Assembly: GCA_002011815.1 (NCBI GenBank)
Contig: MTOV01000016.1
Span: 1 to 37,395, forward strand
Source of the DNA: Nitrospirae bacterium JdFR-86
GTDB taxonomy: Bacteria; Nitrospirota; Thermodesulfovibrionia; Thermodesulfovibrionales; JdFR-86
DNA length: 37,395 nt
Direction of reading: 5' to 3'
Below, one piece after another: positions 1-37,395 of the stretch (positions within the stretch are counted from its first letter, which is position 1; the number at the start of each line of letters is the position of its first letter). Made by a program: the position numbers and the translations under genes. The notes beneath the pieces are model-generated. The model was not told the DNA's origin. It did no database searches and saw only the letters and a list, made by a program, of their open reading frames with translations.

Positions 1-116
1 CCCTGTGAAAATTTCCGGGCGGCTTACTCGGTCTGCCTCCGGTAAAATTTTTTAAACTCAACCCTTCGGGTTTCAGACACAAAAAATTTTTTAACCCTCC
101 GACAGCCCTCGTAAGC

Positions 117-139
117 CTGAAATTTTCAGATGGGGGTCT
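117..139. repeat. Short palindromic repeat, copy 1
   Basis: The palindrome CTGAAATTTTCAG (117-129) is followed by ATGGGGGTCT. The same palindrome followed by AGGGGGTTT recurs 108 bases further on. A partial third copy (ATTTTCAGATGGAGGT, 279-294) forms the ribosome binding site region of the next gene. Its function is unknown; it could be a small hairpin in RNA or a protein-binding dyad. Confidence 0.5.
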
Positions 140-212
140 ATCCCAAATTTCCTGCTGCTTTTTGCTTGGTGGCACAGCTACTTTCAAGAGCGCTTCAAAC
201 GTAATATTAAAA

Positions 213-249
213 GGGTCTGTGACCCTGAAATTTTCAGAGGGGGTTTTTG
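213..249 (+). repeat. Double palindrome, copy 2; possible weak terminator
   Basis: Two dyads are fused. GGGTC-TGT-GACCC (213-225) is followed directly by CTGAAATTTTCAG (225-237). The second can be extended as CCCTGA / TCAG(A)GGG around an AATTT loop and is followed by GG and five T (244-248), so it could work as a weak intrinsic terminator for a transcript entering from the left. The shared core of the first dyad (GTCTGTGAC) reappears just before the tRNA gene at 546-553. Confidence 0.35.
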
Positions 250-299
250 TAGGTAAAATGTATTAAAATATTTATGCTATTTTCAGATGGAGGTTTCGG

Positions 300-494
300 A
301 TGGAGTGCATAAGCGAAAAGAACAAGAAGTATTGCAATTGCACATATGAGCCGTGTGCAAGAAAGTATAAGTGCTGTGAGTGTCTTCATTATCACAGGCG
401 GAACGGCGAGCTTCCTGCGTGTTTCTTCAATGCGGAGGCAGAGCGGACTTACGACCGGAGTGTAAGGCACTTCATAAGGCTGCAGGGGGCATAA
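300..494 (+). CDS. Small cysteine-rich protein, DUF6485-like
   Basis: This is a 64-residue cytosolic protein with no signal peptide. It has eight cysteines (C3, C12, C14, C19, C25, C26, C28, C41) and H30/H32, arranged as CxC...C...CCxC, which suggests a compact metal-binding (zinc or iron-sulfur) fold. The pattern MEC...CNCTY..C..K..CCECL.YH...GELPACFF....ERTYDRS resembles, from memory, the short DUF6485 proteins of anaerobic bacteria; function is unknown. The start is fixed by a good ribosome binding site (GGAGGT, 289-294) six bases before ATG. It stands alone, upstream of a tRNA gene. Coding is well supported by the dense conserved-looking cysteine pattern despite the short length; the family name is less certain. 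Confidence 0.75.
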
Positions 495-541
495 AGCTCC
501 GGTAGCAGTTAGGGGCAGGCGGCTGCTGAGTCGGATTAAAA

Positions 542-556
542 AGTGTCTGTGACACT
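542..556. repeat. Palindrome abutting tRNA-Leu
   Basis: AGTGTC-TGT-GACACT is a perfect 6-bp dyad with a 3-base centre that ends exactly one base before the first nucleotide of the mature tRNA. It shares its loop and inner stem (GTC-TGT-GAC) with the dyad at 213-225. In the precursor RNA it could form a 5' leader hairpin next to the RNase P cleavage site, or in DNA it could be a binding site in the tRNA promoter. Confidence 0.5.
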
Positions 557-640
557 GCCGGTGTGGTGGAACTGGCAGACGCGCCGGACTCAAAATCCGG
601 TGAGGGCAACCTCGTGGGGGTTCGACTCCCCCCACCGGCA
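557..640 (+). tRNA. tRNA-Leu (anticodon CAA)
   Basis: The complete class II cloverleaf is visible. The acceptor stem GCCGGTG (557-563) pairs with CACCGGC (633-639), with discriminator A640. The anticodon stem CCGGA (584-588) pairs with TCCGG (596-600) around loop CTCAAAA, giving anticodon CAA (591-593), which reads UUG leucine codons. A long variable arm (TGAGGGCAACCTCG) is followed by a T arm GGGGG-TTCGACT-CCCCC. The 3' CCA is not encoded and must be added by nucleotidyltransferase. No intron. Confidence 0.96.
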
Positions 641-650
641 TTAATAAAAT

Positions 651-1019
651 TTAGGAATTCTCTTCAAGCAGCTCAAGCACAGTTGCCTTAAAGCTAAGCA
701 AAGGAAAAGGCTTTTTTAGAATTGCGTCTATCCCCATCTCCAAAAGCTTGCTTTCTGTTTCCCCGTCAATAAATGCACTTGAGATTAATACTTTTGCCCG
801 GGGGTTGATGTTCTTCAAATGCGGGTATGCTTCCTGTCCACCCATCGTTTTCATCTTCAGGTCAAGGATAATAAGGTCGATGTTAGGGTTTTGCTTCATC
901 ACCTGAATAGCAGTCTCCCCGTCGTCTGCAGTAAGAACCCTCAGCCCCAGACTCTCGAGCACTGCAGAAAAATAATCCCTCATTACGTCTTCGTCGTCAA
1001 CAACCAATGCAGTCTTCAT
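651..1019 (-). CDS. Stand-alone response-regulator receiver protein
   Basis: A single CheY-like receiver domain with no output domain, 122 residues from the ATG at 1019. The acidic pair is in VVDDED, the phospho-acceptor aspartate is about D53 in ILDLKMKTMGG, the switch Ser lies in LISSA and the conserved lysine is K103 in LKKPF. It is read toward the tRNA gene, leaving only ten bases between them, and its 5' end faces the first sigma-54 activator, so the 125-base region 1020-1144 is a divergent promoter region. A TTG five codons upstream (1034) is a possible alternative start; neither start has a good ribosome binding site, though GGAT lies near the ATG. The partner kinase is not evident; it could relay from the kinase at 4488 or from elsewhere. 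Confidence 0.85.
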   Translation of the reverse strand: MKTALVVDDEDVMRDYFSAVLESLGLRVLTADDGETAIQVMKQNPNIDLIILDLKMKTMGGQEAYPHLKNINPRAKVLISSAFIDGETESKLLEMGIDAILKKPFPLLSFKATVLELLEENS

Positions 1020-1097
1020 GTTTAGATTATCCAATATTTTAGATTATTTTTCACCCATAAACTAAAGAGTTTTCAGCATTTTAGCATTCCCTCCAAA

Positions 1098-1111
1098 GTC
1101 AAACTATTGAC
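1098..1111. promoter_or_regulatory. FleQ-box-like dyad upstream of the first activator gene
   Basis: GTCA-AACTAT-TGAC is a perfect half-site pair with a 6-base spacer, matching the GTCA...TGAC frame of the Pseudomonas FleQ box (known from the literature as about GTCANTAAATTGAC). It overlaps a TTGACA hexamer at 1107-1112, so a bound protein would cover the -35 region of the likely promoter of the adjacent gene. It sits between two divergent regulator genes and could act on both. Confidence 0.5.
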
Positions 1112-1136
1112 ACAAGGGGAAGTAGCTTTATATCAT
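1107..1136 (+). promoter_or_regulatory. Candidate sigma-70-type promoter
   Basis: TTGACA (1107-1112) and TATCAT (1131-1136) are separated by 18 bases. Transcription would be expected to start around 1142-1145, that is at or within a few bases of the ATG at 1145. A shifted -10 reading (TATATC, 1129-1134, spacer 16) gives nearly the same start. This fits the absence of a ribosome binding site in front of that gene. Confidence 0.4.
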
Positions 1137-1144
1137 ACAAGCAT

Positions 1145-2563
1145 ATGCATCGCATTCTGATTATCGATGATGATGAAACCGTCAGAGATGTATTAGAGGG
1201 TTTTTTCACAGAAAAAGGTTTTAGCGTTGCTGCGGTCTCTGACGGGCAAGCAGGTCTTGACCTACTCAAAGAAGAGAAGTTCGATCTGTATTTTCTTGAC
1301 CTTGTGATGCCTAAAATGGACGGACTTGAAGTCCTGAAGAAGGCATCTGAGATGAATATAAACACTCCTGCCATTGTAGTCACTGCCTTTGCCACTGTCA
1401 AGACTGCGGTTGAAGCAGTAAAGCTTGGCGCATTTGACTATATCACAAAGCCTTTTGTTCTTGATGAGCTTTTGCTTGTAGCGAACAGGGCGATTGATGT
1501 CTCGAAGCTCCGGAAAGAAAACGTAAGGCTGAAGAAGGAGCTGAAGCATAAATACAAGTTCGACATGCTTACAGGGACCTCTCCCAAGATGCTGCAGGTG
1601 TATGAGCTGATTGAGAAGATTGCGGATACAGACACCACTGTGCTGATTACAGGGGAAAGCGGCACAGGCAAGGAGCGGGTTGCAAAGACGATTCATTTTA
1701 ACAGTTCCCGGTCTCAGGGTGCGTTTGTTCCTGTAAACTGTGCGGCGATTCCGAAGGACTTGCTCGAGTCAGAGCTTTTCGGGCATGAAAAAGGTGCATT
1801 CACAGGTGCAATAAACACAAGGATAGGGCGGTTCGAGCTTGCAAACGGAGGCACTATCTTCCTTGATGAGATAGGAGAGCTTCACCCTACACTTCAGGTG
1901 AAGCTTCTGAGGGTGCTTCAGGAAAGAGAGTTTGAAAGGGTAGGCGGCACAAAAACCATTAAGGTTGATGTAAGAATCCTTGCCGCTACCAATAAAGACC
2001 TTGAACGGGCAACAAAGGAAGGCACGTTCAGGGAAGACCTTTACTACCGGCTTAATGTAATTCCTCTGCACATCCCCCCTCTGAGAAAAAGAAAAGAAGA
2101 TATTCCTCTTTTAATAGAGCACTTCATGCATGAGTTTTCCAGAAAGAAGAGGAAAGCTCCTCTTAAGATAACCCCTGAGGCTATGGAATGTCTTATGAAC
2201 TATCGCTGGCCTGGCAATGTAAGAGAGCTTGAGAATCTTATAGAAAGGCTGGTCATACTTAATGATACAGGGGTTGTTACTCCTGAGGACCTTCCTGAGC
2301 GGTTTCATGTTTCAGGGAGCGGGCATCTCTCTGTAAAGGACGGTGCTATGCACATCTCAGGCATAGTGCTGCCCAAGGAAGGAGTTGACCTTAACGCCGT
2401 GCTGAATGAGGTGGAAAAAAGCCTGATTCTTCAGGCAATGAAGCGGGTAGGCGGTGTAAAAAGCAAGGCAGCGGCTCTGCTCGGGCTTAACAGAACAACA
2501 CTGATAGAGAAAATGAAAAAGAAAGGCATCAACTTCAACGGAGAAGATACCTCCCGTTCATAA
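1145..2563 (+). CDS. Sigma-54-dependent response regulator, FleQ/FlrA-like
   Basis: A 472-residue NtrC-type activator. Residues 1-120 are a receiver with acidic pocket DDD, phospho-acceptor D52 ([11 protein letters not shown]) and K102. The central AAA+ domain has Walker A GESGTGKE (170-177), the sigma-54 contact loop GAFTGA (217-222) and Walker B ending FLDEIGE (about 239-245). The C-terminal Fis-type helix-turn-helix ends [15 protein letters not shown], closely resembling the end of FleQ/FlrA flagellar master regulators. Unlike FleQ, whose receiver is degenerate, this receiver looks phosphorylatable. It begins the regulatory block of the flagellar locus. There is no ribosome binding site before ATG 1145, while a promoter-like pair ends just upstream, so a leaderless mRNA is possible. 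The assignment to the family is sure; the role as master flagellar regulator is inferred from its position and HTH. Confidence 0.93.
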
Positions 2564-2607
2564 ACACTAATCATACTGTTATTTTATTGCCGCAGTAGCC
2601 GGCATCT

Positions 2608-2621
2608 GTCGGTTATTTGAC
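2608..2621. promoter_or_regulatory. Weaker FleQ-box-like dyad before the TPR gene
   Basis: GTCG-GTTATT-TGAC has seven of the eight half-site bases of the dyad found at 1098 and 17562, and like the copy at 1098 it runs into TTGACA (2617-2622). The best -10-like hexamer downstream (TAAAAT, 2643-2648) is 20 bases away, which is too far for a good promoter. It is therefore a possible binding site rather than a supported promoter. Confidence 0.25.
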
Positions 2622-2685
2622 ACGCCTTCTGAATAAATCCCTTAAAATCCAATACATTATACTGGCATGTCTGTTGCTATACTTC

Positions 2686-4485
2686 ATGGCGATGGGCAGG
2701 ACAAGATTAATAGTCGTGTTGATTTTTATATTTTTGCCTGTCTTTTCGTGGGCTTCTTTTGAAGGGCTTATAAACTCACCGGCTTTAAAGGAGGCATGGG
2801 AGTCCGTCAGAACCGACAGGATATTTAAAGCAAGAAAGATACTTTCGGCTTATAAACCTGAGCCTGAGTCCCTTGCCATGTATCATTTTATTTATGCAAA
2901 GACAGTGGAGAATCCTCTTGATGCCATTGAACATCTAAGGTGGGCATATCTTTATTCCACGGAGGATGAACTTAAGGAGCTTGCATTGCTTCAGCGTGCG
3001 GATACATATCTTGAGCTTGGGTATTTTCAGGAGGCAAGGTCGGATTATCTTATTTTTATAAAGACCTTTCCTGCTTCCAGGTATATCAAGGAGGCGCACA
3101 AGGGACTGGCGAAGGCTTTAATGAGGCTGGGTGTTTACAGGGAAGCGATAGAACATTATGAAAAAGCTGGTGATACGCCTGAGTCGCTCTTTGGAAAGGC
3201 GAACGCACTTCAGCAACTCGGTCTGGTAAAGGAGGCGGCTAAAGCGTATGAAAAGGCGATGTCCAGATACAAGGGCTATATTCTGAGTTCTGACGAAGCG
3301 CTTTATTACTACGGAAAGAATCTGAGGGCAAGGGGCAGGTTATCAGAGGCAAGAAAGTATCTGGCATCTGTCAAAGGTGCTTCTTACAGGGACAGGGCAG
3401 AGATATGTCTCGGGCAGATTGCAATGACGCAGGGAAGGATAAATGAGGCGATTGACCATTTCAGTTCAGCCCTGTATTCCTCTTCCAGGGATGTCAGAAG
3501 GACTGCTTTGCTTAATCTTGCTTTAGCGCAGATAAAAGCCGGAAGATTTCAGGAGGCAAAGGCCAATCTTGAGGAGATAAGGTATAACTATCCTTATGGC
3601 AAGGGTTATGACGAGGCGATTTTAAGGCTTTCGAGGCTTTACAGCAGGGAAGGGGATTACACCACTGCAGTTTCGCTTCTGAAAGAGCTTGTCTTCAGGC
3701 TTTCTCCTGTTAAAGAGGCGCTGGATGAATTCGAGGCGATACTGATGGAGGTTAAGGAGAAGGACACAGCCCAGTTTATTAAACTCTGGAAGTCTGTTGG
3801 CCCGTGGCTTCTTGACAGGTCAAGGGAAAAAACCCTGATAGAGGTGGCTGATGCCTTAAAGCCTGCGGGTGAACCCTTTCTTGAGGTATCCGACTGGCTT
3901 TTAAAACACGGTTCACCCAGGGCAAAGGCACGGAGTCTTACTGCCCTTACTACCTATTACGCAGAGGTGGGAGATATAAAGACTGCAAAGAAGTATCTTG
4001 AAGAAATAAAAGCCATAAAAAGGTCATCTGATGATGTTTTCAGGGCAGAGGCAAAGGTGTTTTATGCAAGCGGGGATTTTAAGTCTGCTGCAGAAAAGCT
4101 TCTGCTGATAAAGGAACTGAGCGAGGAAGACCTGAGTCTTCTTGCAGACACACTTACGTCTGCAAAGGACATAAAAAAGGCGATTGAGTTTTATGAAAAG
4201 GCTCTTAGAAAGGTAAGAGTAAAGGAAGCAGAGGATTATATTGCACTTGCTGACGTGCTGTATGAGCAGGGGGAAAAAGCAGAAGCACTTAAGTATTACA
4301 AGCTTTCACTGGAGAAAGAACCGGACAATGAATGGGTGCTGTATAGAATCGGTGTGCTTTCAGACAGGAAGGAAGCAGAAAGGATTTTCAAAAAGATAGG
4401 CGAGAACAATTCAGTCATAGGCAGGCTGGCAAGTGCAAGGCTTAAGGAATTTAGTGTTGTCAAGAGGATGGAGGAGATGTTTTAA
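2686..4485 (+). CDS. Exported tetratricopeptide-repeat protein
   Basis: About 599 residues. The N-terminus (M.MGRTRLIVVLIFIF...FSWA) is a signal peptide, probably cut after WA, so the protein should be exported or membrane-tethered. The rest is helical TPR repeats with the usual A..YY..AL spacing; clear ones are near residues 120-200, 240-330 and at the C-terminal side around 500-575 (AIEFYEKAL, ALKYYKLSLEKEPDN). I chose ATG 2686 (or 2692) because the longer reading from TTG 2617 adds a second hydrophobic stretch and overlaps a TTGACA dyad; no start has a strong ribosome binding site. It is two bases upstream of the histidine-kinase gene, so likely cotranscribed with it. A role as a periplasmic sensor or assembly scaffold for the kinase is possible but only inferred. 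Confidence 0.82.
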   Translation: MAMGRTRLIVVLIFIFLPVFSWASFEGLINSPALKEAWESVRTDRIFKARKILSAYKPEPESLAMYHFIYAKTVENPLDAIEHLRWAYLYSTEDELKELALLQRADTYLELGYFQEARSDYLIFIKTFPASRYIKEAHKGLAKALMRLGVYREAIEHYEKAGDTPESLFGKANALQQLGLVKEAAKAYEKAMSRYKGYILSSDEALYYYGKNLRARGRLSEARKYLASVKGASYRDRAEICLGQIAMTQGRINEAIDHFSSALYSSSRDVRRTALLNLALAQIKAGRFQEAKANLEEIRYNYPYGKGYDEAILRLSRLYSREGDYTTAVSLLKELVFRLSPVKEALDEFEAILMEVKEKDTAQFIKLWKSVGPWLLDRSREKTLIEVADALKPAGEPFLEVSDWLLKHGSPRAKARSLTALTTYYAEVGDIKTAKKYLEEIKAIKRSSDDVFRAEAKVFYASGDFKSAAEKLLLIKELSEEDLSLLADTLTSAKDIKKAIEFYEKALRKVRVKEAEDYIALADVLYEQGEKAEALKYYKLSLEKEPDNEWVLYRIGVLSDRKEAERIFKKIGENNSVIGRLASARLKEFSVVKRMEEMF

Positions 4486-4487
4486 GC

Positions 4488-5642
4488 ATGGAAGAGATAA
4501 GTCGTTTAAGTGAGGCTTTCCGGAATTTTACTCTGGCATCCAGAAGTCTTGAGACATACTACGAGAAGCTTCAGGAGAAGATACGGTATCTAACCATAGA
4601 GCTTGAGGAGAAGAACAGGCAGTTGAGGGATGCCCTTCTTGATGCCGAGGAGGCGAAAGACTATCTGAAGGGGATACTGGAGAGTCTGAGGGAAGCGATT
4701 GTTGTGCTTGACCCTGAGGGCAAGGTAACGATGATAAACAGGGCAGCTGGTGAGATGTTCGGACTGCAAGTGGAAGAAGCCATAGGCAGGCATTTTGACA
4801 GCCTTGGTTTTTCTATTGATGGTGAGGATGCAGAGGCAGTGCTTCACACGAAGAAAGGAAGATACGATGTTATTGTGTCCCGTTCTGAGGTGAAAGATTC
4901 AGAAGGCTTGGTCAGAGGGAGGGTTATTCTTTTTCAGGACATAACGAGGATAAAGGAGCTTGAGGCTGAAAAAGAGCGCAATCACAGGCTGATTGCAATG
5001 GGCGAGATGGCTGCCAAAATAGTTCATGAAATAAGAAGCCCTTTATGCAGCATAGAGCTTTATGCAAGCATGCTTGCAAGAGAGCTTGAAGGCAGCGAGC
5101 ATGTCAATCTCGCAAAGGGGATATCCACCGGCATAAGAAGTCTTAACAATGTTCTGACGAACATGCTCTTTTTTGCAAGACCTCAGAAGCCTGTGCTTAA
5201 GCCTGTAGAGCTTGAAAAGACCCTTGATGAAACTCTCTTTATGCTGATGCCGATGATTGAAAGCAGGGGCATAGAGTTAAAGAAATCCTCGGAGTGTTCA
5301 GCCCATATTGCAGGAGATGCAGAGCTTCTTAAACAAGTGTTTCTGAATATTCTTTTAAACTCGGTTCAGGCTATGCCTGATGGAGGCAGGATAGAAGTTG
5401 CCATTAAAACGGATGACGGGTTTGCAGTCGTAGAGGTGGCGGACGAAGGGGAAGGCATAGGGCATGAAGACCTTGAAAGGATATTTGACCCGTTCTTCAG
5501 CACGAAGGAAAAGGGTACAGGACTGGGGCTGGCTATAGCGTCCAAGATAATGCAGGCGCATGGAGGGACTATAAAAGTAAAAAGCGAGTTGGGCAAAGGC
5601 AGCAGGTTTCAGCTTTATCTCCCGTTAAACGGGCATAAATAA
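4488..5642 (+). CDS. PAS-domain sensor histidine kinase, FleS/FlrB-like
   Basis: A 384-residue soluble kinase with no membrane segment. Residues 1-60 form a coiled coil, 60-155 a PAS domain (AIVVLDPEGKVTMINRAAGE), and 165-235 the HisKA dimerisation domain with the phospho-accepting H180 in VHEIRSPL. The ATPase part has N box N291 (NILLNSVQA), G1 DEGEGIG (319-325), F box DPFFSTK (334-340) and G2 GTGLGLA (343-349). All catalytic motifs are intact. It lies directly between the TPR gene and an FlrC-like activator, the same order as the FleS-FleR/FlrB-FlrC pairs, so it most likely phosphorylates the regulator at 5677 and perhaps the one at 1145. The cytoplasmic PAS domain implies an internal signal such as completion of the early flagellum; the real signal is unknown. 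Confidence 0.93.
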   Translation: MEEISRLSEAFRNFTLASRSLETYYEKLQEKIRYLTIELEEKNRQLRDALLDAEEAKDYLKGILESLREAIVVLDPEGKVTMINRAAGEMFGLQVEEAIGRHFDSLGFSIDGEDAEAVLHTKKGRYDVIVSRSEVKDSEGLVRGRVILFQDITRIKELEAEKERNHRLIAMGEMAAKIVHEIRSPLCSIELYASMLARELEGSEHVNLAKGISTGIRSLNNVLTNMLFFARPQKPVLKPVELEKTLDETLFMLMPMIESRGIELKKSSECSAHIAGDAELLKQVFLNILLNSVQAMPDGGRIEVAIKTDDGFAVVEVADEGEGIGHEDLERIFDPFFSTKEKGTGLGLAIASKIMQAHGGTIKVKSELGKGSRFQLYLPLNGHK

Positions 5643-5676
5643 CGATTGCAATATTCTGTCTGTAAAGGAGTTTGAT

Positions 5677-6981
5677 ATGAACCCTATACTGGTAGTCGAC
5701 GATGACCCTCAGATGAGGGCGGCATTAAAGGAAGCAATACAAAGGCTTGGCTATGATGCCGTTGTTGCTGAAAACGGGCAAGATGCTCTGGCAAAACTCA
5801 ACAATCTCTCCTGCTCGATGGTTATAACTGACATGAAGATGCCGAGGATGAACGGTCTTTCACTCTTAAAGGAAGTCAGGCGGAGGGCAGGCAATCTGCC
5901 GGTGCTTGTAATCACTGGTTTTGCTACTGTCGAGAATGCAGTAGAGACGATGAAGGAAGGCGCAGTGGAGTATCTCATGAAGCCTTTTTCCTTTGATACG
6001 CTTTCGATGCGGATTAATTCGATAATGGAAGGGCTTGCAAAAGAGCGTGAGATGGTCTTTTCAAGCGAGAAGATGAAGAGGCTTGTCAAGCTTGCCGAGG
6101 ACATTGCACGCAGTGACACTACAGTGCTGATATACGGTGAAAGCGGCACAGGCAAGGAGCTTCTTGCAAGGCATATTCACAGTGCAAGCCCCAGACGGGA
6201 GAAACCTTTTGTTGCCGTCAACTGTGCAGCGATACCTGACACACTTATGGAGTCAGAACTCTTTGGTTTTGAAAAAGGTGCATTTACAGGCGCAACAGAG
6301 AAGAAAATCGGAAAGTTCGAGCTTGCAAACGGAGGCACTATACTCCTTGATGAGATAGGCGAGATGTCCATGGCTTTGCAGGCAAAGCTTCTAAGGGTGC
6401 TTCAGGAGAAAGAAATCGACAGGGTAGGAGCAAAACAACCTGTACCTGTGGACATCAGAGTGATAGCTACCACAAACAGAGACCTTTACAAGGAAAGCCT
6501 TGAAGGAAAATTCAGGGAAGACCTCTATTACAGGCTCAGTGTATTTCCATTACATATACCACCGTTGAGGGAAAGGACAGAGGACATACCTGTTCTGGCA
6601 GAGCATTTTCTTAAGAAGTTTTCCTCTGAAATCGGCAAAAACGTCAGCGGGTTTACAGAGGAGGCAATGGAGTTTCTTATGAGGCGGCACTGGAGGGGGA
6701 ATATCCGGGAGCTTGAAAACACCATTCACAGGGCAGTGCATCTTGCAAAAACAGATGTGATTGAAGTTGACGATTTCATGCTCTACGAGGAAGTCTCTTC
6801 CCCTGATGCAATGCCTCACGGCAGTATAAAAGACATGGAAAGGAATCTGATACTTAAGACCCTGAGGGAAGTAAACGGCAACAAGACAAAGGCGGCGAAG
6901 ATGCTCGGCGTGAGCGTAAGAACCATAAGAAACAAGCTGAACGAATACGGTATGAATGGGAAAAATTTTCCTATTCAGTGA
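5677..6981 (+). CDS. Sigma-54-dependent response regulator, FlrC/FlbD-like
   Basis: A 434-residue activator. The receiver (1-118) has D52 ([11 protein letters not shown]) and K102; the AAA+ domain has Walker A GESGTGKE (154-161), GAFTGA (201-206) and Walker B LLDEIGE; the Fis-type helix-turn-helix is at about 385-430 ([23 protein letters not shown]). The start is backed by AAGGAG about ten bases before ATG. It follows the kinase gene by 35 bases and precedes the rod genes. FlrC/FlbD/FleR proteins switch on class III hook and basal-body genes with sigma-54, and sigma-54-like elements before flgB, fliK and fliL in this window are the natural targets. The family call is firm; target assignment is inferred. 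Confidence 0.93.
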
Positions 6982-7019
6982 AAAAATTGCAGGGGGTTAA
7001 GAGTTACATGGAGCAGACA

Positions 7020-7033
7020 GTCAAATATTTGAA
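7020..7033. promoter_or_regulatory. FleQ-box-like dyad upstream of flgB
   Basis: GTCA-AATATT-TGAA contains the perfect 12-bp palindrome TCAAATATTTGA (7021-7032). It matches seven of eight half-site bases of the dyads at 1098 and 17562. It lies about 145 bp upstream of the sigma-54-like element, a distance typical for an enhancer site bound by an NtrC-family activator. Confidence 0.4.
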
Positions 7034-7171
7034 CCCTCGGGGACTGAAGATGCCAAGCAAATGGCGTTATTCTACGGCTTCTATAGCTGTGCTGGGCGGC
7101 TACGCCAGAAAAATCCTTAATTTTTGGAGAGTTTTATCTGTCTGCATGAGCAGGCAGCAGGGTTATAAATT

Positions 7172-7186
7172 TGGCACATTTATTGT
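7172..7186 (+). promoter_or_regulatory. Sigma-54-like -24/-12 element before flgB
   Basis: TGGCAC-ATTTA-TTGT fits the sigma-54 consensus (TGGCAC-N5-TTGC) with a perfect -24 part and T in place of the last C. It resembles the element before fliK almost base for base (TGGCAY-ATTTA-TTG). A problem is that initiation about 12 bases downstream falls near 7198, inside or past the AGGAGG ribosome binding site, so either the actual start is a little upstream or the transcript is nearly leaderless. Confidence 0.45.
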
Positions 7187-7203
7187 TAGTGTCAGGAGGA
7201 ATG

Positions 7204-7572
7204 ATGGATAAAGGGTTCAGGATACTTGAGGAGTTGATTCGTGCAGCCAGTTTTCGGCACAAGGTGCTGGCCTCTAATATTGCAAACACGGACACACCTG
7301 GCTACAAGGCAAAGGATGTAGACTTCAAGGGCATTGTTGGAGAGGAGATGCTGAAGCTTAAGACGACTGACCCACGTCATATAAAGTCAGGTTCCGGTAG
7401 TGCTTCAGCAGAGCTGAAGGCAGAACCCAGAGAGCCGTGGGCTGACGGGAACAATGTGGAGCTGGACATCGAGGTCGCAAAGATGACGGAGAACGCCCTT
7501 CTTTATGAGACAGGGATAAAGCTCCTTTCGTCAAAGATAAAAATGTTTAAAGAAGCTGTTAGAGCGAGGTAG
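7204..7572 (+). CDS. flgB: Flagellar proximal rod protein FlgB
   Basis: A 122-residue rod subunit that builds the proximal periplasmic rod with FlgC, FlgF and FlgG and is exported through the flagellar gate rather than by a signal peptide. The rod/hook family signature SNIANTDTPGYKA is at residues 24-36, and the C-terminal helix (VAKMTENALLYETGIKLLSSKIKMFKEAV) is typical. AGGAGG at 7194-7199 favours ATG 7204; the ATG at 7201 is only one base from it, and the longer TTG reading from 7171 runs through the sigma-54-like element. It begins the long basal-body operon flgB-motE. Confidence 0.95.
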   Translation: MDKGFRILEELIRAASFRHKVLASNIANTDTPGYKAKDVDFKGIVGEEMLKLKTTDPRHIKSGSGSASAELKAEPREPWADGNNVELDIEVAKMTENALLYETGIKLLSSKIKMFKEAVRAR

Positions 7573-7574
7573 TT

Positions 7575-7991
7575 ATGGATTCTTTTGGAGTATTCAAGAT
7601 AAGCGCTTCGGCGCTTGAGGCGCAAAGGAAGAGGATGAACATAATAGCCTCCAATCTGGCGAATGTTCATTCCACGAAGACAGAGGCAGGTGGCCCTTAC
7701 AGGCGAAAGGATGTGGTTTTCACCACAGAGCGTGTTGGCTCTAATCCTGGTGACGGGCTTGAGGGCGTCAGGGTGGCAGCAGTTGTGGAGGACAAGAGAC
7801 CGCCTAAGGTGGTTTATGACCCTTCGCATCCTGATGCTGATGAGAACGGCTATGTCAAGTTGCCGAACATAAACGTCATAGAGGAAATGGTCAACATGAT
7901 GATGGCTGTAAGGGCGTATGAGGCGAATGTAGCCACATTTAATATGTCAAAGGGGATGCTCAGAAGAACCCTTGATCTCGGGAGGTATTAA
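7575..7991 (+). CDS. flgC: Flagellar proximal rod protein FlgC
   Basis: A 138-residue rod subunit. It has the N-terminal rod motif IIASNLANVHSTKTEAGGPY (residues 23-42) and the C-terminal helical motif YVKLPNINVIEEMVNMM...AYEANVATFNMSKGML, both diagnostic for FlgC. It starts two bases after flgB and its TAA overlaps the fliE ATG by one base, so translation is probably coupled. Length is normal for the family. Confidence 0.97.
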   Translation: MDSFGVFKISASALEAQRKRMNIIASNLANVHSTKTEAGGPYRRKDVVFTTERVGSNPGDGLEGVRVAAVVEDKRPPKVVYDPSHPDADENGYVKLPNINVIEEMVNMMMAVRAYEANVATFNMSKGMLRRTLDLGRY

Positions 7992-8281
7992 TGAGTGAGA
8001 TAAAGATTAATGGTGCGGTTAATCATGGTCAGCTTCCGGCCAAGCCTGAAGGCAAGGGCAAGGATGCCGGTGGTTTTGAGGCAGTACTTAAGGATGCACT
8101 TGGCAAAGTTACAGAGATACATAACGAGGCAGAGAAGGCTATAAAGGAGCTTGCCTCTGGCGGAGACATCACGCAGGCGATACTTGCAATGGAGAAGGCT
8201 GATATGTCCTTTCAGGTAATGGTTGAGGTAAGGAACAAGCTTATCAATGCCTATCAGGAAATAATGAGAATGCAGGTGTAG
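7991..8281 (+). CDS. fliE: Flagellar hook-basal body protein FliE
   Basis: A 96-residue protein that joins the MS ring to the proximal rod. The C-terminal half (GGDITQAILAMEKADMSFQVMVEVRNKLINAYQEIMRMQV) is the conserved FliE helix pair; the glycine- and lysine-rich N-terminus is variable in the family. It starts inside the flgC stop codon and is followed eight bases later by fliF. Confidence 0.95.
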   Translation: MSEIKINGAVNHGQLPAKPEGKGKDAGGFEAVLKDALGKVTEIHNEAEKAIKELASGGDITQAILAMEKADMSFQVMVEVRNKLINAYQEIMRMQV

Positions 8282-8288
8282 GTGCGCG

Positions 8289-9815
8289 ATGGCTGACGTT
8301 GTAGAGACTGTAAAAAACTGGCCTACGAAGAAGAAGGTAACACTTCTTTTAGTTTTAGCGTTATCTATAGCGACTCTGATATTGACTTTTGCATGGTCTC
8401 AGAGGCCGGAGTATCATGTCCTGTATTCGAACCTTGCAGAGACGGATGCCGGCTCTGTAGTGCAGAAGCTGAGGGAGATGAAGGTGCCTTATGAGCTGAG
8501 CGGCGGCGGGATTTTAGTGCCTGCCGACAGGGTGTATGACCTCAGGCTTCAGCTTGCGGCTCAGGGTCTTCCGCAGGGCGGAGTCGTGGGCTTTGAGCTT
8601 TTTGACAAGACTGATTTTGGCACTACGGATTTTGTCCAGAAGCTGAACTACAGGCGGGCGCTGCAGGGTGAGCTTGCAAGGACAATAATGTCGCTTTCGG
8701 AGGTTGAGGCTGCAAGGGTTCATCTGGCGATTCCGGAAAGAACCCTGTTTATGCGTGAGGAGTCCAGACCGAGTGCGTCTGTGCTTGTGAAGCTGAAGCC
8801 GGGCAGGACTCTTACAAGGAGGCAGGTGCAGGGCATAGTGCATCTTGTCTCAAGCAGTGTGGAGGGTTTGAACCCGGAAGAGGTAACCATTGTAGACCAG
8901 CGCGGTGAAATGCTTACCCAGAGGGGAGATGATGCAATAGGTCTCAGCAGCAGTCAGCTTGAGTATCAGCGAAGTTATGAAAAGGACATGGAGTCAAGGA
9001 TTCTAAATATTCTTGAACCTGTTGTGGGCAAGGGCAAGGTAAGGGCGAAAGTAGCGGCTACGATTGATTTCACAAGGAGTGAGAAGACCGAAGAGAGGTT
9101 TGACCCGGAGGGTCAGGTTATAATAAGCGAGCAGAGGAATATCGAGAAGTCTACTGCTTCAGGCCCGGGCGGAGTGCCGGGTGTGGTGTCGAATCTTCCG
9201 GGGAATATTGCATCGCAGGTTGCATCTTCCAGCGCGCAGTCGCAGAAAAAGAATGAAGTAATAAACTATGAAGTCAGCAAGATTACAAGCCATGTGGTAA
9301 GTGCTGTAGGCCAGGTGAAAAAACTTTCTGTTGCTGTGCTTGTTGACGGAACGTATACCGTTGATGAAGCCACTGGCGAGAGGAAGTATACACCCCGCTC
9401 GGAAGAAGAGCTTAAGCATTATGAGGAGCTCGTTAAAAGGGCAATAGGTTTTACCGAGGAGCGGGGCGATAAGATTCGGATAGCGAACATGCCGTTTGAA
9501 ACAATACCTGAGGTAGAGGAGCTTCCAGAGGAGTCAAAAGAGTATCTTCCGATTGTGGTTACTGTAGCCAAGTATCTTGTACCTGTAATAGCAGTGATAT
9601 TGTTTTTCCTTTTTGTCCTAAGGCCGCTAATGAAGAGTCTGTCAACACCTCCGGTAGTTCAGCAGGTGCCGGAGTTGCCACAGCCTGTTCCTGAACTTGA
9701 AAGTGTAGAGCCGAAAGTGGCAGGGGTAAAAGGGAAAGTGATTGAGTGGGTTGAGAATAACCCCAATCAGGCAGCTGACTTAATAAAAAGCTGGATCGAG
9801 GAGAAAAAGAGATAA
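8289..9815 (+). CDS. fliF: Flagellar MS-ring protein FliF
   Basis: A 508-residue inner-membrane protein that forms the MS ring on which the export gate and rotor are built. Two membrane segments are visible, at about 17-36 (VTLLLVLALSIATLILTFAW) and about 422-447 (IVVTVAKYLVPVIAVILFFLFVL). Between them lie the secretin-like ring-building domains (YHVLYSNLAETDAGSVVQKL, GFELFDKTDFGTTDFVQKLN, ARVHLAIPERTLFMREE). The cytoplasmic tail ends in IEWVENNPNQAADLIKSWIEEKK, the FliG-binding helix. The gene ends immediately before the fliG start. Confidence 0.98.
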   Translation: MADVVETVKNWPTKKKVTLLLVLALSIATLILTFAWSQRPEYHVLYSNLAETDAGSVVQKLREMKVPYELSGGGILVPADRVYDLRLQLAAQGLPQGGVVGFELFDKTDFGTTDFVQKLNYRRALQGELARTIMSLSEVEAARVHLAIPERTLFMREESRPSASVLVKLKPGRTLTRRQVQGIVHLVSSSVEGLNPEEVTIVDQRGEMLTQRGDDAIGLSSSQLEYQRSYEKDMESRILNILEPVVGKGKVRAKVAATIDFTRSEKTEERFDPEGQVIISEQRNIEKSTASGPGGVPGVVSNLPGNIASQVASSSAQSQKKNEVINYEVSKITSHVVSAVGQVKKLSVAVLVDGTYTVDEATGERKYTPRSEEELKHYEELVKRAIGFTEERGDKIRIANMPFETIPEVEELPEESKEYLPIVVTVAKYLVPVIAVILFFLFVLRPLMKSLSTPPVVQQVPELPQPVPELESVEPKVAGVKGKVIEWVENNPNQAADLIKSWIEEKKR

Positions 9816-10796
9816 GTGGCACTGAACGGATACGAAAAAGCAGCAGTGTTTTTAAGGACAATCGGAGAGGAAAGGGCTGCAGAGATACTGAAGTCTCTTG
9901 ATGTCGACGACATAAGCAAGATCAGCAGCTGCATGACAAAGCTGAAGACAGTAAGCAAGGAAGACGTGGAGGAGGTTTTCAGGGAAGCAGCGGATAAGAT
10001 ATCTTCAGGGGAGGTATATGCCAGAAGCGACCAGTATTTGAAAAGGGTTCTTTCAAAGGTGCTGGGTGAGGAAAGGGCGAACATGATACTTGATATGATA
10101 GCGCATAGAGGACCGATAGAGTCCATTAAGGATATAGATTCCAAGACACTTACTAATTTTCTTGTAACCGAGCATCCGCAGACTATTGCACTTGCCCTTT
10201 GTTTGATTGAGCCTACGCAGGCAGCAGAGGTTCTTGCAAGTCTGCCAGAGCAATTAAAGGCGGATGTTGCTGCAAGGATAGCCTCTACTGAAAGAATACC
10301 TTCAAACGCCATTGAAGAGCTTGAGAGTGCGCTAAAAGGTCTGGATATAAATAAAGGAAAGGGGACAAGACTCGGAGGGGTAAAGACAATTGCCGAGATA
10401 CTGAACAGGGCTGACAGGACTACAGAGCAGATGATACTTGAGAAGATAGAAGAAGAGGACAGCACGCTTGCAGAGTCTATAAGGCAGCTCATGTTCGTAT
10501 TTGATGATATTGTGCATATAGATGACAAAGGTGTTCAGTTGATACTGAGGGAGGTAAGCACGGATGAATTGTCCGTTGCCCTGAAGACAGCCTCTGATGA
10601 ACTGAAGGAGAAGATATTCAAGAACATGTCGCAGAGGGCAGCACAGATACTCAAGGAGGAGATGGAGGTAAGAGGTCCTGTCAGGGTCTCAGAGGTTGAG
10701 AAGGCGCAGCAGAACATTGTAAAGGTTGTAAGAAGGCTTGAGGAGGAAGGCAAGATAGTTCTTCCTGGAAAGGGAGGCGAAGAGATTGTTGTATAA
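9816..10796 (+). CDS. fliG: Flagellar motor switch protein FliG
   Basis: A 326-residue C-ring protein that couples MotAB torque to the MS ring. The N-terminal domain (YEKAAVFLRTIGEERAAEILKSL) binds FliF; the middle domain carries EHPQ at 119-122 (EHPQTIALALCLI); the C-terminal torque helix region is FVFDDIVHIDDKGVQLILREV with the expected charged residues. The start is GTG, with no base between it and the fliF stop, so it depends on translational coupling. The C-terminal end overlaps the start of fliH. Confidence 0.97.
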   Translation: MALNGYEKAAVFLRTIGEERAAEILKSLDVDDISKISSCMTKLKTVSKEDVEEVFREAADKISSGEVYARSDQYLKRVLSKVLGEERANMILDMIAHRGPIESIKDIDSKTLTNFLVTEHPQTIALALCLIEPTQAAEVLASLPEQLKADVAARIASTERIPSNAIEELESALKGLDINKGKGTRLGGVKTIAEILNRADRTTEQMILEKIEEEDSTLAESIRQLMFVFDDIVHIDDKGVQLILREVSTDELSVALKTASDELKEKIFKNMSQRAAQILKEEMEVRGPVRVSEVEKAQQNIVKVVRRLEEEGKIVLPGKGGEEIVV

Positions 10797-11409
10797 AGGC
10801 AGAATCATAAAAGATGCAGACACGATTCTATTCGGCATGCCTTCTCTTGAAGATGCCCGTCAAGAAGAAGGGCAGGAAGAAGACCCTCTGCTACTTCAGC
10901 AACGCATAGAGGACATAGAAAGACAGGCGTATGAAAAAGGCTTTGCCGCGGGTGAAAAAGCAGGCCTTCAAATGGGTGAGCAGAAAGCACTGCTCTTGCT
11001 GGAAGGACTTGAAAAAGTAATCAATGAGCTTAAGAGTCTGAAAGACAATATCCCAAAGGAGCTTGAACCGCAGGTCTTCGACCTTGCAGTCGCTTTAGCC
11101 AAGAGGATTGTAATCGAGGAGCTGACAATCAATCCTGAGGTGATAGTAAGGATAGTGAAAGAAGCACTGAGAAAGCTTGAGAGGAGCGGTGCGATTACAA
11201 TAAAGATAAATCCTGCCTTGTATGATCTGTTTGTTAAGTTAAAGCCTGAGCTTACGGAGATTCATCCTGAGATAGTGTTTGATGTTGACCCTTCGGTGTC
11301 TGTTAACGGACCCCTTGTGATAGGTCCTGTTGAAGAGGTAGTGACTGACATAGACACTCAGATTGCAAACATAGTTGAAGACATAAGGGGTGAACTTGGC
11401 ACTCGTTGA
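10786..11409 (+). CDS. fliH: Flagellar export ATPase regulator FliH
   Basis: A 207-residue peripheral stalk protein that binds FliI and links it to the C ring. Residues about 40-100 are a charged helical region with a GxxxG-like run (YEKGFAAGEKAGLQMGEQKA), and the C-terminal part (LAVALAKRIVIEELTINPEVIVRIVKEALRKL...) is the FliI-binding domain shared with V/F-type ATPase E/delta subunits. The start is TTG at 10786, inside the fliG end, with GGGAGG (10772-10777) eight bases ahead; a second TTG follows directly. The tail overlaps fliI by about 20 bases. Confidence 0.92.
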   Translation: MLYKGRIIKDADTILFGMPSLEDARQEEGQEEDPLLLQQRIEDIERQAYEKGFAAGEKAGLQMGEQKALLLLEGLEKVINELKSLKDNIPKELEPQVFDLAVALAKRIVIEELTINPEVIVRIVKEALRKLERSGAITIKINPALYDLFVKLKPELTEIHPEIVFDVDPSVSVNGPLVIGPVEEVVTDIDTQIANIVEDIRGELGTR

Positions 11410-12739
11410 TTTAACTCCGTATATAAAAGCTGTAGAGACTGCTGAACCCTTAAGGGTGCACGGCAGGGTGGTGGAGATTACAGGTCTTTTGATAAAGGCT
11501 ACTGGTTTAAGGGTCAGCATTGGTGAGGCGTGCAAGATTTACTCTGATGATGAACCGCCTGTTGATGCTGAGGTCGTAGGTTTTAAGGATGGAAAAGTCC
11601 TGCTTATGGCAGTGAGTGAGCTTTCAGGGATTAAGCCTGGAAGCAGGGTCTTTCCGGTAGGCAAAAAGGTTTCTGTAAAAGTAGGACCCGGGCTTGTCGG
11701 AAGGATTGTAAATGACGCTGGCAATCCTATTGACGGAAAAGGACCTATAGACGGTATAGACTATCCTTTGTTTTCTCTTTCTCCTGACCCGCTCAGGAGG
11801 CGCAGGATTACAGAGCCGATAGACCTTGGCATAAGGGCGATAAACGGGCTTCTTACCTGTGGCAAAGGACAGAGAGTGGGAATAATGGCAGGCTCTGGCG
11901 TGGGCAAGAGCGTGCTGCTTGGCATGATGGCAAAGTATACAGAGGCGGAAGTCAATGTTATAGCGCTTATAGGGGAAAGGGCAAGAGAGGTAAGAGAGTT
12001 TATAGAAAGAGACCTTGGAGAGGATGGACTTAAGAAATCTGTTGTCGTTGTCTCCACTGCTGAACAGCCGCCACTTGCAAAGGTAAGAGGTGCGTTTACT
12101 GCAACTGCTATTGCAGAGTATTTCAGGGACGAAGGTGCGGATGTGCTTTTGCTTATGGATTCACTTACACGTGTTGCAATGGCGCAACGTCAGATAGGTC
12201 TTGCAGCAGGAGAGCCACCGACTTCAAAGGGTTATACACCCTCGGTTTTTGCCCTGCTTCCAAAGCTTCTTGAAAGGGCTGGAACTACTGAGGGTAAGGG
12301 CAGTATAACCGGATTTTATACAGTTCTTGTAGAAGGGGACGACTTCTCAGAGCCTGTCTGTGACTCAGCCAGGGCAGTGCTTGACGGACATATTGTGCTT
12401 ACCAGAGAGCTTGCCATGGAAAACCATTATCCTGCCATTGATGTGCTTCAGTCTTCAAGCAGGGTGATGTTTGATATCATCGAGCCGAAGCATAGGGAGT
12501 ATGCAGGAAAGTTTCTTGAAACCCTGGCGACATACAAGAGGCTTGAAGATATGATAAACCTCGGTGCATACAAGGAAGGCTCAAACCCGAAGGTGGATTA
12601 TGCACTGAAGCTGATAGACAAACTCAAGGCATACCTCAGACAGGACATGAACGAAAGAAGGGACTTTGCCGACAGCCTTCAGGGGCTTTATTGTATCTTT
12701 GATGAGGCAGGCGAAGCTCAGCCCGGGAGTTCCGCATGA
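11390..12739 (+). CDS. fliI: Flagellum-specific export ATPase FliI
   Basis: A 449-residue hexameric ATPase that unfolds and feeds substrates to the export gate. Walker A is AGSGVGKS (167-174), Walker B is VLLLMDSLTR (about 253-262), and the arginine-finger-side motif GSITGFYTVLVEGDD is present. The start is uncertain: GTG 11390 or, more likely, TTG 11396, which has AAGGGG five bases before it and gives MALVDLTPYI. It overlaps fliH upstream and fliJ downstream, implying tight coupling of the three export-apparatus soluble proteins. Confidence 0.97.
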   Translation: MNLALVDLTPYIKAVETAEPLRVHGRVVEITGLLIKATGLRVSIGEACKIYSDDEPPVDAEVVGFKDGKVLLMAVSELSGIKPGSRVFPVGKKVSVKVGPGLVGRIVNDAGNPIDGKGPIDGIDYPLFSLSPDPLRRRRITEPIDLGIRAINGLLTCGKGQRVGIMAGSGVGKSVLLGMMAKYTEAEVNVIALIGERAREVREFIERDLGEDGLKKSVVVVSTAEQPPLAKVRGAFTATAIAEYFRDEGADVLLLMDSLTRVAMAQRQIGLAAGEPPTSKGYTPSVFALLPKLLERAGTTEGKGSITGFYTVLVEGDDFSEPVCDSARAVLDGHIVLTRELAMENHYPAIDVLQSSSRVMFDIIEPKHREYAGKFLETLATYKRLEDMINLGAYKEGSNPKVDYALKLIDKLKAYLRQDMNERRDFADSLQGLYCIFDEAGEAQPGSSA

Positions 12740-13176
12740 GAAGACTTAAGACAGTATCGAAGGTATTGCAGTTTAAGGATTACCAGAAAGAAGAGCGCGA
12801 ACTTGAAGTCAAGAAGGTGAGAGACCTTGTAGCACTTGAGCAGGCAAAGCTCGATTCCGTGGAAAAAACACTTAAAGAAGCAGCGTCAATGTTACAGCCG
12901 AAGGATGGGACATTCACGAATGTCCACGAAATTGAACTGTTCTATGAATATTATCTGCATCTTGATGAAAAGCTGAAGATGCAGAAGGCAACGCTTGCAC
13001 AGAAGCTTGAGGAGCTGGATGACAAGCAGAATGCCCTCCTTGAGGTATACAGAGAGAAGAAAGCGCTTGAGACACTTAAAAACAGAATGATTCAGGAAGG
13101 CCTCCGGGAGACATCCCTTATGGAACAGAAGGAAATGGATTCGTTGTTTCTTTCAAGGAGGACAGAGGACAGATGA
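12736..13176 (+). CDS. fliJ: Flagellar export central stalk protein FliJ
   Basis: A 146-residue, almost wholly coiled-coil protein (KKVRDLVALEQAKLDSVEKTLKEA...) of the length, charge and position expected for FliJ, which sits in the FliI hexamer like a gamma subunit and contacts FlhA. Sequence conservation in the family is low, so the call rests on coiled-coil character and on being exactly after fliI (ATGA overlap) and before motE (ATGATGA overlap). Confidence 0.88.
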   Translation: MRRLKTVSKVLQFKDYQKEERELEVKKVRDLVALEQAKLDSVEKTLKEAASMLQPKDGTFTNVHEIELFYEYYLHLDEKLKMQKATLAQKLEELDDKQNALLEVYREKKALETLKNRMIQEGLRETSLMEQKEMDSLFLSRRTEDR

Positions 13177-13646
13177 TGAGACTCGGCAGATGGGTATTTA
13201 TATTTTGTCTTCTGTTTATAATCCATGTTGGTTATGCCCATGCAGAGGCTGTCTCTGGGAAGCCTTCTGAGAAACGCATCTTGGATCTGACTCAAAAGCA
13301 GAAGGCGCTTGAAAAACAGGAAGAAAGGCTCAAGGCACTAAAGAAGGACGTGGACGAAAAAATAGAGGAATATACAAAACTCCTCAACAGGATAGAGACT
13401 GCCCTGAACGAGCTGAAGGCTGTAAAGGAAGAGCACATGAAACATCTCATTAAGACCTATGAGGCAATGCCTGAGGAAGAAGCAGCAGCAAGACTTTCTG
13501 TGCTTTACGAGCCGACAGCAGTGGACATCCTGCTTGGAATGAACAGCAGAAAAGCAGGTGCCATAATGGGCTTGATGGAGCCCAAGAAGGCAGCCTCCAT
13601 TACGAAAAGAATGACAGAAGCTGCGAAAAAAATTCCTATCAAGTGA
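13173..13646 (+). CDS. MotE-like periplasmic coiled-coil protein
   Basis: A 157-residue protein with signal peptide MMRLGRWVFIFCLLFIIHVG..AHA (cut near residue 24), a coiled coil (about 40-95) and a C-terminal MgtE-N-like helical domain (AMPEEEAAARLSVL...VDILLGMNSRKAGAIMGLMEPKKAASITKRM). This layout is that of MotE-family proteins, which in Sinorhizobium chaperone the periplasmic motor protein MotC. The start codon overlaps the fliJ stop. No MotC is seen here, so the partner is unknown; similar proteins are common after fliJ in many bacteria. It ends the first basal-body operon. Confidence 0.82.
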   Translation: MMRLGRWVFIFCLLFIIHVGYAHAEAVSGKPSEKRILDLTQKQKALEKQEERLKALKKDVDEKIEEYTKLLNRIETALNELKAVKEEHMKHLIKTYEAMPEEEAAARLSVLYEPTAVDILLGMNSRKAGAIMGLMEPKKAASITKRMTEAAKKIPIK

Positions 13647-13833
13647 AATCTTTTCACCCCTCTAACCACTAAAAAAGCACATCCGTATTTAAGCCTCTAT
13701 GAATGACAGAACACAGTTGTATCGTTCGTAAGACATTGATTTTACGCTGTTCTTTACAGAAGGCATACCGCCGGTCGTTGGTTGCATGTCACGGATTTTT
13801 CCTCACTGGCATATTTATTGATTGTAGTCGGGC
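13647..13833. other. Regulatory gap before fliK
   Basis: A 187-base gap with no open frame worth calling and no clear intrinsic terminator for the upstream operon. It holds a small dyad CTGT-TCTTT-ACAG, near 13749-13761, and ends in the sigma-54-like element at 13807. I found no GTCA-N6-TGAC dyad here, unlike the gaps before flgB and fliL. Confidence 0.55.
13807..13821 (+). promoter_or_regulatory. Sigma-54-like -24/-12 element before fliK
   Basis: TGGCAT-ATTTA-TTGA has the right spacing and core for sigma-54 and is nearly identical to the element before flgB, including the ATTTA spacer. Initiation about 12 bases downstream would fall near 13833, just at the GTG/ATG start region of fliK, which has no ribosome binding site. 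Confidence 0.45.
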
Positions 13834-15816
13834 GTGAATATGGATTTATTGATAGGCATAACACCTATGGCAAGCAGTGAGGCGGAATCAATGTCTGCGC
13901 AACAGAATGTGACTCCTTGTATTAACGTTCAGTTTTTTGAGTGTCTACTGGCTTGTATATCCAATACACTGTTGAATGCACAAAAGCCTGATTCATCATC
14001 CACAGCAAGTGGTAATGAGGAGAGCTCAGAGCCGGAGCTTCTGCCTGTTGTGTCTGATATAAGTGAGACTATAAAAGGACAGGAGGATTCTCCAGAGATA
14101 GAGGTAGCGGATGAGGAAAGTTCAGAGATAGAGCTTTTATCTGTTATGTCTGATGTAAGCGAGGCTATAACAGGGCAGCAGAGTCTTCCAGAGGTTATTG
14201 AGGTAGCGGATGAGGAAAGTTCAGAGATAGAGCTTTTATCTGTTATGTCTGATATGAGCGAGGCTATAACAGGGCAGCAGGGTTCTCCAGAGGTTGTTGA
14301 GGTAGCGGATGAGGAAAGTTCAGAGATAGAGCTTTTATCTGTTATGTCTGATGTAAGCGAGGCTACAACAGGGCAGCAGGATTCTCCAGAGGTTATTGAG
14401 GTAGCGGATGAGGAAAGTTCAGAGATAGAGCTTTTATCTGTTATGTCTGATGTGAGCGAGGCTATAACAGGGCAGCAGGGTTCTCCAGAGGTTATTGAGG
14501 TAGTGGATGAGGAAAGTTCAGAGATAGAGCTTTTATCTGTTATGTTTGGTGTAAGCGAAGCTATAACAGAGCAGGAAGATTCTCCAGAGGTTGTCGAGGC
14601 AACGGCTGAGGAGAATTCAGAGCCGGAGCTTTTATCTGTTATGTCTGGTGTAAGCGAGGCTACAGGGCAGGAGGATTCTCCAGAAGTTGTCGAGGTAGCG
14701 GCTGAGGAGAATTCAGAGCCGGAGCTTTTATCTGTTATGTCTGGTGTAACCGAGGCTACAGGGCAGGAAGATTCTCCAGAGGTTGTTGAGGTAGTGGCTG
14801 AGGATACCCCTGTTGGCATTATTGTGGAGGGTAATGTTTTATCTCTGTCTGGGGTATCAAAGCTTTCAGGGCAGGCACTTGCTGAAGCTGAAAGTCATGA
14901 CATGGCTGTTGTAGGGAATGATTCTAAGGGTCTTCAGTACAGCAGGGTTCAGGCGTCAGGGGCTGGCGGCAGTCAGGCGGTGGATAAAGAGTTGCTGGCG
15001 ATGTCGCAAGGGCTGGGAAAGCTGGCAACTGAGGCAGACTCTGGTAATGGTTTAGAATCCTCGGGTAGTAGTCAACCTCAGCCGGCGGACAAAGGTTTAT
15101 TGACAGCATTGCAGAAGGCTGAAGAGTCGGCAAGTGAGAAGTCCTTGTCTGCGTTGGCAGAGGCAAGACCTGTTCATGCAAAGCCGGCAGAAGGCAATGC
15201 ACTGAAGGCGGCAGATGAGAAGTTGTTTTCTTCAGCACTTAAGGCTGACAAAGAGTTGTTAGCCTCACAGCCTGTAAAGCCAGAGCCAGGCAAAGACTTG
15301 ACTGTAACAGTTAAAGAAGTGCATTCGGCTGGCAAAACCCTGTTTACTGGCGAAAACAGTGTCAGGGTAGAAAATATTCCTCTTCATACAGAGGGCAGGT
15401 CTGAGACGGTTTTGACAGCCTCGCATGGGGCAGAACCACGGAAGGTTATCAATATAAACCATCATACATTTGTTGTAACAAAGAGGAGCGATACGTCAAT
15501 AGAGGTTTCTCTTAAGCCTGAAGGTTTAGGGAAGCTTGAGATAGAGGTCAATATAGACAAGGGAGTGATTAACGCCCAGATAAGTGCTTCTGACCCGGTG
15601 GGTAAGGAGATAATCGAGAGGAATCTGCCTAATATTCTGAATGCACTTGTCAAGGAAGGGCTTAACGTTGGTGGTTTTTCTGTCTCACTGAAGGACAGGA
15701 AAGGAGCGATGAAGGAGGAGCTTAAAAGGGGTATGCAGGGCGAGCAGCAGCCGGCTGAAAAACTAAAGATACCGGCTGTTTCACGGTCAAACAGTGCTGT
15801 AAGTATTTTTGTATAG
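13834..15816 (+). CDS. fliK: Flagellar hook-length control protein FliK
   Basis: A 660-residue secreted ruler that measures hook length and switches export specificity through FlhB. The C-terminal switch domain (about 545-640) contains LKPEGLGKLEIEV and DRNLP-like ERNLPNILNALVKEGLNVGGF, diagnostic for FliK. The N-terminal half holds eight acidic 32-33-residue tandem repeats (residues about 62-322), followed by an Ala/Lys/Glu-rich region. Total length is above the usual 400-500, which predicts a long hook if repeat number sets the ruler. Start GTG 13834 or ATG 13840 is unresolved; neither has a ribosome binding site. It is followed by flgD with a strong ribosome binding site overlapping the fliK stop. 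Confidence 0.93.
   Translation: MNMDLLIGITPMASSEAESMSAQQNVTPCINVQFFECLLACISNTLLNAQKPDSSSTASGNEESSEPELLPVVSDISETIKGQEDSPEIEVADEESSEIELLSVMSDVSEAITGQQSLPEVIEVADEESSEIELLSVMSDMSEAITGQQGSPEVVEVADEESSEIELLSVMSDVSEATTGQQDSPEVIEVADEESSEIELLSVMSDVSEAITGQQGSPEVIEVVDEESSEIELLSVMFGVSEAITEQEDSPEVVEATAEENSEPELLSVMSGVSEATGQEDSPEVVEVAAEENSEPELLSVMSGVTEATGQEDSPEVVEVVAEDTPVGIIVEGNVLSLSGVSKLSGQALAEAESHDMAVVGNDSKGLQYSRVQASGAGGSQAVDKELLAMSQGLGKLATEADSGNGLESSGSSQPQPADKGLLTALQKAEESASEKSLSALAEARPVHAKPAEGNALKAADEKLFSSALKADKELLASQPVKPEPGKDLTVTVKEVHSAGKTLFTGENSVRVENIPLHTEGRSETVLTASHGAEPRKVININHHTFVVTKRSDTSIEVSLKPEGLGKLEIEVNIDKGVINAQISASDPVGKEIIERNLPNILNALVKEGLNVGGFSVSLKDRKGAMKEELKRGMQGEQQPAEKLKIPAVSRSNSAVSIFV
14017..14799 (+). 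repeat. Eight tandem 96-99-bp repeats inside fliK
   Basis: Eight head-to-tail in-frame copies, lengths 32, 33, 33, 33, 33, 33, 32 and 32 codons, each encoding a variant of E-x-SE-x-ELLSVMS-xx-SEA...SPEVxEV. Copies 4 and 5 differ at only about 4 of 99 bases and copies 2 and 3 at about 6, with third codon positions also conserved; copies 1, 6, 7 and 8 are more diverged. Near-identity at the DNA level means recent duplication in the middle of the array. Confidence 0.95.
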
Positions 15817-15832
15817 AAAGGAGGAGATAGGG

Positions 15833-16198
15833 ATGGATGTAGCATCGGCGAGTCAGACACTTGGAAAGGACGAGTTCCTGAAGCTTTTTACCTATCAGCT
15901 TAGGAGTCAGGATCCGCTTAATCCGATGGACAGTGCGTCTTTCACGGCACAGCTTGCGCAGTTTAGTTCACTTGAGCAGCTCTTTAACATGAATGACAGG
16001 CTTGAGGATATAGTTGCATACCAGACTTCTTTGAACAACGGCGTAGTTGCCGGTCTCATAGGCAGGATTGCCAGGACGTATGAGGGTGTTACAGGGACTG
16101 TAACAGGGGTTAGTTTTGAAGAGGGCACGACATACCTGATACTTGACAATGATGAGAGGGTTGCCCTCGGTGAGGTTCAAGAAATATATGCCAAATAA
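15833..16198 (+). CDS. flgD: Flagellar hook cap protein FlgD (short form)
   Basis: A 121-residue hook-assembly scaffold protein. The conserved N-terminal motif DEFLKLFTYQLRSQDPLNP and FTAQLAQFSSLEQLFNMND are clear. The AAAGGAGG site at 15818-15823 sets ATG 15833 rather than the upstream in-frame start. It is about half the length of enterobacterial FlgD (about 230) and lacks most of the C-terminal Ig/Tudor-like domain, similar to short FlgD proteins of some other phyla. It lies between fliK and flgE, the usual neighbourhood. Confidence 0.95.
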   Translation: MDVASASQTLGKDEFLKLFTYQLRSQDPLNPMDSASFTAQLAQFSSLEQLFNMNDRLEDIVAYQTSLNNGVVAGLIGRIARTYEGVTGTVTGVSFEEGTTYLILDNDERVALGEVQEIYAK

Positions 16199-16210
16199 AG
16201 GAGGTTTACG

Positions 16211-17491
16211 ATGTTAACATCACTTTTTACAGGCATAAGCGGGATGAACGCAAACGGCACCGCCTTATCTGTAATTGGCGACAACATTGCGAACATGAAC
16301 ACCATTGGTTTTAAGGCAAGCCGGGTTACCTTTGGGGATGTTCTCAGCCAGACGCTCACAAGCGGGACAAACAACTCACAGGTAGGAAGAGGCGTTCTTA
16401 TGAGCGGCGTTTCTCCGATTTTCACACAGGGCTCGTTTGAGAGCACAGGCAATGCCCTTGACATGGCGTTAGACGGTGATGGATTCTTCATTGTCAAAGA
16501 TTCGTCAGGGACTTTTTACACAAGGGCAGGGCAGTTCACGCTGGATAAGGACGGCTATCTTGTGAATCCCGACGGTCTTAGGGTTCAGGGCTACCAGTAC
16601 ACTGCAACCGGTCAGCTGACAGGTGTTATAGATGACATAAATGTCTCTGCGCTGACAAGTTCTACAGGGCCAACCGAAAACGTGATCATCTCGGCGAATG
16701 TTGATTCAAGGGTGACGCCGATTCCCACAGGATTTGATATCAATGACATAGAGAATACTTCTCATTTTTCAACTGCTGTTACTGTGTATGACTCTCTGGG
16801 CAATTCACGTATAATCACGTTGTATTTCACGAAGGTTGCGGAAGATGCAGTTTCTGGCAACACATGGGAGTGGAACGCAGTGGTAGATGCTTCTGATTCA
16901 GCAAGCGGAAACACGGAGGTACAGGCAAACGGCACTCTGCAGTTTGACAACACTGGTGCTCTTACATCCGTTACTTCGACGACCGGTACTGTCTCAGGCA
17001 CGTCCACGACCGAGACATTCGATTTTGGTGGAGGTGCGGCTGCAGATCAGGTTATAACCATTACATATGACAACTTCACGCAGTATGCTTCTGAGTCAGC
17101 AACGATATTTCAGAGTCAGGACGGCTTCCCTGCCGGCACTTTGAAGAGTCTGTCGGTGTCCCAGGACGGTGTTATATCAGGTATATTCACCAACGGGCAG
17201 ATAAAGCCGGTTGCACAGCTTGCGATTGCCAAATTTATGGCTCCGACGCAGCTTACAAAGTTTGGAAGAAACCTCTATGCAGAGTCCTATGATTCAGGGC
17301 ATGCTATCGTGGGCACGCCCAACAGGGCAGGAATTGGAAGGGTTATGTCCAATTCTCTTGAGCTTTCCAATGTTGACCTTGCAAGGGAGTTCGTCAATAT
17401 GATTTCTGCCCAGAGGGGCTTTCAGGCGAATTCAAGGGTGATAACCACAACCGACTTCCTCCTGCAGGAGCTGGTAAACCTCGTAAGATAA
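16211..17491 (+). CDS. flgE: Flagellar hook protein FlgE
   Basis: A 426-residue hook subunit. The N-terminus (MLTSLFTGISGMNANGTALS...GDNIANMNTIGFKASRVTF) and C-terminus (SLELSNVDLAREFVNMI...GFQANSRVITTTDFLLQELVNL) are the rod/hook family ends that form the coiled core, and the middle Thr/Ser-rich region is the surface domain. AAAGGAGG lies at 16197-16204, seven bases before ATG. It closes the fliK-flgD-flgE operon and is followed by a strong terminator. Confidence 0.97.
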   Translation: MLTSLFTGISGMNANGTALSVIGDNIANMNTIGFKASRVTFGDVLSQTLTSGTNNSQVGRGVLMSGVSPIFTQGSFESTGNALDMALDGDGFFIVKDSSGTFYTRAGQFTLDKDGYLVNPDGLRVQGYQYTATGQLTGVIDDINVSALTSSTGPTENVIISANVDSRVTPIPTGFDINDIENTSHFSTAVTVYDSLGNSRIITLYFTKVAEDAVSGNTWEWNAVVDASDSASGNTEVQANGTLQFDNTGALTSVTSTTGTVSGTSTTETFDFGGGAAADQVITITYDNFTQYASESATIFQSQDGFPAGTLKSLSVSQDGVISGIFTNGQIKPVAQLAIAKFMAPTQLTKFGRNLYAESYDSGHAIVGTPNRAGIGRVMSNSLELSNVDLAREFVNMISAQRGFQANSRVITTTDFLLQELVNLVR

Positions 17492-17513
17492 TCTTCGGGC
17501 TGATGCTGCTTTT

Positions 17514-17545
17514 AAAAAGGACGGGTTTTACCCGTCCTTTTTTTT
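17514..17545 (+). terminator. Intrinsic terminator after flgE
   Basis: A 12-bp stem AAAAAGGACGGG / CCCGTCCTTTTT with loop TTTTA and eight T at 17538-17545. The A run makes it usable in both directions, but only + strand genes flank it. It is the clearest terminator in the window and separates the hook operon from the fliL operon. Confidence 0.93.
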
Positions 17546-17561
17546 GGTTTCATGACGTCTA

Positions 17562-17575
17562 GTCAGTTCTTTGAC
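17562..17575. promoter_or_regulatory. FleQ-box-like dyad upstream of fliL
   Basis: GTCA-GTTCTT-TGAC is a perfect GTCA-N6-TGAC pair, the same frame as at 1098. A second, overlapping inverse dyad TGAC-GTCTA-GTCA (17553-17565) shares the left half-site, so three half-sites are in a row (17553, 17562, 17572). It is about 63 bp upstream of the sigma-54-like element, a suitable enhancer distance. Confidence 0.5.
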
Positions 17576-17630
17576 GCATTTTTTGATAGCCCTCTTTTAA
17601 GAAATCTTTATTTTTCAATGGGTTTTAATC

Positions 17631-17645
17631 AGGCATGATCTTTGA
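17631..17645 (+). promoter_or_regulatory. Sigma-54-like -24/-12 element before fliL
   Basis: AGGCAT-GATCT-TTGA keeps the GG, the CAT/CAC and the TTG with exact 5-base spacing. The first base is A instead of T and the -12 ends in A, so it is weaker than the two upstream. Initiation would fall near 17657, in front of the ribosome binding site, consistent with a normal leader for fliL. Confidence 0.4.
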
Positions 17646-17678
17646 TAACGGAATGTATTCAGAAAGGAGGGGATGTAT

Positions 17679-18167
17679 ATGGCAGATGAGACTCAGGAGA
17701 CGCAGGAGGCTCAAGCCGAGCAGCCGAAGAAGTCAAAGGGTGGTCTTAAGCTGTTGATAATTATTATTGGTGCAAGTTTGCTTTTTGGAGCCGGAGGATT
17801 TGTCTCTTACATGTTGGTTTCCGGCAAGGGAGAGGTGGCAGAGCATAAAGAGGAAAAGAAGCAGGAGGAGATGAGTGTTCTTGTTCCGCTTGAACCGTTT
17901 GTTGTAAATCTTTCCGCTCCTGGCAGGTATCTGAAGGTTACCATGCAGTTTGAGCTTGTAGATTCCTCTTATGAGTCAATGGTTACGCAGAGGATGCCTA
18001 TCCTGAGAGATGCGGTCATAACGCTCCTGAGCAGCAAGTCAACGGAGTCTGTGTCAGGACCGGAGGGGAAGTTTCAGCTTAAGGACGAGATTCTTTTCAG
18101 GGCAAATCAGGCGATGGGCAAAGAAGTCTTTAAAAACCTTTATTTCACTGAGTTTGTAATGCAATGA
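17679..18167 (+). CDS. fliL: Flagellar basal-body protein FliL
   Basis: A 162-residue single-pass inner-membrane protein that surrounds and supports the stator. A charged, Gln/Glu-rich cytoplasmic N-terminus is followed by a membrane segment (about 22-46, LKLLIIIIGASLLFGAGGFVSYMLV) and a periplasmic stomatin-like domain (VPLEPFVVNLSAPGRYLKVTMQFEL; LRDAVITLLSSKS). AAAGGAGGGG at 17663-17672 supports ATG 17679 rather than 17673, which would touch it. It is the first gene of the switch/export-gate operon and overlaps fliM by four bases. Confidence 0.95.
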   Translation: MADETQETQEAQAEQPKKSKGGLKLLIIIIGASLLFGAGGFVSYMLVSGKGEVAEHKEEKKQEEMSVLVPLEPFVVNLSAPGRYLKVTMQFELVDSSYESMVTQRMPILRDAVITLLSSKSTESVSGPEGKFQLKDEILFRANQAMGKEVFKNLYFTEFVMQ

Positions 18168-19129
18168 GCAAGATACTGTCACAAGAAGAAGTTGATGCAC
18201 TCCTGAAGGGGGTGCAGTCAGGCGAGATAGAAGTAGAGGCGAAGACAGAGGAAACCGGCGATGTAAAGCCGTATGACTTTACAGCGCAGGAGCGTATCAT
18301 CCGGGGCAGGATGCCCGGGCTTGAAATTGCAAACGACAAGTTTACAAGACTCTTCAGAAACTCTATTTCCTCTGTCCTTATGAAGTTCGTTGATGTCAAT
18401 GTGCATGGCGTTGAGATGATGATGTTCAACGAGTTCATGAAGACTCTGCCTTTACCTTCAAGCATAAACATATTCAAGATGGCTCCGCTTAAAGGCTATG
18501 CCCTTTTTATTATGGAAGCTCCTATGGTATTTGCCTTTATCGAGTATTTTTTCGGCAGCAACAAGGCGCAGTATGTAAAGACAGAGGGCAGGTATTTCAC
18601 GCCCATAGAGCAGCGGGTTATAAGAAAGATAGTTGGTCTTGCGCTTGAAAATCTGGCTTCTGCGTGGGAAGGTCTGGTTCCAATTCGTCCTGAGTATGTT
18701 GGTCTTGAGATGAACCCTCAGTTCGTGACTATAGTTACACCCACGGAAGGCGTGATAAAGATAGAGCTGGGCGTGGAGGTAGAGGACTTTCAGGGGAAGA
18801 TGTTCTTCTGCATACCGTATTCGATGGTCGAACCTATAAAGGAGAAGTTATTCTCCGGCATCAAGGGCGACAAGCATGAGACAGACCACAGGTGGGTGTC
18901 AAGGCTGAAGGAGGCATTGAAGAATTCTTTTGTAAACATAGTTGTTGAGATAGGAAAAGCAGAGCTTACAGTAGGGGAGCTGATGGACTTAAAGGTCGGC
19001 AATGTAATCACTTTGGGCAAGTCAATTTCTGACGAACTTGATGTAAAGGTAGAGGGCATTCTGAAGTTTAAAGGGACTCCTGGTTTAAGCAGGGGTAATC
19101 AGGCGGTAAAAATAACGAAGCTCCTATAG
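18164..19129 (+). CDS. fliM: Flagellar motor switch protein FliM
   Basis: A 321-residue C-ring protein that receives phosphorylated CheY. The N-terminal CheY-P binding peptide ILSQEEVDALLKG (residues 4-16) is intact, followed by the CheC-like middle domain (FFGSNKAQYV...FTPIEQRVIRKIV) and a C-terminal SpoA domain (IGKAELTVGELMDLKVGNVI). Its start overlaps the fliL stop and fliN follows 15 bases later. Confidence 0.97.
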   Translation: MSKILSQEEVDALLKGVQSGEIEVEAKTEETGDVKPYDFTAQERIIRGRMPGLEIANDKFTRLFRNSISSVLMKFVDVNVHGVEMMMFNEFMKTLPLPSSINIFKMAPLKGYALFIMEAPMVFAFIEYFFGSNKAQYVKTEGRYFTPIEQRVIRKIVGLALENLASAWEGLVPIRPEYVGLEMNPQFVTIVTPTEGVIKIELGVEVEDFQGKMFFCIPYSMVEPIKEKLFSGIKGDKHETDHRWVSRLKEALKNSFVNIVVEIGKAELTVGELMDLKVGNVITLGKSISDELDVKVEGILKFKGTPGLSRGNQAVKITKLL

Positions 19130-19144
19130 GAGAAAGGGGGAAAT

Positions 19145-19522
19145 ATGGAGAAACAGCAGACGGATGTAAAAGAACAGCAGACGCAGGAAGCTGAAGCAGA
19201 GCAGAAGAAGGCACAGGAGCCGAACTTTCAGGAGTTAAAGGATGAGAAGAAGCCAGGTGCTACAAGGGATATAGAATTTCTTCTGGACATTCCGCTTGTA
19301 GTCACAGTGGAACTTGGCAGGACAAAGATGCTGATAAATGACCTTTTGCAACTCGGTCAGGGTTCGGTGATTGAGCTTGACAAGCTTGCAGGCGAGCCAA
19401 TGGAGATACTGGTTAACAACAAGCTTGTAGCCAGGGGCGAGGTAGTGGTTGTTAATGAGAAGTTTGGCATCAGGCTAACGGACATTATAAGTCCGGCTGA
19501 GAGGTTGAAGCAGCTGAAATGA
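19145..19522 (+). CDS. fliN: Flagellar motor switch protein FliN
   Basis: A 125-residue C-ring protein. The C-terminal SpoA domain ([21 protein letters not shown]...[41 protein letters not shown]) is complete. The Gln/Glu-rich N-terminal 40 residues are low complexity. It is too short to be FliY with a CheC phosphatase part. Start overlaps nothing; end overlaps fliO by four bases. Confidence 0.97.
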
Positions 19523-19833
19523 CAGGTGTATATGTGCAGATGGTGGCGGCTTTAGCTGCCGTTGTATCGCTGATATTCCTTCTGTCGTTTCTTTACAGAA
19601 GGAGGCAGAAGGCTCCGGGCTTGATGGACATTGTAGCGTATCAGTCGCTTGGTCCTAAAAGAGGGATTGCCGCATTAAGGGTAGGTGGCGAGATACTGAT
19701 AATCGGTGTTACACCGACTGACTTTAAACTTCTGAGAACACTGGATGAGAAAGATTTTCATACAGGGGATGCCGTTGGCATTGCAGAGAAACTTCATAGA
19801 CTGAGGAAGATAAAAGAGGGGATGGATGGATAG
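19519..19833 (+). CDS. fliO: Flagellar biosynthesis protein FliO
   Basis: A 104-residue membrane protein that helps FliP assemble into the export gate. One membrane segment (about 5-25, [22 protein letters not shown]) is followed by a basic stretch RRRQK and a short cytoplasmic domain ([29 protein letters not shown]). It is typical of the poorly conserved FliO family and lies between fliN and fliP, overlapping both. Confidence 0.93.
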
Positions 19834-20470
19834 CGTTATTGACATGAACAATCCAATACTGTCGGTATTTCTTGTTATAAGTTTCCTGTCGTTTTTGCCG
19901 GCAGTGCTTGTGATGTTTACGTCGTTTACGCGCATAGTGGTTATGTTGTCGTTTCTCAGGCATTCTCTTGGCGGTCAGCAGATACCACCGAACATTGTGA
20001 TTATAGGACTTTCACTTTTCCTGACTCTTTTTATAATGTCTCCTGCCATTGATGCTGTGGCAAACGATGCGATAAAGCCTTACATGGACAAGGAGATAAC
20101 ACTGGGTGAGGCGCTTAAGCGTGCAGAGGCTCCTGTGAAGAGTTTTATGCTCAGGCAGACGAGGCAGAAAGACGTGGCTCTTTTTCTGAAGCTTGCAAAG
20201 CAGGATGTTCCGTCCGAGCCGATGGACCTGCCGATGAGGGTTGTTGTGCCTGCCTTTGCAATAAGTGAACTGAAGACCGCTTTTGAAATTGGATTTTTGA
20301 TATTTATTCCGTTTCTCATCATAGACATGGTTATTGCAAGCATATTGCTTTCGATGGGTATGATGATGTTGCCACCCATTATGATATCGCTCCCGTTTAA
20401 GCTTTTGCTTTTTGTTCTTGTTGACGGGTGGAATCTTGTCGTCGGCTCTATTGTAAGGAGTTTTCAATGA
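19826..20470 (+). CDS. fliP: Flagellar export gate protein FliP
   Basis: A 214-residue core gate protein forming the export channel with FliQ and FliR. Conserved stretches include LVMFTSFTRIVVMLSFLR, IMSPAIDAVANDA, SFMLRQTRQKD, SELKTAFEIGFLIFIPFLII and LLFVLVDGWNLVVGSI. It begins right at the first gate helix and has no N-terminal cleavable signal peptide such as that of enteric FliP (about 245 residues). An in-frame stop at 19811-19813 rules out a longer form. It overlaps fliO by eight bases. Confidence 0.97.
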   Translation: MDSVIDMNNPILSVFLVISFLSFLPAVLVMFTSFTRIVVMLSFLRHSLGGQQIPPNIVIIGLSLFLTLFIMSPAIDAVANDAIKPYMDKEITLGEALKRAEAPVKSFMLRQTRQKDVALFLKLAKQDVPSEPMDLPMRVVVPAFAISELKTAFEIGFLIFIPFLIIDMVIASILLSMGMMMLPPIMISLPFKLLLFVLVDGWNLVVGSIVRSFQ

Positions 20471-20736
20471 CAGTGGAGTTTGTCAGAGAGCTTTCAGGCG
20501 AGGTGTTCAAGACGATACTTCTGGCGGCTGGCCCATTGCTTATTGTGGGCTTGCTTGTCGGACTCATTGTTAGTTTTCTGCAGTCCATAACGCAGATACA
20601 GGAGTTTACGCTTACGTTTGTTCCGAAGATACTTGCGGTTTTTTTCTGTGCATTTTTGCTTTTACCCTGGATTGCAAAGGTGCTGATTACCTTCACTACC
20701 AATATCATACAGCAGATACCAGTGTATATAAGATGA
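20467..20736 (+). CDS. fliQ: Flagellar export gate protein FliQ
   Basis: An 89-residue protein with two membrane helices (about 17-40 and 54-76), forming the outer layer of the FliPQR channel. The motif PLLIVGLLVGLIVSFLQSIT.IQE is diagnostic. ATG 20467 overlaps the fliP TGA and is preferred to the upstream in-frame start at 20428, which lies inside fliP. Confidence 0.97.
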   Translation: MTVEFVRELSGEVFKTILLAAGPLLIVGLLVGLIVSFLQSITQIQEFTLTFVPKILAVFFCAFLLLPWIAKVLITFTTNIIQQIPVYIR

Positions 20737-20767
20737 CTTGTATTGTGAGTCTTGGAGAGGGGTCTAA

Positions 20768-21526
20768 ATGGATGTAGGGGTGTTGTCAAAGTATATTCCG
20801 AATTTCCTGTTCATTCTGCTCAGGGCGAGCATTTTTGTAAGTCTGCTTCCGTTTTTTGGAAGCAGGAGTTTCCCTGCGCAGTTCAAGATTGGTTTTGCGA
20901 TTGCTATTGCACTGGTTTTAACGCCGGTAGTGGAGTTTGAGATAACTGAGAGCAATATTCCGATACTTGTTTTCAAGGAGATTATATTTGGCATGGCGCT
21001 TGGTCTTTCAGTAAGGTTTGTCTTCATGGCGATTGACCTTGCAGGGCAGGCTATCAGTTTTTCGATGGGTCTTGCTGTGGCTAATGCATTTGACCCTGAG
21101 TTTGGACAGACAGCGGAGGTTGCCAGACTTCAGGGCATTATTGCCATGCTTTTGTTTCTTGCAATGGATGCACACCATGACCTTATTTATGTTTTTGTCA
21201 AAGGGTATGAGTTTCTTCCTGCAGGACAGGCAAACATCAGGGGACTTATGCAGGAGGGAATCTCCCTTGGAAGCAAGGTTTTTATAATGGCTGTCAAGAT
21301 AGCTGCTCCTGTTATGACCGGCATGCTGATAGCGAGTATTCTATTTGGTTTTTTATACAAGGCTGCACCGCAGATAAATATATTTTTCGTAAGTTTTCCA
21401 GTGTATATATTCCTTGGGTTTGTGCTGTTGCTGCTGAGTATTCCTATATTCATGCATGTTGTTGGTGGATATTTTGGAGAGATAAGGGAAGAGATGTACA
21501 GGATATTTGAGATAGCGAGGGGCTAA
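20768..21526 (+). CDS. fliR: Flagellar export gate protein FliR
   Basis: A 252-residue polytopic protein that completes the FliPQR gate. Typical features are RASIFVSLLPFFGSRSFPAQFKIGFAIAIALVL, the GLSVRFVFMAIDLAGQAIS region and a hydrophobic C-terminal half. GGAGAGG precedes the ATG. It lies between fliQ and flhB as in most flagellar clusters. Confidence 0.97.
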   Translation: MDVGVLSKYIPNFLFILLRASIFVSLLPFFGSRSFPAQFKIGFAIAIALVLTPVVEFEITESNIPILVFKEIIFGMALGLSVRFVFMAIDLAGQAISFSMGLAVANAFDPEFGQTAEVARLQGIIAMLLFLAMDAHHDLIYVFVKGYEFLPAGQANIRGLMQEGISLGSKVFIMAVKIAAPVMTGMLIASILFGFLYKAAPQINIFFVSFPVYIFLGFVLLLLSIPIFMHVVGGYFGEIREEMYRIFEIARG

Positions 21527-21529
21527 GGC

Positions 21530-22564
21530 ATGCCTGAGCAGGGAGAAAGAACCGAACAAGCGACGCCGCGAAGGCGGCAGAAGGCAAGAGAAAAAGGACA
21601 GGTTGCAAGAAGCCGTGAGCTTACTGCAATGGCAAGCCTTGGAGGAATACTCCTTGTGCTTTACTTTACAGGTGGAAAGTTCATGGACGGCTTGACAGAA
21701 TTGACCGGAAGACTCCTCAGTCTTCAGTACGGAACAGACCCTTTTTATGTATTCAGGACAGCTTCGTTAAAAGCGGTGTATTTGCTTATCCCGCTTTTTG
21801 CAGCTGCTGTTGTAATGAGCATAGGCACTGCTGTTGCGCAGGGAGGCTTTGTATTCAAGCCGTTTGAACTAAGTCTTTCAGCACTTAACCCCATTGAGGG
21901 TATAAAGAAGAAATTCTCCCTGCAGGCGCTTGGAGAGTTCTTTAAGAGTCTTTTGAAGTTCCTGATAGGAGGATATCTCTTTTACTATGTGGTTAAAAAG
22001 AACATCTTTCTGCTTCCTTTCTTAATGGACATGAGTATTAGTGATATCAAAGATGTATCGAGCCGTCTGATTATGGAGGCAGTAGCTTATGGTTTTGCTC
22101 TGTTTTTTGTGATAGCGATTATTAGTTACATTCTTGAGAGGCAGCGTTTTGAGCGTTCTATCAGGATGACGAAGGAGGAGGTTAAGGAGGAGTATAAGGA
22201 GACTGAAGGAGACCCGAGGGTTAAGTCGCGCATAAGGAGCATACAGTATGAGATGGCAAGAAGGCGCATGATGCAGGAGGTTCCCAAAGCGACAGTGGTG
22301 GTAACCAACCCGGTTCACCTTGCAATTGCCCTCAAGTATGAAGACAAGAAGATGCCTGCACCAAAGGTTGTTGCCAAGGGAGCAGGCGTTATTGCTGAGA
22401 AGATAAAGGACATTGCAAAGAAGCACGGTGTGCCTGTTGTTGAGGACAAACCGCTTGCACGAATGCTTTATAAGGTGGAGCTTGACTCTTACATTCCGCA
22501 GGAGCTTTACAGGGCGGTTGCAAAAATAATTGCATACATATACAAGCTGAGGGGAGCAGCGTGA
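21530..22564 (+). CDS. flhB: Flagellar export switch protein FlhB (NPVH variant)
   Basis: A 344-residue export-gate protein whose cytoplasmic domain cleaves itself to change export from rod/hook to filament proteins. The N-terminus (GERTEQATPRRRQKAREKGQVARSRE) is highly typical and four membrane segments follow. The usual autocleavage motif NPTH is here NPVH (N260-P261-V262-H263, codons at 22307-22318). The catalytic Asn, Pro and His are kept; the Thr is replaced by Val. The start lies three bases after fliR and the end overlaps flhA. Confidence 0.97.
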   Translation: MPEQGERTEQATPRRRQKAREKGQVARSRELTAMASLGGILLVLYFTGGKFMDGLTELTGRLLSLQYGTDPFYVFRTASLKAVYLLIPLFAAAVVMSIGTAVAQGGFVFKPFELSLSALNPIEGIKKKFSLQALGEFFKSLLKFLIGGYLFYYVVKKNIFLLPFLMDMSISDIKDVSSRLIMEAVAYGFALFFVIAIISYILERQRFERSIRMTKEEVKEEYKETEGDPRVKSRIRSIQYEMARRRMMQEVPKATVVVTNPVHLAIALKYEDKKMPAPKVVAKGAGVIAEKIKDIAKKHGVPVVEDKPLARMLYKVELDSYIPQELYRAVAKIIAYIYKLRGAA

Positions 22565-24603
22565 TGAAGTTTCTTACGCTTCTTCAACAGAGAGGGGACA
22601 TTGTTGTTGCAGTGTGCATGGTTGCACTGCTTGGCGTGATGCTTCTGCCTCTTCATCCGTTTCTGCTTGATATCTTGCTTTCCATCTCGATAGCGCTTGC
22701 CGTGGTGATTATGATAACTGCGGTGTTCATAAACAGGCCTCTGGACTTTTTCGTTTTCCCTTCGCTTCTTCTGATGACCACACTCTACAGGCTTTCCCTG
22801 AATATTGCGACCACGAAGCTGATACTGCTTAAGGGCAGTGAGGGACCTGATGCCGTTGGTCAGGTAATAAAGTCTTTCGGCAATTTCGTAGTAGGTGGAG
22901 ACTATGCAGTGGGTTTCATAATCTTTATCATACTCGTTGTTGTCAACTTTGTGGTCATTACGAAGGGTTCTGTGAGAATAGCAGAGGTCTCGGCGAGGTT
23001 TACCCTTGATGCAATGCCAGGCAAGCAGATGGCGATAGATGCAGACCTGAACTCCGGCCTTATAGACGAAGAGGAAGCCAGAAGGCGAAGGGCTCTGATA
23101 GCAGAGGAAGCTGATTTTTACGGTGCAATGGATGGTGCCAGCAGGTTTGTGCGTGGCGATGCTATTGCAGGACTTGTAATAACAGGGATTAATATTATCG
23201 GCGGACTTCTCATAGGCACACTGCAGAAAGGCATGCCAATAGCAGAGGCTGCGAAGACATACACCATTCTGACTGTTGGTGATGGTCTTGTTTCACAGAT
23301 ACCTGCGCTTTTAATCTCTACTGCAGCAGGTATTGTTATAAGCCGTGCTGGCAGGGAATCGGACCTTGGCAGGGACATAGCGCGTCAGATTTTGATAAAT
23401 CCGAAGGCACTGGTGACTGCTGCAGCGATACTGTTTGTTATAGGGCTTGTCCCAGGACTGCCTCATGTGCCGTTTTTGATAATATCTGTTGTTTCCGGCG
23501 GGCTTGCCTATGTGATTTTCAAGTCGTCGCCTGCTGAGGAAGAAAAGGCTGCGGTTGAAACAGAGGCAGCGCCTGAAGAGCCGAGGATAGAGTCTTTTCT
23601 TGAGCTCGACCCTCTGAGTCTTGAGATAGGCTATGGACTTATCCCGCTTATTGAGGAAAGCGGAGAGCTTCTGGGCAAGATTAAGGGAATGCGCAGACAG
23701 CTTGCCTCGGAACTCGGCTTTATCGTGCCTCCTATACACATTAAGGACAATCTTCAGTTAAGACCGCATGAATACAGCTTTCTTCTCAGGGGGATAGAGA
23801 TAGCCAGAGGCGAAGTGATGATGGGTTACTGGCTTGCAGTTCAGACCGAAGGTGTAACGGAAAAGATAGAGGGTATTCCGACAAAAGAGCCTGCCTTTGG
23901 ACTGCCTGCATTCTGGATAGAAGAAAAAGACATCGAGAAGGCGCAGGTTGCAGGCTACATGGTTGTTGACCCTGCAACCGTGATTGCCACGCATCTGACA
24001 GAGCTTACGAGGAATCATGCGTGGGAACTGCTTACAAGAGGAGATGTGCAAAACCTTCTTGATAATGTTTCAAAGGTTTATCCGAGGATTGTGGACGAGC
24101 TTATACCTTCGCATCTGACTCTTGGCGGTGTCCAGCGAGTGCTTCAGAACCTGCTTAAAGAGAAGGTTCCTATAAATGACCTTGTCACAATCCTTGAAAC
24201 ACTTCTTGATTATGCACCTACGGTAAAGGATGTAGAGGTGCTTACAGAGCATGTCAGGCAGGCGCTGTCAAGGTATATAACGAAGCAGTATATAACCAAG
24301 GACGGAAGCATTCCGGTCTTTACGCTCGACCCGAAGTTTGAAAGTCTGCTTTCCCGGGTCGTGCAGGAAGGAGAGGCGTTGAGTCCTAGCATAGTCAGCA
24401 GGCTCTTAAAAGGCATAGAGAAGGCTCTGCGCAAGGATGTGCTTAAGGGCGCTCAGCCGATTATACTCTGCTCGGCTCAGATAAGAAGGCTTGTAAGAAA
24501 GCTCATGGAGAAATTTCTGCCCTCGATTGTTGTCCTGTCCAATGCGGAGATTTCTCCATCGGCAAAACTATATACAATGGGGATGGTGAGGTATGAGGAT
24601 TAA
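22564..24603 (+). CDS. flhA: Flagellar export gate protein FlhA
   Basis: A 679-residue gate protein. The N-terminal half has about eight membrane segments and the FHIPEP-family signature (RIAEVSARFTLDAMPGKQM, then IDADLNSGLIDEEEARRRR); the C-terminal cytoplasmic domain binds chaperone-substrate complexes (EYSFLLRGIEIARGEVMMGYWLAV... to the C-terminal PSAKLYTMGMV). ATG 22564 overlaps the flhB stop (TGATG); a GTG one codon upstream is an alternative. It overlaps flhF by eleven bases. Confidence 0.98.
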   Translation: MKFLTLLQQRGDIVVAVCMVALLGVMLLPLHPFLLDILLSISIALAVVIMITAVFINRPLDFFVFPSLLLMTTLYRLSLNIATTKLILLKGSEGPDAVGQVIKSFGNFVVGGDYAVGFIIFIILVVVNFVVITKGSVRIAEVSARFTLDAMPGKQMAIDADLNSGLIDEEEARRRRALIAEEADFYGAMDGASRFVRGDAIAGLVITGINIIGGLLIGTLQKGMPIAEAAKTYTILTVGDGLVSQIPALLISTAAGIVISRAGRESDLGRDIARQILINPKALVTAAAILFVIGLVPGLPHVPFLIISVVSGGLAYVIFKSSPAEEEKAAVETEAAPEEPRIESFLELDPLSLEIGYGLIPLIEESGELLGKIKGMRRQLASELGFIVPPIHIKDNLQLRPHEYSFLLRGIEIARGEVMMGYWLAVQTEGVTEKIEGIPTKEPAFGLPAFWIEEKDIEKAQVAGYMVVDPATVIATHLTELTRNHAWELLTRGDVQNLLDNVSKVYPRIVDELIPSHLTLGGVQRVLQNLLKEKVPINDLVTILETLLDYAPTVKDVEVLTEHVRQALSRYITKQYITKDGSIPVFTLDPKFESLLSRVVQEGEALSPSIVSRLLKGIEKALRKDVLKGAQPIILCSAQIRRLVRKLMEKFLPSIVVLSNAEISPSAKLYTMGMVRYED

Positions 24604-25723
24604 GAAATTCGAAGCTGACAACTTCAGAGAAGCTCTTGCACTTGTGAAGAAGGAGCTTGGAGACGATGCAGTAATAATTTCATCAAAAGAGCACAAGGCG
24701 TTTGTCGAGGTCACGGCTGCCGTGGACTTTGATTTAAACGCTGCAGACACTTCGGCAACACAGGCAGAGAAGGTTTCAAAGGTCGCAGCGGACAAACGTG
24801 CTCAGGGGGATTACCTCTACACCAGAGAACAGTTAGACAGTATCGCCGAAATGAAGAAAGAGCTTGAGGCTCTTAAGCAGACACTTGAGGATATGAAGCT
24901 AAAAGGCTACGAGGTAACTCTGCCTGAAAGAAAGAGGAAGATTTTCCGCTATCTCAAGAGCAAGGCTATAAGAGAAGACCTTGCACTGAAACTCAGCGAA
25001 AAGACCACAGACGTAATGGAGTTGCCGAAGCTGATATCTAAAGAAATCAGCACGCCGGCAGACAGAAACGGCAAAAGAGCAGTTATATTAATAGGCCCTA
25101 CCGGTGTGGGTAAGACCACAACGATTGCAAAGCTTGCTGCCAGAGAATTAAAGAACGGCAAGAGGGTTGCGCTTATAAATCTTGATACATACAGGATAGG
25201 TGCTATCGAGCAGATAAGGATATATTCAAAGATAATGGGTATTCCGCTTGATGTTGTATCCAATGCTGAAGAACTTGGAAAAAGTCTTTCAAAGTATGCT
25301 GACAGGGATGTTGTGTTTATTGATACTACCGGAAGGAATCCGAAGGATGAGACATATATAAATGAATTGAGGCATATATACGACATTGGAGTCCCTATAG
25401 AGACGCATCTTTTGATGAGTGCAAGCAGTGACGATGCTTTTATGGCAGAGTCGTATAAATACTACCGCAGGCTGCCTATAGACTATATTGCCTTTACCAA
25501 GGTTGACGAAGCGGTAAGCTTTGGCTCTATTTATAATCTGTCGTTTCTTTACCGTAAACCGATTGTATACATAACAACTGGTCAACGTGTTCCTGATGAT
25601 ATAGAGTTTCCGAACACGAAAGGGCTGGTAAGCCTGATACTAAAGGGCAGAAGAGACGGTGTTATGAGTCTTGGCCCTGATATTACTTCTAAAGAACTTG
25701 TTGGATGCAGTGGGGTGGCGTAA
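24593..25723 (+). CDS. flhF: Signal-recognition-type GTPase FlhF
   Basis: A 376-residue SRP-family GTPase that places the flagellum, usually at a cell pole. The N-terminal B domain starts MRIKKFEADNFREALALVK; an N domain precedes the G domain, which has G1 GPTGVGKTTT (168-177), DTYRIGAIEQ (198-207), DTTGRNPKD and TKVDEA. All nucleotide-binding motifs are intact. It overlaps flhA and shares the last base of its stop with the flhG start, as expected for the FlhF-FlhG pair. Confidence 0.97.
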   Translation: MRIKKFEADNFREALALVKKELGDDAVIISSKEHKAFVEVTAAVDFDLNAADTSATQAEKVSKVAADKRAQGDYLYTREQLDSIAEMKKELEALKQTLEDMKLKGYEVTLPERKRKIFRYLKSKAIREDLALKLSEKTTDVMELPKLISKEISTPADRNGKRAVILIGPTGVGKTTTIAKLAARELKNGKRVALINLDTYRIGAIEQIRIYSKIMGIPLDVVSNAEELGKSLSKYADRDVVFIDTTGRNPKDETYINELRHIYDIGVPIETHLLMSASSDDAFMAESYKYYRRLPIDYIAFTKVDEAVSFGSIYNLSFLYRKPIVYITTGQRVPDDIEFPNTKGLVSLILKGRRDGVMSLGPDITSKELVGCSGVA

Positions 25724-26556
25724 TGGCAGGTGAACAAACAGGCAAACTGATCAGAACGATTACTGTAACGAGCGGCAAAGGCGGAGTTGGCAAGACGAAT
25801 GTTGTTGCAAATCTTGCTATCGCCTTCAGAAGGCTGGGTAAAGAGGTAATGATATTTGATGCAGACCTTGGTCTGAGCAATATTGATGTGCTTCTTAATC
25901 TTGCCCCGAAGTATAACATTCAGCATGTGCTCAGAGGGGAAAAGTCATTAAAGGATGTGATAGTGGAAGGTCCTTACGGTATAAAGATACTGCCTGCAAG
26001 TTCAGGTGTGCAGGAGCTGACCGAGCTTGATGAGTTTCAGAGGCTGAGGCTTCTTGAAGAGTTTGATGCGTATGACGGCAATATAGACGTCCTGCTTGTG
26101 GATACCGGGGCAGGGATATCATCCAATGTTGCGTTTTTCTGTGTAGCTTCACAGGAGATAATAGTAGTGACATCGCCAGAGCCTACTGCTCTGACGGATG
26201 CCTATGCACTGATAAAAGTTCTATTTACGAGGTATCAGGAAAAGGATTTCAGGATTCTTGTCAACTCTGCAAAGAACGAGACAGAGGCTTTTGAGGTTTT
26301 CAAAAAGCTTTCGGTTGCAGCAGAGAGGTTTTTAAACATATCTCTGGATTATCTGGGTTTTATTCCTATTGACAGTTCGATACAGAAGGCTGTCAGGCTT
26401 CAGAAGGCGTTCAGCGAGATTTATCCAAGCAGTAATGCCTCGTTGAATTTACTGGAGATTGCCACAAAGTTAAACAGGGACAGCACGCACAAGGTAAAGG
26501 GCACATTACAGTTTTTCCTGGGCAATCTTCTTAAAGGCGCAACGGCTTTGGATTAA
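25723..26556 (+). CDS. flhG: Flagellar number regulator FlhG (FleN/YlxH), MinD-like ATPase
   Basis: A 277-residue ParA/MinD-family ATPase that limits flagellar number; in Pseudomonas FleN also binds and restrains FleQ. The deviant Walker A SGKGGVGKTN is at 17-26, followed by IFDADLGLSNIDVLLN and VLLVDTGAGISSNV. TAATG overlap with flhF favours ATG 25723; an ATG six codons earlier lies inside flhF. No DQAxxLR-type N-terminal FlhF-activating motif was evident to me. With a FleQ-like regulator and FleQ-box-like sites in the same locus, a FleN-FleQ type circuit is plausible. Confidence 0.95.
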   Translation: MAGEQTGKLIRTITVTSGKGGVGKTNVVANLAIAFRRLGKEVMIFDADLGLSNIDVLLNLAPKYNIQHVLRGEKSLKDVIVEGPYGIKILPASSGVQELTELDEFQRLRLLEEFDAYDGNIDVLLVDTGAGISSNVAFFCVASQEIIVVTSPEPTALTDAYALIKVLFTRYQEKDFRILVNSAKNETEAFEVFKKLSVAAERFLNISLDYLGFIPIDSSIQKAVRLQKAFSEIYPSSNASLNLLEIATKLNRDSTHKVKGTLQFFLGNLLKGATALD

Positions 26557-26588
26557 AGCGGTAAAGTTAGATTTTCAGAGGTGCTGGT

Positions 26589-27350
26589 TTGAAGCAATAT
26601 AGCTTGAAGGTTGAGCTTGGCGAAGAGGACAAAGAGCAGATAGTAAAGGACTTTTTGCCGTTCATAAAATACACGGCTTACAGGCTGTCGTGGAAGCTTC
26701 CGCCTCAGCTTACGGTGGATGACCTTATCAGTGCCGGACTCATGGGACTTCTGGACGCTCTTGATAAGTTTGAACACGGCAGGGTCAAGCTTAAGACCTA
26801 TGCAGAGATAAGGATAAAGGGTGCAATGTTTGACGAGCTGAGGGCTGTTGACTGGGTGCCAAGGTCTATGAAGAAAAAAGTGAATGCGCTGAAGAGTGCA
26901 CATGCAAAACTTGAAAAGAAGCTCGGCAGGCCGCCTGAGGATGAAGAAGTTGTCGAAGACCTTGGTATATCTCTGGATGAGTATTACAAGACGCTCAACG
27001 ATGCAAGCGGGGCGATTGCATTCAGGTTTGAGGATTTTAAAGAGTCGGACTCTGAAGGCGAAAGACTTAATATTCTGGAATGTCTGCCAGACCCGAATGC
27101 AAAAGACCCTCTCAGCATACTCGAAGAGACGAATCAAAAGGAGTTGCTTGCAGGGCTTATAGATGAACTGCCTGAAAAGGAAAAGCTGATACTGTCTCTT
27201 TATTATTGGGAAGAGCTTACGATGAAGGAGATAGGGAAGGTTCTTGATTTAACAGAGTCGAGGGTGTGCCAGTTGCATAGTCAGGCACTGCTCAGGCTTA
27301 AGAGCAAACTTGCGGAAAAGGTGGGGGTAAATGGCGAAGAAAATTGTTAA
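26589..27350 (+). CDS. fliA: Flagellar sigma factor FliA (sigma-28)
   Basis: A 253-residue sigma factor for late flagellar genes. Region 2 (LPFIKYTAYRLSWKLPPQLTVDDLISAGLMGLLDALDKF) and region 4 (ELPEKEKLILSLYYWEELTMKEIGKVLDLTESRVCQLHSQALLRLK) are diagnostic for sigma-28. The start is TTG at 26589 with AGAGGTG about seven bases ahead, a weak start that may keep expression low. No anti-sigma factor FlgM gene is visible in the window, and I found no convincing sigma-28 promoter here. Confidence 0.97.
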   Translation: MKQYSLKVELGEEDKEQIVKDFLPFIKYTAYRLSWKLPPQLTVDDLISAGLMGLLDALDKFEHGRVKLKTYAEIRIKGAMFDELRAVDWVPRSMKKKVNALKSAHAKLEKKLGRPPEDEEVVEDLGISLDEYYKTLNDASGAIAFRFEDFKESDSEGERLNILECLPDPNAKDPLSILEETNQKELLAGLIDELPEKEKLILSLYYWEELTMKEIGKVLDLTESRVCQLHSQALLRLKSKLAEKVGVNGEENC

Positions 27351-27373
27351 ACACTGTGATAAAATAGCGTGAG

Positions 27374-29221
27374 ATGCTCCGTGCCCGGGTCTTGAATAAG
27401 CTTATCAACGACCTTTCACACCCTGATGTTTCACGGAGAAGGTCAGCTGCCCGGTCGCTTTCTGAAGCCGATGAAAGGGCAATTTATCCTTTACTGAAGG
27501 CATTAAAGGATGAAAACCCTGGGGTTCAGGATGCCGCAATGCGTTCTCTTATTGCCATAGGTGGAGAGGTCGTTGTCTATATGGTGCTTCCACTCTTAAG
27601 AGAAGATTCCTATCTGAGAAATACGGCACTTATAATTCTGAAGGAGCTTGGCAGTGTATCAGTTCCATTTCTGTATCCGCTGTTGAAGGACAAGGACGAA
27701 GATGTGAGGAAGTTCAGTCTTGATCTTCTTGGAGAGATAAAGGAAGGTGTTGAACCTGAGAAGATAGTTCCCCTGCTCAGGGATTCCAATCCGAACGTAA
27801 GGGCTGCTGCTGCAGATGCCCTTGGAGAGCTTATGTATAAAGAGGCAGTGCCACAGCTTGTTGATGCACTTGATGATGAAGAGTGGGTGTGTTTTTCTGT
27901 GCTTGAAGCCCTTGGGAAATTACAGGCTGAAAAGGCTGTAAAGCGCATAACAAAGTTGCTTTCAAGCGAATCTGATGCACTCAGGTATGCTGCCATTGAG
28001 ACTCTTGGCAAGATAGGCTCGGTTTATGCAGCCGATGCACTGCTTGAACATATATCCAAAGTGGAGGGCGCAGAAAGGACAGCGGCTATAAAGAGTCTTG
28101 TTCAGATAGGTGTTACTCCTTCCATGTCAGATGTTTTCGGTGTGCTCATGGATATGCTTAAAAACGGAGACTGGGAAGAAAAACTCATTGCTCTTAAGGG
28201 CTTGGTTGAATTGAAGGAGAGGAGTGGAGTTTATGCCATAGTGGACATTGCAGGCTCTCTGGACCAGTCCGGCTTGGATGACGAGGAGAAGTTGATTGTA
28301 ATAAAGGATGCACTCATGAGGCTGGATTGTGCTGATGTACTTATAGATATTCTTGATGATCCATCTGTCCGGTACAGGGGGAAGGTTATTGTAGCGGAAG
28401 TGCTTGGAGATATGAAGTGTGAGAAGGCAGTGCCTTCTCTTGTAAGGCTTCTTGAAGGCGGGTTAAGAGATGTAAGAAGGGCAAGCATAAAGGCATTGGG
28501 TAATATAGGTGCCGAAGAGACCAGAGACCTGCTTCTGGATGCTGTTGACGACTATGACGGACATGTCAGAAGAACGGCTGCTGCTGCACTTGGAAGGATA
28601 GGAGAAAAGAGGGCATTTAACTCTCTTTTAAAACTTCTTCACACTGAAAGGCACAGGGATGTAATTGAAGAAGCAGTCAAGGCGCTTCTGAGGATTGATC
28701 AGGAAAGTTTCTTTTCGCATCTTGGGAAGTTTGACAGCGAGGTAAAAGATATCATCGCCAGGTTCACGGACAATGCTGATGTTCTCATTCAATTATCCAG
28801 AGACAAAGACCTTGGTGTGAGGGTAACGGCACTGTCAGGGCTTGGAAGGGTGCATGGTGAGAAGGTCTACCAGCGACTTAAAGAGGCTGTTAAGGAAAAA
28901 GAGCCTGAGGTTCGAAGGGCAGCGGTTATGGCCATGGGAGAGCTGAACTGCTGTCATGAGGAGATAAAGGCATTGCTTGGCGACGATGACACGTGGGTCA
29001 GACTCTATGCGGTCAAGGCACTGGGCAACTGCTACACTCAGGATATGATTAAGACTCTTGTGCCAATGCTTGAGGACAGGGATGTACCTGTAGTTCTTTC
29101 TGCTATAGAGGCTATAGCGCGGCTTGGCGGTAAGGAGGCGTACAGCATCCTCAGTTCTCTGAGGAATCATGATGACCCGGCAGTAAGGGAGAAAGTCTAT
29201 CAAGTGGTGGAAAGCTTATGA
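27374..29221 (+). CDS. Large HEAT-repeat protein in the chemotaxis operon
   Basis: A 615-residue soluble protein built from start to end of about 31-residue HEAT-like helical repeats, with recurrent patterns such as DPSVR..A..ALG.IG.E.A...L...L, for example near residues 20-55, 105-165, 340-420 and 485-610. No signal peptide or membrane segment. It is 24 bases after fliA and overlaps cheR by four bases (ATGA), so it belongs to the che operon. HEAT solenoids are protein-binding scaffolds; a role in chemosensory array assembly or in CheR function is inference only. I do not recognise a named family. Confidence 0.85.
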   Translation: MLRARVLNKLINDLSHPDVSRRRSAARSLSEADERAIYPLLKALKDENPGVQDAAMRSLIAIGGEVVVYMVLPLLREDSYLRNTALIILKELGSVSVPFLYPLLKDKDEDVRKFSLDLLGEIKEGVEPEKIVPLLRDSNPNVRAAAADALGELMYKEAVPQLVDALDDEEWVCFSVLEALGKLQAEKAVKRITKLLSSESDALRYAAIETLGKIGSVYAADALLEHISKVEGAERTAAIKSLVQIGVTPSMSDVFGVLMDMLKNGDWEEKLIALKGLVELKERSGVYAIVDIAGSLDQSGLDDEEKLIVIKDALMRLDCADVLIDILDDPSVRYRGKVIVAEVLGDMKCEKAVPSLVRLLEGGLRDVRRASIKALGNIGAEETRDLLLDAVDDYDGHVRRTAAAALGRIGEKRAFNSLLKLLHTERHRDVIEEAVKALLRIDQESFFSHLGKFDSEVKDIIARFTDNADVLIQLSRDKDLGVRVTALSGLGRVHGEKVYQRLKEAVKEKEPEVRRAAVMAMGELNCCHEEIKALLGDDDTWVRLYAVKALGNCYTQDMIKTLVPMLEDRDVPVVLSAIEAIARLGGKEAYSILSSLRNHDDPAVREKVYQVVESL

Positions 29222-30033
29222 GGGATATTGTTCTTCAGGACTCTACGTTCAAACAACTTAGTGATTTTGTATATGAAAAGACCGGGATATTTGTGCCTCC
29301 TTCAAAGAAATATCTTTTTGAGAACAGGCTCATAAATCTTATAAAGGAGAAAAACTTTAAGGGGTTTGATGAGTATCTTTATTACATTAAATACAATTCC
29401 AACGGCAGGGACCTCTCAAGGCTGTTTGATGCGATAACGACGAACGAGACGTATTTTTTCAGGGAGCCGCAGCAGATGGATGTGTTTATAGATGAAATAG
29501 TGCCAAGAGTTGTGCAGGGCAGGACAAAAGATATCAGGATATGGTCTGCTGCGTGTTCCACCGGAGAGGAGCCTTATACCTTGGCAATGATGCTGATGGA
29601 AAAGAGAGGAGATGTGCGGGCGGACATACTCGCATCGGACATAAGTGACAAGGCATTGGAATCTGCCAGAAGAGCTACATACAATTCGTATTCCATAAGG
29701 AATGTGCCTGAGCTGTATCTTAAGAAATATTTCAGAATTAACGGGCAGGACTATGAGCTTATTCGCCCTGTCAAGGCAATGGTCAGGTTCAAGAACATAA
29801 ATCTTATAGATGAGAAAGAAGTTGGGAAGATAAACTCTATGGATGTTATATTCTGCCGGAATGTCCTCATATACTTTGGTGATAAGGCGAAGCAGCAGAC
29901 GGTTTCACTTCTTTATGATTGTCTAAAGCCAGGAGGATTTTTGTTTATAGGCTCTTCAGAAAGCCTTCATAACATAACTAGGGCGTTTAGGCCAATGACT
30001 ATTAACAGGGTAATAGTTTATCAAAAGGTGTAG
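29218..30033 (+). CDS. cheR: Chemoreceptor methyltransferase CheR
   Basis: A 271-residue S-adenosylmethionine-dependent enzyme that methylates glutamates of chemoreceptors. The N-terminal helical domain is followed by TTNETYFFREP (about 74-84), the SAM-binding loop SAACSTGEEPYTLAM (about 108-122), ASDIS, and NVLIYFG. No TPR extension. Start overlaps the HEAT gene, and the stop touches the next gene start. Confidence 0.97.
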   Translation: MRDIVLQDSTFKQLSDFVYEKTGIFVPPSKKYLFENRLINLIKEKNFKGFDEYLYYIKYNSNGRDLSRLFDAITTNETYFFREPQQMDVFIDEIVPRVVQGRTKDIRIWSAACSTGEEPYTLAMMLMEKRGDVRADILASDISDKALESARRATYNSYSIRNVPELYLKKYFRINGQDYELIRPVKAMVRFKNINLIDEKEVGKINSMDVIFCRNVLIYFGDKAKQQTVSLLYDCLKPGGFLFIGSSESLHNITRAFRPMTINRVIVYQKV

Positions 30034-30035
30034 TG

Positions 30036-30425
30036 ATGAAAATACTGGTGGTTGATGACTGTAAGACTACAAGGAAACTTCTTGGGATTTATCTCAAGGC
30101 GAATGGCTATGATGTAGTGTTTGCGGAAAACGGTTTGGATGCAATGGAGAAGCTCGGGACCGAAGACATCAATCTTGTGATGACAGACCTCAATATGCCA
30201 TATATGGACGGTATTGAGCTTACAAAGAATCTTAGGGCAGAAGCCAGCTTAAAGCATATCCCCGTGCTTATAGTTACTACTGAAGCAGACGAAGAGGAGA
30301 GAGCAAGGGCGTTCGAGGCAGGTGCCAGTGGATATCTTGTTAAGCCTGTAACCGCCGAAGCGGTCTCAAAAAATATAAAAGCTATTCTTGGAGATATCTT
30401 TGCTAAAGGAGGTCCCGATGCCTGA
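30036..30425 (+). CDS. CheY-like single-domain response regulator
   Basis: A 129-residue receiver with D7/D8, phospho-acceptor D51 ([11 protein letters not shown]), T81, Y100 and K103, so it looks phosphorylatable. AAAAGGTG precedes the ATG at 30036; a GTG one codon upstream is possible. It ends inside the start of a second CheY gene. It differs from that one enough to have its own job, for example a phosphate sink or a second motor or array response. It is less like E. coli CheY than its neighbour. Confidence 0.92.
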
Positions 30426-30807
30426 TTTAAACATGAAGATACTCGTTGTAGATGATTTCTCTACAATGAGGAGAATAGTAAAGAACATTCTCAAGCAGAT
30501 CGGGTATGAAAATATTGAGGAGGCGGAAGACGGCGCACAGGCGTATGCAAAGTTAAAGGAAGGCGGATTTGGCTTTGTCATAACTGACTGGAATATGCCG
30601 AACATGGATGGTCTTGAGTTTCTGAAGAAGACGCGCAGTGACCCAGAGTTAAAGGACACACCTGTCCTTATGGTTACGGCTGAAGCAGAAAAAGAGAAGG
30701 TTGTAGCTGCTATTCAGGCAGGTGTTAACAATTATATTGTAAAGCCGTTTACGGCTGAAGTGCTTAAAGAAAAGATGGACAAGATATTAGAAAAACTTGG
30801 GAAATAG
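30418..30807 (+). CDS. cheY: Chemotaxis response regulator CheY
   Basis: A 129-residue receiver that carries the signal from CheA to FliM. Nearly every key E. coli CheY residue falls at the same number: D12/D13, D57 followed by W58 ([11 protein letters not shown]), T87, Y106 and K109. AAAGGAGGT (30405-30413) fixes ATG 30418 rather than the longer in-frame reading. It is directly upstream of cheA and is the likely substrate of the CheZ domain encoded at 32633. Confidence 0.96.
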
Positions 30808-30816
30808 GAGACGTAT

Positions 30817-32613
30817 ATGTCTGAGGGAATGGAAGAAATAATTGCTGATTTTGTTACAGAGGCAGAGGAGTCGCTTGAGAAGATAGACCCTCTTTTTGTC
30901 GAGCTTGAGGCGAAAGGGCAGGACAAGGACCTCCTGAACGAAATATTCAGAAGCATGCATACCATAAAAGGTGCGGCAGGCTTCCTTGGATTTCAGTCCA
31001 TAGTGGATGTTGCGCACAAGGCAGAGACCATAATGAAGAAGCTGAGGGATAATGAAATCCAGATGTCGTCTTCTCTTATAAGTGTGATTTTAAAGAGTGT
31101 GGATATGCTCAAGGCGCTTATTTACCACATAAAGGTCAATGATGGTCAGGAGGAAGACACTGCACCACTGTTAAAGGAGCTTGATGACGCACTGAATAAA
31201 GCCCAGCCGGTTTCGTCAGTTGAGGCACCTGCAGAAGAAAAGCAGCAGCCTACGGAGGAGAAGCAGCAGCCTACGGAGGAGAAGCAGCAGCCTGCGGATG
31301 TTTCCCCTGCGGTTGAGAGTGCAAAGGAGGTCTCGGTTGCCAGTGCTGACAAGCCTTCGGTGTCTGTTCCCGGTGAGGATAAACCTGATAAGCCTGCAGT
31401 CTCCTCTGTTCCAACAGGACCTGTGCAGACGCTCAGGGTTGATATAAACAGAATAGACAATGTGATGAATCTCACAGGTGAGATTGTCCTTGTCAGGAAC
31501 AGGCTCTTGAACATTGCGAATTATCTTGAGGAGAAGTATTCAAGTGATGAGCAGGTGACGGGTCTTCAGGAGGCAGTGGCGTTTCTTGACCTTGTAACCT
31601 CGGATATGCAGCTTGCAGTCATGAAGATGCGAATGCAGCCGATAAAGAAAGTCTTCAGCAAGTTTCCGCGTCTTGTAAGAGACCTTTCCAAGAGTCTTGG
31701 CAAGGAGGTTGAGCTTAATATCACAGGCGAGGATACAGAGGTTGACAGATCTGTCATAGAGCGTATAGGCGACCCCATGGTTCATATCATAAGAAACGCG
31801 ATAGACCACGGTCTTGAGTCAGTCGAAGAAAGGAAGAAAAAAGGCAAGCCTCCGAAGGGCAGGGTTGACATAACTGCATATCAGCAGGGCAATCAGATTA
31901 TTATCGAGGTTTCTGACGATGGCAGAGGAATAGATATAGAGAAGGTCAAGAGCAAGGCTCTTGAAAAAGGTCTTATAACTGAAGAGGAAGTCCAGAGGAT
32001 TTCTGATGAAGCAGCGGCTAACCTTATATTTCTGCCAGGGTTTTCCACTGTTGATAAGGCTACAGAGCTCAGTGGCAGAGGCGTAGGCATGGATGTTGTC
32101 AAAACGAATATATCCAGACTTAACGGATATGTTGAAATAGTTACGAATAAGGATGTTGGAACAACCTTCAGGATAAGCATTCCTCTTACGCTTGCAATAA
32201 TACATGCGCTTATGGTGCGTGCAGGAGGTGTGCAATATGCAATTCCTCTTGGTCCTATAGAAGAGACCCTTAAGATTGCGCAAAAGGACATAGACAATAT
32301 CACAGGGCAAAAGGTATTAGCCATAAGAGGAAAGGTTTATCCTTTGTCTGAGCTTACGGATATTCTCGGTTACACTTCGGTGGAACATTCTGACAAAAGG
32401 TATGTGCTTGTCATTGCAATAGGCGACAAGAAGTTCTGTGTTGCCGTAGATGAGCTTTTAGGGCAGGAGGAAGTAGTCATAAAGACTATTGAAGGCATTG
32501 ATACAGACTCCACCGGAATACTCGGTGCAACTATAACCGGAGATGGAAAGATAGTTTTGATACTTGATCCTTCCAGTATGTCGAGAAAGGTTACAAGTTT
32601 AGCAAAAGTATAG
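30817..32613 (+). CDS. cheA: Chemotaxis histidine kinase CheA
   Basis: A 598-residue kinase. P1 has phospho-accepting H48 (SMHTIKGAAGFLGF); a Pro/Glu/Gln-rich linker (about 128-205) with three EEKQQPT-type repeats replaces an evident P2 domain; P3 dimerisation helices start at LRVDINRIDNVMNLTGE; P4 has HIIRNAIDHGLE, DDGRGID and GRGVGMDVV; P5 is the CheW-like domain at the C-terminus. All catalytic motifs are intact. It lies ten bases after cheY. The absence of a clear P2 means CheY may dock less tightly. Confidence 0.97.
   Translation: MSEGMEEIIADFVTEAEESLEKIDPLFVELEAKGQDKDLLNEIFRSMHTIKGAAGFLGFQSIVDVAHKAETIMKKLRDNEIQMSSSLISVILKSVDMLKALIYHIKVNDGQEEDTAPLLKELDDALNKAQPVSSVEAPAEEKQQPTEEKQQPTEEKQQPADVSPAVESAKEVSVASADKPSVSVPGEDKPDKPAVSSVPTGPVQTLRVDINRIDNVMNLTGEIVLVRNRLLNIANYLEEKYSSDEQVTGLQEAVAFLDLVTSDMQLAVMKMRMQPIKKVFSKFPRLVRDLSKSLGKEVELNITGEDTEVDRSVIERIGDPMVHIIRNAIDHGLESVEERKKKGKPPKGRVDITAYQQGNQIIIEVSDDGRGIDIEKVKSKALEKGLITEEEVQRISDEAAANLIFLPGFSTVDKATELSGRGVGMDVVKTNISRLNGYVEIVTNKDVGTTFRISIPLTLAIIHALMVRAGGVQYAIPLGPIEETLKIAQKDIDNITGQKVLAIRGKVYPLSELTDILGYTSVEHSDKRYVLVIAIGDKKFCVAVDELLGQEEVVIKTIEGIDTDSTGILGATITGDGKIVLILDPSSMSRKVTSLAKV
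31234..31296 (+). repeat. Three 21-bp tandem repeats in the CheA linker
   Basis: Three head-to-tail copies of GARGARAAGCAGCAGCCTRCG, encoding EEKQQPT, EEKQQPT and EEKQQPA. The last two differ by one base. They extend the flexible linker between P1 and P3 and are a likely site of slippage. Confidence 0.9.
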
Positions 32614-32632
32614 AAAGTCAAGGGGATGATTT

Positions 32633-33868
32633 ATGCAACAGTATGTAGGTTTTAAACTAAACGAGAACGAATATACCATTCCGATATTAAAGGTTCAGGA
32701 GATTATCAACACGCCAAGCATAACCAGGTTACCGCAATCGCCGCCTTATATTCGTGGTGTTACGAATCTAAGGGGGAAGGTCATTCCTATAGTGGATTTG
32801 AGGAAGCTTGAAACTGTCGGTGAAACAAATCTTGAGGCCACTAAGGTAATAGTTCTTTCAAACAACAACGTTGCATTTGGCATTCTTGTGGATGAGATAA
32901 CCGGTGTAATAAACATAGACGAGTCAAACATAGAACCACCTGAGCATTTCATGCAGGGGCGTATCGAGCGTATAGAAGGCGTTGCAAGATTCAATGACAG
33001 GATGGTTATCGTGTTGGATACGAACAAACTGGTTGAGACGGATGACCTGCAGTTTGATGAGAGTGCAGTTGATGCAGGCAAATTTTCGGTTGCAGGTGAA
33101 GAGAAGGTTTTGGAGATAGTCCAGGATTCACTGGATGAGGCGAAAAAGATACAGGAGGCGAGTTCGCCTCAGGGCATTGAGGTTGTAACAGGTGAAGAGA
33201 AGTCTGATACAAAGGAATTGTTAAGCAAGATGATCAGTCTTGACGAAAGGAAGAATAAATTTATCACCACACTGCTGGAGTTGCTTGATGTGCTTGCAGC
33301 GCACGATTATGAGCGTGCCGATATGCTGGTCTCAGAGTTGCTGCGGTCTGCAGAAGGCGAGCTTTACAATGAAGTAGGCAGAGTAACAAGAAAGCTGCAT
33401 GACTCTATACGCGAGTTTAAGCAAACGCTTAATCCCAGACTCAAAAGGATTGCAAGGAACGAAGTGCCCAGTGCGGTAGACAGTCTTCAGTTTGTTATCA
33501 GGAAGACCGAAGAGGCTGCAAACACGACGATGGAGATAGTAGAGAAGTATCTGTCCGGGGTTTCGGAACTGGCTGCGCATATAGAGAAAGTGAAAGCTCC
33601 TGAGGAGTCTGTAGGATATTTGAAGTCATTTGTCAAGGCACTGAACAGTGATATGACTACAATATTGCTGGCTCAGGAGTATCAGGATATAACCGGTCAG
33701 GCTATAAAGAAGGTAATAGAGCTTATTAATTCAATAGAGAGCGAGCTTGTGGGTTTGATTGCAACTTTTGGTCTAAAACTTGATACAAAACCTGTGGAGG
33801 ACGAGCAATTGTCCGAGAGGATTACACAGGATCAGGTAGAAGACCTTCTTAACGAGTTTGGCTTCTGA
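32633..33868 (+). CDS. CheW-CheZ fusion: array coupling protein joined to CheY-P phosphatase
   Basis: A 411-residue two-domain protein. Residues 1-135 are a CheW domain (VGFKLNENEYTIPILKVQEI; RGVTNLRGKVIPIVDLRK). An acidic linker (136-195) follows. Residues about 200-411 are CheZ: a long helical hairpin (VPSAVDSLQFVIRKTEEAANTTMEIVE), the catalytic motif EYQDITGQ with D352 and Q356, corresponding to E. coli CheZ D143 and Q147, then a flexible tail and the C-terminal CheY-binding helix ITQDQVEDLLNEFGF, almost identical to the E. coli CheZ end. There is no receiver, so it is not CheV. The fusion should hold the phosphatase in the receptor array. The reading frame is continuous and lies between cheA and cheB. 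Confidence 0.93.
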   Translation: MQQYVGFKLNENEYTIPILKVQEIINTPSITRLPQSPPYIRGVTNLRGKVIPIVDLRKLETVGETNLEATKVIVLSNNNVAFGILVDEITGVINIDESNIEPPEHFMQGRIERIEGVARFNDRMVIVLDTNKLVETDDLQFDESAVDAGKFSVAGEEKVLEIVQDSLDEAKKIQEASSPQGIEVVTGEEKSDTKELLSKMISLDERKNKFITTLLELLDVLAAHDYERADMLVSELLRSAEGELYNEVGRVTRKLHDSIREFKQTLNPRLKRIARNEVPSAVDSLQFVIRKTEEAANTTMEIVEKYLSGVSELAAHIEKVKAPEESVGYLKSFVKALNSDMTTILLAQEYQDITGQAIKKVIELINSIESELVGLIATFGLKLDTKPVEDEQLSERITQDQVEDLLNEFGF

Positions 33869-34911
33869 TGGTAAGGGTTCTTGTTGTAGATGATTCTGCA
33901 TTTATGAGGAACGCCCTCTCCAGGATGCTTTCCGAGGACCCTGAGATTAAGGTAATAGGCACGGCGAGGGACGGGGTGGAAGCAATAGAGAAGGTGGAGA
34001 GTTTAAGGCCTGATATTGTGACCATGGATGTCGAGATGCCGAGGATGGACGGTATCGAGGCATTAAGGCATATAATGCAGAAGAATCCTGTGCCTGTTGT
34101 GATGGTGAGTTCTTTAACAACAGAAGGTGCAAAGGTTACGCTTGATGCCCTTGACCTCGGAGCCGTGGATTTCATACCGAAGAACCTGTCGGAGCTTTCC
34201 CTGAATATTCTAAAGATTAAGGAGCAATTGATCGAAAAGATAAAAAATATAGGCAAGATGGGTCGTGTTAAAAAGCATGTTAAGCCTGTAGCCCCACGGG
34301 AGGTGGTCAAATACATACCTGAAAGGACAGTAGGTGAACGGCGTGTGAGCATAGTAGCTATCGGGACTTCTACTGGTGGTCCCAAGGCTCTTCAGGAGAT
34401 AATTCCCCGGCTGCCGAAGGACTTTCCTGTTCCTATTCTGATAGCGCAGCACATGCCTCCGAATTTTACAGGTCCGTTTGCAGAAAGGCTTGATGAGCTG
34501 AGTAATATCACTGTGAAAGAGGCAGAAGAGGGCGAACCTCTAAAGCCAGGGATTGCTCTGATAGCACCTGGCAAAGGACATATGAAAGTGGTTAAGAAGA
34601 CAGCGATAGAGGCTGTAGTCAATATTGCTGAAAACACAAAGGAGTTTATATATCGTCCGTCTGTGGATGTCCTTATTCTTTCTGTGGCAGAGTCATTTCC
34701 CGGCAGGGCGCTTGGTGTGATACTTACAGGCATGGGCTCTGACGGGCTGAAGGGGGTGACTGTATTAAAAAGGACTGGTGGAAGGGTTTTTGCCCAGAAT
34801 GAGGAGACATGCGTGGTTTACGGAATGCCGAAGGCAGTAGTAGACGCAGGTCTGGCAGATAAGGTGCTCTCTTTGGAGGAACTGCCTGGAGAGATTATAA
34901 ATGCAGTGTAG
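33868..34911 (+). CDS. cheB: Chemoreceptor glutamate methylesterase/deamidase CheB
   Basis: A 347-residue adaptation enzyme. The receiver (1-125) has D54 (TMDVEMPRMDG); the catalytic domain has the Ser-His-Asp triad S168 (IGTSTGGPKAL), H195 (IAQHMPPNFTG) and D292 (LTGMGSDG). ATG overlaps the stop of the CheW-CheZ gene. With cheR in the same operon it provides receptor methylation feedback. Confidence 0.97.
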   Translation: MVRVLVVDDSAFMRNALSRMLSEDPEIKVIGTARDGVEAIEKVESLRPDIVTMDVEMPRMDGIEALRHIMQKNPVPVVMVSSLTTEGAKVTLDALDLGAVDFIPKNLSELSLNILKIKEQLIEKIKNIGKMGRVKKHVKPVAPREVVKYIPERTVGERRVSIVAIGTSTGGPKALQEIIPRLPKDFPVPILIAQHMPPNFTGPFAERLDELSNITVKEAEEGEPLKPGIALIAPGKGHMKVVKKTAIEAVVNIAENTKEFIYRPSVDVLILSVAESFPGRALGVILTGMGSDGLKGVTVLKRTGGRVFAQNEETCVVYGMPKAVVDAGLADKVLSLEELPGEIINAV

Positions 34912-34939
34912 GCAATATTAAAAACAATGGGAGGGACGT

Positions 34940-35428
34940 ATGGAAACATTGGCAGCGGCTGACAATATATTGCAGTTGGTTACCTTTTCCCTCGGGAACG
35001 AGGAGTATGCAGTAGACATTCTGAAGGTGCAGGAGATAAACAGGATGACAGAGATAGCGAAGGTACCTAATGCACCGCACTATGTAGAGGGTCTGATAAA
35101 TCTGAGGGGCAGGGTGATACCGGTTATAAGTCTTAGAAAGAGGTTTGGGCTTAAGGAGAAAGACAGTGATGAGCGCTCAAGAATAATGATAATGGACATA
35201 CAGGGAATCACTATAGGTCTTGTAGTGGATTCTGTCTCAGAGGTCTTGAGGATACCTGCTGCTACAGTAGAGCCGACGCCGCCGATAGCCTCGGACATAA
35301 GCACCGAGTTTATAAAAGGCATAGCAAAGCTCGACGACAGACTCATAATACTGATTGACATGGACAGGCTGATAGAGAAGTCAGAGACTACGGCGATGGT
35401 CGAGGCGACGAAGGCTATAGAAGAGTAG
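34940..35428 (+). CDS. cheW: Chemotaxis coupling protein CheW
   Basis: A 162-residue stand-alone CheW that links receptors to CheA. Signature stretches are LVTFSLGNEEYAVDILKVQEI, NLRGRVIPVISLRKRFGL and GLVVDSVSEVLRIP. A GGGAGG site precedes the ATG. It is the second CheW domain of the operon and, unlike the one fused to CheZ, has no output domain. Confidence 0.97.
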   Translation: METLAAADNILQLVTFSLGNEEYAVDILKVQEINRMTEIAKVPNAPHYVEGLINLRGRVIPVISLRKRFGLKEKDSDERSRIMIMDIQGITIGLVVDSVSEVLRIPAATVEPTPPIASDISTEFIKGIAKLDDRLIILIDMDRLIEKSETTAMVEATKAIEE

Positions 35429-35477
35429 GTTTACGGGACAGATGTATTTAAATAACTCCTAAAGGTAGGTGGATGCC

Positions 35478-37160
35478 ATGAAATGGAAGGATATTAAGAT
35501 TGGCAACAGGCTTATAGCAGGTTTTTTTGTGGTGGCTGCAGTGCTCCTTGTTTTTGGAATACTGCAGTATTACAACATGTCCCGTGTAAGCAACAGAACG
35601 GTTGGTGCTATAGAGGCAGCACCGTTGATTGACGCTGCAGGAGAACTGCAGTTGTCTGTCGTCCAATGCATGAAGTTGATTGCCGAGACGTTTGTGGTGA
35701 ACAACCCGGACAAGCTGGCCGAGATATCCGAGGAGATGCAATACTGGGTGGAACACTATGATACATTTGCCGCTGCCATTTTGAACGGAGCTGAGACTGA
35801 AAAAGGCAGGATTTATGCTGCAAAGGACGAGGAATTAAGGGCGGTGCTTGAAGAATCCAACAGGTTTCATAAAGAGGAATTCCGTCCCAGACTTAAAAAA
35901 ATATATGAATTTCATCAGGCAAGGGTTACCGATACTCTGGATGCAGTGCTGATGTTTTCTCAGGTGGAGAAGCTCAAGGAGGAGGTTGACGAGCTTGGAG
36001 TAAAGATGATGGAAATTATTAAGAAGGTTGCAGACGGTGCCAGAGATGAGATGCTCGATGCACTTTCCACATCAAAAAGGATTGCACTGGTATCCAAGAC
36101 GCAATCGATAGTCGGAATTATTATAGGTTTTGTTCTTTCGATCTTACTTGGGCTTGTGATTACCCGTTCTATAACTACCCCTCTTTATAAATGTGTTGAT
36201 TTTGCCAAGGCGATCGCAAAGGGAGATTTGACAGCAGTTGTAGATATTAACCAGAAGGACGAGACAGGTATGCTTGCAGATGCATTAAGACTCATGGCTG
36301 ACAATCTGCGGCGGATAGTAGGGCAGATATCTACTGCTTCTTATACTGTATCAGCGAGTTCTGAAGAGCTTTCCAATACGACTGCGCAATTAAGCGAAGG
36401 GGCGAATCAGCAGGCACTTCAGACAGAGCAGGCTGCAACAGCCATGACTGAAGTTTCTCAGACAGTGGTTGATGTTGCAAAGAATGCAAGTGAGGTTTCT
36501 GCTGCCTCCAGGGAGAACAGTCAGCTTGCAGTGAGTGGACGCGAAAAAGTAGAGGAGACAGTCAAGGGAATGCGGCGGATAGCCGAGACCGTGAAAGAGT
36601 CGGCTGCCACTGTGGAGCAGCTTGGCAGGTCAAGTCAGGAAATAGGCAATATCATCAGTACGATTAACGACATTGCTGACCAGACGAATCTTCTTGCTCT
36701 GAATGCGGCTATCGAGGCAGCAAGGGCAGGAGAGCAAGGGCGTGGTTTTGCAGTGGTGGCTGATGAGGTCAGAAAGCTGGCAGAGCGGACAGGCAGGGCA
36801 ACAAAGGAGATAGCCCAGATGATAGAGAAGATCCAGACCGATACTGAAAGGTCGGTAGCCAGTATGGAGTCCGGCAAGAACGAAGTGGAAAACGGAGTCA
36901 GACTTGCAGAAGAAGCAATGGCTTCTCTTAGACAAATAGTAGAGTCTTCAAAACGCAGCACGGAGATGATTCAGAGAATAGCTGCTGCAACCGAACAGCA
37001 GTCGGCTGCTGCTGAAGAGGTCTCTGCCACAATGGAGTCAATTGCAAATGTGACAAGACACACCAAGACCTCAAGCGAGCAGATACAGACTGCTGCACAA
37101 AGACTGGCGCAAATGGCTTCAGAACTGAGAGAAGCTGCAAGCTGGTTCAAGCTGTCGTAA
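35478..37160 (+). CDS. Methyl-accepting chemotaxis protein
   Basis: A 560-residue chemoreceptor. TM1 is at about 12-32, the periplasmic ligand-binding region is all-helical (about 33-205, with [20 protein letters not shown] and [11 protein letters not shown]), and TM2 at about 213-233 ([20 protein letters not shown]). A HAMP domain follows, then the cytoplasmic hairpin with tip [20 protein letters not shown]. The C-terminus ([10 protein letters not shown]) carries no NWETF-type CheR-tethering peptide. Start ATG 35478 has AGGTGG five bases ahead; GTG 35469 is less likely. The ligand cannot be told from the sequence. Confidence 0.96.
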
Positions 37161-37225
37161 AAATGTGCCGAAAAGAATAGGTGGAGAATATCAGTTTGAA
37201 ATAAATCAATGGGAGGGAGTTGGCA

Positions 37226-37395
37226 ATGGGTTTATTTTTTAGAGGGTCGAATTCAAAGGACATAAAGGAGCTGGCAGAGCGTCTTTCAGGCAAAGACCTT
37301 ATGCTTGAAGGCCTGCAGGTTGATGAGAGGGATGAGACAGTAGTGCGTCTTAAGAATGCAGTGCGTCAGATAGGCGGTGAGATAGACTCTATACT
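37226..37395 (+). CDS. Unknown protein, 5' part only
   Basis: An open frame runs from ATG 37226 to the window end (57 codons, no stop). GGAGGGAG six bases before ATG is a strong ribosome binding site. The visible N-terminus (MGLFFRGSNSKDIKELAERL) is soluble, helical and charged, with no membrane segment. Its position after the receptor suggests another chemosensory gene, such as a cytoplasmic receptor, but the fragment is too short to name. Confidence 0.65.
   Translation, partial: MGLFFRGSNSKDIKELAERLSGKDLMLEGLQVDERDETVVRLKNAVRQIGGEIDSI

Follow-up and report, generated by a model that had tools for sequence, protein, structure and literature searches.

A CheW-CheZ fusion protein in Nitrospirota as a probable array-tethered CheY-P phosphatase

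The window analyzed here, i.e., the whole stretch of 37,395 nucleotides from the Nitrospirae bacterium JdFR-86, encodes a protein of 411 amino acids, CheWZ, in which a CheW adaptor domain and a CheZ domain are joined (cheWZ, positions 32633..33868; this and all other features given below are on the forward strand). The fusion is real and conserved, and it is made of two known domains. We consider it likely that CheWZ acts as a CheY-P phosphatase that is tethered to the chemoreceptor array via its CheW domain, and not via CheA-short. No description of a CheW-CheZ fusion was found in the searchable literature on the fusion or on CheZ and CheW architectures.

A preliminary description of this DNA had claimed one continuous frame composed of CheW and CheZ, and the open frame, Pfam and matches to sequences of solved structures bear it out in coordinates, frame and domains. 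A ribosome-binding-like AAGGGG, read directly from the sequence (32620..32625), is followed by the ATG 7 nt downstream. The CheW domain covers residues 3-135 (32639..33037) and is supported by Pfam, by solved CheW structures and by Foldseek: PF01584 scores 130 bits (E 5.7e-38), far over the cut-off, the solved CheW 2ho9 is matched at 8e-23 in a sequence search, and the predicted model recovers the CheW fold (6s1k_C, E 1.1e-14). Residues E23 and R47 correspond to E38 and R62 of E. coli CheW, where Glu38-Arg62 is a conserved salt bridge (PMC3828127), and none of the 54 aligned fused proteins deviates at either position. With the whole domain, the invariant Glu/Arg pair and the fold of solved CheW proteins, CheWZ resembles an ordinary CheW adaptor, from which it differs by its putative C-terminal phosphatase; a separate CheW is also encoded in the operon.

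The CheZ region extends approximately from residue 203 to 411. PF04344 covers residues 243-322 and, separately, 334-411 (E 2.9e-32; 112.6 bits against a cut-off of 30.7), so that a CheZ profile is found within residues 200-411 as the preliminary description had proposed. E. coli CheZ (1kmi) is matched at 1.7e-10 in a sequence search, in which it and the CheW proteins are the closest solved structures. The helical body, residues 203-378 (33239..33766; Pfam, alignment and AlphaFold2), is composed of N-terminal helices and a long hairpin. Aligned with E. coli CheZ, the catalytic helix carries YQDITGQ at residues 350-356; within its DITGQ motif (33686..33700), D352 and Q356 correspond to D143 and Q147 of E. 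coli and are invariant in all 54 aligned proteins. The expected C-terminal CheY-binding helix is likewise present at residues 399-411 (33827..33865; alignment and AlphaFold2), where DQVEDLLNEFGF aligns to the E. coli tail DQVDDLLDSLGF and AlphaFold2 predicts a helix at 399-408.

CheWZ thus shares with E. coli CheZ the catalytic Asp and Gln, the long hairpin and the C-terminal helix, but it is joined to CheW and its hairpin is shorter by 21 residues. The shortened tip consists of residues 320-323 (33590..33601; alignment and AlphaFold2), and the missing E. coli residues include DDWF. The earlier characterization as a complete CheZ is therefore correct with regard to the active site, the bundle and the tail, but not to full length. 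The aromatic tip motif D(D/E)WF, characteristic of CheZ tethered by CheA-short, is absent in 54 of 54 fused proteins in the alignment; in E. coli, the DDWF hairpin tip is the site where CheZ binds CheA-short (PMC7750401). The absence of the tip is not specific to fused proteins, because unfused CheZ proteins of Nitrospirota likewise align without the DDWF tip, and CheZ of alpha- and delta-proteobacteria was reported to be without the CheA-short-binding sequence (PMC7750401). Judged by these sequence comparisons, loss of the tip alone does not account for the fusion.

The structure of CheWZ was predicted with AlphaFold2 as a monomer, using an alignment of 54 relatives, and reached a mean pLDDT of 73 and a pTM of 0.39. 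The CheW domain is predicted with confidence, the hairpin is formed by helices 268-319 and 324-378, and a second loose stretch precedes the tail helix. The two halves are connected by a linker of residues 144-191 (33062..33205) that is predicted to be disordered (pLDDT < 50); its length is 49-51 residues in most relatives, with a range of 32 to 74. A Foldseek search with this monomer model (pTM 0.39) recovered the CheW part only and not CheZ; the C-terminal half is identified as CheZ by its profile matches and its residues.

Flagellar genes take up the 5' part of the window. Downstream of these follow the sigma factor FliA, a HEAT-repeat protein, cheR (29218..30033), two cheY-like genes (30033..30425 and 30388..30807), cheA (30817..32613), cheWZ, cheB (33868..34911), whose start overlaps the cheWZ stop, the separate single-domain cheW (34940..35428), and a methyl-accepting chemotaxis protein (35469..37160), the che and receptor genes being assigned by Pfam. 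The overlapping tandem cheY-like pair (30033-30807) is kept in many relatives, and the HEAT-repeat protein (615 aa, 27374-29221) adjoins cheR here and in several relatives. In addition, two response regulators of the sigma-54 activator type and a PAS histidine kinase are located 5' of the flagellar genes (1145-6981). The 2.1 Mb genome encodes three CheA and three single-domain CheW-type proteins, one each in the window. A genome search revealed no other CheZ besides CheWZ; a weak match under the cut-off, C5:29853-30224, was rejected as a second CheZ since it is a receptor coiled coil. CheC and CheX were not detected in the genome.

In the mechanism that we favor, the CheW domain would bind CheA-P5 and/or receptor tips, as ordinary CheW does, and the flexible linker of approximately 50 residues would keep a dimeric CheZ phosphatase near the kinase. 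CheZ would take CheY-P by its C-terminal helix, D352 and Q356 would accelerate hydrolysis, and the phosphatase would stay with the kinase without CheA-short. Array insertion, dimerization and activity of CheWZ are inferred here. A tie of the phosphatase to the array by the CheW domain fits the evidence, because the Glu-Arg pair is kept, the gene lies beside cheA in a flagellar and che operon, the genome has no CheZ besides CheWZ, and the tip for CheA-short binding is absent. A point against this mechanism is the separate CheW of the operon, with which the fused domain would not be required as sole adaptor. CheZ dimers could possibly join neighboring CheW units; a rigid cross-link of the lattice appears unlikely from the predicted model, in which the disordered linker favors a loose tether.

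A different role for the CheW part would be to sense receptor or CheA and to switch the fused phosphatase on and off, i.e., feedback rather than plain co-localization. The layout recalls CheV, where a CheW domain brings a signal-terminating domain into the array (PMC4742279), and a model of activity-dependent CheZ has been published for E. coli (PMC1447658). However, the linker is predicted to be disordered and its length ranges from 32 to 74 residues, as would be expected of a passive tether more than of an allosteric connection, and we regard such a switch as rather unlikely. CheWZ also differs from CheV in its C-terminal part: the receiver of CheV was proposed to be a phosphate sink (PMC4742279), whereas CheWZ carries a predicted CheY-P phosphatase domain, and Pfam found no Response_reg match in CheWZ.

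The neighboring kinase offers another explanation. The window CheA has the domain order Hpt-P3-P4-P5 without P2 (Pfam and comparison with relatives); Hpt and P3 are separated by a linker rich in PTEEKQQ in which Pfam finds no P2, a situation shared with the CheA of most relatives. In the CheA proteins of the relatives, just 39-124 residues lie between Hpt and P3, mostly rich in Pro and Glu. The fusion might hence serve mainly to raise local CheY, with the tethered CheY-binding helix replacing the missing P2 besides terminating the signal. But a first pass detected P2 in fewer than 20% of CheA proteins, and the domain was called dispensable (PMC10782961), so that a stand-in would not be needed, and we give this explanation slightly less weight still. 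As to CheA-short itself, cheA contains an in-frame ATG (31105-31107) near the place of the E. coli CheA-short start; only some of the relatives conserve the residue, and a strong ribosome site is not evident for this ATG.

The distribution of the fusion was studied in a sample of 396 Nitrospirota genomes. Within the same order, 73 of 75 genomes with a CheZ match at E 1e-10 or better contain the fusion, a few copies being cut at a contig end; of the two exceptions, one is a fragment at a contig edge and the other a weak match. All other genomes of the class with CheZ (17 of 17) contain it as well, while other Nitrospirota families, e.g., f29, encode CheZ alone with about 220 aa. Where the flanks are readable, most loci have the fusion next to cheA, either 5' or 3' of it, and in some a receptor gene lies between them. 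That the fusion reflects a sequencing or assembly error, or two genes joined by a frameshift, as the preliminary description had allowed for, can be dismissed, because this two-domain frame recurs in dozens of independently assembled genomes, some of them on a single contig.

Beyond the phylum, a fusion-profile search of 398 sampled Pseudomonadota genomes revealed no fusion, and none of the 12 Pseudomonadota CheZ with frames over 340 aa among the matches listed contains CheW. Among the best 80 matches from the genomes of 84,980 species, every full-length match belongs to Nitrospirota; the closest relatives include several Thermodesulfovibrionia. No plasmid record covered 80% of the CheWZ protein. 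The suggestion that the architecture is not a standard one thus applies to the 398 sampled Pseudomonadota, but not within the class, where the fusion is the standard form of CheZ. Three loci deserve separate mention. On a Nitrospiraceae chromosome, a fusion of 337 aa (L078:3995-5005) is shortened in its CheZ part, possibly by frameshift or loss; a main-type fusion outside the class (L230 in genome G111) may stem from horizontal transfer or a contaminating contig; and the genome of a Lamellibrachia endosymbiont has, close to its first CheZ gene, another CheZ-like one (L085:6583-7185).

Family f22, represented by three genomes, also has a CheW-CheZ fusion. In an unrooted CheZ tree its CheZ groups with unfused Nitrospirota CheZ, and in the CheW tree its CheW domains stand, with weak support, apart from the main fused CheW. 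A single clade of all fused CheZ was rejected by the AU test (p 3.5e-72), a value obtained with a quick tree, long branches and an unknown root. The gene order in f22 is FliA-CheY-[fusion]-CheA, and the relative G087 has CheZ alone in the same slot. Because the f22 CheZ belongs to a different group and the slot in G087 holds CheZ alone, these data suggest that the fusion arose a second time, in f22. On this unrooted tree, one old fusion followed by losses would be the alternative, two fusions being the simpler account for f22. In the CheZ trees, a gammaproteobacterial CheZ branch lies next to the fused CheZ, with which it has the N-terminal helices in common; under some roots, gammaproteobacterial CheZ would derive from the fused form.

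A CheY phosphatase on an array component also occurs in Leptospirae, where CheA is fused to CheC or CheX (PMC10782961). As in CheWZ the connection is covalent, but the phosphatase family is unrelated to CheZ and is attached to the kinase, while CheWZ uses the adaptor. The enteric CheA-short/CheZ pair holds CheZ at the array, as is predicted for CheWZ, but non-covalently, by the very hairpin tip that is missing in CheWZ. A further-reaching picture would be a covalent, CheA-short-independent placement with at least two origins within a single phylum, the tethered CheZ also recruiting CheY for a P2-less CheA and thus adaptor, CheY dock and signal terminator in one protein; we offer it as speculation to which we attach little likelihood.

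Placement of CheZ at the receptor array was worked out mainly in enteric bacteria, via CheA-short. In CheWZ, placement would be hard-wired into the protein across a whole bacterial class, such that the benefit of having kinase and phosphatase in one place becomes directly testable by cutting or swapping the linker. CheWZ may also provide a ready-made part to build or model signal termination in chemoreceptor arrays.
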